Part shown: one piece after another, positions 1-46,698 of the stretch | How the letters are laid out: every line of letters starts with the position of its first letter | Position numbering within the stretch: the first letter of the stretch is position 1 | Source of the DNA: a virus | Reading direction: 5' to 3' (one strand) | Virus record (IMG/VR): IMGVR_UViG_3300044961_000506 | Coordinates: 1-46,698 of that record | Length of the DNA: 46,698 bases | Program-made: the position numbers and the translations under genes | The notes under the pieces: generated by a model | The model's input: only the letters and a program-made list of their open reading frames with translations | The model's database searches: none | Told to the model about the DNA's origin: nothing

Positions 1-273
1 AAACGTATGCCGGTTATTCCTGCGAAAAGAATGACCCAAAGCGCAGTGCATAACCTCATGCACTAAAACGGCTGACAATTCTTCATCTGAAATCGACTCA
101 CTAAAGCAAGGGTTATATTTAATATACTTACCATTTGTACAAAAAGTCGGGATATTGGGATCTTCGATCATTGGTAGCCTCATAAGCAGCGCACCAAAAA
201 ACGGATCACTCAGAATAATTTTCAGACGAAGTTTTTTAATCCTGTTTTCTTGTTTCGTTGATTGCTCAGTCAT
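1..273 (-). CDS. Putative metallopeptidase (DUF2201/VWA-like N-terminal domain), partial
   Basis: An open frame starts at an ATG at 273 and runs off the left edge, giving the first 91 residues. It contains HEVMHCALGH, an HExxH zinc-binding motif followed by a histidine. This is typical of the predicted metallopeptidase domain (DUF2201-like) that precedes a VWA-like domain and is often paired with MoxR ATPases. The next upstream gene (319-1320) is indeed a MoxR-type ATPase, so the two probably act as a chaperone or remodelling pair. No Shine-Dalgarno is visible, and a hairpin terminator lies directly upstream, so expression may rely on readthrough. The C-terminal part is outside the window, so the VWA portion cannot be confirmed. 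Confidence 0.8.
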   Translation of the reverse strand, partial: MTEQSTKQENRIKKLRLKIILSDPFFGALLMRLPMIEDPNIPTFCTNGKYIKYNPCFSESISDEELSAVLVHEVMHCALGHSFRRNNRHTF

Positions 274-275
274 AT

Positions 276-307
276 AAAAAAGGCGCTCTTGTGATTGCAA
301 GAGCGCC
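276..307 (-). terminator. Rho-independent terminator or attenuator
   Basis: On the minus strand a 10-bp perfect stem (GGCGCTCTTG/CAAGAGCGCC) with a 6-nt loop is followed by six T residues. It lies between the MoxR gene stop and the metallopeptidase start, only a few bases before that ATG. It could therefore uncouple the two genes or attenuate the second. Confidence 0.8.
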
Positions 308-318
308 CGTGTTTTTAA

Positions 319-1320
319 TCAAGAAATGGCATGCATATTCTTGACAGCCCATTTACTATACTCTTCAGTTTTAATAAGGTCATTGTTCAAACGACAAGCA
401 TCTCTAAATCCGCAGATTTCAAACTCTTTATCCAACCTTTCTAGATAACTAATAATTTTACCGATGTTTTCGACAGTAGCCTTTTTGGCCAAAGCGGCCA
501 CAACCGCATACTTACCGGCTGGGGTTGTAGGAATTTTTGCTTTTTTCGGGCTGGCAATGATTTCTTCAGCCGTAGGGATGTCTTGCGTGTTTTTAACAAA
601 GGCGTAAAACTCTGTTCCTGCGGCATCCCCGATAAAACCTCGAATAACGTCAATATCAATAAGGTTCAAAACATTTTGCTCATTTTCAGAAGGCATGAAC
701 CGTGAAAGATATTCCCACGTACGAGGTGACGCATAAGGGCTATTTTGGATCCAATCTTTAGGGTCAAAATCATACAGCAACTCTGGCCTTACCTTAATAA
801 AAGCTATTATTAAAGGGTGAATTCCCGCAGTCAAAGCCCAGTTCAACCAGTCTTCAGAGCTTACAGTAAGATCAAGATGGAGAAACCGGCTGACAAGCGG
901 GGAAGGCATTGCGTTTGAAACGGCTTTATCAGAAGTTCCATTACCAGCAGCAATTACCGACCAGCCATCCGGTAATTTGTAATCAGCAATTGCTCGATCA
1001 TGAGCAAGCTGGTAGGCTGCAGTTTGAACGGTTCTAGGAGCCGCCGGAAGCTCATCCAGAAATATAACCCCTTGTCCTTCTGTAGGTAAAAAAGAAGGTG
1101 GGAGCCAAGCAGCTTTTCCGTCAACAACATAAAAACATCCTCGCAAGTCAACAGGATCATAATAAAGGAGCCTCAATTCACGAAGGTCAATCTTCATATC
1201 ATTCACAAATGCTTGGTAAACAATAGAAGACTTTCCGACTCCCGGAGGTCCCCAAATCATTACCGCTTGCCTTTTTTCATAACAACGTTTGATAATTTTT
1301 ATTATATTAGATGGGCTCAT
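319..1320 (-). CDS. MoxR-type AAA+ ATPase
   Basis: The 333-residue protein has a Walker A motif GPPGVGKS (about residues 24-31) and a Walker B motif VIFLDE (about 85-90). Further on it has an AAA+ sensor-like segment (AAGNGTSD) and a VSRFLHLDL stretch, as in MoxR/CoxD-type ATPases. Such ATPases usually work with a VWA-domain or metallopeptidase partner to remodel or activate metal-dependent complexes. The next gene downstream encodes an HExxH protein of that partner type. In phages the pair is recurrent but its role is not established. No strong ribosome-binding site is visible before the ATG. The leader contains several stem-loops (1415-1508). Confidence 0.9.
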   Translation of the reverse strand: MSPSNIIKIIKRCYEKRQAVMIWGPPGVGKSSIVYQAFVNDMKIDLRELRLLYYDPVDLRGCFYVVDGKAAWLPPSFLPTEGQGVIFLDELPAAPRTVQTAAYQLAHDRAIADYKLPDGWSVIAAGNGTSDKAVSNAMPSPLVSRFLHLDLTVSSEDWLNWALTAGIHPLIIAFIKVRPELLYDFDPKDWIQNSPYASPRTWEYLSRFMPSENEQNVLNLIDIDVIRGFIGDAAGTEFYAFVKNTQDIPTAEEIIASPKKAKIPTTPAGKYAVVAALAKKATVENIGKIISYLERLDKEFEICGFRDACRLNNDLIKTEEYSKWAVKNMHAIS

Positions 1321-1414
1321 TTAAATTAGTTTTTATAATCGTTTTGCCGATAATATTTAAAGGAACAAACGCAAATACAAAAAGACGTTTAAAAACGATT
1401 TAATAATTAAAAAT

Positions 1415-1445
1415 AAAGCTTATGATTTAATAAACCATAAGCTTT
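1415..1445 (-). terminator. Hairpin with terminator-like tail in the MoxR leader
   Basis: Arms AAAGCTTATG and CATAAGCTTT form a 10-bp stem around an 11-nt loop. On the minus strand the stem is followed by ATTTTTAATTATT. It could end transcription from the upstream small gene or act as a leader structure for the MoxR gene. Confidence 0.5.
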
Positions 1446-1448
1446 TAA

Positions 1449-1508
1449 AACGTATGCTTTGGAAGGTGTAAAAACCATTTAAACCATATTGGTTCCAAAG
1501 CAAACGTT
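1449..1508 (-). repeat. Long imperfect inverted repeat
   Basis: Arms at 1449-1464 and 1493-1508 pair over a 10-bp perfect stem (TGCTTTGGAA/TTCCAAAGCA) plus five more pairs after one mismatch. The interior contains a competing AACCA/TGGTT stem. No ORF explains it. It lies between the small membrane gene and the MoxR gene and could be a structured RNA leader. Confidence 0.5.
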
Positions 1509-1517
1509 AATTATAGA

Positions 1518-1540
1518 AATAAGAAGTTTTACTTCTTATT
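1518..1540 (-). terminator. Hairpin overlapping the stop of the 35-residue gene
   Basis: A 10-bp stem (AATAAGAAGT/ACTTCTTATT) with a 3-nt loop includes the stop codon of the 1529-1636 gene. No clear T-run follows, so it is at best a weak terminator or an RNA-stabilising 3' end. Confidence 0.4.
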
Positions 1541-1636
1541 CCTAAATATTTCACAAATTGAATGGATGATAATAGCCAGCGCGCTACCCATTCCTGCGAT
1601 AAATGCGGCAATCGCCAGACGCATTTCTAAGTCCAT
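1529..1636 (-). CDS. 35-residue single-pass membrane peptide
   Basis: This short gene has one of the best ribosome-binding sites in the window (AAAAGGAGAT, about 5 nt before the ATG). It encodes 35 residues: a short charged start (MDLEMR), a hydrophobic helix (about residues 7-24) and a basic tail ending RNKK. No family is recognised. Size and topology fit a holin-like, anti-holin or regulatory membrane peptide, but that is inference. It lies downstream of a promoter-like motif at 1743-1772 and a leader hairpin at 1708-1733, and ends in a hairpin, so it looks like its own small transcription unit. Confidence 0.65.
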   Translation of the reverse strand: MDLEMRLAIAAFIAGMGSALAIIIHSICEIFRNKK

Positions 1637-1707
1637 ACAATATCTCCTTTTGAATGTTAAGTTTATGACTGCCTTACTCAACGCAAGTAATAGCAAGTCA
1701 AATTAAA

Positions 1708-1733
1708 GATGTTAAGGTTTTAGTCTTAACATC
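1708..1733 (-). other. Leader stem-loop downstream of promoter motif
   Basis: A 9-bp stem (GATGTTAAG/CTTAACATC) with an 8-nt loop lies about 10 nt after the predicted -10 element at 1745-1750 and is followed by TTTAATTTG. It may be a 5' stabiliser, an attenuator for the 35-residue gene, or a very short RNA. Confidence 0.45.
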
Positions 1734-1742
1734 CTTATCAAA

Positions 1743-1772
1743 ATTATATAGCACAAAAAGGATGCCTATTGC
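1743..1772 (-). promoter_or_regulatory. Phage promoter candidate, copy 1 (GCAATAG-N11-GTGCTATATAAT)
   Basis: On the minus strand GCAATAG is followed after exactly 11 nt by GTGCTATATAAT, an extended -10-like box. The same two boxes with the same 11-nt spacing occur at 17018-17049 and 42312-42341. Here the upstream box lies in the loop and arm of the terminator at 1755-1776. The element therefore begins a new unit right where the previous gene's transcript ends, and it points at the 35-residue membrane gene. Confidence 0.65.
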
Positions 1773-1776
1773 ATCC
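1755..1776 (-). terminator. Rho-independent terminator after 1790-2194 gene
   Basis: Stem GGATGC/GCATCC with a 5-nt loop followed by five T residues on the minus strand, 14 nt beyond the stop of the 134-residue gene. It overlaps the upstream half of the promoter motif. Confidence 0.75.
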
Positions 1777-1789
1777 ATTATTAATAATA

Positions 1790-2194
1790 TTATTCAGGAG
1801 TTAACAGACCTTTTTCGCATTGATCTTGAACATAAGTAAGAGCATCGATCCACAAAGTTTTAAATCCTCTTTTAATAACAAAAGCACCACCGCCAAACTC
1901 GTCGATTCTCGGCTTGTCGCACGTATAAGCCCATGAACAATAGAAAGGCTTATCTATTTTAAATTCATTAATAACGGCACGAGCAATGATTTCCACGTGG
2001 TCTGGATTAATACTTTCGCTGTAGTAGAACCATATACCATTTGGCTCAACTTCTACTTCACAACCGCAATAACCTTCGTCTGGATTATTTTCAAGCTCTC
2101 CTATGACATTATTAATAACACTTTTTATTTTTTCTCTGTCCACATCTTTAGGAATTTCGAGAAAAGACGACGATGTTAAATAGTTGTTTGCCAT
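1790..2194 (-). CDS. Conserved-looking hypothetical protein, 134 aa
   Basis: I do not recognise this family. The protein is small and acidic, with a conspicuous CGCEVEVEPNGIWFYY segment near residue 42, a cysteine-containing WAYTCDKPR stretch and a glycine-rich FGGGAFVIKRG motif near the C-terminus. It resembles a compact alpha/beta fold with no membrane segment. It stands alone between two hairpin terminators (2229-2263 upstream and 1755-1776 downstream), so it is probably its own transcription unit. No Shine-Dalgarno is visible: the leader is almost pure A/T. Confidence 0.7.
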   Translation of the reverse strand: MANNYLTSSSFLEIPKDVDREKIKSVINNVIGELENNPDEGYCGCEVEVEPNGIWFYYSESINPDHVEIIARAVINEFKIDKPFYCSWAYTCDKPRIDEFGGGAFVIKRGFKTLWIDALTYVQDQCEKGLLTPE

Positions 2195-2228
2195 ATTATT
2201 TTAAAAATAGTTATTTGTCGTATTATTT

Positions 2229-2263
2229 AAAAATACCCCGCCCGCATTTTAATACGGGCGGGG
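2229..2263 (-). terminator. Strong rho-independent terminator after the DUF932 gene
   Basis: A 9-bp perfect GC-rich stem (CCCCGCCCG/CGGGCGGGG) with a 10-nt loop is followed on the minus strand by TATTTTTAAA. It lies 25 nt after the DUF932 stop codon. Confidence 0.85.
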
Positions 2264-2288
2264 ATTTAGTCATTCAGTTGTTTGCAAA

Positions 2289-3125
2289 TTAGTTTCTATA
2301 TTGGCTAGAATTAGCCAAGAACGTTTCTGCTAGGTTCCAAAGACCTTTATTTATATCCAAGTCATTAATAATACTTTTAATGGGACGCACTCGGATCTTA
2401 CGCCCGTTTTCTCGAATAACACCAGGAATACCTTTAATAAGATTTTCCTGCACTCGGTTAAACACTTTCCACAAGCTGTTGCCTACGTCCTCGTTTCGTC
2501 TTGGCTCAATCACATGAGGAATCAAGTCGTTATTTGGTTTATCAGGCCAGCGAAGTTTAATAGCTTCAGCGGCAAAGTTATTAATTTCAACAGGGGTCAT
2601 GTTGAAACTTTTGAACCTATCCACTGCTTCAAAAACTTTTTTACTTTTTTCCGCCGCTTGACAGACTAGCTGAATAGCCGCATCAAGCTGCAAATCTACA
2701 TGACGCAGTTTAAAGTTATCATTTGAACCTTCATTAGTTGGAACAACAAGACCATTGGAGCAAATAACTCGGAAAAACCCTGACATGACTTTAAAACTCG
2801 AAGTCGAGTCATGGCTATTAAAAATAATCAATTCTTGAACCGTAGCAGAAGGAATCGCTGCCACATCTTTTTCCGATCGGAATCGCAAAGCGTGGGTTTC
2901 AAAGCCTTTGTGATCAGCTTTATTAGTTCTACGAACTCGAACTTCAACAGGAACATAATGCATGTCACGTAACGGTTCCAACAAAGCACTTGTAGGAATA
3001 AAAGAATACTTACTACTTGTACAAGGATGCGGACGGTCGGTAAAGACTGCCGGAGCAAACTGTTTGATTTCTTCAATTGTTAATGACTGATCTTGTTTTC
3101 TAAGGGCGACTTGAGAAGTGGACAT
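2289..3125 (-). CDS. DUF932 family protein
   Basis: The protein has about 278 residues. It carries the hallmark CSNGLVV segment in the middle (VICSNGLVVPTNEG), preceded by HALRFRS and FNSHDSTSSFKV, as in the DUF932 (phage/plasmid-like, TIGR03299-related) family. That family is common on phages and plasmids and has no firmly established activity. I start at the ATG at 3125 (MSTSQVALRK) and not the upstream ATG at 3179, because the extra 18 residues are hydrophobic, A/T-driven and fall outside the family. No ribosome-binding site is evident. A strong terminator follows. Confidence 0.85.
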   Translation of the reverse strand: MSTSQVALRKQDQSLTIEEIKQFAPAVFTDRPHPCTSSKYSFIPTSALLEPLRDMHYVPVEVRVRRTNKADHKGFETHALRFRSEKDVAAIPSATVQELIIFNSHDSTSSFKVMSGFFRVICSNGLVVPTNEGSNDNFKLRHVDLQLDAAIQLVCQAAEKSKKVFEAVDRFKSFNMTPVEINNFAAEAIKLRWPDKPNNDLIPHVIEPRRNEDVGNSLWKVFNRVQENLIKGIPGVIRENGRKIRVRPIKSIINDLDINKGLWNLAETFLANSSQYRN

Positions 3126-3232
3126 AGTATTTATTAATTTTAATAAGTTTATTTTTTTTAAAAAAACGTAAAACATCAACCAATTCGAAATTAACTGACT
3201 ACACGAACAACAAAGGCGGGACCAAACATTGA

Positions 3233-3889
3233 TTAGTCGCTTATGGCAGACATATGAGAAAGCTCATTTTCTTTATTAATGATTTCTCTAGCTTCAGGAC
3301 TAAATTTATCGCCAAACCGCTTTTGCAGCTTAACCAAGTTCCAAGTCAACAAATCACTTATTACATCGGGTAAAGATTTTTGGCCGCCTTGTCTTACTTT
3401 GTCCAACAAAGCAATTAAGGCAATCGTGTATTTTTTCAAACTATCCAAACATCTTTTCTCATGCTCGGCTTTTCCGTATGCCATTGTAGCTTTGGCCTGA
3501 TCCGCTAGATCAGCAGCAGCATAAAGCAAATCTCGAAACAAACTATTAACATCCTTATAGTTATTAATATTTTGATTTTTTAAAACATAATTAAGAGAAC
3601 TTTCTATGATGTCCTCAAAGACGGCCTCATAAGTATGAGCGCCGCCCATTGATTTGGCTAAACCATAAGAACAGCAAGCAATAAACCAAAAGCAATCGCC
3701 TGCTTCTTCCGATATACTTTTACCAGACTTAATCTCAATCGCTTCCCCTAATTCTTTAGTATCAGAAACGATACCAAGAACACCGTGTAATAGATCAGGC
3801 CAACCAAGAGTTTTATTAGTATTGTTATTAATAAACTCTTCCGGGGAAGCTGTTGATCGGGTCAGTTCGGCGTACTTTTTGAATTTCAT
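3233..3889 (-). CDS. MazG-like nucleotide pyrophosphohydrolase
   Basis: The 218-residue, helix-rich protein has the all-alpha NTP-pyrophosphatase signature: a DTKELGEAIE helix (about residues 43-52) followed by SEEAGDCFWFIA (about 60-71). These supply the ExxE and ExxD acidic residues that bind magnesium. MazG-type enzymes hydrolyse NTPs or dNTPs, or (p)ppGpp-like alarmones, to the monophosphate plus pyrophosphate. Phage copies are thought to adjust nucleotide pools or host stress signalling. The C-terminal half is a longer helical extension. It sits in the accessory enzyme cluster with its own A/T-rich leader. Confidence 0.8.
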   Translation of the reverse strand: MKFKKYAELTRSTASPEEFINNNTNKTLGWPDLLHGVLGIVSDTKELGEAIEIKSGKSISEEAGDCFWFIACCSYGLAKSMGGAHTYEAVFEDIIESSLNYVLKNQNINNYKDVNSLFRDLLYAAADLADQAKATMAYGKAEHEKRCLDSLKKYTIALIALLDKVRQGGQKSLPDVISDLLTWNLVKLQKRFGDKFSPEAREIINKENELSHMSAISD

Positions 3890-3909
3890 GTTTTATTCTT
3901 TTTTCTAAT

Positions 3910-3936
3910 AAACCAACCCCAACTTGGTTTTTTGTA
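3910..3936. terminator. Candidate bidirectional terminator
   Basis: Stem AAACCAA/TTGGTTT with a 7-nt loop. The T-run is best on the plus strand (six or more T), weaker on the minus strand (TTTATT). It lies between the MazG-like gene and the DUF1064-like gene, both on the minus strand, so its role is uncertain. Confidence 0.4.
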
Positions 3937-3950
3937 CACTTCGTAAAGTT

Positions 3951-4481
3951 TCATTTTTTATTAACTCTATCTCCATAAATAAGTTTAAGAAGTTCAACCA
4001 ATTGCTTCTCAGTTTTAACCTTATGTATTTTTCTCCCGTAGCGTTTAGCAAACATTTTTTCCTTAAGCCTAAACACATCAGTTTCCATACCTTTAACATC
4101 TATAACATACTCACGTTCTCCCAAAGGAGCCGAAGGATCGTCCCCTCGTTTTCCATTAAGAAGAAAATCGCCAATATAATATATTGGTCGGTATTTTTGC
4201 TTATCTGCTACACAAGCTTCCTGTAACAAAAACTTTGGCTGCAAATCAATAACCACGCCAGAAGGGACGGTCGAACGGATCAATTCATAAAACTTCATTT
4301 CCCGCTTTGACGAAAAAACAATTCCGTTTTTCGTGCGGTCTTCGACAGCGGCTACATTGTATTTATGTTCTCTAGTTTTATTAAGCGTCTGTTTTTTAAT
4401 ATTCGCAGCAGCGTCTTCTTCCGCCATTTTTTCCATAATAAGACGCTGCACATGAATAGGAAATTCAGACATCTTAGCCAT
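3951..4481 (-). CDS. DUF1064-type phage endonuclease (PD-(D/E)XK fold)
   Basis: The 176-residue protein shows the DUF1064 pattern: FSSKREMKFYELI, then VIDLQPKFLLQEA, then IYYIGDFLL, then REYVIDVKGMETDVFRLKEKMF. This corresponds to E...QP.F.L...Y..DF....VIDVKG, where the D and the DVK residues form a PD-(D/E)XK nuclease centre. Members occur in many phages and are predicted DNA endonucleases, possibly for recombination intermediates or packaging. The N-terminal 45 residues are a charged extension. The start may be MAKMSEF (used here) or MSEFPIH three codons later; no clear Shine-Dalgarno separates them. Confidence 0.85.
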   Translation of the reverse strand: MAKMSEFPIHVQRLIMEKMAEEDAAANIKKQTLNKTREHKYNVAAVEDRTKNGIVFSSKREMKFYELIRSTVPSGVVIDLQPKFLLQEACVADKQKYRPIYYIGDFLLNGKRGDDPSAPLGEREYVIDVKGMETDVFRLKEKMFAKRYGRKIHKVKTEKQLVELLKLIYGDRVNKK

Positions 4482-4494
4482 GCAAAATATCTTA

Positions 4495-5754
4495 CTATTC
4501 TTTGCCGCTCATGACTATGTCAATAACATCGTCATAATCAAGATCTTCTGAGTCTTCTGAGCCTTCTTCATTCTTTGACTCATTTTTATTAATACTTTCC
4601 TGCTCAAATCTGTCGGGCAGATCGGATGTTTCTATAATTTTCTTTATTTCTTCTAATAAAGCAGGATCAATTTTTTCGACAGCACCAACAGATTTAACAG
4701 CTGCCGATTTCAAACAAGCCCCAGCCCAGCAAGCAAGTGCAAATAAAGCACGCTCTTCAGTTTCATCAAAATGCCGAGCCATCTTACAATGGTTGGGGAA
4801 CATATCGAAAGCTTCTGCTGCCACCATAGCTTGGGCTATAGGACCAACTAAAGGAGAACGTAAAGTAGCAGCAATCGCCATGACACGATTATTATCATTA
4901 AGCACATCCGAAGCGCCTTTAATAACTGAAAAAGCTGCGGCATGTCCAAGTTCATGAGCCACCTTAAAAAATTCATTAGCCCTGCCAGAAGCAACTGCGC
5001 CTACAAGATCAGACAATTCCGATTTACGCTCAAAGCCGGGCTGGCTCATGACGATGTTTGCCACATAATCCATGCCGTCGAGTTCGTCACCAACAAAAGT
5101 AGCAACTTTCTTTTGCTCCTCCATAGGAGTATTTGCGTATGGATTGGTTTCTGTCGCTGCTAGCTCATCAGACTGCTCATCATCTTTTTTATTAACTTGA
5201 ACTTCACGCAGAACAATGCGACGAGGGCGTTTAAACTTAGGTTTCTCAATAGCAGGAAAAGTCTTGTCCAACATGTGGTTGGTCAAGGCACCAGAAGCAA
5301 GGGCTAAAAGTAAAGCACTGGCCACCGGAATTGAAGTTACAGTTTCTAAAACGCCAAGAGGTTTTCCTGCAGGTTGTTGGACGGCCGCTGACTTTTTATA
5401 TTCTTTTTCGGCTTCTTCTTGAAGAGCTTGCAAATGAATTTGCTGCGCTTCATCGACTTCTTTCTGTAACTCTCTTTTAAGCATTTCCTTGTATAGGCGT
5501 CTCACCAAAGCGTAGCTGCCCATAGTCGCTAAAGCGCCTGCTGCCATTGCCGCCCCAGTGTTTAAAACACTCGCTTCTTTTTGGACAGGAACATCGATAT
5601 AAAGAGTTTCATCATCTTGGCTGGAGTCCTCTTTAGTGCGGTCTTTTAAACGGCCCATATAGTTTAAAAGAGAAGTAACCAAAGCTGTGCCTGCGCCAAT
5701 GGAAGCGCCTCCTAAAATAAATTTTTTCAAAATTTGTTTATCACGATCATTCAT
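4495..5754 (-). CDS. Virion-module membrane protein with HELGH metallopeptidase-like motif
   Basis: The 419-residue protein has three probable membrane helices (about residues 8-30, 65-85 and 138-160). A soluble part follows with VAHELGHAAAF (HExxH, about 267-271), then an acidic DETEERALFA segment about 60 residues later that could supply a third zinc ligand. No family is recognised overall. Short KSAA-like motifs occur near residues 58, 121 and 349. It overlaps the next gene upstream by 4 nt (ATGA) and has a good AAGGAG site. Its place in the portal cluster suggests a structural or ejection protein, or a membrane-tethered peptidase. The C-terminus is very acidic. Confidence 0.75.
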   Translation of the reverse strand: MNDRDKQILKKFILGGASIGAGTALVTSLLNYMGRLKDRTKEDSSQDDETLYIDVPVQKEASVLNTGAAMAAGALATMGSYALVRRLYKEMLKRELQKEVDEAQQIHLQALQEEAEKEYKKSAAVQQPAGKPLGVLETVTSIPVASALLLALASGALTNHMLDKTFPAIEKPKFKRPRRIVLREVQVNKKDDEQSDELAATETNPYANTPMEEQKKVATFVGDELDGMDYVANIVMSQPGFERKSELSDLVGAVASGRANEFFKVAHELGHAAAFSVIKGASDVLNDNNRVMAIAATLRSPLVGPIAQAMVAAEAFDMFPNHCKMARHFDETEERALFALACWAGACLKSAAVKSVGAVEKIDPALLEEIKKIIETSDLPDRFEQESINKNESKNEEGSEDSEDLDYDDVIDIVMSGKE

Positions 5755-6206
5755 TTTCTATTCTCCTTAATTGGTACCAATTTCTTATATCTTACAGGAA
5801 AGTAAACAACTTTGACAATCCAAGAACCTTCGTAAAATTGTTCGCTTTCAGAAACTACAACAATTTTAGGCGCGCCTAAAGGAACCGTATCCGCCATAAA
5901 TTTATCATAAGCCATCTCACCTTGCCCATCGCCATTTAACTTAAAAATTTTACATCGAGGCGCCCCCGGTAAACAAGAGTCTGGCTTTTTTTCAAACTGA
6001 TCCACTATAGAAGGAGTGTCGCTATATTCTTCATCTATGTTGCTTTCTGAAATAGGGACAAAATCTTGCGACTCTTCTTTACTGGTATTAGCTTCAATGG
6101 CTTTAGGCACTAATCGACGTTGCGAAGGTACACCGTGCCCATTAACCACCGCAGGTTGATCGATAAAATCCTCTATTTTGTTTAAATTTTCGTCCATACT
6201 ACTCAT
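5751..6206 (-). CDS. Hypothetical protein, 151 aa (portal cluster)
   Basis: Not recognised. The first 75 residues look disordered (rich in S, E, D and N). The C-terminal half (from about GAPRCKIFKL) looks folded and beta-rich, with PKIVVVSESE and WIVKVVYFPVRYKK. It overlaps both neighbours by a few bases, so it is translated in the same operon as the flanking membrane proteins and the portal, which suggests a virion component. The start could be the first ATG (MSSMDEN) or the second three codons later. Confidence 0.7.
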   Translation of the reverse strand: MSSMDENLNKIEDFIDQPAVVNGHGVPSQRRLVPKAIEANTSKEESQDFVPISESNIDEEYSDTPSIVDQFEKKPDSCLPGAPRCKIFKLNGDGQGEMAYDKFMADTVPLGAPKIVVVSESEQFYEGSWIVKVVYFPVRYKKLVPIKENRK

Positions 6207-6756
6207 TCAAAATAGATTCAGCTTTATCGTCCAATCTGCTTTTAATGTCTGCGGCAAGCTGATTGTAATATTTTCTTTTTTCCTCAAGAGCTTCGATTTC
6301 TTCATCGTTTTCTCGGCTGTCTCTCCTCATAAGCCAAGCCAAGCTACCTAAGCCAGCGCCACCAGCTGCGGATAAACCAATTAACCAACGAAGAGCTTCG
6401 GGGGTAAGGGCAGCTTTAGAAGCAACCGCCGCCACTGCGGGACTAAAAGCAGCAGATTTAATAACTGCTTTACCTAAAGATTCTTCCGCAATCTCAACGA
6501 ATTGATTGTAACCGTCACACCATTCAGGAGCTTTAGAAAGCTTGTCATAAATTATAAAAGCTTGAGAATTTTCATACCCTCCGGCTTTCAAAATTTCACT
6601 GGCAATTTTCGAAACAGCTCTTCCCCATTGAGCTTGTTCGAAAGTTCCGGAAGACTCGAATTCTTCTGCTGCGCCTTTAATCATTTCATATTCTTTTACA
6701 GAACAGCCATGAGCAGCAGCAGTCACTCGTTCCATTAATATTTTTATATTGTCCAT
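6199..6756 (-). CDS. Virion-module protein with one membrane helix, 185 aa
   Basis: Not recognised. A helical N-terminal two-thirds is followed by a KSAAFSPAVAAVASKA segment, a probable membrane helix with small residues (LRWLIGLSAAGGAGLGSLAWLM) and a charged coiled-coil-like tail. I start at the ATG at 6756 (MDNIKILMER), which has GGAGAT about 3 nt upstream. A TTG 10 codons earlier would extend into the previous gene. It is part of a run of three glycine/alanine-rich membrane proteins next to the portal, so a role in genome ejection or the head vertex is a reasonable guess. Confidence 0.75.
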   Translation of the reverse strand: MDNIKILMERVTAAAHGCSVKEYEMIKGAAEEFESSGTFEQAQWGRAVSKIASEILKAGGYENSQAFIIYDKLSKAPEWCDGYNQFVEIAEESLGKAVIKSAAFSPAVAAVASKAALTPEALRWLIGLSAAGGAGLGSLAWLMRRDSRENDEEIEALEEKRKYYNQLAADIKSRLDDKAESILNE

Positions 6757-6769
6757 AGTATCTCCATGT

Positions 6770-7552
6770 TTAATAAGCTCGTCCAAAAGAATCTCTTCGG
6801 ACCATTAATGATTTAGCCAGAGTCCCTCCAATTAATCCACCCAAAACCATTCCTCCTAATCCAGCTCCAGCCAAAAATCTTGCCACAAGAGCACCAATTG
6901 CTGCACCGGCTGCTGTTTTAATTTGACGCGCTAAAGCAGCTGCCTGCGTTGGCGACAATTGAGAAACACCCCTCATTAATTGAGCTTGCTCGTTAAAAGA
7001 AAGCGTTCTGGAATCCCGCAAAGCTTCCATGATAATCTGGTAAGGATCATTATCACGCCAGTTAGCAGAATTTCGAAAACCAGAAGATTTGCTCATGGAC
7101 TCGTTCATGGATTTATTCATCCAACCACTATAAGCACCAACACCAGCTCCAAGTAAACCCAGCATTAAAGCCATTTTAACAGCGTCTATACGTTTTTTAC
7201 GATCTCCGGTAACTTTGCTATACGCATTAAGACCGACATTAGCCAAAGATCCACCTAACCCTCCAGCAGCGGCAGCTAAAGCTCCGACAAGCAAAGCTCC
7301 GGGAATAGGTCCTTGGTTGATAGCGTCGTGAATTTTAGAGTTCCTTATAAAACTCTTTAAACCTTCTCGAGTTGTACGCCCTGCTCTATATACAGAATCA
7401 TTTTCGTATTGAAAAGGATATGAGCTGTATTGAATAGCGGCTAAAGGATTATTAGCTTTAAATCTAGGGTCCTCAGCCAAAAGCTGCTGCCAAGTTTTTG
7501 CTCCAGGAGGGTTCACCCCAGGCATACTATTAACATTATTATTAAATGTCAT
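6770..7552 (-). CDS. Glycine-zipper membrane protein of the virion module, 260 aa
   Basis: Not assigned to a named family. The N-terminal 90 residues are soluble and asparagine-rich. Three strongly glycine/alanine-rich hydrophobic segments follow: GALLVGALAAAAGGLGGSL, MLGLLGAGVGAYSGW and AGAGLGGMVLGGLIGGTLA. GxxxG-type repeats of this kind favour close helix packing and occur in phage ejection or membrane-channel proteins. Its start overlaps the stop of the upstream gene by 4 nt (ATGA), which indicates translational coupling. The location just downstream of the portal supports a virion role; function remains inference. Confidence 0.75.
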   Translation of the reverse strand: MTFNNNVNSMPGVNPPGAKTWQQLLAEDPRFKANNPLAAIQYSSYPFQYENDSVYRAGRTTREGLKSFIRNSKIHDAINQGPIPGALLVGALAAAAGGLGGSLANVGLNAYSKVTGDRKKRIDAVKMALMLGLLGAGVGAYSGWMNKSMNESMSKSSGFRNSANWRDNDPYQIIMEALRDSRTLSFNEQAQLMRGVSQLSPTQAAALARQIKTAAGAAIGALVARFLAGAGLGGMVLGGLIGGTLAKSLMVRRDSFGRAY

Positions 7553-7779
7553 AAAGGAAGCCCTCCTCCAGAACCGGCAATAGTGTCACAAGCCTGCCAA
7601 AGGGGTTTTTCTGGACAAGTTGAACGGGTAGGGTATTCCGGGTCTGTGTGGTCTTCGTTACCACGCATCACAGGAAGACCTTTAGGGTCATTCGCCGAAA
7701 AATCGGGCGACTTGACCAAAGAAGCTTTTTGGATTGATCGGACTACTCGAACAATCTCAGGTTCTTTTGCTTGTGACAT
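7549..7779 (-). CDS. Small hypothetical protein, 76 aa
   Basis: Not recognised. It has a basic N-terminal helix (EIVRVVRSIQKASLVKSPDF) and a proline/glycine-rich remainder with two cysteines, and no membrane segment. It is coupled to the following glycine-zipper gene by a 4-nt overlap and lies 79 nt downstream of the portal stop codon. It may be a small head or connector accessory protein. Support comes mostly from its position and tight packing. Confidence 0.6.
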   Translation of the reverse strand: MSQAKEPEIVRVVRSIQKASLVKSPDFSANDPKGLPVMRGNEDHTDPEYPTRSTCPEKPLWQACDTIAGSGGGLPL

Positions 7780-7858
7780 TCTTAAACTTTATGTCTAAAT
7801 AGCCACAACGACAAGCATGAGTTTTAATGCGTGGAATTAATAAAATTACTAATTTATT

Positions 7859-9718
7859 TTATTGTTGTTGTCTAAGCTGTGCTCTTCCCTGCTCTCTACC
7901 AGCGGCTTCGTTACTGGCCCTTAAATTCCTGAGCTCCTGCATAACGGCCGCATGGAGCACCGGATTGGAAGCCCGGATCTGATCGAGCATGCGCCGTCTC
8001 GGACCGATGTCCATACCTTCCAGTTGCATGGCATATTCCTGAGCCTCGCGTTGTATGGTAAGGGGAGTAACGGGACCACCGTTTCCGCTGAGACCACCCA
8101 TCGGAAGACCGCCAGGCATGGCCCCGCCCTGTTGAGCGGCAGCTTGTTGCGCTGCCTGCTGCTCCGCTTGCTGAGCTGCCGCAAGATCGTTTCCTGAGCC
8201 GACTTGCGCTTCTCGTTGCGCATCGGCTTGCAGTTTGGAAACCTCTTTTTGAATTTCCAAGTCTTCGCGCTGACGCTCGATAGCTTCGGCCACCGGATCG
8301 ACAATACCCCAAGGCTTGTAAGCTTTTTTCCGGGTGATCTCTCCGCCAGCAGCCATCTGAAGGTAAATCGATCTTTCTTCCATATCGTCTGCCAAAGATG
8401 GACGTTCGAGAACAGGAATAATACGGGGGAGCCCGAGATAGTCCTGAACACGAGTGGCGACCCAACGAACAAACTTATTGTTATTGTGCGGAATAAAATG
8501 GAATGTGTTTTCGAACAGCCGCAGAGTTGTCGGGATTTGCGCCACTTGTAAAGAACCCCGGTAAAGTTCCGCTGGGTACCCCATGGCGTCCAACATGTTG
8601 TTTGTGCTGTATTCGATTAAGTCCTTAAGCACCAGACGTTTACCTTCGCCACCAAACTCTTGATAAGTCACAGGGAAAGGCATGGCGTGCATTGCAAACG
8701 GGTCAGCCCGACGAGCTTTGATCATGCTGCTAATCTTGCTCGTCCATTGAGACATCAAAAGATTCTGCACATTGCTGCCGATGTTGTCGCTGATATTTGG
8801 CGTAAAAAGACGGAAAGGCATTAAATAGTCAAGCCCGACAGCTTCATCAATTTTACGGTAAACTTGTAACTGATGGAGTAATCTGTAATTGGCGATTGTT
8901 TCAGGCAGCCCCCATCCGTTATTAGAAACTCCCATAACTGTAGGAGCTTTATAATGAAAAACTTCATCCGCATTGTATAAAAAGTCTTCATTGTTGCGAA
9001 TGGCTTCTAAAACCGCTCTAGGAGTGGCATCGACTTGCCACATATCGCCTCTCTTAATAGAAGCTACAAAATCAGGCGGGAAAGTCTCGATTACTCGAGT
9101 GACGCCGTTACGCATGCTGTGCTGGAGTGTAACGTACCGAGGGTCAATACGAACGATACTAATACGAGAACGGTCCAAACTCTTTCTATCGTAAAAATCA
9201 AATTCAACTTTTTTTGCTTGGTGTATAGGAACACCTCTGGACATTTCAACCGGGTCCGGAACGGTGTACTTCATCGTCTGTAAATTGAATGAAGCATGGT
9301 TCCCGAACATTCCAATATCCCAATCTTTTATGCGCCCATCCCTCCTATCTCTAAGCAAACGATTAAAAGGAAATGCGATTCTCGCAAAGCCATTACCGTA
9401 AGCAGCCCAATCTTCACCTAAAGATCGAAGAGCCCCCATTATGTCTAAAGTGTCTTTTAAAAAATCATAAGTGTCATTCTGCTCCTCAATGGAACCTTCT
9501 TTACCAAATTCCAAATCGGTCATGAAATGCGCTATAACACGCATTGAAGCTTGCCGATACTCAGGGTTAAGGAAGAAAAGGAACAAGCAAAAATCCATCG
9601 CCGTTTCCAACTGCAAAGGAAACGTTTCACTAGAATGCATCAAAAAAGGATCAGCGAATTTCCTACTGCCTACAATGCGCTCAAAATCGAAATTGTATTG
9701 ATTGGCAATACCACTCAT
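7859..9718 (-). CDS. Portal protein
   Basis: The 619-residue protein reads as a phage portal. The N-terminal part places a membrane of helices around RQASMRVIAHFMTDLEF. It is followed by LGEDWAAYGNGFARIAFPFNR (the wing), a beta-rich section with IDPRYVTLQH, a YNADEVFHYK segment, and long helices (LPETIANYRLLHQLQVYRK). A tail rich in Q and A and a C-terminal crown-like helix end it. Portals form the dodecameric ring at the unique head vertex through which DNA is pumped by the terminase. The start overlaps the upstream 54-residue gene (ATGA). The 3' part is more GC-rich than its surroundings, which leaves long spurious ORFs in other frames. Confidence 0.85.
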   Translation of the reverse strand: MSGIANQYNFDFERIVGSRKFADPFLMHSSETFPLQLETAMDFCLFLFFLNPEYRQASMRVIAHFMTDLEFGKEGSIEEQNDTYDFLKDTLDIMGALRSLGEDWAAYGNGFARIAFPFNRLLRDRRDGRIKDWDIGMFGNHASFNLQTMKYTVPDPVEMSRGVPIHQAKKVEFDFYDRKSLDRSRISIVRIDPRYVTLQHSMRNGVTRVIETFPPDFVASIKRGDMWQVDATPRAVLEAIRNNEDFLYNADEVFHYKAPTVMGVSNNGWGLPETIANYRLLHQLQVYRKIDEAVGLDYLMPFRLFTPNISDNIGSNVQNLLMSQWTSKISSMIKARRADPFAMHAMPFPVTYQEFGGEGKRLVLKDLIEYSTNNMLDAMGYPAELYRGSLQVAQIPTTLRLFENTFHFIPHNNNKFVRWVATRVQDYLGLPRIIPVLERPSLADDMEERSIYLQMAAGGEITRKKAYKPWGIVDPVAEAIERQREDLEIQKEVSKLQADAQREAQVGSGNDLAAAQQAEQQAAQQAAAQQGGAMPGGLPMGGLSGNGGPVTPLTIQREAQEYAMQLEGMDIGPRRRMLDQIRASNPVLHAAVMQELRNLRASNEAAGREQGRAQLRQQQ

Positions 9719-9879
9719 TTTTTATCCTTTTTATTCGAAACGTCCAAAGTTTTTGCAACCTTTAATAAAGATTTAACAGGAGCATGAGACAAGGAGGCTT
9801 CTCCTTCAATATAATCTTCCGAAACCCCTCCTTGAATGGCTGGGGTTTTTCCTATTTTAACAACAGCATTTTTAATCAT
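9715..9879 (-). CDS. Small hypothetical protein, 54 aa, coupled to portal
   Basis: A short gene with a clear GAGGAT ribosome-binding site before its ATG at 9879. Its ATG overlaps the previous stop (ATGA) and its own TGA overlaps the portal ATG. This perfect double coupling argues that it is real. The product starts MIKNAVVKIGKTP, is lysine-rich at the C-terminus and has no membrane helix. Function unknown; it may be a small head protein or simply couple portal translation to the upstream gene. Confidence 0.65.
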   Translation of the reverse strand: MIKNAVVKIGKTPAIQGGVSEDYIEGEASLSHAPVKSLLKVAKTLDVSNKKDKK

Positions 9880-10373
9880 GCTAGTATCCTCATAAAAGAA
9901 AGTAAGCTATATTCACTACGAGGAAAAGTAAAAAACCCACCAGCGTAAAGAGCCGGGTAAGTGGCGTCTCCGATTTTAATTGTAAACTCGGAGCCGTTCT
10001 TGGGTTCTATTTTTAAATTCTTAGTTTTCATCAAAAAACCTAAGCTACTTTCATTAACGCTTATAGCTTCTGACCGGAACGTAATACTCAAATACTCATT
10101 GGAAATTGTAACAGTACCGGCCGAACCTAGCGCGCTAGACAAAACGTCATCATTTTCTTCGGACCGTTTATAAACCTTTGGTCTGGTCTGCTTAGGTACT
10201 TCGTTTTCCTCTACTTGAGCATCCTGATGGCGGTTGTCCTCTGATAACTCTGGAGTGGATGGCGGAAGGGCTGTCGTGCCATTTACAAACTTCGACAGCG
10301 CCTGCTCTTTCAATGTGCGAGAGAGCGGCGGGACGCCACGAGGTATCACATGTGCTTCTTCTTCGTAATCCAT
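9876..10373 (-). CDS. Hypothetical protein with acidic, proline-rich N-terminus
   Basis: Not recognised. With the ATG at 10373 (MDYEEEAHVI) there is an AAAGGAG site 8 nt upstream, better placed than for the ATG three codons earlier. The first 75 residues look disordered and acidic/proline-rich. The C-terminal 90 residues look like a compact beta domain (TVTISNEYLSITFRSEAI, FTIKIGDATYPALYAGGFF). It overlaps the C-terminal 182 nt of the 10192-10914 gene in another frame. It may therefore be a separate protein or the continuation of that gene by a +1 frameshift. Confidence 0.65.
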   Translation of the reverse strand: MDYEEEAHVIPRGVPPLSRTLKEQALSKFVNGTTALPPSTPELSEDNRHQDAQVEENEVPKQTRPKVYKRSEENDDVLSSALGSAGTVTISNEYLSITFRSEAISVNESSLGFLMKTKNLKIEPKNGSEFTIKIGDATYPALYAGGFFTFPRSEYSLLSFMRILA

Positions 10374-10914
10374 TGGAATCATCTCCTTTAATGTTAAAAA
10401 AGTAATCCTGCAGAACCTTTACGCCCAAGACTGGATTTCTACAATCTAAAAAACAAGATAAAACGACCCCATTAGCGTAAAAAGTCGTAATCAAATAAAT
10501 ACCTTGAGCGTCTGTGGATGCAATATCTTGAGTAACGTTAACCTTTTTGTTCTCATGCTTTGCTGTCACTATACACCGCAGCTTACCGTTTTCTTTAGTC
10601 AAAGCGTAAATCGCCGACCACCCTAAGGATTCCCACATTTCGTACACCCATAAACCCACTGCACTTAATTTAAGGCAAGGCCCGACCCATCGTCTTACTC
10701 GAACACGCTTATTAAGATCATTCAGATCTTCACAAAAAGTTTGCAGCGTTTTTGGCACCCGCGCGCCTGATTTACCATCCAGCCAATCACGAATAGCGCG
10801 AGGCGCAACTCCTGATTTGGCAGTTAAGTTTACAATATCCTGACGAGTTAATTCACCAGCACTTATCAAAGCTGACAGCTGCTCAGAAATTTCGTCTTCT
10901 GAAAGCTTTGGCAT
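10192..10914 (-). CDS. Helix-turn-helix-like protein whose 3' end overlaps the next gene
   Basis: The N-terminal 50 residues resemble a helix-turn-helix (TRQDIVNLTAKSGVAPRAIRDWLDGKS), suggesting DNA binding. The middle (about 60-180) looks like a folded alpha/beta domain and is followed by NIKGDDSN. From about residue 181 the reading overlaps the 9876-10373 gene and becomes arginine/serine/cysteine-rich, unlike a normal protein. The true product may therefore end by frameshifting into the next frame, or the two genes genuinely overlap. A hairpin lies 12 nt before the start and no Shine-Dalgarno is visible. Confidence 0.6.
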   Translation of the reverse strand: MPKLSEDEISEQLSALISAGELTRQDIVNLTAKSGVAPRAIRDWLDGKSGARVPKTLQTFCEDLNDLNKRVRVRRWVGPCLKLSAVGLWVYEMWESLGWSAIYALTKENGKLRCIVTAKHENKKVNVTQDIASTDAQGIYLITTFYANGVVLSCFLDCRNPVLGVKVLQDYFFNIKGDDSNGLRRRSTCDTSWRPAALSHIERAGAVEVCKWHDSPSAIHSRVIRGQPPSGCSSRGKRST

Positions 10915-10925
10915 AAGTTTAAAAC

Positions 10926-10946
10926 GCCTTCTTTTATACAGAAGGC
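10926..10946 (-). other. Hairpin immediately upstream of the HTH-like gene
   Basis: A 7-bp stem (GCCTTCT/AGAAGGC) followed on the minus strand by GTTTT, ending 12 nt before the ATG at 10914. It could be a weak terminator or a structure that hides or exposes the start. Confidence 0.45.
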
Positions 10947-10950
10947 TTAT

Positions 10951-10965
10951 AGTGCTATATAACTA
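10951..10965 (+). promoter_or_regulatory. Partial promoter motif (GTGCTATATAAC), plus strand
   Basis: On the plus strand GTGCTATATAA is identical to the -10 box of the motif at 1743-1772. ACAG replaces the GCAAYAG upstream box and the spacing is one base shorter. It points rightward at the three stem-loops of 10966-11090. The reverse strand (TAGTTATATAGC) could alternatively serve the HTH-like gene. Confidence 0.35.
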
Positions 10966-11090
10966 AACGCCTATAAAATAGGCGCTTAGCTTACATACGC
11001 AAAAGCCTCAAAGCCTGTTCAGCAATGAGTTTTGCGATGCTATTTAAAACGGCCAAACTGGATATTTTCCAGCTTGGCCGTTTTAATTTT
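10966..11090 (+). ncRNA. Candidate small RNA with three stem-loops
   Basis: The non-coding stretch between two minus-strand genes folds by eye into three consecutive hairpins. SL1 is CGCCTAT/ATAGGCG (10968-10984). SL2 is CGCAAAA...CTCA/TGAG-TTTTGCG (10998-11036). SL3 is a 17-bp stem with one mismatch followed by TTTT and AATTTT (11046-11090), which is a good plus-strand terminator. A promoter-like GTGCTATATAAC lies just upstream. No ORF of note is present. The alternative is that SL3 is simply the terminator of the leftward operon and SL1/SL2 are leader elements of the HTH-like gene. Confidence 0.4.
11046..11084. terminator. Strong bidirectional rho-independent terminator
   Basis: Arms AAAACGGCCAAACTGGA and TCCAGCTTGGCCGTTTT pair over 17 positions with one mismatch around a 5-nt loop. 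T-runs occur on both strands. It ends the leftward operon after the 11098-11295 gene, 14 nt beyond its stop, and could also end a rightward small RNA. Confidence 0.85.
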
Positions 11091-11097
11091 AAAAGTC

Positions 11098-11295
11098 TTA
11101 TTTTTGGGACTGATTATTTCCAGTCACAGCGTCAATAAAAGCCGCCGATTTAACGTAAATATTCCCCAGCTGTTTGCGATAGCTCGCCAGCTTGGTTTGG
11201 ACAGTTTCAGGCGAAGCATTTTTGACACCAGCCCAATAAGCGGTAAAACCAGCTTCGCGCATTTTATGAATAGATTCGAGAGTGGGTTCACTCAT
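11098..11295 (-). CDS. Small virion-module protein, 65 aa
   Basis: Not recognised. A helical, soluble protein with YWAGVKNASPE in the middle and a KSAA motif (NIYVKSAAFIDAVTG) near the C-terminus, a motif shared with neighbouring virion-type proteins. It has a good CGGAG site before its ATG. It is the last gene of its operon before the strong terminator at 11046-11084. Confidence 0.7.
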   Translation of the reverse strand: MSEPTLESIHKMREAGFTAYWAGVKNASPETVQTKLASYRKQLGNIYVKSAAFIDAVTGNNQSQK

Positions 11296-11327
11296 GATAT
11301 TTCTCCGTTTGTTTTTGGTTTAGATTT

Positions 11328-11711
11328 TCAATTTTGATTATCAACGACAAGCTCGGGGCTGTCAACTGAAGCTTCTATTTTTTCAGGTTCAGCTGGCAGT
11401 TCAACATTTTTATCCTTCTTTCGCTTAGACTCATTTTTATTAGCGTATGACTTTTTATCCGACTTCAAATCAGAAATAGGATCATGAGGCTTACGCTCAG
11501 GAATAACTGGGGCAGCTTCGACAACTTCTTGTTTAGCTTCTGCGTCCTCAACGGCAATAAGCCCAGCAGTTTTAAACCTTTCAATGTTTTTTAATGACTC
11601 TTCGTTGGGTTCGACGCCAGCAGTTACGCCGACACCAAGTTCAAAAACTTGCTTCTTATCGAAACCAAAAACTCGTTTAATTTGACTAATATTACGAACT
11701 TTAATTTTCAT
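11328..11711 (-). CDS. Hypothetical protein with charged disordered C-terminus, 127 aa
   Basis: Not recognised. The first 55 residues look folded (KIKVRNISQIKRVFGFDKKQ, then GVGVTAGVEPNEESL). The remainder is an E/K/P-rich tail that looks disordered. It lies directly downstream of the RNA polymerase beta-like genes, after a short gap that holds a possible promoter. A link to that polymerase is possible, but only position supports it. Confidence 0.65.
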   Translation of the reverse strand: MKIKVRNISQIKRVFGFDKKQVFELGVGVTAGVEPNEESLKNIERFKTAGLIAVEDAEAKQEVVEAAPVIPERKPHDPISDLKSDKKSYANKNESKRKKDKNVELPAEPEKIEASVDSPELVVDNQN

Positions 11712-11744
11712 AAGTTATTATAGTAATCAAAATTAAAAATACGT
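11712..11744 (-). promoter_or_regulatory. Possible sigma70-like promoter
   Basis: On the minus strand TTGACG is followed after 19 nt by TATAAT, starting at the stop codon of the 11744-12445 gene and ending just before the ATG at 11711. The spacing is longer than ideal, so this is tentative. Confidence 0.35.
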
Positions 11745-12445
11745 CAATCAGGCAATTTCATCGTCAAGTCGGCAACTTGATCAGGATTAAGCCAAACGTA
11801 TTTCTTTTTCCGTCGGTCGTAGAATCTGCTGTAAATGTTTTTATCTGAACCTATTTTTGTCCCCCAAGCTAGTCGGGTATCGATGCCTATTTTTTCAGAC
11901 TCCGGCCCTGCGATAGTGTCGTAAAAACCAAACTGAGAAGGGCTTAAAGATTGAGCCTCCTCTGTAATGACTTCAGTAGAACCCAACCCTCCCGGTCCCA
12001 TTTGAGTGAACCTCCTAGCCTGTTCAACTAAATGCATAGGGTTAATTTCTTCGAGGGGAGTCACCAATGGGTTATTAATAATAAAACCCTCTGTGTAATT
12101 ATCGAAAGCGTAAGGGTTAACCGCTTTAAGGGATTTTGTTTTGGCCACTCTTCTTAAAATAGACAGTCGTGTTTTATTAGCATCAAGCCGAATGCGTTCT
12201 CTAATTAAATCAGGAGGGCTATGAAATGACTTAAACCTCAAACTATCCCGACTGTCTGTAGGAATCAAACCACGGTTAACTGCTAATAACTTTTCTGTAG
12301 CCGCCAGCACCCCATTTAGACCGACCGACGTAAACTCATCGTCATCGTCGTCTGGAAAGCTTTTAGTAGGAATCGCCCGAACAGGCTGTTTAACAGTACC
12401 TGCCTTTATTAAAAGCTTCTGAATCTCTTCAATGGTCATGCTCAT
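11744..12445 (-). CDS. RNA polymerase beta-subunit fragment (fork-loop region)
   Basis: The 233-residue protein aligns by eye with the middle of bacterial RpoB, around the rifampicin-pocket and fork loop. RRFTQMGPGGLG corresponds to RRISALGPGGLT, SPSQFGFYDTIAGPESEKIG to [20 protein letters not shown], and an NPL precedes as in RpoB. Upstream, DLIRERIRLDANKTRLSILRR resembles the helices before the Rif region. The protein stops shortly after the fork region, so the catalytic C-terminal half of beta must be encoded elsewhere. Its ATG overlaps the stop of the beta N-terminal gene (TAATG), implying coupled synthesis of two parts of one subunit. Confidence 0.85.
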   Translation of the reverse strand: MSMTIEEIQKLLIKAGTVKQPVRAIPTKSFPDDDDDEFTSVGLNGVLAATEKLLAVNRGLIPTDSRDSLRFKSFHSPPDLIRERIRLDANKTRLSILRRVAKTKSLKAVNPYAFDNYTEGFIINNPLVTPLEEINPMHLVEQARRFTQMGPGGLGSTEVITEEAQSLSPSQFGFYDTIAGPESEKIGIDTRLAWGTKIGSDKNIYSRFYDRRKKKYVWLNPDQVADLTMKLPD

Positions 12446-15400
12446 TATTTTTCAAACGCATCGGCGTTGGCTGACAGCATATTAATTAATTTATCTTTAT
12501 GCTGATACTGTTTTATTTGATCTTTTAACTCAGAGTTGGTGTCGGAATTCCAGTTTCGCAGTTTGTCTCTAAGCGCCATTCGAACCACAAACCCTGGGTA
12601 AGGAACTTCTCTGAATTCCTTACGCTTCGATAAAGATTCCACAATAGGTTTGAGATCCGTTTTAGCGTCCACAATTCTATTGTAAATGTCAACCCCTTGT
12701 AAAGTGCTGGCCATCTTAACTTCTCCAACAATTTCGTCCCCAATAACCTCACTGGCAGGAATGACATCTTCGGAGTGCTCGCTTTCCTTTTTCCTAGCTC
12801 TTTTCTTTTTCCATTTTTGCCAAAGCCAATAACCAAGACCACCAGCTCCAGCAGCCGCCAAAGTCCAGCCTACAGTTCTTGGAAAACTTGTAATAGCGTT
12901 TCTGGCAAAACTGCCAAGACCTGCGTAAACTTTAGCCGCCGATCTTGCATCTTTTCCAATAGATGCATCCATGGTTTGTTTATATTTGAAAAATTTTGGA
13001 TCCGTCTTGGCTACATAATCATCAAAAGCGAAATAAAAATTGTCATTTAAGTTATCGTCATTAGGGTTAGCCAACGTAGATTTCCATTCCTTAATTTTTT
13101 TATTAAGAGTTGTTATGTCTGCACCGTTTTCATGCCATAACTGTAAGTACCCAGGAATTGATCCAGCTCGAAAAGCAAGATAATGCAAAGCAGAATCTTC
13201 AGCTTTTGAAATCCTACCTTTGTTATCGAACTCAATATACTTACGATTAAGCGGATCATTTGGATCTAAGTAATCAGCAATAGCTTTAGGAATAGGAACT
13301 TTTGAGTCTTTCCACCCCCATTGCGAATCAGGTTTCATTTGGGCTATGCCCTGTCTAAGTTTTTTAACATAGTCAATAACATCCATGTCGTAATACTTAG
13401 CTCGCATAGCTGCCGAACCATACATCAGATAGTCATTCAAAAAAGGTTTAGGCTGGAAATCAGGACTCCACTCATCTGGAAAAGAGTTGGACGAAATAAG
13501 AAATTTTTCAACTCCTGGCGATTCTTTACCTAAATCACCATAAGGATTTTTAGTTGCATAAATCAATCCCGCCCCACCAATTCCTGCCAATGCGCTAGCC
13601 GCAAGCAAATTACGTTCTTTTCTTTTTTCTTCCTTTTTATAATCTTCATCATCTTCCAAATTGGGGGTAGCTACGACACCACCACATTTTTCATGTTGTA
13701 TCTCATGTTCATCCAAAAACACGCATGAATGCTCATCAAGCTCTGTTCCACAGTGCGGGCAAACCCAAACAGACTCCGAAGCAGACTTAACAACTTCTTG
13801 GTTACCGTCTTTAGTTTCAACTATGCGATGCTCTTTTTTAGCAAATCTACGCAACTGCTCTGGTTTAACTCCAATATACCTTGGATCATCCAAATCAGCT
13901 TCCACCAGCTTAATTTTTTCATGCTTACTATTAGTGGCCTGATAAATCCCCGGTTTTAAACCGTGATCCACCATCTCAAAAAGAGCCGATCCTGCAAACT
14001 CTCCATTTCTTATATAGCCTAATAAACGAATCTTATCTTTGGTTTTTTCCGGATCTAATCCGAACTCTTCTTCAATTTCTCGAACAATCGTTTCCTTTAA
14101 ATTGGCATCCGACTTCGATTTATTGCCGCCTGCTGGACGCAGCTTGCCAACTTTTTCCTCAGGAGTCCATTTGTCCGGTAGTTCTTCTTGTAGAAGATAT
14201 TTTCCATTAGGTTGTTTAAATAAAACACCTGCGCCGTAGCGAGCTAGCTTTTCAAGAACCAAAATACCAGCTTCATGCACTACTTCTTCAGGAGAATAAA
14301 CAGATGCTTTTTTAATAACCGGAGAGTTTAGCGCTGCATTAAGAAGTTCTGGATTAAGACCACCTTGCGTTCTTAAAAAATTTTCAATCGCCTCTGCTAA
14401 CTCAGAGTATGTCGCATTTAAATCAATACCTGCTTGATGTTCTTTATTTAAAAATTGGGCAATGAGCTGAAGATCGGCTTTATCAATCGAAGACCTGTTA
14501 CTTCCACCAAAAATCGAATCGGAGGCGTTTTTATTAATAATGTATTCAGATTCTTTTTTAGCTTTGTAGTCCTCCATTTCCTTAGCAAAAGATTCCCTCT
14601 TTTCTTCGGGTAAAAGTTTTAACGGATCAATTGCCCAAGCGCGTAAAGCATAGGCACGTCGAGGCGTAGGATTTTTTACAAAAGCTGCGCCATGGCGAGC
14701 TTTAAATTTTTTCCAGCGCATAATTTGTCTGGCGTCGTCTTCATGCCTACGCCCATCACTATATTTAAAATACCACTCAACCCAACCTAAAGGATCAGAA
14801 CCTTCAGCAAACCATTTTGAAGGCCATTTCTCCATGCTGGCCAGCCGAGGACCAACACCAGCATACAAAGCATTATATATATCCTGCATTTCCTCCGGTT
14901 TCAAATCGGGTTCAAATGGGATATTAGCGGCATATTTTTCAAATAGTTCACGCCCAAGCGCACGGGCGCGCCATTCGGCCGATTTCGTCAAATCAAAAGC
15001 ATTTGGGAGAGTTTTGCGCACCACTCGTTTTGTAACTTTAACAGACTCCAAAGCCTCTTTAATAGCCTGCGCCTTTTGAGTATGGTCCGCATCAGCAATT
15101 TGCATTTTTTTAGGTACAAGGCGTTCGTAAGCTTTATTAAACACTCGAGCATCATATTTATTCTTATTCGCATCGAGTATTTCTGGCCCCCAAGAGGTTG
15201 CCAAAGCGTCATCTGGAACTCCTAAATCTTTTAATAATGAATAAAGGTGGAGATTGGAGTTTTGAATTTTTAAACGGTATTGCGCCGTATCAGGTTCAAA
15301 GGATATTCGAAAATCCGGTCCGGTTCCTTTTTTAGGATTTACTTGTGCTTCCAAATGTCCGTTATCTTGTTTACGAGTATAGATGCCTGGAAGCAATCGG

Positions 15401-15786
15401 GTCTGCCGGGCTGCGGCATATTCGTTGCCTCCGTGGATAATTGTGCCCCTCTCGGTAAGATAGGGCACACGCATCAAAGTCATCGTCTTTTCTTCTAGGA
15501 GGGTATTATCATCATCCTTAAAAAGCTTTACTGTTCCCCGCAAACGACGAGCCAAATATTTGTCCTCCAGTAGGGCTTTCTTTTGTTCATGTAAAGAATA
15601 GTCTTCCGGGTCAACGTAGTCCACGTCATGCAATTCCATACGGACACCACCGTAAGATTGCGGAAAGACCGAAAGCATCTCCTCTTTCACAGCATCGTAA
15701 ATACGACGCCGCCAAGCAGGAAAATCTTCAGGATCGATTAATTCTACGCCAGGAGGTTTAATATCATCGCTATCGTTATTAGGCAT
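12445..15786 (-). CDS. Multidomain RNA polymerase beta N-terminal homologue with Nudix-like, zinc-ribbon and membrane segments
   Basis: With the start MPNNDSDD (ATG 15786) the protein has about 1113 residues. Residues about 25-190 match the RpoB N-terminal lobe: SVFPQSYGG, RRLRGTVKLF, and especially RVPYLTERGTIIHGGNEYAA with QTRLLPGIY (RpoB: [27 protein letters not shown]). Next come a GWVEWY...GRRHEDDARQIMRW domain (about 315-392), a Nudix-like domain with REIEEEFGL (about 515-650), a Cys/His cluster CPHCG...C...HEKC (about 676-702), a membrane helix (about 727-745), a helical region and a second membrane helix (about 995-1015). The Nudix box is offset by one residue. A TTATATAAT box lies only 5-12 nt before the chosen ATG. 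Confidence 0.85.
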   Translation of the reverse strand: MPNNDSDDIKPPGVELIDPEDFPAWRRRIYDAVKEEMLSVFPQSYGGVRMELHDVDYVDPEDYSLHEQKKALLEDKYLARRLRGTVKLFKDDDNTLLEEKTMTLMRVPYLTERGTIIHGGNEYAAARQTRLLPGIYTRKQDNGHLEAQVNPKKGTGPDFRISFEPDTAQYRLKIQNSNLHLYSLLKDLGVPDDALATSWGPEILDANKNKYDARVFNKAYERLVPKKMQIADADHTQKAQAIKEALESVKVTKRVVRKTLPNAFDLTKSAEWRARALGRELFEKYAANIPFEPDLKPEEMQDIYNALYAGVGPRLASMEKWPSKWFAEGSDPLGWVEWYFKYSDGRRHEDDARQIMRWKKFKARHGAAFVKNPTPRRAYALRAWAIDPLKLLPEEKRESFAKEMEDYKAKKESEYIINKNASDSIFGGSNRSSIDKADLQLIAQFLNKEHQAGIDLNATYSELAEAIENFLRTQGGLNPELLNAALNSPVIKKASVYSPEEVVHEAGILVLEKLARYGAGVLFKQPNGKYLLQEELPDKWTPEEKVGKLRPAGGNKSKSDANLKETIVREIEEEFGLDPEKTKDKIRLLGYIRNGEFAGSALFEMVDHGLKPGIYQATNSKHEKIKLVEADLDDPRYIGVKPEQLRRFAKKEHRIVETKDGNQEVVKSASESVWVCPHCGTELDEHSCVFLDEHEIQHEKCGGVVATPNLEDDEDYKKEEKRKERNLLAASALAGIGGAGLIYATKNPYGDLGKESPGVEKFLISSNSFPDEWSPDFQPKPFLNDYLMYGSAAMRAKYYDMDVIDYVKKLRQGIAQMKPDSQWGWKDSKVPIPKAIADYLDPNDPLNRKYIEFDNKGRISKAEDSALHYLAFRAGSIPGYLQLWHENGADITTLNKKIKEWKSTLANPNDDNLNDNFYFAFDDYVAKTDPKFFKYKQTMDASIGKDARSAAKVYAGLGSFARNAITSFPRTVGWTLAAAGAGGLGYWLWQKWKKKRARKKESEHSEDVIPASEVIGDEIVGEVKMASTLQGVDIYNRIVDAKTDLKPIVESLSKRKEFREVPYPGFVVRMALRDKLRNWNSDTNSELKDQIKQYQHKDKLINMLSANADAFEK

Positions 15787-15788
15787 AC

Positions 15789-15806
15789 AATTTATATTAT
15801 ATAACC
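15789..15806 (-). promoter_or_regulatory. TATA-type box directly before the beta-like gene
   Basis: On the minus strand GGTTATATAATATAAATTG precedes the ATG at 15786. If used as a -10 element, the transcript would be almost leaderless. It resembles the GTGYTATATA boxes elsewhere but lacks the GCAAYAG partner. Confidence 0.4.
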
Positions 15807-15839
15807 GAAAGCGCATGAGCAAGCTTGGACATGATAGCT

Positions 15840-15875
15840 AAAAAACACGCATAGGGGACGCCCTACACGTGTTTT
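15840..15875 (-). terminator. Rho-independent terminator after 15889-16842 gene
   Basis: On the minus strand AAAACACG and TAGGG pair with CCCTA and CGTGTTTT across a small internal loop, ending in a run of six T. It lies 14 nt after the stop codon and insulates the beta-like gene from the upstream one. Confidence 0.8.
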
Positions 15876-15888
15876 CATAGGTTTAGGC

Positions 15889-16842
15889 TTAATACATTGC
15901 GGCTAATCGGATTTGATTAAGCGCAGACGCATTTTCTTGTCCGAACTTAAAATTATCCGAAACGTCAAGCCCAAACCAGTCTATTTCTTGCATACCTCCT
16001 AAAGCTAGAGACGCTTTTGGATAGCGGCGCATAATTGCCCTAAGGTTTCCCCAAAGGTCCCCAGCAGTGGACATTTCAACCGCCATGTTTTTGTCATCCA
16101 TATCTTGTTCAAAATCATATATGGACATAGGACATGGTAGGTCTAATAATATTTTCATATTTTTACCACTGACAATATCCTTTACATTTCCATCACCTTC
16201 TTCAACAACCCACAAACGTGGGGCTACCCAATCAAAATGGCATTTTCCAAAGCTAACAGCTTTTGCCATTTGATTACCTGTCAATGTATGCCTTGCGCAT
16301 AACATGGGCGACGCATCAAGGGATACTCCGTATAAAAGAAATCCAGGAACTGGATTAGCTGATATACGGTGTAACCCCCCAACATTACCCAACGGAAAAT
16401 CTCCGTTTGGATGTTCGCCATTGCGCAATGTTTCTAGCGAAGGTAGCGAACGTGGGTCCCAGTTTTTAGCAGGGACAAACCTATACACACCGTCGTAGGC
16501 ATGTATCATACCTACCGACAGATCTAGCCAAGCTGGAGAAATTTGATCCAGCTTGTTATTCCATACTACAGCACACTCACCAGGACCAATTTTTATATTT
16601 TTTACATTTATATCCCACCTGTAAAGACAAGCAGTTTTAGCTCGGCAACGAATAGGCGGCAATTTTGGGACAGCTAGTTCGTCTTCAAACTTTACGCTAC
16701 CTACACGAAACGGGCTAGCATGACTAGGATCGGTGCTTTTGCTGTATTCGGAACCATTACCTACATCTTTTTGATCCTGCGCAACATCATCAAAATCAAA
16801 CTCAAAACCACTTGTCAAAGATTCATCAGTCCAGTCGCTCAT
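15889..16842 (-). CDS. Hypothetical protein, 317 aa
   Basis: Not recognised. The first 45 residues are acidic and probably disordered. The body (about 50-300) looks like a globular, aromatic- and proline-rich beta protein with several cysteines (IRCRAKTACLYRW, SPMLCARHTL, SFGKCHFDWV). No membrane helix or known motif is seen. It stands alone with its own terminator downstream and an A/T-only leader (TAAAAATAAATAAAC) without Shine-Dalgarno. It may be a structural protein, given its position beside the virion module, but this is inference. Confidence 0.7.
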   Translation of the reverse strand: MSDWTDESLTSGFEFDFDDVAQDQKDVGNGSEYSKSTDPSHASPFRVGSVKFEDELAVPKLPPIRCRAKTACLYRWDINVKNIKIGPGECAVVWNNKLDQISPAWLDLSVGMIHAYDGVYRFVPAKNWDPRSLPSLETLRNGEHPNGDFPLGNVGGLHRISANPVPGFLLYGVSLDASPMLCARHTLTGNQMAKAVSFGKCHFDWVAPRLWVVEEGDGNVKDIVSGKNMKILLDLPCPMSIYDFEQDMDDKNMAVEMSTAGDLWGNLRAIMRRYPKASLALGGMQEIDWFGLDVSDNFKFGQENASALNQIRLAAMY

Positions 16843-16848
16843 AATAGT

Positions 16849-17034
16849 TTATTTATTTTTATGTGCCCCAAGAAAGAAACAAACAGGAACAAGCAACGCC
16901 AACAAAGGTAACAAACTTATTAACAAACAAAGGGCTGCCCAAAGAAAGGGCAGCCCATAAACCACGGTGAACAAGGTCAATAAAGGCCATGCCCACCAAG
17001 ATATGTTGGTGTTCACAATTATATATAACACCAA
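16849..17034 (-). CDS. Possible small hydrophobic protein (61 aa; non-ATG start)
   Basis: An open frame encodes a very hydrophobic peptide with five tryptophans, two likely membrane helices and a basic AHKNK end. No ATG is available: the start would be TTG at 17034 or GTG at 17013. The first lies inside a promoter-like element, and a 9-bp terminator-like hairpin (16932-16956) interrupts the frame. It may be a genuine small membrane protein, like the 35-residue one at 1529, or the region may only encode a short structured RNA. Confidence 0.35.
   Translation of the reverse strand: MVLYIIVNTNISWWAWPLLTLFTVVYGLPFLWAALCLLISLLPLLALLVPVCFFLGAHKNK
16921..16956 (-). terminator. Strong GC hairpin terminator
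   Basis: GGGCTGCCC and GGGCAGCCC pair perfectly around a 7-nt loop and are followed on the minus strand by TTTGTTTGTTA. It would end transcription from the 17050-17604 gene or from the promoter motif at 17018-17049. Confidence 0.7.
16921..17013 (-). ncRNA. Candidate short structured RNA downstream of promoter copy 2
   Basis: On the minus strand, right after the GTGTTATATATAATT box, GTGAAC (17011-17016) can pair with GTTCAC (16967-16972), enclosing a CACCAA/TTGGTG hairpin. A 9-bp perfect stem GGGCTGCCC/GGGCAGCCC (16932-16956) and TTTGTTTGTTA follow, the form of an intrinsic terminator. The unit would be about 85-90 nt. The alternative is a leader plus small membrane gene (16849-17034). Confidence 0.4.
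17006..17034. repeat. Inverted repeat around promoter copy 2
   Basis: TTGGTGTT (17006-17013) and AACACCAA (17027-17034) form an 8-bp dyad whose centre is the -10-like TATATATAAT box, with a further GATAT/ATATC pair outside. The placement suits an operator or a 5' RNA structure. Confidence 0.45.
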
Positions 17035-17049
17035 AACAATATCTATTGC
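17018..17049 (-). promoter_or_regulatory. Phage promoter candidate, copy 2 (GCAATAG-N11-GTGTTATATATAAT)
   Basis: On the minus strand GCAATAG is followed after 11 nt by GTGTTATATATAAT, the same boxes and spacing as at 1743-1772. It begins 1 nt after the stop codon of the 17050-17604 gene and faces the structured 16921-17013 stretch. Confidence 0.65.
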
Positions 17050-17604
17050 TTACTTCTTATTAGTATTAAATTTAGGTCGAACATGAATAGTATTGCCAGC
17101 AACGCTTAGCACTTCGCCATGTCCGTTAAGAGAATCACCCGGAGCAATAGTCTCCTTTGCGTCCAAGGCATTTAAAATACCAACGATAGTATTATTAGCC
17201 ACACGTGCCGGAAGTTGCGTTACTGTAATATTTCCATTCTTATCGAATGAAATAATCATTTCAGTAACACCTTTCAAATCTTCGGGTTCGCCCCCTCTGG
17301 AAAACGCATTTTCCGGGCAAATGTCAGCACCGAAAACAGTCCCAGTTTCATCCACCAAAAACCAGAACATTTTATCCACCTGCAGGTTCCAACGCTCCGG
17401 AGAGGTGGCGGAAGGACGAACCCGAGCTAGTACGGCTGGAGTACATGGGTAGCGAACTTCGGCACTATCTTTATTAATAAATACAACTTTACCAACTAGT
17501 TTGTCCTGCTCTTCTCGAATTTCAACCGGCTTAACCGAAAGCGCTTGAATACGAGTTCCTACACGGGTGGGTTTCTTTAACACATTATTGGATGTCAGAT
17601 CCAT
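17050..17604 (-). CDS. Hypothetical protein, 184 aa
   Basis: Not recognised. It looks like a beta-rich, soluble protein (KLVGKVVFINKDSAEVRY; GNITVTQLPARV; HGEVLSVAGNTIHV), perhaps one or two small barrels, with no membrane helix. Its start overlaps the end of the zinc-finger gene (17585-18097) by 20 nt, so it is the last gene of the replication and recombination operon. A role in DNA metabolism is plausible only by position. Confidence 0.7.
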   Translation of the reverse strand: MDLTSNNVLKKPTRVGTRIQALSVKPVEIREEQDKLVGKVVFINKDSAEVRYPCTPAVLARVRPSATSPERWNLQVDKMFWFLVDETGTVFGADICPENAFSRGGEPEDLKGVTEMIISFDKNGNITVTQLPARVANNTIVGILNALDAKETIAPGDSLNGHGEVLSVAGNTIHVRPKFNTNKK

Positions 17605-18097
17605 TTTGATTCTCCTTAAACGACTGTTTGAATTTAAACAAGGCGGCAGCGTCGTATGGTTTGCCGTCTATTTTTTGATGAGCAATCCATTGTTCCAGTA
17701 TAACTGAAACATGATGAACAACTCCTTCTTTTAGTTCTTTATCTTCTTTTCCATAAGCACACGTACCACCACAAGTGTCCGTGTGATAAATCCCGCCTTT
17801 TTCAAAGCGGAAACCTTTTGGATCTTTGTGTGGCGCAAGTCTGGCTACCACACGTTTACACGAGCAACACACAATAGTTGCCAAATCCTTAAAGTTATTC
17901 TTACAACCTTCGCAAACATTATCTATATACGCAATATGCTTGCTCCTAGCCGGGCTAAACATTGAGATTGGCTTAGGTTCGCCACATGCGCACCTTACAA
18001 CTCCTAAAGACTCATTTGGCACCAGAGGTTTTGGACCTTTCGGCGGCGGCAAGGACGACAAAATGCGAAACAACTCTTCAACGCCATTAATCTTCAT
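17585..18097 (-). CDS. Zinc-binding protein with several Cys clusters, 170 aa
   Basis: No named family. Cysteine pairs suggest two zinc sites: RCACGEPK with NVCEGCKNN about 35 residues later, and VCCSCKR with HTDTCGGTC. The N-terminal 30 residues carry a helix and a PPPKGPKP linker. The ATG at 18097 has TTGGAG about 9 nt upstream; a TTG 5 codons earlier is less likely. The start lies inside the last codons of the RecQ-like gene, so the two are co-translated. The protein may be a recombination or transcription accessory factor. Confidence 0.75.
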   Translation of the reverse strand: MKINGVEELFRILSSLPPPKGPKPLVPNESLGVVRCACGEPKPISMFSPARSKHIAYIDNVCEGCKNNFKDLATIVCCSCKRVVARLAPHKDPKGFRFEKGGIYHTDTCGGTCAYGKEDKELKEGVVHHVSVILEQWIAHQKIDGKPYDAAALFKFKQSFKENQNGSDIQ

Positions 18098-19787
18098 TAC
18101 GTGAAACTCCAAAATACGATTCCAAGTAAGCGTGCTTCGCTGAATTTGGCAAGTTCAAATACTTTTGAACATCGACCAGTTTTTGCTTCGCCTGCTCGTG
18201 CTTTTCTTTCAAACGCTTAAAATCAACAACACTTAAGTCATTAATAATACGAACAATAGTCCCTCGAAAAGGAGGAATAAACTCTATCCATTTATCTAAA
18301 TCCCACTGCTTAAAGTACTTACGTACAGTTTGTTCAGTTACATCCAACCGCTCCGACAAAGCTTCTAGGTCAACGGAAATCTCGTTATCCGCAGATTCAA
18401 CTCCCAATTCCTCAATAACCTTTTTCCATGTATAAAACCTTGGATCCTTCTCCATTTGCAGATTCTTTTGTCGATCTTCCTTAGGGGGCAAATGGTAAAT
18501 AATACGGGCGCATTTCTCATCATCTCTGTAACCTTCAATAACCTTAGAACCTCGAAAAATCGTAAGAGCTGAGCTCACCAATTCCTTCTGTAAACCGCAA
18601 GCACCAGCAAGCTGCATATGAGAAGTTCGAACAACATTATTATTATCAGCCATGTTGCGTAAGCTCATATACAGCCTACGCATATCAGCTTCTGAAGGAT
18701 GTCCAATCCTAATAAACCATTCTTGAGTGTCTTGCGCTTTCTGTCTCCAATACGTCAAACACATCGAGTATTTACCATCACGCCCAGCTCTTCCAACTTC
18801 TTGAGCCAAAGCCTCGATGCTGCCGGGAAAATCGTAGTGGAATACGGCACGGATATCGCTTTTGTCAATACCCATGCCGAATGCGTTAGTCGCCACAATA
18901 ATGCGAGCTTTGTCCGACATGAAAAGGTCTTGGTTGTGCTTTTTAACATCGGGAGCAAGTTTACCGTGGTAAAAAGAAATCTCTTCGTCGGGCATCATTT
19001 GCGCAATCTGCGCGGCCAATTCTTCCACGCCTTTAATTGTAGCGCAGTAAACCAATACACTACCTTCCACTTCTCTAATTTTATTAACTAAATCTATTTC
19101 TCCTGAATAAACTGCGCTGCGAAGATCTAAGTTGGAGCGTCTAGGGTAATACATGAGACGATCCGCCGTATGCATATTAAAAACACGGCGGATGTCATCC
19201 TCAACTTCCTGCGGAGCCGTTGCGGTAAAAGCCGCCACCACCTTAGGATTCTTCTCAGCTACAAAATCTCCAATAGAACAATAGTCGTGCCGAAAGTTAT
19301 CCGACCACTGACTGCACACATGCGCTTCATCAACAACAACCATGTCAGGTGCTTTTTGCCTCATGGCTGCCTGAAACGCTTCATTACGAAAACGCTCCGG
19401 GGCAACATAGAGGAGTTGTAGCTCACCGGAAATCCATTGACGCACAGCCCTCATGTTTTCGGCTTCGGATTGAGTGCTGGACATTTGACCGGCTCTAACT
19501 CCTTTTCTTTCAAGGCTTTGCACTTGGTCTCTCATCAAAGCGACCAGCGGCGAAAACACCAAAGTCTGCCAATCCAAGCAAAGAGTCGGGATAACAAAAC
19601 AAGCGGTTTTACCCATAGAGGTAGGCAAGATACAAAGCGTGTCTCGCCCACCCAAAATGTTTGTCACAACAGGCTCCTGTCCGGACCTCAAGCTAGGGTA
19701 TCCTAGCTGTTGCAGAACTGCTGGCAGCTTAGCCATACCTAGGCTAAGCTGCGCAACATTCACAGAAACTTTTTCTCTGTTACTCAT
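18087..19787 (-). CDS. RecQ-like superfamily 2 DNA helicase
   Basis: The 566-residue protein has the RecQ order of motifs: FRxGQ-like SLRSGQEPVV (motif 0), PTSMGKTA (Walker A, about 55-62), VVVDEAHVCSQWSDNFRHDY (DEAH plus the RecQ aromatic-rich loop), FTATAP (motif III), VLVYCATIKGVEEL (IV), ATNAFGMGIDKSDIR (V) and QEVGRAGRDGK (VI). A winged-helix-like RQC region follows (SERLDVTEQTVRKYF). No HRDC domain is seen. RecQ helicases unwind 3'-tailed DNA and branched intermediates. It is unusual as a phage gene beside a RecA-like recombinase. Two perfect hairpins lie in its first 35 codons. Confidence 0.92.
   Translation of the reverse strand: MSNREKVSVNVAQLSLGMAKLPAVLQQLGYPSLRSGQEPVVTNILGGRDTLCILPTSMGKTACFVIPTLCLDWQTLVFSPLVALMRDQVQSLERKGVRAGQMSSTQSEAENMRAVRQWISGELQLLYVAPERFRNEAFQAAMRQKAPDMVVVDEAHVCSQWSDNFRHDYCSIGDFVAEKNPKVVAAFTATAPQEVEDDIRRVFNMHTADRLMYYPRRSNLDLRSAVYSGEIDLVNKIREVEGSVLVYCATIKGVEELAAQIAQMMPDEEISFYHGKLAPDVKKHNQDLFMSDKARIIVATNAFGMGIDKSDIRAVFHYDFPGSIEALAQEVGRAGRDGKYSMCLTYWRQKAQDTQEWFIRIGHPSEADMRRLYMSLRNMADNNNVVRTSHMQLAGACGLQKELVSSALTIFRGSKVIEGYRDDEKCARIIYHLPPKEDRQKNLQMEKDPRFYTWKKVIEELGVESADNEISVDLEALSERLDVTEQTVRKYFKQWDLDKWIEFIPPFRGTIVRIINDLSVVDFKRLKEKHEQAKQKLVDVQKYLNLPNSAKHAYLESYFGVSRNED
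19691..19708 (-). repeat. Perfect hairpin in RecQ 5' coding region (second)
   Basis: AGCTAGG/CCTAGCT, 7 bp with a 4-nt loop, about 80 nt after the RecQ start codon. It is not followed by a T-run. Confidence 0.5.
19724..19752 (-). repeat. Perfect 11-bp hairpin in RecQ 5' coding region (first)
   Basis: GCAGCTTAGCC/GGCTAAGCTGC with a 7-nt loop, beginning about 35 nt after the RecQ start codon. A comparable hairpin lies at the same distance in the gene at 20737-21183, suggesting translational control. Confidence 0.55.
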
Positions 19788-20328
19788 CTTTTTCGCTACG
19801 TTTTAAAAATCTAATGACCAAGGAGATAATACTGTCGATATTTTCATCTCCTGTCAAAGACTCTTGATTCTTTAAGCCAAGTTTTAAGCATCCGTTAAAT
19901 GCATTAGACCTTTCCTGCATAGTCAGAATTCTATAAACGTGCGACCCGTAAAATATATTAACAACATCATGAATAAAAATATGACCACAAATGTTGCTGC
20001 CATCTCCTAAATATGCCCAATACATCATAGTCCTAAATAGCTTATCAGGTTCTATCGCAGCAAAGACAACACCCAAAGCACGAGAGCTTTGTATTTCAAA
20101 ACAAAAATCACGCACCGCAAAACAAAAACTTATTAAACTACCAAAATCTTTTCGGCATAGTTTTACGACATCTTTATCAGAAAAAACGAACCAAACTTCT
20201 AACTTATCATCATTTAAAATGTCTAATAAAGATTCAGCATGAACAAATTTTCCATCTCTGTTACTGCCAATGCATATTAAACAAACAACTTTATTTTTTA
20301 TAATAGTGTCGTAATCAAGAACACTCAT
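19780..20328 (-). CDS. Hypothetical protein, 182 aa
   Basis: Not recognised. It is cysteine- and aromatic-rich with alternating beta-strand-like segments (KVVCLICIGSNRDGK, KLEVWFVFSDKDVVKL) and helices, suggesting an alpha/beta fold. It has no membrane helix and no nucleotide-binding loop. It overlaps the RecQ-like gene by 8 nt and its own start overlaps the preceding gene by 4 nt, so it belongs to the same operon. It is one of three adjacent unknown genes between the recombinase and RecQ. Confidence 0.7.
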   Translation of the reverse strand: MSVLDYDTIIKNKVVCLICIGSNRDGKFVHAESLLDILNDDKLEVWFVFSDKDVVKLCRKDFGSLISFCFAVRDFCFEIQSSRALGVVFAAIEPDKLFRTMMYWAYLGDGSNICGHIFIHDVVNIFYGSHVYRILTMQERSNAFNGCLKLGLKNQESLTGDENIDSIISLVIRFLKRSEKDE

Positions 20329-20747
20329 TTAATTGTTTTACAATATGGACCTAAAGGTATTTGCAAAGGTTGCATACATAACGGTAGTCTATCAGGTACC
20401 CAATGCGCCAATTTTTCCGATCCTGAAAAATAGAATTTCTTAGAAATATCACTATAAGGATCCAAGAGAATAAGCGTTTTAATCCAAATCTTAGGCGATA
20501 AAAAAACCAAATTTACAATATCAAACTCCTTTATAAACCTGCCAGCTAATTCTTTATTAGACGCATAAAATTCATAAATATCAATAGCCGACTCAAATTC
20601 CGTTAAAGGCATTTTACTCCCAGGCATTATGTAGTCCGAGAGATGAATGTCTTTAGGGCCTTTTATAGAAGAAACAGGACTAGTTTTCTTTCTGAACAAA
20701 ACTTCAATCCAACCCGATACTGATTTTTGTGATTTTTCATTTCGCAT
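20325..20747 (-). CDS. Hypothetical protein, 140 aa
   Basis: Not recognised. A basic N-terminal 30 residues (MRNEKSQKSVSGWIEVLFRKK) is followed by a helical body with IDIYEFYASNKELAGRF and a proline/cysteine-rich end (LPLCMQPLQIPLGPYC). It overlaps both neighbours by 4 and 11 nt, so it is coupled in translation to them. Nothing in it points to a catalytic role. Confidence 0.7.
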   Translation of the reverse strand: MRNEKSQKSVSGWIEVLFRKKTSPVSSIKGPKDIHLSDYIMPGSKMPLTEFESAIDIYEFYASNKELAGRFIKEFDIVNLVFLSPKIWIKTLILLDPYSDISKKFYFSGSEKLAHWVPDRLPLCMQPLQIPLGPYCKTIK

Positions 20748-21183
20748 TTTTAATAAGGGATTTTAAAGGCAAGGCAACAATATAAAGCAGCCCTTCATCT
20801 CCGTTTTGAATTGTTTTAACAATTGTATAAGAAGAATCTTCTACCCATTCCAATAAAGAACAAACCTGATACAGTTCTGTAGTAACAAAAACATAAAACC
20901 AAGAATCCGCTCCAGATAAAAAATCTTCAGCAATTATAAAGTCAGCCAATTCACGTTCTGTGAATCTGGTAAACAAGCTGGTTTCTTTCTTCTGATCAGA
21001 AAGCAAATTAGCTATAATCTTACCAGGCTCCCATATAATCTCCATTTTGCTCAATGGTCTAAACGAACGGTGGTCAATACTGGAGTCAATAAGCTCCAAG
21101 GCTTGATCCACATCCATACGAGTGACGCCTAGCCCGGTAATCCGGGCTAGGGCGTTCAACAGACTTCTAGGACTCCTCTTCAT
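20737..21183 (-). CDS. Hypothetical protein, 148 aa
   Basis: Not recognised. The N-terminus is basic (MKRSPRSLLNALARITG), followed by acidic helices and a beta-rich C-terminal part (GLLYIVALPLKS). Its start overlaps the recombinase gene end by 17 nt, implying co-expression with it. A 10-bp perfect hairpin (21128-21151) sits about 32 nt inside the coding region and could modulate translation. It may be a recombination mediator by position, but there is no motif evidence. Confidence 0.7.
   Translation of the reverse strand: MKRSPRSLLNALARITGLGVTRMDVDQALELIDSSIDHRSFRPLSKMEIIWEPGKIIANLLSDQKKETSLFTRFTERELADFIIAEDFLSGADSWFYVFVTTELYQVCSLLEWVEDSSYTIVKTIQNGDEGLLYIVALPLKSLIKNAK
21128..21151 (-). repeat. 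Perfect 10-bp hairpin inside a start region
   Basis: CCTAGCCCGG/CCGGGCTAGG with a TAAT loop (ATTA on the minus strand), GC-rich and not followed by T residues, about 32 nt after the start codon of the 20737-21183 gene. Confidence 0.55.
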
Positions 21184-22516
21184 TTGCGAGTTCTTCTTTT
21201 TGCTTCCTTTCTTCGACTAAGGTCTCGAAGGAAGTATAACCTTGGATACCAAGCTGCCTACCCATAAAGTTACGTAACTCTGTATTAGCGTGAAAAGCGT
21301 CGCAAAACTCTTTAGCGGTTGCGCTTTTCACACCTAACTTAGCAGAGGTGAATTTACCTCCGTGCATAGTCGTTCCGAGCCAACCGTTTTCAGCAAACTT
21401 CTCAGCCAGAAAACGATCAAACGACACAGGACATTCTTGGTAATCTTCTCGGTCGTCGAGGTCTTCAAACTTAATATCCATTTCAATAATTCTTTCCGGA
21501 GGACCGTAAGAATTCTTGTGCATCCTAAGTCGAACTGTTTTGGCGACAACTTTTTTCATATCGCTGTCGTCTTTAATTTCTCGATACGGGGCAGCGATAA
21601 TCTGCATAGCCGCAAGCTGGTCACCAGCAGCTCCGCCAATCTTTGTTTTATTACGAAGATCGGTATAGCTTTCGGGAAGCTTGAATGGACCTGCCTGCCC
21701 CCAGTCTTGTTTTGTGGTCTGATGGTGAGCCACAAACAGATTGACGTTATTTGAATTCATAAAATGGGGCAGCACACGACACCAGCCTGCGTTCCACTTA
21801 GCATGCCCCATGTTGCTAACGTCACCAATATCACGCTCCGGTCCTGCTTTCTTTTTCTTCAGGTTCGGATTGAGATATCCGAAATAAGCTTCAAACTCTT
21901 GAGGCGACATCAGCTTGGACCATGTATCCACAGCCACAAACATAGGCGTTTCCGGAGGGACCACAAAAGGCGGCTGAGCCGTAGGGCTTTTACCTCGCAT
22001 GTAAGTTACCCATTCCTCAATCATTCGATGGGATTCCGACAAACTGGCAGGCGGGTGTTGCTCTGTTTTTACACGAGCCAGATACGCTTTAACCTTAGTT
22101 GGGTCAGTCGTCATACAACGCCCAACCCAAGAGCTATGCTGAGGCTTATTTTCAGTCTCTTGATAATAAGCTGGGCAACCTGCACGTAGGAAAGAACCTA
22201 TTAGCCAGTGTATCAGGGATGTTTTGCCAATCCCCTCTTTACCGATCAGGTCCACCATCACACCTTGTGGAAGCCCCATATTTCCCGTAAACCATTCCCA
22301 AGCGAAATGCGGCCATGGCGTCATAGTTCGCCGAATGTCCGACAAAGAAGCTAAACCAAGCGGCGTGTTTTTCTTTTGCGCTCGTAATGTGGCCAGACCG
22401 TTGTGCGAATCTCGCAGTAGCTCGTCATCTATAGCAAAGATGTCAAAAACGGGAGGAGCTACTTTTTGAGAAGTCTGGTTAACATCAATAGTTTTCTTTT
22501 TTCTTCCTCTAGGCAT
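21167..22516 (-). CDS. RecA/UvsX-like recombinase
   Basis: The 449-residue protein has a RecA-type core: Walker A GKEGIGKTS (about 92-100), YYQETENK (position of the RecA catalytic glutamate), MFVAVDTWSK (Walker B) and LFVAHHQTTKQD (the L2-side histidine/glutamine switch region). The N-terminal 70 residues are basic and probably disordered. Such proteins coat single-stranded DNA and catalyse strand exchange, as T4 UvsX does in recombination-dependent replication. Its surroundings (SSB-like protein and polymerase upstream, RecQ downstream, SbcCD and UvsW in the same block) fit that role. A hairpin terminator separates it from the SSB-like gene. Confidence 0.88.
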   Translation of the reverse strand: MPRGRKKKTIDVNQTSQKVAPPVFDIFAIDDELLRDSHNGLATLRAQKKNTPLGLASLSDIRRTMTPWPHFAWEWFTGNMGLPQGVMVDLIGKEGIGKTSLIHWLIGSFLRAGCPAYYQETENKPQHSSWVGRCMTTDPTKVKAYLARVKTEQHPPASLSESHRMIEEWVTYMRGKSPTAQPPFVVPPETPMFVAVDTWSKLMSPQEFEAYFGYLNPNLKKKKAGPERDIGDVSNMGHAKWNAGWCRVLPHFMNSNNVNLFVAHHQTTKQDWGQAGPFKLPESYTDLRNKTKIGGAAGDQLAAMQIIAAPYREIKDDSDMKKVVAKTVRLRMHKNSYGPPERIIEMDIKFEDLDDREDYQECPVSFDRFLAEKFAENGWLGTTMHGGKFTSAKLGVKSATAKEFCDAFHANTELRNFMGRQLGIQGYTSFETLVEERKQKEELANEEES

Positions 22517-22537
22517 ATGCGCTCTTAGTAAAGGCGA

Positions 22538-22558
22538 CCGGGGGATTGAAACCCCCGG
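22538..22558 (-). terminator. GC-rich hairpin between SSB-like and recombinase genes
   Basis: CCGGGGG/CCCCCGG, 7 bp perfect with a 7-nt loop, extendable with a bulge. On the minus strand only a short CTTTACT tail follows, so it may be a partial terminator that sets the ratio of the two products. Confidence 0.6.
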
Positions 22559-22578
22559 CCACCAGTTTTATTATTAAT

Positions 22579-24132
22579 TTATTTCTTGTTCAAACGATTC
22601 ATCAAAGCAACCATACGAACCGTTTCTTTAGGTTTGAGACGCTGGCTTGGGTCTTTTTCGGCCGCAGCATTGCGGGCTTTATAAGACTCCAGTTCAGCGA
22701 GTTCTTCCGGAGTCAGGTCTCCTCCTGTAACCACAGTCACCGTCCCCGCATTAGCTGCAGGAGCTTCGGGAGGGGCTGGAGGAACAGGGGCAGCTGGCGG
22801 AGCCGGAGGAGCAGGCTGGGCTGCTACCGGAGTAATCCCAAAATCAGCTGGTTTTTTCCAGCCCGATTTTTGGTCAAGCGTCATGACATCGGCACTGTGG
22901 CCATCGTTCACAATCGATTGCAATTCAGATTTGGTCATCTGAACAGGCGTTCTGTTTGGGCTTCCGCTGTGAATAACCCAAAACTTCTCCTCAGCAGCAG
23001 GTGCGACAGAAGGAGCTGGTGGGGCGGGAGGAGCCACTGGCGCAGGAGGAGCCGGAGGCGCTGGGGGAGTCGGATAACTCTGTTGCGCAGGCACGGCATC
23101 ATCAGCCAAATCATCTTGGCTCTCGTCCAGATCTTCGTCCTCTAATTCTTGGTCATCCTTGGTGGGACGCCCATGAATACGATTGCCAACATTTGCGGCA
23201 TGCCCGCAATATCGTTTAACGAGTTCCAAATCGATATCAGTTTCTTGAACAATAATATCGACGATTTGCTGATACGTAGGAATCACCAGAACATCCAGTG
23301 AAAGAATGTCATACCGATTGGCTAATTCCGAAGCTGGAATCTTTTTGACCACAGCACCATCCAAAGAATACTTCTTCGTAGAGAAGTGCAGACAGTGTGC
23401 GCTAATATTTTCCAGCTTGGTGAGAGAAACAGTAGCCAACAAGCCATTTTCAGGGTCAGTAATATCCCCAAAAAGGAACTCAGGCCAATTCGGGTCATGA
23501 GGTGTTTTACCGCTAGGAACGGGCCAAGCGAGCTGTTCTTTCATATGGTCCATAGCGCCACGGCTTAAGACCAACAGCGACGTTTCCCAAGCACCATTCT
23601 CGCCCTCATGATAAAAGTTCATGACAGCTTGTTTGCTCGGCAGAGGAACTTTCGGGCGAGAGTTCTTCTTGTCATCAGCTTTCTTGAGATACAGCTTAAT
23701 AAGATCTTCGTCCTTGGTTCGCTTGATTCCGTTATACAAATCAATCAAGGGGTCAGCGGTTTGCTCCGCTGTGGCACCTTCCATGATCTGCAAAGTCCTC
23801 GGACTCAAAAACGAGCGCTCTTTAGCGCCGAAGAAACGATGCGATTGTATATTAACAAAGAACGGCGTGAACGCCGGAGTTTGAGTTTGTTTATCGAGTT
23901 CGGGAGCATTTCGATCCCGATAAGGCATAATCGAAGTTTTATACAAACTATCTGCCTGATTCATCATGACGTTAAACGCAGGCATGACGCGACCTCTCAG
24001 TACGCTGTTTTGTTTGGGATAAACAACTCGAACACCTGGAGCAAACAAGCCTCCTCCTTTACTTCCAATCATCGAGTCACCTTTAGAACCCCCGATAAGA
24101 CGAGGGCGATTCGTAGTATTCATATTAGTCAT
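22579..24132 (-). CDS. Candidate single-stranded DNA-binding replication protein with GYF_2-like domain
   Basis: The 517-residue protein lies between polymerase and recombinase, the usual place for a phage SSB. The N-terminal 320 residues are globular (possibly a gp32-like core; not provable by eye). Then come a very acidic stretch (EDEDLDESQDDLADD), a proline/alanine linker, a small domain with KFWVIHSGSPNRTPVQMTKS and SGWKKPADFGI (about 383-432) like the GYF_2 pattern, another proline/alanine linker and a short C-terminal helical domain. The ATG overlaps the polymerase stop (TAATG) with AAAAGGA just upstream. Linkers in this arrangement are typical of protein-interaction tails. Confidence 0.6.
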   Translation of the reverse strand: MTNMNTTNRPRLIGGSKGDSMIGSKGGGLFAPGVRVVYPKQNSVLRGRVMPAFNVMMNQADSLYKTSIMPYRDRNAPELDKQTQTPAFTPFFVNIQSHRFFGAKERSFLSPRTLQIMEGATAEQTADPLIDLYNGIKRTKDEDLIKLYLKKADDKKNSRPKVPLPSKQAVMNFYHEGENGAWETSLLVLSRGAMDHMKEQLAWPVPSGKTPHDPNWPEFLFGDITDPENGLLATVSLTKLENISAHCLHFSTKKYSLDGAVVKKIPASELANRYDILSLDVLVIPTYQQIVDIIVQETDIDLELVKRYCGHAANVGNRIHGRPTKDDQELEDEDLDESQDDLADDAVPAQQSYPTPPAPPAPPAPVAPPAPPAPSVAPAAEEKFWVIHSGSPNRTPVQMTKSELQSIVNDGHSADVMTLDQKSGWKKPADFGITPVAAQPAPPAPPAAPVPPAPPEAPAANAGTVTVVTGGDLTPEELAELESYKARNAAAEKDPSQRLKPKETVRMVALMNRLNKK

Positions 24133-27100
24133 TAGTTCCTTTTATTTAGTTTTTCTTTTTCTTCTTTAGTTGGTTTCCACGACCACGCGAAAACCAAATC
24201 TGTGTCAATCGGGTAGAACATTTCCCGACCGTGGTAAGTCCATGTATTTTCATCAACCATGAAACGCTGATGCAATTCGACTACCTTAAATCTTTCTTCC
24301 ATAGGGCAGAATGTAACAACAGAGTCATACAAAACGATACCTACACGAGCCTGCATATTATTAGCTCTAAAGTAATCATTTAATTTATTAGCGGCTCGGG
24401 CGGCTGTTGCGGCTACTGATTCCTGAAAGTAGAAGTTACGGGCTTCACGGCCCATTGAGCTATGTAGGCTTTTCTTTAGCTTATAGCTAACTTTATCGGA
24501 AACATATTCAGGGTGAGTTTTGAAATGTCGAACCCTACCGCTGGCAGCACGTAAATAACCTGGGTCCATCGGAGCTTCCTCCAATGACAACAAAAACGAA
24601 GTCGCAATAGGTTGCCTTTCAGCAAGAGCTTTCAACAACTTATCACCAGTTCCTTTTTCCGGTTTGATACCTGTATCCGCTTCAATCTTTCTTTCCAACG
24701 TCGCGCCTGTAGCACCATAGGCGGAACTGAAATTACCCACTTTGGCTGCGCTCCTATGCTTGTCCGGGTTCATGAGCTCACGAGGTTTTTCGTAAGTCAT
24801 TTCGGCCAGCGACCAGTGAAGGTCAGCCTTGGGATGCTTTAGAGTTCCATCATCATTTCTTAGTAACTCACTTTCACTTACTTTCCTAATAACCTTACCA
24901 TCTTTAACTACAGCCATAATCAGATCAGGTATTTGTGCTTCCTTAGGAATACCGCAGTCCTCTGCGTAATTGAGGCGAACCATAGTAGGTTTATCATCAC
25001 CTTTGAGAAGCACAAACCCAAACTGAGGGTCTGGTTCGGTCATTATGCGAATAAGTCTATCGTCGCCGGATATGAAAGCCAACCCGCGAATTTCAGCGGT
25101 TTGGTAGTCCGACTCTACCATGCACCAGCCTTCAGGGGCAGCTACACAAGAACGAAGACTAGGTATCTTTTCAGTCCTATAGCGTTCAAACTCTTTTGGA
25201 AGTATGCCTTCTTCGTAGTCAGTCTGAATAACCCTTTTAACACCTGCGTTGATTGAATCATTAACCCATTTAGGCCAGTTGAGGCAATTTGGTTTCCACG
25301 TTCTTGGGCGACCAGTTTCTGTAGCGCTATATTGACAATGAACTCTACCGTCACTGGCAATCCAATAGTGAATACCATTTTCCTTAATTAAATTACCTTC
25401 CTCATCAACATCAGCTTCTTTCAAAAATGCCTTACAAAGATTACCAACCGCATTGAGCTGCAAAAGCAACTTCAAAAGATCATCTTGATACTGCTCAGCT
25501 AAAATAGTTAACGTTTGTTTATCTGTTGCGGGCGTATATTCTTTTTGACGATCGGTCGGAAAAGTCTCGACTTTTTCCCAAGGTATTGACGGCGTACCTC
25601 GTTCTTTATTACCTGTCGATTTAACAGGTTTCATACCTTTAACATCAAAAAGCCACCTGCGCATCATTGGACCAGAACGAATATTAAAATTATCTGCCTC
25701 GAGGTAATGATTCCAAATTGGCAAAAGCTTAGAAACTTTATCTGCTCCTGCTAAACGCTTAGCCGACTTAAAAGCTTTTTCAACATCATTTACAAACAAG
25801 TCATTTAAAATGTCCGTCACTTGTTCCTCATTACCATTACTTACTTCATTAAGAAAATTTACTAAAAATATTTCTGCTTCTTGCTTAACCTTTCTTTGTA
25901 AAATAACCGACAACCTATCTCTTACATAAGTAAACAAAGACCTTAAATCATCTAATTTTTTCTTGTCTATTGGCAATCCGAATAAAGCAAAATCAGTAAA
26001 AACATTAGTAACAAAAGGAAGAAAAATGTCATAATAATAATCTAAAAGCTCTTGCTTCTCTAACTCGGCAAACAAAATAGGGTAAGCCCTAAAAGGAACA
26101 TCAACGTCATAACAAGCATACGGAATAATAATTTCATCAGGCACAAGCCCATATCCATCTTCCTCAGAATTTTTATTTTCCTTACACCAAAGCATCAAAT
26201 CCAAATCGTAACGCCCGCAATCTGTGTATTGAACCGACAAGCGTTCCAAACCAAGCCCTGCGTATTCGTCAACACACTGTTGAGCAAACTCAGTGTCCAT
26301 CAAACATTTATTATAATATTCCAAACCTAAAACATGATACATCCAAGGGAAATCGGCCGATATGTGGTGCCCGACATATTTTACATGAGGCTTATTAAGG
26401 TATTCCCCTAGTATAGCTCCAGCTTCTTTATAGCTAATGTCAAAGACGTAATTCTTATGAGCATCCATGAAACGCACATAAGCAGCTTCGCCAGGGGCCC
26501 AACATAGCTGAATGCTGCGCAGCTTCCCATCAACATGATTTCTTCCAGACCATTCACAGTCCACGGAAATAACCGAATACTGACCGTCTTTAAGTTGCTG
26601 CACTAAAGATCGTAGATCATTGGAGTCGTAAATCGTCCGGTAATTGGTTTTAACCGTGTCCACTTCAACGCCTTTAAGCGACAGCAGCATCCTGCGGAGC
26701 TCCTTAAAGTTCACATGAAACTTTTCTAGGTAGTCCGGTTTCAGAACCAACTGAACCGGATTAGGCATAGGGAATATGCGACAGTTAAACCGCTTACTCC
26801 AAAACCACCCGCATTCTATATCGCTAAGCTTCAGCTTCATCGGATAAAGCATGTCAAAAACATGCTTACCCAAAGCCACAATCACCTTCGGCTTTACTTT
26901 AGAGATTTCTTCAATAAGGCAAGGCATGCTGGCGGCCAGCTGTTGCTTTGTGGGCTTAAGGCGGCTAGCCCTTGGCAAAAGATATTTAATAAGTGCCGTA
27001 TAATAACATTGATCCACATCAATACCGTTACTCAACGCACAGTCTTTGAACATCGTACCCGCTGGGCCTTTTAGATAACGAGGCTTAGATTTAATCTTAA

Positions 27101-27305
27101 TCCCACTAAAAGACTCAGCGTATTCCTCAGCTTCTTCTTCTAAAAGCGCCGTACTTATAAACATAACATCGGCGGGCATCGGACCCTGCCCAGCCACGAA
27201 AAGAGTCCCGTCATGGCGTCGCGTGGTCCCCACAACAAGAGGGACTTTCACAACACCCGGCGGTAAACTTTCGGCTTCCTCGGTTATTAATTTTTCTTCG
27301 CTCAT
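24132..27305 (-). CDS. Family A DNA polymerase with N-terminal family-4 uracil-DNA-glycosylase-like domain
   Basis: The 1057-residue protein starts with a UDG-like domain (about 35-200: KDCALSNGID, CYYTALIKYLLPR, KPKVIVALGKHVF, PNPVQLVLKP) in which the usual catalytic motifs are not recognisable. A 3'-5' exonuclease follows (VISVDCEW with D249 and E251; YVGHHISADFPW; YACYDVDVPF). The polymerase has motif A (VESDYQTAEIR, D733), motif B (RSAAKVGNFSSAYG, R851 and K855) and motif C (VLYDSVV, D994). The same UDG-polymerase fusion is known for phage SPO1 polymerase. Odd points: tyrosine in place of the usual motif C histidine, and about 110 residues between motifs A and B. It is the replicative polymerase. 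Confidence 0.93.
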   Translation of the reverse strand: MSEEKLITEEAESLPPGVVKVPLVVGTTRRHDGTLFVAGQGPMPADVMFISTALLEEEAEEYAESFSGIKIKSKPRYLKGPAGTMFKDCALSNGIDVDQCYYTALIKYLLPRASRLKPTKQQLAASMPCLIEEISKVKPKVIVALGKHVFDMLYPMKLKLSDIECGWFWSKRFNCRIFPMPNPVQLVLKPDYLEKFHVNFKELRRMLLSLKGVEVDTVKTNYRTIYDSNDLRSLVQQLKDGQYSVISVDCEWSGRNHVDGKLRSIQLCWAPGEAAYVRFMDAHKNYVFDISYKEAGAILGEYLNKPHVKYVGHHISADFPWMYHVLGLEYYNKCLMDTEFAQQCVDEYAGLGLERLSVQYTDCGRYDLDLMLWCKENKNSEEDGYGLVPDEIIIPYACYDVDVPFRAYPILFAELEKQELLDYYYDIFLPFVTNVFTDFALFGLPIDKKKLDDLRSLFTYVRDRLSVILQRKVKQEAEIFLVNFLNEVSNGNEEQVTDILNDLFVNDVEKAFKSAKRLAGADKVSKLLPIWNHYLEADNFNIRSGPMMRRWLFDVKGMKPVKSTGNKERGTPSIPWEKVETFPTDRQKEYTPATDKQTLTILAEQYQDDLLKLLLQLNAVGNLCKAFLKEADVDEEGNLIKENGIHYWIASDGRVHCQYSATETGRPRTWKPNCLNWPKWVNDSINAGVKRVIQTDYEEGILPKEFERYRTEKIPSLRSCVAAPEGWCMVESDYQTAEIRGLAFISGDDRLIRIMTEPDPQFGFVLLKGDDKPTMVRLNYAEDCGIPKEAQIPDLIMAVVKDGKVIRKVSESELLRNDDGTLKHPKADLHWSLAEMTYEKPRELMNPDKHRSAAKVGNFSSAYGATGATLERKIEADTGIKPEKGTGDKLLKALAERQPIATSFLLSLEEAPMDPGYLRAASGRVRHFKTHPEYVSDKVSYKLKKSLHSSMGREARNFYFQESVAATAARAANKLNDYFRANNMQARVGIVLYDSVVTFCPMEERFKVVELHQRFMVDENTWTYHGREMFYPIDTDLVFAWSWKPTKEEKEKLNKRN

Positions 27306-28549
27306 ATTCGAGCTATTATCTTATTAACAAAGTCATCTGCTACGTCTTGTGGCATTTCACCTGCGTCTTTGTATTTATCGTCTGTCGGACATACCATTAC
27401 TTTCCTAGCTCTTGCCAACATCTTAGTAACATCACTTACTGCTTTCCTTCCTACAGAGTCATTGTCGGGAACAAAGATGATCGTATCGAAGTTAGAAGTC
27501 AACAACTTAGCTTGTTCAGGGGCCAAATATTTACCCATGAAAGCCACGGCTGGGACACCTAACCTAGCGGCGTCCAACGGACCTTCCGCCAAGAAAACAA
27601 AACGTCGGCCGGGTTCACGGTTCTCTTGATTCCATTTAACGGAAGCATCAAAACCCATAAGCATGTTGTTACGAAGCGCACCATCCGCAGTCCTATACTT
27701 ACTTGCTGACTTCAATTCATCCTCTTTATCGTTCTTGGGTAAGAAATCGGGTTGAATTACCCAATTTCCATTTTCTTTCACTCGATAGACTTCCCATACC
27801 GACTTATACGGATGCCATACCAAATGATAAGTTCCGTCAACGACTAACTCCAACAATCGGGCCTGCCATCCAACTTGCACACCTCCAACATACGCATAAA
27901 GAATCAAACGCCCTTGGGGAGTATCCTTAAAGCCATTAACTAGACGACGGTAATAATGTCCTCCTCGTTGTTCTGGAGCTTCCTGTTCACAGTAAGAAGC
28001 CCCCATGTGATCCGCTAAACGCTGTCCATCGTAAAATCCTCGATCATGCAAGAACTCCCAAACCGGGTGGTTTTCATCAAGATGTTCAACACCAACGACT
28101 TGTCCTGGGTGATCCGGGATAATGTTTCCGTTGGCATCCTTAATCATCACATTGTCTTTCCTTTTCGGCAAAGTCACATACGCCTCATCGGCTTCCATGG
28201 ATAAACCCCGTTCTCGAATAGGGCGCATCCGCAGAAGCTCGGACACACGGTAAATCTTGCCAGTCTTCATACACATAGCCGACTTGTCGGCATCAAGTGT
28301 GCCTTTTGATTTGGCATACATACCTATCAGACAATACCTTTCAGCATTAACAGCCAAGTGCCTGGACCTCAACTCTTTACGGCCGTCTCGTTCGAGACAA
28401 ATCGGGCTAGCGACATATATTTGGTAACCATGTTTTTCCTTTGCTATTCTTGCTGGGCCATGAATCTTTGCTAAGGCTTCGGCAAGCCGCTTAACTCGAT
28501 CTGGAACATATTCAAACACTGATTCAGTAACTTGTGATTCCTCAGCCAT
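27302..28549 (-). CDS. DNA primase (TOPRIM)
   Basis: The 415-residue protein has a TOPRIM domain at about 320-400: FVFLAEGPLDAARLG (catalytic glutamate) and TIIFVPDNDSVGRKA (DxD metal site), with GVPAVAFMGK between. The N-terminal part resembles the lead-in of DnaG-like primases (LHDRGFYDGQRLADHMG; GRLILYAYVGGVQVGWQAR). No clear CHC2 zinc finger is visible, although cysteines occur early. It would make RNA primers with the DnaB-type helicase encoded at 30576-31967. The start overlaps the initiator gene by 79 nt; a start further in cannot be excluded. Confidence 0.88.
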   Translation of the reverse strand: MAEESQVTESVFEYVPDRVKRLAEALAKIHGPARIAKEKHGYQIYVASPICLERDGRKELRSRHLAVNAERYCLIGMYAKSKGTLDADKSAMCMKTGKIYRVSELLRMRPIRERGLSMEADEAYVTLPKRKDNVMIKDANGNIIPDHPGQVVGVEHLDENHPVWEFLHDRGFYDGQRLADHMGASYCEQEAPEQRGGHYYRRLVNGFKDTPQGRLILYAYVGGVQVGWQARLLELVVDGTYHLVWHPYKSVWEVYRVKENGNWVIQPDFLPKNDKEDELKSASKYRTADGALRNNMLMGFDASVKWNQENREPGRRFVFLAEGPLDAARLGVPAVAFMGKYLAPEQAKLLTSNFDTIIFVPDNDSVGRKAVSDVTKMLARARKVMVCPTDDKYKDAGEMPQDVADDFVNKIIARI

Positions 28550-30069
28550 TCTTCTTGCTCCAATTTATAAGCCTCTTTTTCAATATTGGTAACAAAGTTT
28601 TTAATAATTCCTTTAATAATATTAGGTAGATCAGCTTTTTCTTCCTCGGTAAGTCCTAAAAAGTCCTGAGCTTCAAACCATAAATCTCTTACAAATTCAT
28701 CCGCTGAAAACTGAGCCATCGCGTCCAAAGCATAAGACTCTAAATACATATCCTTCGTATCTTGATTCCAAGGTATTCCTTTTCCTTTCATTCCTAGCCT
28801 GTGACACAAAACACCTACTAACCATGCACGCCCAATCGCCGAAACTCCAAAAATACCTGCTTTTTTAAGATCTTCCATGCAGATCAAAGATTCTTTTACA
28901 ATGCCTCGATCCGGGAAGCAAAATCTTTCTACATCGTCTCTAAGATTGGACACAAAAAACTTAAAGTTACCTACATAGTCTTCTCCTGTCATGATTTTTT
29001 CAATCTTCCTAAGAACCTGAACCAGAGGCTCTTCCGGGAATTCAGGGCTACGTACCCAACGACGAATTCGGGGCGGATTGATTTTTCCTTTCTTCCACAA
29101 ATGCAGGAACATACGCATGGATCGGTAATCCCAGTCATGACAGGAAGCTTTACGGAAAAGCTCTGCTTCCGGGATTGCAAGGATCATGCCTGCTCTAGAC
29201 CAATACCGGGAAGCAGGGATATTCTCCGGAGGAAGCGGGAATTTGACTGCCCCTGATTTGACCAAAGCTTCGGCATCAACCGGGACAATCTTTTTGGCTT
29301 CTTCCGCCCACCGGGCTTGTCCTGCTTCGCTTTCAGAACCGGGACAAAACCGGGCCATGAGTTCTTCACGTCCTTGTTGATAGTAAGCTTCAATCTCATC
29401 TTCTTCGAGGTCCACAACGCATATCTCTTCTTTTTTGGGTTCTTCTAAGATTTCCTTTTTGGGGTCCTCTTTTTGTTCAACAAAAGAAAAATCCGGCCCC
29501 CTTTCGAGCGCAGCGAAGAAAGGGGGTTTGGGGGATTTTTTTTCTTCAGTATTTTCTGCAGAAACATGGTTACTTACTAGGTGCTGATTTTCAGCATGCG
29601 GATTTTCAGCATGCGGATTTTCAGCAACGGCATTAGAAAACGAATCGTCGTTTTTTGCGCTATCCAAAAGCTGGCTAGCTTCAAAAAGAACCCTACGGGA
29701 GAAGTCATACCCACCCCAACTTTGACGAGATTGCTCCTCAAACATATACCCGGCCTCTTCCAGTTCTTTGAAGATCCGGTTTGTCTTATGCCGCCCCATT
29801 CCAAACCGATGGGCGATTTGAGACTTCCATATCGTCCAGTTGTCTGGTTTTGACATAAGATAAGTTAATACCCCGAGGGCTTCGGCCGACAAGTTATCGT
29901 CATTGATGGGTTTGTTGGAAATGACGGTATATGGGTTCTTCTTGTCGTGCTTTTCCCGATGGACCACATGGTAGCCTTTAGGGCACTTATATTCCGGGTA
30001 ATCGGTTTGGTTTTGAAGACGGTGAGATAACCGACGAGAGCAAGTGGGTTTTACGCTGCTCGTATTCAT
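28471..30069 (-). CDS. Replication initiator-like protein with winged-helix N-terminus
   Basis: The 532-residue protein has a winged helix at about 40-135: LSAEALGVLTYLMSKPDNWTIWKSQIAHRFGMGRHKTNRIFKE is the RepA_N/DnaD-type reading (quoted positions 60-103, key residues W76, G93, R97). A repeat AENPHAENPHAENQH, an acidic linker and a helical C-terminal region follow. Genes of this type bind the origin and recruit helicase. The repeat is encoded by three 15-bp tandem units at 29586-29630, like the iterons inside lambda O. It sits between primase and DnaB-type helicase genes and is preceded by the largest intergenic gap of the window. Confidence 0.75.
   Translation of the reverse strand: MNTSSVKPTCSRRLSHRLQNQTDYPEYKCPKGYHVVHREKHDKKNPYTVISNKPINDDNLSAEALGVLTYLMSKPDNWTIWKSQIAHRFGMGRHKTNRIFKELEEAGYMFEEQSRQSWGGYDFSRRVLFEASQLLDSAKNDDSFSNAVAENPHAENPHAENQHLVSNHVSAENTEEKKSPKPPFFAALERGPDFSFVEQKEDPKKEILEEPKKEEICVVDLEEDEIEAYYQQGREELMARFCPGSESEAGQARWAEEAKKIVPVDAEALVKSGAVKFPLPPENIPASRYWSRAGMILAIPEAELFRKASCHDWDYRSMRMFLHLWKKGKINPPRIRRWVRSPEFPEEPLVQVLRKIEKIMTGEDYVGNFKFFVSNLRDDVERFCFPDRGIVKESLICMEDLKKAGIFGVSAIGRAWLVGVLCHRLGMKGKGIPWNQDTKDMYLESYALDAMAQFSADEFVRDLWFEAQDFLGLTEEEKADLPNIIKGIIKNFVTNIEKEAYKLEQEEWLRNHKLLNQCLNMFQIELSGLPKP
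29497..29526. repeat. Palindromic GC hairpin inside the initiator linker
   Basis: CCCCCTTTC (29497-29505) and GAAAGGGGG (29518-29526) form a 9-bp perfect stem with a 12-nt loop, in frame and read as PPFFAALERG. It lies about 60 bp from the iterons and may be part of the origin or an inserted palindromic element. Confidence 0.55.
29586..29630. repeat. Three tandem 15-bp iterons in the initiator gene
   Basis: Units at 29586-29600 and 29601-29615 are identical (GATTTTCAGCATGCG); the third at 29616-29630 differs in the last four bases (GATTTTCAGCAACGG). They lie between the DNA-binding domain and the C-terminal half of the initiator coding sequence, as lambda origin iterons lie in gene O. Confidence 0.75.
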
Positions 30070-30575
30070 GCGTTCAACAATTTCCTACCGGGTTGTTCTG
30101 ATACCTGCTTTTGCGATCTAATCGGAGCCGGTGTCTCTTCTTGATCTAGCAGTGGTCGGATGCTTATTAAAATTTAAGTCTCCGACTCGGATTGATTTCC
30201 TAACCCAAGCATGCAATACGCTTGGGGTAGGGCAACCTAGTAGAACATACTTACACGGTCAATATTTTTTAAATGGGCGCAAAATTATTAAACAAATATT
30301 TGTAATTATTTGCGCTATTAAACTTTTGCAATGTTTAAATTATTAAAAATAATTGACTTTTACAAACCCATCGTTTTCAACAGCTTACGATAGTTTTCGA
30401 ACAACTTAGACACTACTTCGGAAAGCTATGATACAAACAAAGAACCTTCTATGGGGAGATTAAAAATTTTTCTTCTCCTTCTCTAAAGATAGTAGCGCTT
30501 TCAAAATCCACCCATCCATCTTTATCGGACTAAAACAAACTATTATTTTTATTATTTTTAATAATTACTATTTTA
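30070..30575. other. 506-bp non-coding region upstream of the initiator gene (control region or origin candidate)
   Basis: No convincing gene lies here; the only plus-strand ORF of any length (30131-30346) has no ribosome-binding site. The region holds an AT-only stretch at 30541-30570, a GCGCAAA/TTTGCGC stem around a CAAATATTTG palindrome (30277-30315), a CCCAAGC/GCTTGGG hairpin (30204-30226), and a near-repeat of AATCGGAGCCGG in inverted orientation (about 30120 and 30184). On the minus strand TTGACC with TAGGTT 17 nt later (about 30233-30261) is a weak promoter candidate for the initiator. The contents suit a replication or regulatory region. Confidence 0.5.
30277..30315. repeat. Inverted repeat in the control region
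   Basis: A closing stem GCGCAAA (30277-30283) and TTTGCGC (30309-30315) encloses an AT-rich interior with the perfect palindrome CAAATATTTG (30293-30302). It could extrude as a cruciform or act as a terminator or operator. Confidence 0.5.
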
Positions 30576-31967
30576 TTAATCTTTTTCACATTTGACACGC
30601 TGATAACGATATTCTCTTTTGAACTTGATTTGCTTGTTCTCGCCTTTTCGTGCCTTAGACACCCAAAAGATTTGGTTCACTAAATAAATAGCTTCTTTGT
30701 CATCAGACTCTTTTTCGGTAAGTGCGCTAATCCCAATAACATTTGTCATATTTCGGCCCATGTTTTTGCACTCGGCGAGCATGGTGGCGTCGATACGTTT
30801 TTTGTTGTAGCAAAGCCCCATGGCAGCCTGCGCAAAACTTACGGACACCATATTACGGTCGCTGGCAATACTTGCCATTTTGTCTGCGGTGGCTTGATAG
30901 ATATGGCGAATAGCTTCAGGGTTCTTCACGCTTTCGGAACCCAAAGCACCGCCAATCCAGTCCAATATGATGCAGTCAACCTTACCGTATTTGTCTTCAA
31001 CTTTATCAAGTTCCGTATCAAGATCAGTGATTACCGATCTTGCCCGGTCTTCCATCCAGTCTTTAAAATGTAAATAATCTCTTAATTGTTCTACTAAAAC
31101 ACAATATTTTTCAAACTCCACTGAACTTAAGTCCCTATCAGGACGAAAGTTATCTTTAATCCGATCAAAAGGAACATTGCATCGATTGGATATAATACGA
31201 AGTTCCAAATCTCGGTGACGCTGCTCTGTGGTAATGAAAAGCACATGCTTTGAATGGGCGGCAATATTGGCGGCAATCTGACAAGCAATAATTGTTTTTC
31301 CAGAGCCTTGCGCTCCGATAAACAAAGTTCCTTCGCCCTGCCCCAAACCTCCACCGATACAAATATCTAAATCAGATAGCCCGGTACCAATACGAAAAAC
31401 TTCGGGTTGTGGATACAAGGTTCCGTGCCCGAACTCATAAGTATCGCTTTCTTTCTGACGCTCGATAATTTTAACATGCGCTCGAACTTCTTCAGCTAGT
31501 TGCTCTGGTAATAAATTGGATAAGGCGGAACGACGTATAACATCTTCAGTGCGACGGCGTTTTAACCAGTAGGTGTATCCGTTGTCCATCAACGTTTCGA
31601 GTTGATCAACGGGTACTTCTGTAAATTCCACCACGCGCCGAAAAGCAGCGTCGACTTCACCCATACCAATCCAGGTTCCTTCTCCGGCGATCTGCTCTAA
31701 ATAAACACGAAACAATTCTTTATTAACAGAATCGGCTTTTTGCATAGCATTATAAAAGCTACAGATGGCCTGGTAAATTGCGTTGTCTATGTCAGTAGAA
31801 AAGTCTGGATAAAATTCTCCAGAATCTTTATCCACGCACAAAACGCTTTTTACCTTATCAAAGTAAGCTCTTGATAAAGCTAGGTAGCCAATAAGACAAC
31901 CTTCAAACCAAGGACGGTTATCATCTACCAATCGCTGGATTAAGGCTGTTGGGTCTTGTTCTGCCAT
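30576..31967 (-). CDS. DnaB/gp41-type replicative DNA helicase
   Basis: The 463-residue protein has an N-terminal helical domain (1-175), a short linker and a RecA-like helicase domain: RIGTGLSDLDICIGGGLGQGEG leading into Walker A IGAQGSGKT (about 217-225), FITTEQRHRDLELRI (H1a-like), CIILDWIGG (Walker B), VSFAQA (H3) and KFKREYRYQRV at the end (arginine-finger region). It would form the hexameric 5'-3' helicase at the fork, with the primase at 27302-28549. The stop is followed by the AT-rich control region. The start lies 28 nt inside the preceding gene. Confidence 0.9.
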   Translation of the reverse strand: MAEQDPTALIQRLVDDNRPWFEGCLIGYLALSRAYFDKVKSVLCVDKDSGEFYPDFSTDIDNAIYQAICSFYNAMQKADSVNKELFRVYLEQIAGEGTWIGMGEVDAAFRRVVEFTEVPVDQLETLMDNGYTYWLKRRRTEDVIRRSALSNLLPEQLAEEVRAHVKIIERQKESDTYEFGHGTLYPQPEVFRIGTGLSDLDICIGGGLGQGEGTLFIGAQGSGKTIIACQIAANIAAHSKHVLFITTEQRHRDLELRIISNRCNVPFDRIKDNFRPDRDLSSVEFEKYCVLVEQLRDYLHFKDWMEDRARSVITDLDTELDKVEDKYGKVDCIILDWIGGALGSESVKNPEAIRHIYQATADKMASIASDRNMVSVSFAQAAMGLCYNKKRIDATMLAECKNMGRNMTNVIGISALTEKESDDKEAIYLVNQIFWVSKARKGENKQIKFKREYRYQRVKCEKD

Positions 31968-32587
31968 GATAAAATTTTATCTACAGGTAGTTGCATTTTT
32001 TTAACAATTTCCAAAGTTCCTGGATTGCTTTGAAAATAATTCTTTGCGGCTTCGCCATACCTTTCCATAACAATATGATCAGGATAGGCGAGCAGCACAC
32101 GAACAGCGGGATGGTAGTCCGTAAAAGGCGACCGCATAATTTCTAAATTTTTTTCTACCATGCTGATGGTCCCGCTTATGTTATACAAGGTATTAAGCGC
32201 AAACTTTAAAAGCAGACACAGTTTGGCGGAAGGTAACATACCGTCGTCGAAGTATCTATCCTCATCATCTTTTTTATCGACCAGTCCCTCTTTAAGCAGT
32301 TCAATTCTGTTCTTATACGCATTCTCGGCAAAATTACCGAAAAGCATATTAGCAAACACAGGTTTACTTCCGTTGGGGGCTTCAAGGACGGCATCGATAA
32401 AATCTTTAGGATTGGCTTTCAAGCGTATGCATAGCTCGGCCGCTTTCAGCCAATATTCTTTTTTATCGTGACGCGCGCTTGGCCGATATGGTTTTTTAAG
32501 CTCGTCAGTACGCTTAGCAATGTAACAGGCTCTTATCTCCCGAGCCACCAATGTGGGGTCCGGGCTAATATCTTGGGTCTCGCTCAA
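31940..32587 (-). CDS. Hypothetical protein between two helicase genes (helicase-loader candidate by position)
   Basis: A helical 215-residue protein of unknown family. It overlaps the UvsW-like gene by 4 nt and the DnaB-like gene by 28 nt. The start is TTG at 32587, chosen because a near-perfect AAAGGAGG (32592-32599) lies 4 nt upstream and no ATG fits. A small helical protein translated with the replicative helicase could be its loader (as gp59 is in T4), but no motif shows this, and the protein has no Walker motif. Confidence 0.7.
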   Translation of the reverse strand: MSETQDISPDPTLVAREIRACYIAKRTDELKKPYRPSARHDKKEYWLKAAELCIRLKANPKDFIDAVLEAPNGSKPVFANMLFGNFAENAYKNRIELLKEGLVDKKDDEDRYFDDGMLPSAKLCLLLKFALNTLYNISGTISMVEKNLEIMRSPFTDYHPAVRVLLAYPDHIVMERYGEAAKNYFQSNPGTLEIVKKMQLPVDKILSWQNKTQQP

Positions 32588-34035
32588 AACGCCTCCTTTC
32601 GGATCAATCGATCCAGTTCAGACAACGAATCCGCAAAGAATATTTCGTATCCTTTTTCTTGGTAGGCAGCCAACCTTTTCTGTGAATCATATTGCATGCA
32701 GTTGAAGCTGCCCCTGCCTTCAATGTCTGCGTCTTCGGTATCTTGAAAACTTCTGAACATGAAGTCAATGACCACTCCGCATTTTTTATTGGGCCGAATT
32801 TCCGCCAGCCTCCCCGGCTTTTGTATTGCGCTTGTGTAACCCCCTCCAGCAGCGGCATTTATGATAGCTTTGACATCTGGAAAAGTAACACCCTGCGCAT
32901 AAATGTCGGACGCCAAACAGCGAGTGATCGTGCAGTCTTTCATCTTGCGCATCAGCTCTTCGCGTTCTTTGTTGGTCAACTTTTTGGCCATGGCGATGAC
33001 ATGGTCTTCACCCATCAACTTTTGGAGAATGTTGGCTTGCACCTCATTCTTTATGAAAATAAGGGTTTGCCAATCCGGAGGCAGAATTTCCATGCTGATG
33101 TAGCGAATGATTTTACCCATTTCGTAAGATCGAAATAGATTCTGCCCGTAAATCGTATTTCGGTTGTCCATCGAGTTGACTTGGACATCAATGTTCAAAA
33201 AGAAAACCTTCAATGGACAGATAGCACCTTCTGCAACTGCTTCTCTATAAGTGCGTTCCGCAAGAACAGGACCAATGAGAGCTTCGATGAGAAGATCCCT
33301 ACCGTCAAACCGTCCACTAAGTGTGGCTCCGAAACCAAGTTTCCGAGCGTATTTAAATTTTACGAACTCAGGTATTCTAGAATCTGTAACTAAAGCATGA
33401 GGCTCGTCCACCAATACGAGGCGGGTTCTGCCGTGGTCGCATTTTTCTAAACTATCCATGCTACACACGGTGATGTCTTCAGACGGATACCTTGCGGTGG
33501 ACCCAGCCCCTATCATCTTAACCTCTCGATGCGGAAAACTTTGTTTGATATCCGCATAGAGCTGTTTAACCAAATCTCGACCTGGGGCAGTTACCACAGT
33601 CGTAATTCCCGGATATGCCCGCAACGTATTTATTATGCAAGTTGTTTTACCGTAACGAGTTGGAGCGGCTAGCAAGCCGCTTCTGTTCATGAGAAGGAAT
33701 TTACTAAGCAAGGCTTTTTGGTTGAACCGAAAGCCAAACATTTTATCCAGTTGGGGTTTGGGAAACTCCAACCTTTGGTCATGAACATGCGTAACGACAC
33801 GAAGCTCTCGACAGCGATTAATAACTCGTTGCAAAGAGCCTTGATGCAACTGAATCGCCCTTAATCCGGAATAGTCTTTGATTTCGTTATAAAGATATTC
33901 CGTGGATCTTTTGATTTCTTTGTTTTCGATTTTTTTGACCTGATACTTAAGAACTTTTTCTAATTCAGGAAATGACGGGACAACTAGGATGGCAGAGTCA
34001 TCCAATAGGATCTCCACTTCAGCGGGTAAACCCAT
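32584..34035 (-). CDS. UvsW-like superfamily 2 helicase
   Basis: The 483-residue protein has an N-terminal domain of about 95 residues followed by SF2 motifs: FRFNQKALLSKFLLMNRSGLL (Q-like), APTRYGKTT (Walker A, about 124-132), VVTAPGRDLV (Ia), LVDEPHALV (motif II, DEPH in place of DEAH), GFGATLSG (III), TLIFIKNEVQANIL (IV), ASDIYAQGVTFPDV (V) and QKPGRLAEIRPNKK (VI). T4 UvsW unwinds R-loops and branched recombination intermediates and shifts replication from origin to recombination mode. The surrounding SbcCD, recombinase and RNase H genes fit this. Confidence 0.87.
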   Translation of the reverse strand: MGLPAEVEILLDDSAILVVPSFPELEKVLKYQVKKIENKEIKRSTEYLYNEIKDYSGLRAIQLHQGSLQRVINRCRELRVVTHVHDQRLEFPKPQLDKMFGFRFNQKALLSKFLLMNRSGLLAAPTRYGKTTCIINTLRAYPGITTVVTAPGRDLVKQLYADIKQSFPHREVKMIGAGSTARYPSEDITVCSMDSLEKCDHGRTRLVLVDEPHALVTDSRIPEFVKFKYARKLGFGATLSGRFDGRDLLIEALIGPVLAERTYREAVAEGAICPLKVFFLNIDVQVNSMDNRNTIYGQNLFRSYEMGKIIRYISMEILPPDWQTLIFIKNEVQANILQKLMGEDHVIAMAKKLTNKEREELMRKMKDCTITRCLASDIYAQGVTFPDVKAIINAAAGGGYTSAIQKPGRLAEIRPNKKCGVVIDFMFRSFQDTEDADIEGRGSFNCMQYDSQKRLAAYQEKGYEIFFADSLSELDRLIRKEAF

Positions 34036-34047
34036 AGGTTTAATAAT

Positions 34048-34536
34048 TTAAATTTTTTTGAGGTGTAAGACACGAAATCTACCGTAACCGAACTTTGAGC
34101 CCCAAGGGCTAAGACCTAGCGACTCTCCCACAAACTGAAAAAGTTTTTCAACTTCTTCCACAGTCGGCACCTTCCCCGTGTTTTGACCGGGTTCTGGAGT
34201 GCTTAAAAGAATCAATTCGATGGACAATTCAGCACCCTCTCGGATGGACTCGAATTGTTCCTCCTGCCGCCGCTCCGAATTCTGGTGATGCCAGCGGCGG
34301 GTGTATAAAACGAGGGTCGGCGCTCGGAACCCTTTTTTGAAACGTATGCAATGAACATTGACATCAAGCGACAGGCATTTTGCGGCTTCTTGTAAAGCCC
34401 AATACCATTGAACACTGTCAATGATTATTAAGTGGGAATCCGGTAACTCTTCTTTTTGGAATCTGCGAACTTGTTCCCTAGTTCGTTTGTTCCCTAGAAA
34501 TGGCTGTTCAACCTTGATGCGCAAGTCCAATAGCAT
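34048..34536 (-). CDS. Hypothetical phage protein, 162 aa
   Basis: Family not recognised by name. It begins with a VEQPFLGNKRTREQVRRF segment, has HLIIIDSVQWYWALQEAAKCLSL in the middle and ends with LSPWGSKFGYGRFRVLHL. The glycine/aromatic C-terminal motif looks conserved, as in small phage proteins that bind nucleic acid or other proteins. AGGAAAT lies before the ATG. The gene is packed between SbcC and UvsW genes, so a recombination-linked role is plausible. Confidence 0.7.
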   Translation of the reverse strand: MLLDLRIKVEQPFLGNKRTREQVRRFQKEELPDSHLIIIDSVQWYWALQEAAKCLSLDVNVHCIRFKKGFRAPTLVLYTRRWHHQNSERRQEEQFESIREGAELSIELILLSTPEPGQNTGKVPTVEEVEKLFQFVGESLGLSPWGSKFGYGRFRVLHLKKI

Positions 34537-34542
34537 AAATAT

Positions 34543-37095
34543 TTAATTTCCTAATTTAACCAGTTTTTGAAATGCAGGTTCAAGGGCCGTGTTATGGTCA
34601 CACACGATAACCTGAGCTTCGCTATCATGAAGCTGTTCTCCCATAGAAGCAAGCATTTCTGCAAGACTCTCGGTGCCTTCTTGATCTAGATGAACCGAGG
34701 GTTCGTCCAATATTAATAAACCAACATCCGGAATGATGAGTTGCTGCACGGCTAAAAGGAAAGCTACGGTCAGCCGAACTCGTTGACCTCCGCTTAGCTT
34801 TTCTTGTCCCATGTAGAATTCTTCGGCGGAATCCAATCTTTTAAACTTAAACGACACTGATTTCTCATCGTCGGGAATAACGGTAAAGTTAGCCCCTAGC
34901 GTAGATAGATTGGCGGCCGTTAATTCCGCCAGTTGCGCAAATCTGTAATTGACATACTTTAGAGGTAAACCCTTGCGGCTGAATGTATTAGACAACAGAT
35001 CTAATTGTTTGGCCAAATCCTTTTTAAACTGTTCTTTAGCCACCCGTGCTTCAACATCTTTTTTGCGTTCAATAATCGCAGTCAGTGCGTCGGTGGCTTG
35101 CTTTACTTGACCTTCCAAAACAGCACGTTGCTGTTGCATCGCATTGAGGTTATCCACAATGGTTTGAACGCATTCCGAGTTGTCTTGGTAGTTTTCAGGT
35201 TTGCTAATAGACTTAAACAAAGCGTCCCTTTGTTGGTCCTTAGCTTTGGCGACAACGGCAATGCTTTCGGTAAGCTGCGCAATTGATTTTTCGGAAGCTT
35301 CAATAGTCGCTTCAAACGCCATGACAACTTTTCTAAGTTGAGAAGCTTTTTCAAGTTGTCCTTTGGCGCTTGCTATTTTCTGCTTCAGTTCTTCTTGCGC
35401 AGACTTATTCATTGCGGGGGTTTCCGCCAGCTCTTTTTCCAAACTTGCCAGTTGCGCTGCTGTGGCTTCGATTTGCGATTGCAGGTCAGCCAATCTTTGT
35501 TCGGTATGAATCGACAATTCAATTACTGCCTTTTCATGAGCTGATAGCTTTTCTCTGGCTGCGTTACTGTCAAAATTATTTACAACTGCTTCGATTTCGT
35601 CCATCTGGCTAACGACTTCCGAAAGGCGATTATTGATTTGTTTAACCTGCGCTCCGGTGACTGCCAGGTGGCCCGATATGGTTCTAAACCGAGTATCGAT
35701 TTCTTCGATTTCTTGACGCAACTTATTTCGGGCTTCGATTTGAGTCTCCAAATCAGACTTAAGTTTCGTCAATTTTTCTTCGGTCAAAAACCCCGGTTTT
35801 AACGAACTGCTGCAAATGGGGCATTCGGTATAACCTACTCCAAAAGGTGCGCTTTTTAGCGTCGGTTTTAAAACCGCAATTTTTAGCTCAAGATTAGCAA
35901 TATCAGCATCTTGTTTCTTGAGACGCTCCTTTTTGTCGGCTAAAGCTTTTTGAGCTTCTTCTGATTGCTCTTCCAAAACTTGTTTCCTTAACTCATCTTC
36001 TTGAATAGCAAGAGGTTGCAACTGAGCAGCCAGCTGTTCACTTTCTGAATTAAGGCGGGTATAGAGACTATGTTTCTCTAATAATTCTAATAAGCTTTTA
36101 CGAGTTTCTTCCGGCAGCTGGTTTTGCAATGCTTTTTGACGCGCCAGGCGTTCAGCCTCTAGTTGGGCTTGATGGGAAGCAAGACTTTCTTTCGCTATAC
36201 GAGCACGTTCCTCTAGTTCAGCTCTGCCGACGGCACTCTGCATTTTCTGCTCGAGCGAGGCAACCAGAGCGGATTGATTTTCGATTTCCTTTTCGATAGC
36301 GTCGAGTCCCTTAAATCCAGCCGCCCCCAAAGAGGATTGTCGTTTGGTTTCAGCTTCACGTTTGTTGCGTAAAGCGTCAGCCAGCTGGTTGTTTAGGTGC
36401 TCTAGAGTCTTTACACTCTCCAAGAGTTCAGAAGCCTCTTGGAGCGATTTAGAATGGTCTGGAGACGTTTTAAGAGTCTCCTTTAAAGACATGGCTATAG
36501 CTGCAGCTTCGGACTCCTGAGCCGCAATTTCTTCCAGAACAGCATCAAAGTTAGTCGTCCCTCCTAATAGACTTTTGATCTGATCTTTAATAACCGTTTC
36601 CGATATCTTTTCTAAATGTGATAACAGCAACAACTTAACAAAAAGTTGCTCGCGCTCTACTTGACTTCCGAACAGCAGGCGGTCGAGTTCTCCCTGGTTA
36701 ATAAACACAGCGTTGGACAAAGCCTGCTTATCCGCCCCGATGATTTCTCGAAGGCACGCTTCCACATCTGCGGCCGACTTGTATTCAGTACCGTTCCATG
36801 TCAGCAACCTTTTCGTCGTCTTACCGATCTGGCGAAATATTTTTCCTTCCACGCCATGTTTAATAAACGACAGCTCAATAGAGGCATTAGCGGCTGCTTC
36901 TGGAGTCCCTACGTTTCTTACATACGTTTCCGCAGCGTCTTCCAGTAGGCCAGTAAACGCAAACTCGATGGCTTTTAAGAAAGTGGACTTACCGCAACCG
37001 TTAACGCCTACTAAACCAACCACACCAGCATTAATATTTAAATCGAGTAAAGCGTGACGGCCAAATTCTTTAATTTTTATTGACGTTATTCTCAT
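34543..37095 (-). CDS. SbcC/gp46-like recombination ATPase
   Basis: About 850 residues from the ATG at 37095 (MRITSIKIKEFGRH). An upstream in-frame ATG adds 22 non-homologous residues and would overlap the SbcD gene further. The N-terminal ABC half has VGVNGCGKST (Walker A). Long coiled coils flank a zinc-hook motif YTECPICSSSL near the middle. The C-terminal half has KLSGGQRVRLT (ABC signature) and LLILDEPSVHLD (Walker B). With SbcD it forms the end-processing nuclease complex (gp46/gp47 in T4, Rad50/Mre11 elsewhere). The 26-nt overlap with the SbcD gene means coupled synthesis. Confidence 0.92.
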   Translation of the reverse strand: MRITSIKIKEFGRHALLDLNINAGVVGLVGVNGCGKSTFLKAIEFAFTGLLEDAAETYVRNVGTPEAAANASIELSFIKHGVEGKIFRQIGKTTKRLLTWNGTEYKSAADVEACLREIIGADKQALSNAVFINQGELDRLLFGSQVEREQLFVKLLLLSHLEKISETVIKDQIKSLLGGTTNFDAVLEEIAAQESEAAAIAMSLKETLKTSPDHSKSLQEASELLESVKTLEHLNNQLADALRNKREAETKRQSSLGAAGFKGLDAIEKEIENQSALVASLEQKMQSAVGRAELEERARIAKESLASHQAQLEAERLARQKALQNQLPEETRKSLLELLEKHSLYTRLNSESEQLAAQLQPLAIQEDELRKQVLEEQSEEAQKALADKKERLKKQDADIANLELKIAVLKPTLKSAPFGVGYTECPICSSSLKPGFLTEEKLTKLKSDLETQIEARNKLRQEIEEIDTRFRTISGHLAVTGAQVKQINNRLSEVVSQMDEIEAVVNNFDSNAAREKLSAHEKAVIELSIHTEQRLADLQSQIEATAAQLASLEKELAETPAMNKSAQEELKQKIASAKGQLEKASQLRKVVMAFEATIEASEKSIAQLTESIAVVAKAKDQQRDALFKSISKPENYQDNSECVQTIVDNLNAMQQQRAVLEGQVKQATDALTAIIERKKDVEARVAKEQFKKDLAKQLDLLSNTFSRKGLPLKYVNYRFAQLAELTAANLSTLGANFTVIPDDEKSVSFKFKRLDSAEEFYMGQEKLSGGQRVRLTVAFLLAVQQLIIPDVGLLILDEPSVHLDQEGTESLAEMLASMGEQLHDSEAQVIVCDHNTALEPAFQKLVKLGN

Positions 37096-38197
37096 AGTGT
37101 TGAATGGCTTTGAACACGTAGTCGGACACCAAATCTTTTGCGTCGGCTTCTGGATTAACAAGAGCTTTAGCTAAAGTGTATAGCTCGGTGCCCGGTGTGA
37201 TAAATTCGCCCAAGAAATCTTCCGGTTTAAGGCAATGCTCTGCGTCGAATTTTTTAACTTCATTGGCATCCGCCGCCAATGGGTTAAACGGTTCCGCTCG
37301 AATGATTGCTTTATCCGGGTCAAGTAGGGCAGACAATCTGGCAAACACTCGTGATATACCACGGTTATACCTGACAAACACCATAACGTTTGGGGAGGTC
37401 TTTTTAATTTCCGCCAGTTCCACCAACGCATTTTCCACATCTTCTTCCGTGTTGAAACGGTAGCAACGCATGGCTCTGGTTTTAATAGGAATATGCTCGA
37501 CCCCAACTGGCCCGGTTAGACCTATGCTGACAAGCGTAACCGATTTTTCTAAGTCTTGATCTTTGGAACACATCTCCGTCGGACCTGGGTAGCAAAGAAC
37601 TGATCCGTCTCGTTCGACAACAGTTCGCATGTGAATGTCGCCCAAAGCCCAATATCGAAACCGACTGACAGGGAGTTCGTCCAAGGATACAGCCGAATCC
37701 ATAGGAAACCCAGTCATTTCTTTAATAGCTCCATGCCAAACAACCACATCGGCTTTTTGGGGGTTATTTTTAAAATAAGCCAGCAGTTCATCTTTCGGCA
37801 TGTAGGGCAAACAAAGAATCGATATTTGACCCTCTCCGCATGGGATTTCATACCGACGATAATCGCTACCTAAAAAGCCTGCGTGAACATCGCTTTCTGC
37901 AAACAATGCCGTTACCCAATTTGGATCCGTGTAGTCGTGATTACCACGCACACAATAAACAGGGATGTTGGCTTGTTTTAGTCGTTCATGCATTTGCGCC
38001 ATGAACTGCACGTTGGCGGGGCTAGGGCGACGGTTATTAAACACATCGCCTGCTAATATTCCGGCGTTAACTTTCAGCTCAATAGCCTTATCTACAAACT
38101 GCCGCATACCTGCTCGGAAATCATCGGCGCGATCAATTCTTGTTAGATGGCGGTCCATCAGGTGGTTATCCGCTGAATGCAATATTTTTATTTTCAT
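37070..38197 (-). CDS. SbcD/gp47-like (Mre11) nuclease
   Basis: The 375-residue protein has the calcineurin-type phosphodiesterase motifs in order: HSADNHL (about 7-13), LAGDVFNNRRP (about 48-58), VRGNHDY (about 83-89), VVWHGAI and YWALGDIHMR. These supply the metal ligands of Mre11/SbcD. It would degrade double-strand ends with the SbcC-like partner encoded immediately downstream. The start is preceded by an A/T-only leader without Shine-Dalgarno, and the RNase H-like gene stops 6 nt upstream. Confidence 0.93.
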   Translation of the reverse strand: MKIKILHSADNHLMDRHLTRIDRADDFRAGMRQFVDKAIELKVNAGILAGDVFNNRRPSPANVQFMAQMHERLKQANIPVYCVRGNHDYTDPNWVTALFAESDVHAGFLGSDYRRYEIPCGEGQISILCLPYMPKDELLAYFKNNPQKADVVVWHGAIKEMTGFPMDSAVSLDELPVSRFRYWALGDIHMRTVVERDGSVLCYPGPTEMCSKDQDLEKSVTLVSIGLTGPVGVEHIPIKTRAMRCYRFNTEEDVENALVELAEIKKTSPNVMVFVRYNRGISRVFARLSALLDPDKAIIRAEPFNPLAADANEVKKFDAEHCLKPEDFLGEFITPGTELYTLAKALVNPEADAKDLVSDYVFKAIQHYENNVNKN

Positions 38198-38203
38198 TAT
38201 TTT

Positions 38204-38776
38204 TTAAATAACATTATCCGCAATGAGAGTTTCGCCATAATTTTTTGTTAAGGTTCTCATTTCGGAAGCCAGTCTATCGGCCAAGTTTTGCATGGGGGAT
38301 GTCATGCGCTTAATGTGCTGCGCATCAATTTCGAAACGTTCTTCAAACCATTCAAATCTAGCCCACAGATCAGGAGACGCTTTTCTTTTATAATAAGATT
38401 GGCCTGTTGACGGATTGATTTTAACGCTTAAAGCTAAAGATTCTCTATCTGTAATCCAAAGTATTTTTGGTCTTAATATTGAAAGATTATTAAGACTGCA
38501 TCCGTTATACCAACCGTTTTCTGTCATTATGGACTCCAGTCCATAAAGCAGAGCTTCAAATTCTGATCTTTCCACGCTTGTTCCATAAGCTCCAAAAAAC
38601 CTATAGTACATGTTACCTTTATTAATATCTAGAACTATAGAACAGCCGCCTCCAAAACCATCCTGCCAACCGGAGCCATCCGTGGCCAAAACAAAACTAT
38701 AACCTTTTTTGCTTAATTCCATGAAGCCAGCTATTTCTTCAGCCAGCGATGGAATTTCTTTTGTAGTTTCGCTCAT
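38204..38776 (-). CDS. RNase HI-like protein
   Basis: The 190-residue protein has the RNase H order of acidic residues: LATDGSGWQDGFGGG (first Asp, about 33), ERSEFEALLYGLESI (Glu, about 73), ILWITDRESLALSV (Asp, about 110) and NLADRLASEMR (last Asp). RNase H would remove RNA primers or R-loops in the replication block. The C-terminal spacing is longer than in cellular RNase HI because of an inserted WARFEWFEERF helix, so family assignment rests on the motifs. A hairpin (38793-38813) lies just upstream. Confidence 0.82.
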   Translation of the reverse strand: MSETTKEIPSLAEEIAGFMELSKKGYSFVLATDGSGWQDGFGGGCSIVLDINKGNMYYRFFGAYGTSVERSEFEALLYGLESIMTENGWYNGCSLNNLSILRPKILWITDRESLALSVKINPSTGQSYYKRKASPDLWARFEWFEERFEIDAQHIKRMTSPMQNLADRLASEMRTLTKNYGETLIADNVI

Positions 38777-38792
38777 TTAAAATAATAGTTAA

Positions 38793-38813
38793 TACCCTAA
38801 ATTATTTAGGGTA
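38793..38813 (-). terminator. Hairpin upstream of the RNase H-like gene
   Basis: TACCCTAAA/TTTAGGGTA, 9 bp perfect with a 3-nt loop, followed on the minus strand by TTAACTATTATTTT. It may be a terminator of the 38848-39342 gene or an RNA 5' structure. Confidence 0.5.
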
Positions 38814-38847
38814 CATGAATGTTTATTAGCCAATACCAGATAACGGT

Positions 38848-39342
38848 TTATTCCAAGTCCCCGGGAATAAAATCTGGTTTTTCTTCACTGGGTGTTTTTT
38901 CTGTCAGCAGAAGCCCTCTTTCCGGAGGCAAAGACTTACGTTCCAGTTTAGTTTCTAAATAAGCCTGAAACTCAGAGTGTAGCGGTTGAATTATTCCGCT
39001 ATTACATTGCTCTTTAAAAGAGGAAACAGAATTTACGATCATGTTCGGCAGCATCAAGTTTTTCAACATGATGCTCCCGTTGTTCTTAGCCACTTCGGAA
39101 GATTCTTTACCTGATATAACACGCACGTCGTAAACAATGACAACATCATTTTCGCCCATGCGCCTACGGACGTAGTTAATTTCTTCCTCGGCGGACCAAG
39201 GGGCAGACGCCGGGTTCTTTTGTAAATTTAAAATAGACTGCGCAAGTTGCCTAAGCTCTTCGTCCGACAAATCATCGTCTTGATTTGAACGAATTTTAGA
39301 AACGATGGCTTCGGCTAACTTTTGAATATTGGGATTAGCCAT
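38848..39342 (-). CDS. Hypothetical protein, 164 aa
   Basis: Not recognised. With the ATG at 39342 (MANPNIQKLAEAIV) it has an acidic helical N-terminus (SDEELRQLAQSILNLQ), then an alpha/beta segment (ENDVVIVYDVRVISGKESSEV) and a disordered proline/glutamate-rich end. A longer upstream reading (36 more residues) lies in the proline-rich region of the previous gene and is unlikely. The chosen start overlaps the stop of the 39335-39529 gene by 8 nt. Confidence 0.65.
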   Translation of the reverse strand: MANPNIQKLAEAIVSKIRSNQDDDLSDEELRQLAQSILNLQKNPASAPWSAEEEINYVRRRMGENDVVIVYDVRVISGKESSEVAKNNGSIMLKNLMLPNMIVNSVSSFKEQCNSGIIQPLHSEFQAYLETKLERKSLPPERGLLLTEKTPSEEKPDFIPGDLE

Positions 39343-39529
39343 ACCTAGTTTGGAGATCGCTTGGTGGTTCTGGTTCTGGTGGGGTTGGGGTTGGAGGGGC
39401 TCCAATGTTTTCTGTGTCCCCTGGAGTTTGGAGGTTGACTGCGATATCATTAATATCAGGCAACCATTTTATATTCCTGAAACGGACACGAGGGAACCTA
39501 TTAGGAATTATCCCTCGCTGTAGATTCAT
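39335..39529 (-). CDS. Small hypothetical protein with proline-rich tail, 64 aa
   Basis: Not recognised. An N-terminal half with FPRVRFRNIKWLPDIND is followed by a proline/glutamate/threonine tail encoded by a GGTTCTG/GGGGTTG-like simple repeat on the plus strand. The start could be ATG at 39529 or GTG at 39547. It overlaps the following gene by 8 nt. It faces the divergent terminase gene across a short gap. It could be a small packaging-associated protein, but position is the only evidence. Confidence 0.5.
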   Translation of the reverse strand: MNLQRGIIPNRFPRVRFRNIKWLPDINDIAVNLQTPGDTENIGAPPTPTPPEPEPPSDLQTRYG

Positions 39530-39598
39530 AGGTGACTTGTTAACCACAAAAGAATGATGACAATATGATTGCCTTATGGCAAGGTTGTTTCTTTAAAG

Positions 39599-41959
39599 AT
39601 GCGTAACGATCTTTACTACAGATTAAGGCACGATACTGATTTTAGAAATCGGTTGCACATTCTTTCGGAGCGTATTCGAAAGTCTTCGGATAAAGCCGAC
39701 AAGGATGCTTTAGCCTCGACACAGAGGAACAAAGACTTAATAGAACTTTATAAGCTTAGCAACTTTAACCCCGGATTGCTTGTTCCTTATTTTTTCCCTG
39801 CCTACCCAAAAACGCAGCCGCTTTCGTTGCGCTCTCGTCCTTTTGTGTTTTCCATGCTGGACTTTATTGTGGGAGGTTATTTAGTCATCAGAGCCAGCCG
39901 CCAAATAGGTAAGTGTTTCGACTGTAACACTTTACATGAAGTTATAGTTGACGAAGGCCCAGTTAAAATAATGACGGCAGAGCAGCTATTTGCCCTCTGC
40001 TTAAGTATGCAGACCGAAGAGCCCGAATTGAAACCTGGGGAAATACCAGCTTCCGACTGGCATATTGATAAATCCGTTTACGTTGAAAGGGACCGTATCA
40101 AAGTTAGAACACCTACAGGGTTTAGTTCATTGAAGCGAGCTTTTAAAACTCATAACATGGCCCCGTGGTTGCTAGTTACTTCTAAGCACACGTTAAAAGC
40201 GGCCGGGAAGCATATTGTAGTGCGGGCAGATGGTGCTCAAGTTTGGGTGCAAGATGTTGAAGTTGGAGATATGGTCCAAACAGTTGACGGACCTTTATTT
40301 GTTACGCATGTCGAACAACCAACTCAAGAAACTACTTGGGTGCCCATGTTCGACTTTGAAGTGGATACTCTAGAGCATCTGCATTATACCAGCGGCATTC
40401 TTTCCCATAACTCTACTGGGCTTATCGCTAGGCAGCTTATTAATAGTCATATCCTGCCTAATTTTAGAAGTCTCTACATAGCCCCATTTACGGAGCATGT
40501 TAAAACATACGCCAGTAGGTTTAGAGAAATGGAGCGTGCTTTTAGGTTTCCGGAAACTTCGCCTAACTGCCGTCAGAACTTGAACCTAAAAGAATACAGC
40601 AACGGTTCCAAAGTCGAACTTCTCCGGATCTTAAGTTCCGCCAAAGATGCTCGTGGTAAATCAACAGACGAGCTTCTTTATGACGAATACCAACTTTTTG
40701 ATCCGGAATTAGAGCTTGAGGTGGAGCAGACCCAATCCCAATCAGAACTTCCAATAACAATTTACAGCGGAACTTCTGTAACGGTGGATACTCCTTTAGA
40801 AAGCAGATACGTTCAAAGCTCAGGCGGTGTCTGGATGATGCGCGCCAGAGACGGTAAACATTGGATTAACTGCGGAGACCCTGATGATGTTTTAAGAGTT
40901 TTTAAACCTGAAGGTCCGACTTGTCCCTACACAGGACGCCTGCTCGATGTTACTGATGGGGATTTTGTCCATGCCGATCAAAACATGTATAAGGCAGGCA
41001 GGCGAGGATTACACATCCCTCAGATCATTGTCCCCGATAACGTGCAGAATCAAGTTAAATGGGCAAAGATCTATCGGTCCTTTGTTTCTGCAGACCGTAA
41101 AAAGTTTTTACAGGAAATCATGGGCATCCCCACTGAAGAGGGGGCCAGAGAACTTACTCTTGAACAACTTAAAAGAATGTGTTGTTTGGAAGAATCCAAA
41201 GAAGCTTTACGTAAAAAAGCCAGACAAGGTTTTTACCGTTATGTCATAAGCGGATGTGACTGGGGCGGTTCTGATTTCTTACCTGATCAAAAGTCCAAAG
41301 TTTCTTATACGGTTCACGCTATCTTAGGTTTAAGACACGACAACAAATTCGATATACTTCATATGGCCCGGTATTCTGGTATGAGTTACCGGGAAATTGC
41401 GGGGGCGATTGCCAACGATCATGAACACTTTGGGGGTGGTCCAATCGGCACTGACTTTGGTGTTGGCGCAGCTTACAACATGTTGCTTCGTGAAAGCCCC
41501 AAAATTAATGCCGATAGGCATATTATTTTTTACTACACAGGACCGACTTCGGCTCCAATTAGTTTGGTCGATAAAGAACATCAAATCTATAATATGTATT
41601 CTCTTAATAGAACAGAGTCCATCACCTCACTTTACGAAGCCATAAAGCATAGCGACGGCCCAAGAATTCGGTGTTACTCTTGGGCCGAAGCTAGCTCTTA
41701 CCTAGAAGACTTTATGAACCTTTACCGCGTGCCCACGGAAACGGCCGCAGGAAATACGGGGTTCCGTTACCGCAGGCACGGGGCTAAGGCTGATGATACA
41801 TTACATGCTGTCAACTTTGCTTTCGTCATAGGTCGACTTCTGTGCAACGAACCACTAGTCGAAGACAAAGGACTTCAAGATTCTCTTAATGCCTTACTAT
41901 CAGGACAAGCCCATGCCGGGCTTGGCGCATTGTTTACTGGTCCGGCTATTTCTGGTTAA
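39599..41959 (+). CDS. Terminase large subunit interrupted by a mini-intein
   Basis: The packaging motor that pumps DNA through the portal. The host protein splits at RASRQIGK and resumes STGLIARQL, so the intein interrupts the Walker A loop. After splicing, the ATPase has LLYDEYQ (Walker B-like) and the nuclease has GCDWGGS, GTDFGVGAAY and KADDTLHA metal-binding residues. Before splicing the P-loop cannot form, so ATPase activity depends on intein excision. The ATG at 39599 (MRNDLYYRL) is preferred over TTG at 39569; neither has a strong Shine-Dalgarno. It is one of only two plus-strand genes and ends overlapping the convergent 41956-42141 gene by 4 nt. Confidence 0.92.
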   Translation: MRNDLYYRLRHDTDFRNRLHILSERIRKSSDKADKDALASTQRNKDLIELYKLSNFNPGLLVPYFFPAYPKTQPLSLRSRPFVFSMLDFIVGGYLVIRASRQIGKCFDCNTLHEVIVDEGPVKIMTAEQLFALCLSMQTEEPELKPGEIPASDWHIDKSVYVERDRIKVRTPTGFSSLKRAFKTHNMAPWLLVTSKHTLKAAGKHIVVRADGAQVWVQDVEVGDMVQTVDGPLFVTHVEQPTQETTWVPMFDFEVDTLEHLHYTSGILSHNSTGLIARQLINSHILPNFRSLYIAPFTEHVKTYASRFREMERAFRFPETSPNCRQNLNLKEYSNGSKVELLRILSSAKDARGKSTDELLYDEYQLFDPELELEVEQTQSQSELPITIYSGTSVTVDTPLESRYVQSSGGVWMMRARDGKHWINCGDPDDVLRVFKPEGPTCPYTGRLLDVTDGDFVHADQNMYKAGRRGLHIPQIIVPDNVQNQVKWAKIYRSFVSADRKKFLQEIMGIPTEEGARELTLEQLKRMCCLEESKEALRKKARQGFYRYVISGCDWGGSDFLPDQKSKVSYTVHAILGLRHDNKFDILHMARYSGMSYREIAGAIANDHEHFGGGPIGTDFGVGAAYNMLLRESPKINADRHIIFYYTGPTSAPISLVDKEHQIYNMYSLNRTESITSLYEAIKHSDGPRIRCYSWAEASSYLEDFMNLYRVPTETAAGNTGFRYRRHGAKADDTLHAVNFAFVIGRLLCNEPLVEDKGLQDSLNALLSGQAHAGLGALFTGPAISG
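39914..40411 (+). other. Mini-intein (166 residues) in the terminase
   Basis: The element starts with Cys (CFDCNTLHEVIV, block A), has TSKH in block B (LLVTSKHTLKAAGKH), FDFEVDTLEHLHYTSG (block F) and ends HN (block G) before Ser+1. At 166 residues it lacks a homing endonuclease, so it is a minimal splicing element. The insertion point between GK and ST of the P-loop is a common intein site because the residues are invariant. Confidence 0.92.
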
Positions 41960-42141
41960 CTGGCAGTTTGCCATTCACCAAAGCCATTATTACCTTTGCG
42001 CTTAATAGCTTTCTCAAGATTCTTGTATTCTTGTTCGAATGTTATTTTCTTAGTCGGCTTCAATCCAACGGCGACCAGCCCACTCTTTTTGCCTTTATCA
42101 ATACCTGCGATACTTAACAGATCATTCTTCTTGTTTCTCAT
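41956..42141 (-). CDS. Small basic protein, 61 aa
   Basis: Not recognised. A short lysine-rich product (MRNKKNDLLSIAGIDKGKKSGL, split here only for length) with a helical middle (FEQEYKNLEKAIKRKG). AAGG lies about 7 nt before the ATG. It is convergent with the terminase (4-nt overlap) and downstream of the stem-loop cluster at 42165-42311 and promoter copy 3. Moderately supported by the ribosome-binding site and composition. Confidence 0.5.
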   Translation of the reverse strand: MRNKKNDLLSIAGIDKGKKSGLVAVGLKPTKKITFEQEYKNLEKAIKRKGNNGFGEWQTAS

Positions 42142-42164
42142 AATTAACCTTAATATTTCCTAAC

Positions 42165-42311
42165 ACCTGATATTTAAAAATAAATAATCAGGTAACTGTT
42201 ATTAATCGCTGGGCGCACAGCCCGGACGATTTTGTAACCGAGTTTCTTCGGTTACAAAAGAATAGGAATAATGGTCCTATTCTTTGCACAGCCAACAACG
42301 GACCGTGCAAA
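42165..42311 (-). ncRNA. Cluster of five consecutive stem-loops (candidate structured RNA or leader)
   Basis: In non-coding DNA between the 42330-42932 and 41956-42141 genes lie hairpins A (42165-42193, ACCTGAT/ATCAGGT), B (42209-42225, GGGC/GCCC), C (42230-42259, 12 bp perfect), D (42257-42285, 11 bp perfect) and E (42283-42311, TTTGCAC/GTGCAAA). C, D and E share 3-nt ends, so they are adjacent or mutually exclusive. GCACAGCC occurs in both B and E. On the minus strand D is followed by TTTTG, a possible terminator. Promoter copy 3 faces the cluster. A packaging (pac) site beside the terminase is an alternative. Confidence 0.5.
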
Positions 42312-42341
42312 TATATATAACACAAATAACTAGGCTGTTGC
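42312..42341 (-). promoter_or_regulatory. Phage promoter candidate, copy 3 (GCAACAG-N11-GTGTTATATATATT)
   Basis: On the minus strand GCAACAG, in the last codons of the 42330-42932 gene, is followed after 11 nt by GTGTTATATATATT. Boxes and spacing match copies 1 and 2. It points at the stem-loop cluster and the 61-residue gene. Confidence 0.65.
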
Positions 42342-42932
42342 AGAGGAGCTTGGCAGGGATATACCAAGCTTAGCCAGCTGGGTTTCCAGCAGGGCCTTCT
42401 GAGCGTTCACAAACTTAGCGTGGTATGGGAGAATTTCCGGTAGAGTATCTACCGATTCATCTATATGTTCTTCCCGTTCTTCTTCGATTTGCTTTTCAAT
42501 GAATCTTAAACAGGCTGGAGAAAATTCCGAAGGTTCTTCCCTATTAAGTTCGACTTCGTATGTGGCCCATAAAATTTCAGGAATCGTAACGTCTTCCAAA
42601 AAGCCATTCACAATGTCATCTAGGTCCCCATTATAAAGCGAAGAAGCTATAGCCACCATTGCTTCAGGTTCTTCATAAAAAGCGTCCGTGCTTACCGCCA
42701 ATCGGATTGCGTTAATTCGATTTTCGTTTTCCACAGGAATAGAAGTTCGAAAATCTTCTTCAAGTCTGGCGATGATTTCCAATATGTCCATGGGAGGGAT
42801 ATCGTTTTCCGGATCGCCGTAAACTTCTTCCCCATAAGCGGATAAAATAATGATGTGCAAAACTGTGGCGAAAGTATCTGAATCGCCAAGCAGGGCTGCC
42901 GCTTCTTCAACACTGAATGGTAGGGGTCGCAT
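42330..42932 (-). CDS. Hypothetical acidic protein, 200 aa
   Basis: Not recognised. A very acidic, helical protein with no membrane helix (IPPMDILEIIARLEEDF; RFIEKQIEEEREEHIDES). The upstream gene stops 3 nt before its ATG, so the two are co-expressed. Acidic helical proteins next to terminase and portal-type genes can be scaffold or core components, but there is no family evidence. Confidence 0.7.
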   Translation of the reverse strand: MRPLPFSVEEAAALLGDSDTFATVLHIIILSAYGEEVYGDPENDIPPMDILEIIARLEEDFRTSIPVENENRINAIRLAVSTDAFYEEPEAMVAIASSLYNGDLDDIVNGFLEDVTIPEILWATYEVELNREEPSEFSPACLRFIEKQIEEEREEHIDESVDTLPEILPYHAKFVNAQKALLETQLAKLGISLPSSSATA

Positions 42933-42935
42933 GAA

Positions 42936-43985
42936 TTATGCGCTGTGCTTAATAAGAAGCCCTAAAAGCTTGCGCTCTCCGGCTGAGGACATATTAAGTT
43001 TTTCGAACATCTCGGAGGCGTAAGCCGCTGATTTAGTCGCCAGATCTTTTATACCAATCAATATTTCAGCCGCTTCTTTATTAAAGTGTTTTTTAAGCTC
43101 TTCATCGGGTAAGGACTCAAACGCAGAAACCGGAACCATCACCGAACCCACAATAACGTTTTCGTTAGCCATCTTGATAAGGTCATCGACTAGTGGCCCG
43201 GAATAAAAAGCTTCGGCTGGAGTAGGCTGCATGCTGCTGTAACGAACCGAGTGCATACGGTCCAAATCGTTACATAAGGCAATGTAGTTTTCTACATTGT
43301 CGGGATCTTCCGATGCGGCTTTTACAATCTCCTGATAAAGTTCAACTCCCTCCTCATCGACCCCGGCATTTTTACGAAGACGCAACACGCTGGCAGCGTG
43401 ATCGAAGTCTAATAGCTTAGGAGTTCCTAAGTTTTTGATTTGCTGGGGCAGGTCTTCTAAGCAATCAAATTGTTTGGCCGCTTTGACGATATTGGTAGCC
43501 GCATCCCTCATATACTCCGCAGGAATACGCTGATCTTTAATATCGGCAGTTAATTGCAAGCAAGCTTCGACAATATCCTCAGCCGACCCGCACTTGTAGA
43601 ATCCTTTAACGTCGCCGTCTCCGAAATCGACAATCAAAGCAAATTCAGACACAGAACTATCGGTTTTATCGGAAGCATACTTTGTAAATGTTTTTGCAAG
43701 AACAGCTTCCACATCTTCTTTTATGCCGTGAGTCTCCGCAGCTTTGACGATACGATTACGTATGGACTCATTATTCATACCGGAACCTGCGTAGTAAGCT
43801 GCGCTGTTCCAAGTAGCCACTTTAGTGTGACATGGAAACTCTCTACGGATAGGGTCTGCAAAAGCCGCAGACGCTAACTTTTCTGTTTCTTCTTCAGTGA
43901 CCAGACTAGCCGACTTAACGTATTCCGGCATGCTGTCAAAGAATTTATATAATGGTTTAGGGTTTTGATCTTTAACAAAGTCCAT
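42936..43985 (-). CDS. Virion- or prohead-core-type hypothetical protein, 349 aa
   Basis: Not assigned. Helix-rich, starting MDFVKDQNPKPLYKFFD at ATG 43985; a longer reading from 44057 would overlap the divergent plus-strand gene. It contains several KSAS/KSAA/KYAS motifs (YVKSASLV, TKYASDK, ATKSAAYASE) also seen in the portal-cluster proteins, and REFPCHTKVATWNSAAYYAG near residue 50. No catalytic motif is clear. Shared short motifs suggest a virion protein processed or targeted like the others. Confidence 0.65.
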   Translation of the reverse strand: MDFVKDQNPKPLYKFFDSMPEYVKSASLVTEEETEKLASAAFADPIRREFPCHTKVATWNSAAYYAGSGMNNESIRNRIVKAAETHGIKEDVEAVLAKTFTKYASDKTDSSVSEFALIVDFGDGDVKGFYKCGSAEDIVEACLQLTADIKDQRIPAEYMRDAATNIVKAAKQFDCLEDLPQQIKNLGTPKLLDFDHAASVLRLRKNAGVDEEGVELYQEIVKAASEDPDNVENYIALCNDLDRMHSVRYSSMQPTPAEAFYSGPLVDDLIKMANENVIVGSVMVPVSAFESLPDEELKKHFNKEAAEILIGIKDLATKSAAYASEMFEKLNMSSAGERKLLGLLIKHSA

Positions 43986-44056
43986 ACTTAAGATATTCGT
44001 TGAATGCTTGATTTCGTCAAGTCTATGCGCAAGATATAGTTGTGAGCTTTTCTGCA

Positions 44057-46585
44057 ATGCAAAACCAGTTTTTGGGTCTTATGTCGGTTCAAGAGGCGGC
44101 CCAAATACTCGATTTACCGACGCATAAAAAAGGCGGGGACCTATTCTTAAATAGATGCCTTTGTCAGGATTGTTGTGATTCTCCTGTGTTTTTAGGGTCA
44201 GATAATTTTGTCTGCTTATCCCCAAGCTGCAAGGTAAAAGCAGGAAATCTTCTCGACTTTTTAGCCCTTCACCAAAATGGTTACTTTAAAGCCCTCCAGC
44301 TCCTCAAGCTTAGAAAACCAGAAAGGGTTGCCGCCATTACCGGCAACATGCCTTGGGATACGGTCGCAAATGATGTCGTTGAAGCTTCCATTCAAGACAG
44401 AAAGTGTATCGAGTTCCTTTATAAGCGCCAAGCTGCGCAAACTCGAGATAAGGCTGTTGGACATTTGGCGGCTATTACGGCATTGCGGAAAATGGGTTTT
44501 CGAGAGGACGTTATTAACCGCGACTTTATTTTATTTAATAAAGCCAACATGGAAAAGTTTTCCAAGCTTTTCCCCAATGTCGATTTTCCGACCCTTAAAG
44601 ATGACGAAGGGGCGGTGGCTGTCCCTTTTTTTGGTAGTCATATTAAAGTAAACGCCGTTTTGCTTTACTATGGGTCCAGCTTATTAAAGACTTTTAAAAT
44701 AACTTTAGGAGAACAAAGGCTTTCCTTTGCTGGGCTGTGGCAGGCCGCCTCCGGGTCTTGGGATAAACTTGTGCTTGTTCGATCTCCGTTTCAAGCGGCA
44801 GGGTTAAACTCAAAGTTCATCGACAACCATATTCGGGCGTTGGCTATTCCGGTTTACACGATGGGGGATGCCCCGCTTACCGATGCTCCCGACTTAGGGA
44901 GGAGCCATAAAATAATTTACGCCCATGACCCAAATGATTCATTTCATTTAGGGTATGACCTCCATGAAAAGCTTGAATGCCCTGCGACTGATTTTATTAA
45001 TGTTTTGAACATCGGGACTAGCTATGAGCTCAAACCGTGGCCTGAATATGTTTACGGAAAAGTATTGGACCACGTTTTAGAAGCCGGACAGAGCCTTAGC
45101 CCGGACTATTTAAAGGCGGCAAACTTAACTCAAACTCAACAGGCTAGGTTGTTAAATGATGTAGCCACAATGAGGTCGCCTAGACTAGCCCATTGGTTAA
45201 AACAGGTCATTGGGAAGTATCCTGTTTTTGAAGGAAGAAAAGGCCAATTCATTTATGCGGAACCGCATGGGTATTCTATAGGTAAGCACGAACAGCTGAC
45301 TCTTATTTGCAATTTCACTTTGGATTTTAAAGCCAATTTGATGTTTGAGGACACCAGCGAGGTTCTTCATAATGTTATTATAAAATTTAACGATATGGAG
45401 GTGGAAACGAACTTAAGTCAAACCGATCTGGAGTTACCAAGACATCTAGAAAATAAAGTTCGTTTTGCGTGTATGCCGTATTTAAAAAACGCAGCGGAAG
45501 AAAAATTCCCCGCCATATTCTCGCCTTCTCATTTTAGACAACTACGAGAATATTTTGCCCACACTATTACTGGGCTACCCAATTACCACGGTATTTACAA
45601 CTTGGGGTGGGATGTTCGAAAATCGACCTATACTTCCCGTCACTGGCGGTATGTGAAGGGTTCGATAGCTGACAAGGATTTCCACCTATCGCCGTCTTCC
45701 GAGCTTTTAAAAATGTATCAGGCTCCCAAAGTGGAACCTATGGCTATTCCGGCCACCACCAAACCATATTACCCAGCTTCCGTTTGTAACTTGTTCTCTA
45801 TAACAGCTGCGCTTATTTCTAGGGCTTACGTGGGGATGGACACAATTCCCGTAGCGGTAAAAAACTCACCTGCGGCGCGCGCTGTATTGGAAGCCATGTT
45901 TAAAGGTTTTGGGCAGTCCGATCCTTTGGAGCTTGGAAGAACTTGTGACCGAATGAAAGCCCAACTCGTATCATTCCGTGGGTATCCTGTTTACGGGACA
46001 AGTGAATTGGTGGGTGAGTTACGGTCTGTTGGCAACCCGGCAATTTGTCTATCGGAATTTGGTATGCATATCGAAGATTGCCAAGCCGGAGATTTGTCCG
46101 GGCATGCTGCTTGGTTTTTGCAAAAGCTGATTGAATGGTTGGTGGCTACAGAAGGTAAATCAATTCAGCACATCCCTAGTGTGTCTTGGCAGATGTCTCT
46201 TATTATGGAAGGGACTAAGATAATGAGGGAAGCGTTGAACTTACCTTGGCCAGAATCAGAACTTCCGTATATGGCGCTGGAAAAAGCTCTGCAACGTATT
46301 CCTTTGGACCAAACGGCCAAGTTCTTTACCTACGACATTGACACTCAAACCGTGGATTTCAATTTCTCCGAGCTGGGCGTGAATCCGACCGATTTGGAAT
46401 TAGAACTTATGAGGCTGACAAAGAAACGTTCTGTAAACAACGGATGCGCAACGATGGACGCAGTTTCCGCTATGCAGCTTTTAAGGTCTTTTTATCAGAG
46501 TGAGCCGCACACAACTATTCGTAAAAGATCTCAGCTAAATCAGGACTCTGAAGTTGTTCCCCTTTATGTCAGGGGTTCAGAGTGA
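44057..46585 (+). CDS. Large primase-helicase-like protein with degenerate active sites
   Basis: About 842 residues from ATG 44057 (GTG at 44042 or ATG at 44081 are alternatives). It begins with a cysteine-rich CHC2-like zinc finger (RCLCQDCCDS and VCLSPSCKVKAGNLLDFL). A TOPRIM-like segment follows (LVLVRSPFQAAGL in place of the catalytic glutamate motif; IIYAHDPNDSFHLGYDL). The later part resembles DUF927-type helicases (IYNLGWDVRK; AICLSEFG where a Walker B LDELG would sit), but the Walker A position reads VKNSPAARAVLEAM and lacks GKT. It may be an inactive paralogue, a structural or regulatory derivative. It runs opposite to most genes. Confidence 0.65.
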   Translation: MQNQFLGLMSVQEAAQILDLPTHKKGGDLFLNRCLCQDCCDSPVFLGSDNFVCLSPSCKVKAGNLLDFLALHQNGYFKALQLLKLRKPERVAAITGNMPWDTVANDVVEASIQDRKCIEFLYKRQAAQTRDKAVGHLAAITALRKMGFREDVINRDFILFNKANMEKFSKLFPNVDFPTLKDDEGAVAVPFFGSHIKVNAVLLYYGSSLLKTFKITLGEQRLSFAGLWQAASGSWDKLVLVRSPFQAAGLNSKFIDNHIRALAIPVYTMGDAPLTDAPDLGRSHKIIYAHDPNDSFHLGYDLHEKLECPATDFINVLNIGTSYELKPWPEYVYGKVLDHVLEAGQSLSPDYLKAANLTQTQQARLLNDVATMRSPRLAHWLKQVIGKYPVFEGRKGQFIYAEPHGYSIGKHEQLTLICNFTLDFKANLMFEDTSEVLHNVIIKFNDMEVETNLSQTDLELPRHLENKVRFACMPYLKNAAEEKFPAIFSPSHFRQLREYFAHTITGLPNYHGIYNLGWDVRKSTYTSRHWRYVKGSIADKDFHLSPSSELLKMYQAPKVEPMAIPATTKPYYPASVCNLFSITAALISRAYVGMDTIPVAVKNSPAARAVLEAMFKGFGQSDPLELGRTCDRMKAQLVSFRGYPVYGTSELVGELRSVGNPAICLSEFGMHIEDCQAGDLSGHAAWFLQKLIEWLVATEGKSIQHIPSVSWQMSLIMEGTKIMREALNLPWPESELPYMALEKALQRIPLDQTAKFFTYDIDTQTVDFNFSELGVNPTDLELELMRLTKKRSVNNGCATMDAVSAMQLLRSFYQSEPHTTIRKRSQLNQDSEVVPLYVRGSE

Positions 46586-46698
46586 CACCGTTAAATGTAA
46601 TAAAATATTTTTTGTGTACGGAAGGCGATAACCCTTGTTTAAATAAAACTTCGACAATATACGTTCCCTTTTTAAGGTTAAGCGCCACAGCGTCTAAA
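46569..46698 (-). CDS. Unknown protein, C-terminal end (partial at right edge)
   Basis: An open minus-strand frame enters from the right edge and stops at 46569, giving 42 residues ending GVTLNP. The visible part looks like beta strands (LKKGTYIVEVLFKQG; YFITFNG), as at the end of an immunoglobulin-like or tail-type domain. It overlaps the 3' end of the plus-strand gene by 17 nt (convergent). Too short to assign. Confidence 0.5.
   Translation of the reverse strand, partial: LDAVALNLKKGTYIVEVLFKQGLSPSVHKKYFITFNGVTLNP

Follow-up and report, generated by a model that had tools for sequence, protein, structure and literature searches.

Phage sigma promoters and the T4 middle promoters (MotA box plus -10) are composed of two boxes, a phage factor replacing the -35 specificity on the core enzyme of the host. 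According to reviews published between 2020 and 2026, large phages either have an RNA polymerase (RNAP) of their own and no sigma homologue, as stated for RNAP-encoding jumbo phages, or have a sigma factor and use the host polymerase (PMC7598289, PMC7824862, PMC13282480). The lineage analyzed here pairs its own RNAP with its own sigma factor, the combination that RNAP-encoding phages lack according to these reviews, and displays a matching promoter code visible by eye; the motifs described below are very probably promoters of such a family, which is unstudied. They resemble phage sigma and T4 middle promoters in having two boxes, but this lineage also encodes pieces of its own core. With the promoters of phages using a split multisubunit RNAP (virion RNAP promoters) they share a phage-specific AT-rich element near -10 (PMC7598289); here, however, a second box is present at -35, along with a TG extension and a recognizable sigma70-family gene, and the DNA polymerase is family-A-like. 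Phages of the phiKZ/AR9 type, which have two RNAPs with one of them packaged in the virion, combine a split multisubunit RNAP with the lack of any sigma homologue. A split RNAP was found here (beta-N and beta fork parts in the window, beta-C/beta'-N parts in relatives), whereas the lack of a sigma was not, a sigma70-family protein being encoded by the related records G001, G012, G042 and G043. A full-text search for phages with both an RNAP and a sigma factor of their own returned one off-subject paper only, and no paper on the related phage Arash was found; both searches covered open-access literature only, and a description elsewhere is possible.

The window is a complete virus record of 46,698 bases, linear and probably partial. 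Most of its proteins received no PHROG assignment, and those assigned concern replication and packaging (family-A-like DNA polymerase, UvsX-like, DnaB-like and SbcC/SbcD-like proteins, large terminase). A DNA polymerase search of the viral collection yielded G001 as the only relative (94%). The syntenic records G002, G003, G004 and G007, found through the motif, have 24-27 proteins in common with the window at about 37% identity; G011-G016 group with G002, and G040 and G042 represent further clades. Salmonella phage Arash and Vibrio phages D69, D148 and D181 carry homologous RNAP, terminase and portal genes at about 20-35% protein identity, and Arash and D69 a sigma factor as well. A host search through terminase homologues in genome contigs found none.

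Searching the whole record for GCAAYAG-N11-GTGYTATATA gave three matches on the reverse strand and none on the forward strand, and none for the reversed-pattern control. The exact copies were located at 1745-1772, 17022-17049 and 42314-42341, all on the minus strand and all with the 11-nt spacing, strand and spacing being as claimed in a preliminary description of this DNA, and they are far above chance: allowing up to three mismatches added a single, poor match in the window (0.38 expected), and no shuffle reached four. The lone plus-strand GTGYTATATA that had been placed at 10951 was found at 10952-10961 (GTGCTATATA); having neither the upstream box nor a downstream TTG, it is not a member of the motif. 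The copies were also said to lie at gene ends and to be followed by a small gene or stem-loops, and both statements hold. The stop of gene 1790-2194 is 17 nt away from site 1, that of 17050-17604 directly adjoins site 2 and that of 42330-42932 lies inside the motif at site 3; a hairpin and a small ORF were present downstream of each copy. The proposal that the motif drives short transcripts is only partly supported: a small gene comes after each window site, but some copies in relatives stand ahead of longer series of genes, one including an RNAP beta fragment. No tRNA and no convincing member of known RNA families was detected in the window.

Putative promoter 1 (1739..1772, minus strand) consists of a -35-like box GCAATAG (1772-1766), N11 and an extended -10 GTGCTATATAATTTTG (1754-1739), with the inferred +1 at 1739. 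Its -35 box overlaps an arm and the loop of the terminator-like hairpin of the preceding gene (1760..1776, minus strand, GGATGC-AATAG-GCATCC plus TTTTT). A 5' hairpin of the transcript was predicted by folding at 1704..1737 (minus strand), ahead of an ORF for a membrane-like protein of 35 aa (1529..1636, minus strand), which has AAGGAG in front of its ATG and is conserved in G001. Promoter 2 (17016..17049, minus strand) comprises GCAATAG (17049-17043), N11 and GTGTTATATATAATTG (17031-17016). Its inferred +1, 17016, is where the predicted 5' hairpin begins (16989..17016, minus strand) and is also the GTG start codon of a small hydrophobic ORF (16849..17016, minus strand; 55 aa, membrane-like) whose start is conserved at the syntenic site in eight genomes. 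With this ORF conserved, a non-coding RNA at site 2 was rejected. A terminator-like hairpin lies within the ORF (16932..16956, minus strand), and relatives have a hairpin of other sequence at the equivalent place, as judged by eye. Just upstream of promoter 2, a conserved protein of 184 aa is encoded (17050..17604, minus strand), the C-terminus of which is weakly KOW/Spt5-like, below the cut-off. Promoter 3 (42308..42341, minus strand) contains GCAACAG (42341-42335), N11 and GTGTTATATATATTTG (42323-42308); the predicted 5' hairpin (42286..42308, minus strand) begins at the inferred +1, 42308, and is followed by two further hairpins and by an ORF of 61 aa (41956..42141, minus strand; ATG at about +168) that is conserved in G001 and convergent with the terminase gene. 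The three inferred starts differ by at most 6 nt from those expected in the preliminary description (1736, 17010 and 42305).

Related records contained up to about nine copies of the motif each, all on the coding strand, and the refined consensus was G(C/A)WAYAR-N11-GTGYTATATAWAWTTG(TA). A position matrix retrieved 55 high-scoring sites in 13 related records and none in the reversed sequence; a GCAAYAR-like box (at most two mismatches to the degenerate form) was found at the -35 spacing in 61 of 66 core sites from 14 records. The site after the homologue of 17050-17604 was syntenic in the window, G001-G004, G007, G013 and G014. In G002, one copy precedes both a 66-aa ORF and the gene for beta-N; other copies are located close to tRNA clusters. 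As most relatives were recruited through the motif itself, two motif-independent fetches, by terminase and by sigma homologues, matter. The terminase fetch returned nine contigs, eight of them with the motif and all eight already known from the motif scans. The ninth, G042, is the main misfit to the promoter explanation: sigma and RNAP genes are present and no recognizable motif was found. The sigma fetch produced one new record, G043, a distant relative of 52% G+C, in which GCAATAA-N11-NNGTTATATATAYTTGA-type sites occur at five places, all on the plus strand and three with a perfect GCAATAA, so that both boxes appear at a spacing identical to that of the window. A few weak matches that fall within the conserved gene for DNA polymerase (G002 70909, G011 8923, G012 66903) are probably a coding coincidence; the starts of MGK... 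ORFs after copies with a 12-nt spacing in G002 and G007, which may be another, were excluded. Single-copy matches of the pattern scans were mostly not followed, and those tested (G020, G021, G023, G035) were not relatives and were taken as chance. A near-invariant leader, GTACGCACCGGAATTATCTAGGACGTACTT, directly follows the promoter and precedes an ATG at G002 89887, G003 53832, G004 10282, G007 3613, G011 26611 and G016 4500; it is possibly a conserved regulatory leader.

Folding was scanned in 30-nt segments over 40 non-redundant sites. It was strongest (mean -6.3 kcal/mol) for segments beginning at the G closing the conserved WTTG or at most 3 bases before it, and reached only about -2 to -3 kcal/mol for those starting at least 10 bases from the inferred +1, at which the first base was paired in 55%. 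The stems differ in sequence and keep their pairing, as in GUACGGGUA-GUAA-UAUCUGUGC, GUACGGCAG-UUAAUAC-CUGUUGUGC and AUGGGUAA..UUAUCCAU, a covariation noted by eye and uncounted. At the syntenic site 2, in eight genomes, the consensus A two bases past this G is replaced by G, and the resulting GTG codon opens the small hydrophobic ORF, whose N-terminus is collinear across the eight. The folding peak and this codon place +1 at or just before the conserved G, although the start itself is unmapped. With +1 at that G, TATATA would occupy about -11 to -6, ending 6 nt upstream of the G where folding begins, with TG just upstream of it and GCAAYA 16 bp upstream. The inferred geometry would be sigma70-like with different bases, namely a -35 box, an extended -10 TGY-TATATA and a start at the final G, for which no transcript data exist. 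GCAAYA-N16-TATATA satisfies the 16-18 bp spacing of sigma70-type promoters, but GCAAYAR and TATATA stand where the canonical TTGACA and TATAAT would be expected, and these are therefore not ordinary host sigma70 promoters. A consensus scan for the latter gave counts near chance. Most transcripts are predicted, again without transcript data, to begin with a hairpin. In addition, a terminator-like hairpin was found upstream of or overlapping the promoter at 10 of the 40 sites, window site 1 included, versus 2.75 when shuffled; at several of them the -35 box is in the hairpin loop and the U-run leads into GTG, so that a single segment can both terminate a transcript and initiate the following one.

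Two pieces of the beta subunit of a split multisubunit RNAP are encoded in the window, as identified by similarity. The first (11744..12445, minus strand) is the fork part, with PF04565 (RNA_pol_Rpb2_3) above the cut-off and an alignment with beta 285-460 of solved RNAPs. The second (12445..15822, minus strand) includes the N-terminal lobe, its first 300 aa or so aligning with beta ~30-235; this alignment is weak, but the best matches are RNA polymerases. The product continues for about 800 more residues, in which hydrophobic segments and a weak match to NUDIX occur, and its homologue in G002 has only 399 aa. The catalytic part was detected in G040 and G042 alone and in none of the other fragments: G040 encodes a protein of 1,224 aa that combines Rpb2_6 with Rpb1_2, NADFDGD included (beta-C/beta'-N), and G042 has these parts, again with NADFDGD, in separate genes. 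This part closely resembles its cellular counterparts (E 1e-47). No T7-like RNAP was matched in any record; the control genomes were silent too, and absence is not demonstrated.

A sigma70-family protein is encoded in every related record that reaches its locus, which lies about 10-13 kb beyond the terminase in G001, G012, G042 and G043 as in Arash and D69; the window, G002, G003, G004 and G040 end before it. Consequently, the sigma homologue is documented for G001, which is 91% identical, and not for the window itself. Pfam Sigma70_r3 scored above the cut-off in G001 and G012, Pfam region 4 gave no match and region 2 matched below the cut-off only. Sigma region 3 is the part contacting the extended -10 element, which fits the conserved TG. 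Two sigma factors are annotated in Arash, one of which, gp10, is homologous to proteins of G001, G012 and G042 (E 1e-11 to 1e-13). An AlphaFold model (pLDDT 79.6, pTM 0.41, five sequences only) gave sigma factors as top Foldseek matches in the PDB with probability 1.00; global TM values were only 0.3-0.5, and the domain arrangement is thus uncertain. Within the window, a region-2 match inside the SbcD-like gene was taken as noise, and 15889-16842 was rejected as a candidate sigma for want of similarity. Vibrio phage D69, which has its own sigma factors and RNAP, carries an annotated Srd anti-sigma factor (L227, 23371-23910).

The motifs are most readily understood as phage-specific promoters of sigma70 geometry, read by the phage sigma70-family protein, most likely on the phage's own split RNAP; in the absence of transcript and binding data, we consider this reading reasonably probable. 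It is also possible, if unlikely, that the phage sigma redirects the host core at these sites and that the phage RNAP, perhaps carried in the virion, is reserved for promoters of another class. The host core is the usual partner of phage sigma factors (PMC7598289), and the Arash and D69 annotations place sigma and polymerase genes near structural genes, so that the phage's own RNAP could belong to the virion and use different promoters. However, sigma and multisubunit RNAP co-occur in G042, Arash and D69, and a catalytic part as close to the cellular ones as that reported above may still bind a sigma.

A more doubtful alternative is that the sites are ordinary Bacteroidota promoters, with TTTG at -33 and TAnnTTTG at -7 (TTTG / TANNTTTG), recognized by the sigmaABfr holoenzyme of the host. 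TAWAWTTG is similar to the -7 element and fits its TAHHTTTG form (PMC6847099), and four related genomes have little or no Shine-Dalgarno enrichment. In the window, by contrast, a Shine-Dalgarno signal precedes 10 of 33 starts versus 2 in the control. Furthermore, the -33 TTTG is missing, conserved GCAAYAR being found there, the conserved GTGY with its extended TG is extra, and canonical TTTG-N18-22-TAHHTTTG was not enriched. The sigmaABfr start lies 5-6 nt past the G, whereas here folding and the site-2 GTG codon begin at the G; those relatives that are annotated are phages of Salmonella and Vibrio, and the host of the window phage is unidentified. Taken by itself, the -10 sequence would still allow a Bacteroidota reading, but the absence of TTTG at -33, the inferred start position and the phage sigma count against it. 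Finally, one site in four has a terminator-like hairpin, the window copies always lie at gene ends and conserved structured RNA is present downstream, which could point to an element other than a promoter, such as a processing site, a terminator, or a replication or packaging signal. This is very improbable, as the folded RNA is downstream of the conserved boxes, which keep a fixed spacing, point in the direction of transcription throughout the records and are followed by ORFs whose starts are conserved.

The phage-specific promoter class put forward in the preliminary description has strong sequence support: two-box geometry, conservation, strand bias, fixed spacing, syntenic recurrence, the folding signal at the inferred +1, RNAP pieces and a sigma homologue are all observable, even though transcript data are lacking. 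If these promoters are read by the phage sigma on the phage core, an inference for both partners, the holoenzyme would bind GCAAYAR and TGY-TATATA and start, as inferred above, at the G closing WTTG. The 5' end of the nascent RNA would fold at once into a 5'-terminal hairpin, which by inference probably protects it; 5'-terminal stems slow 5'-end-dependent decay. Transcripts would begin where genes end, sometimes within the preceding gene's terminator, and would express small genes or series of genes further downstream. Whether the lineage possesses a wholly self-contained sigma-dependent system, with its own split multisubunit core, its own sigma70-family factor, its own -35/extended -10 code and a +1 hairpin heading most transcripts, is in our opinion evenly balanced. 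If true, it would provide a small, testable viral holoenzyme, a route to annotating promoters and small genes in an uncharacterized phage group, and a bridge from cellular sigma-dependent initiation to the divergent specificity factors of phiKZ and AR9.

Several other features were recorded in these genomes. The window terminase (39569-41959, plus strand) has an insertion at residues ~116-281, ending HN|S right after a Walker-type RQIGK motif, that looks like an intein. Large insertions were seen in the terminase, DNA polymerase and RNAP beta fork (G003, G004) of relatives, and a LAGLIDADG domain in the beta gene of G042. A strong inverted repeat at 281-308 of the window, between ORFs 1-300 and 319-1320, is a possible two-way terminator. 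Very many GGATTCTGTTTGG-type repeats, which would give xSVxDSV-like peptide repeats if coding, occur in G002, G003 (from about 3100 down) and G007; one of their 10-mers has 48 exact copies in G002. Arash has its own repeated TGGTATAAGTA motif, with other bases and no visible -35 box. In this phage (L205-L208), the promoter-like 10-mer GGTATAAGTA occurs 16 times, mostly before minus-strand genes, and a dispersed repeat is formed by facing GGTTACAACGTTTG copies near 26700, 66450, 100200, 138550 and 173330, their strand positions being exactly 137 bases apart each time.
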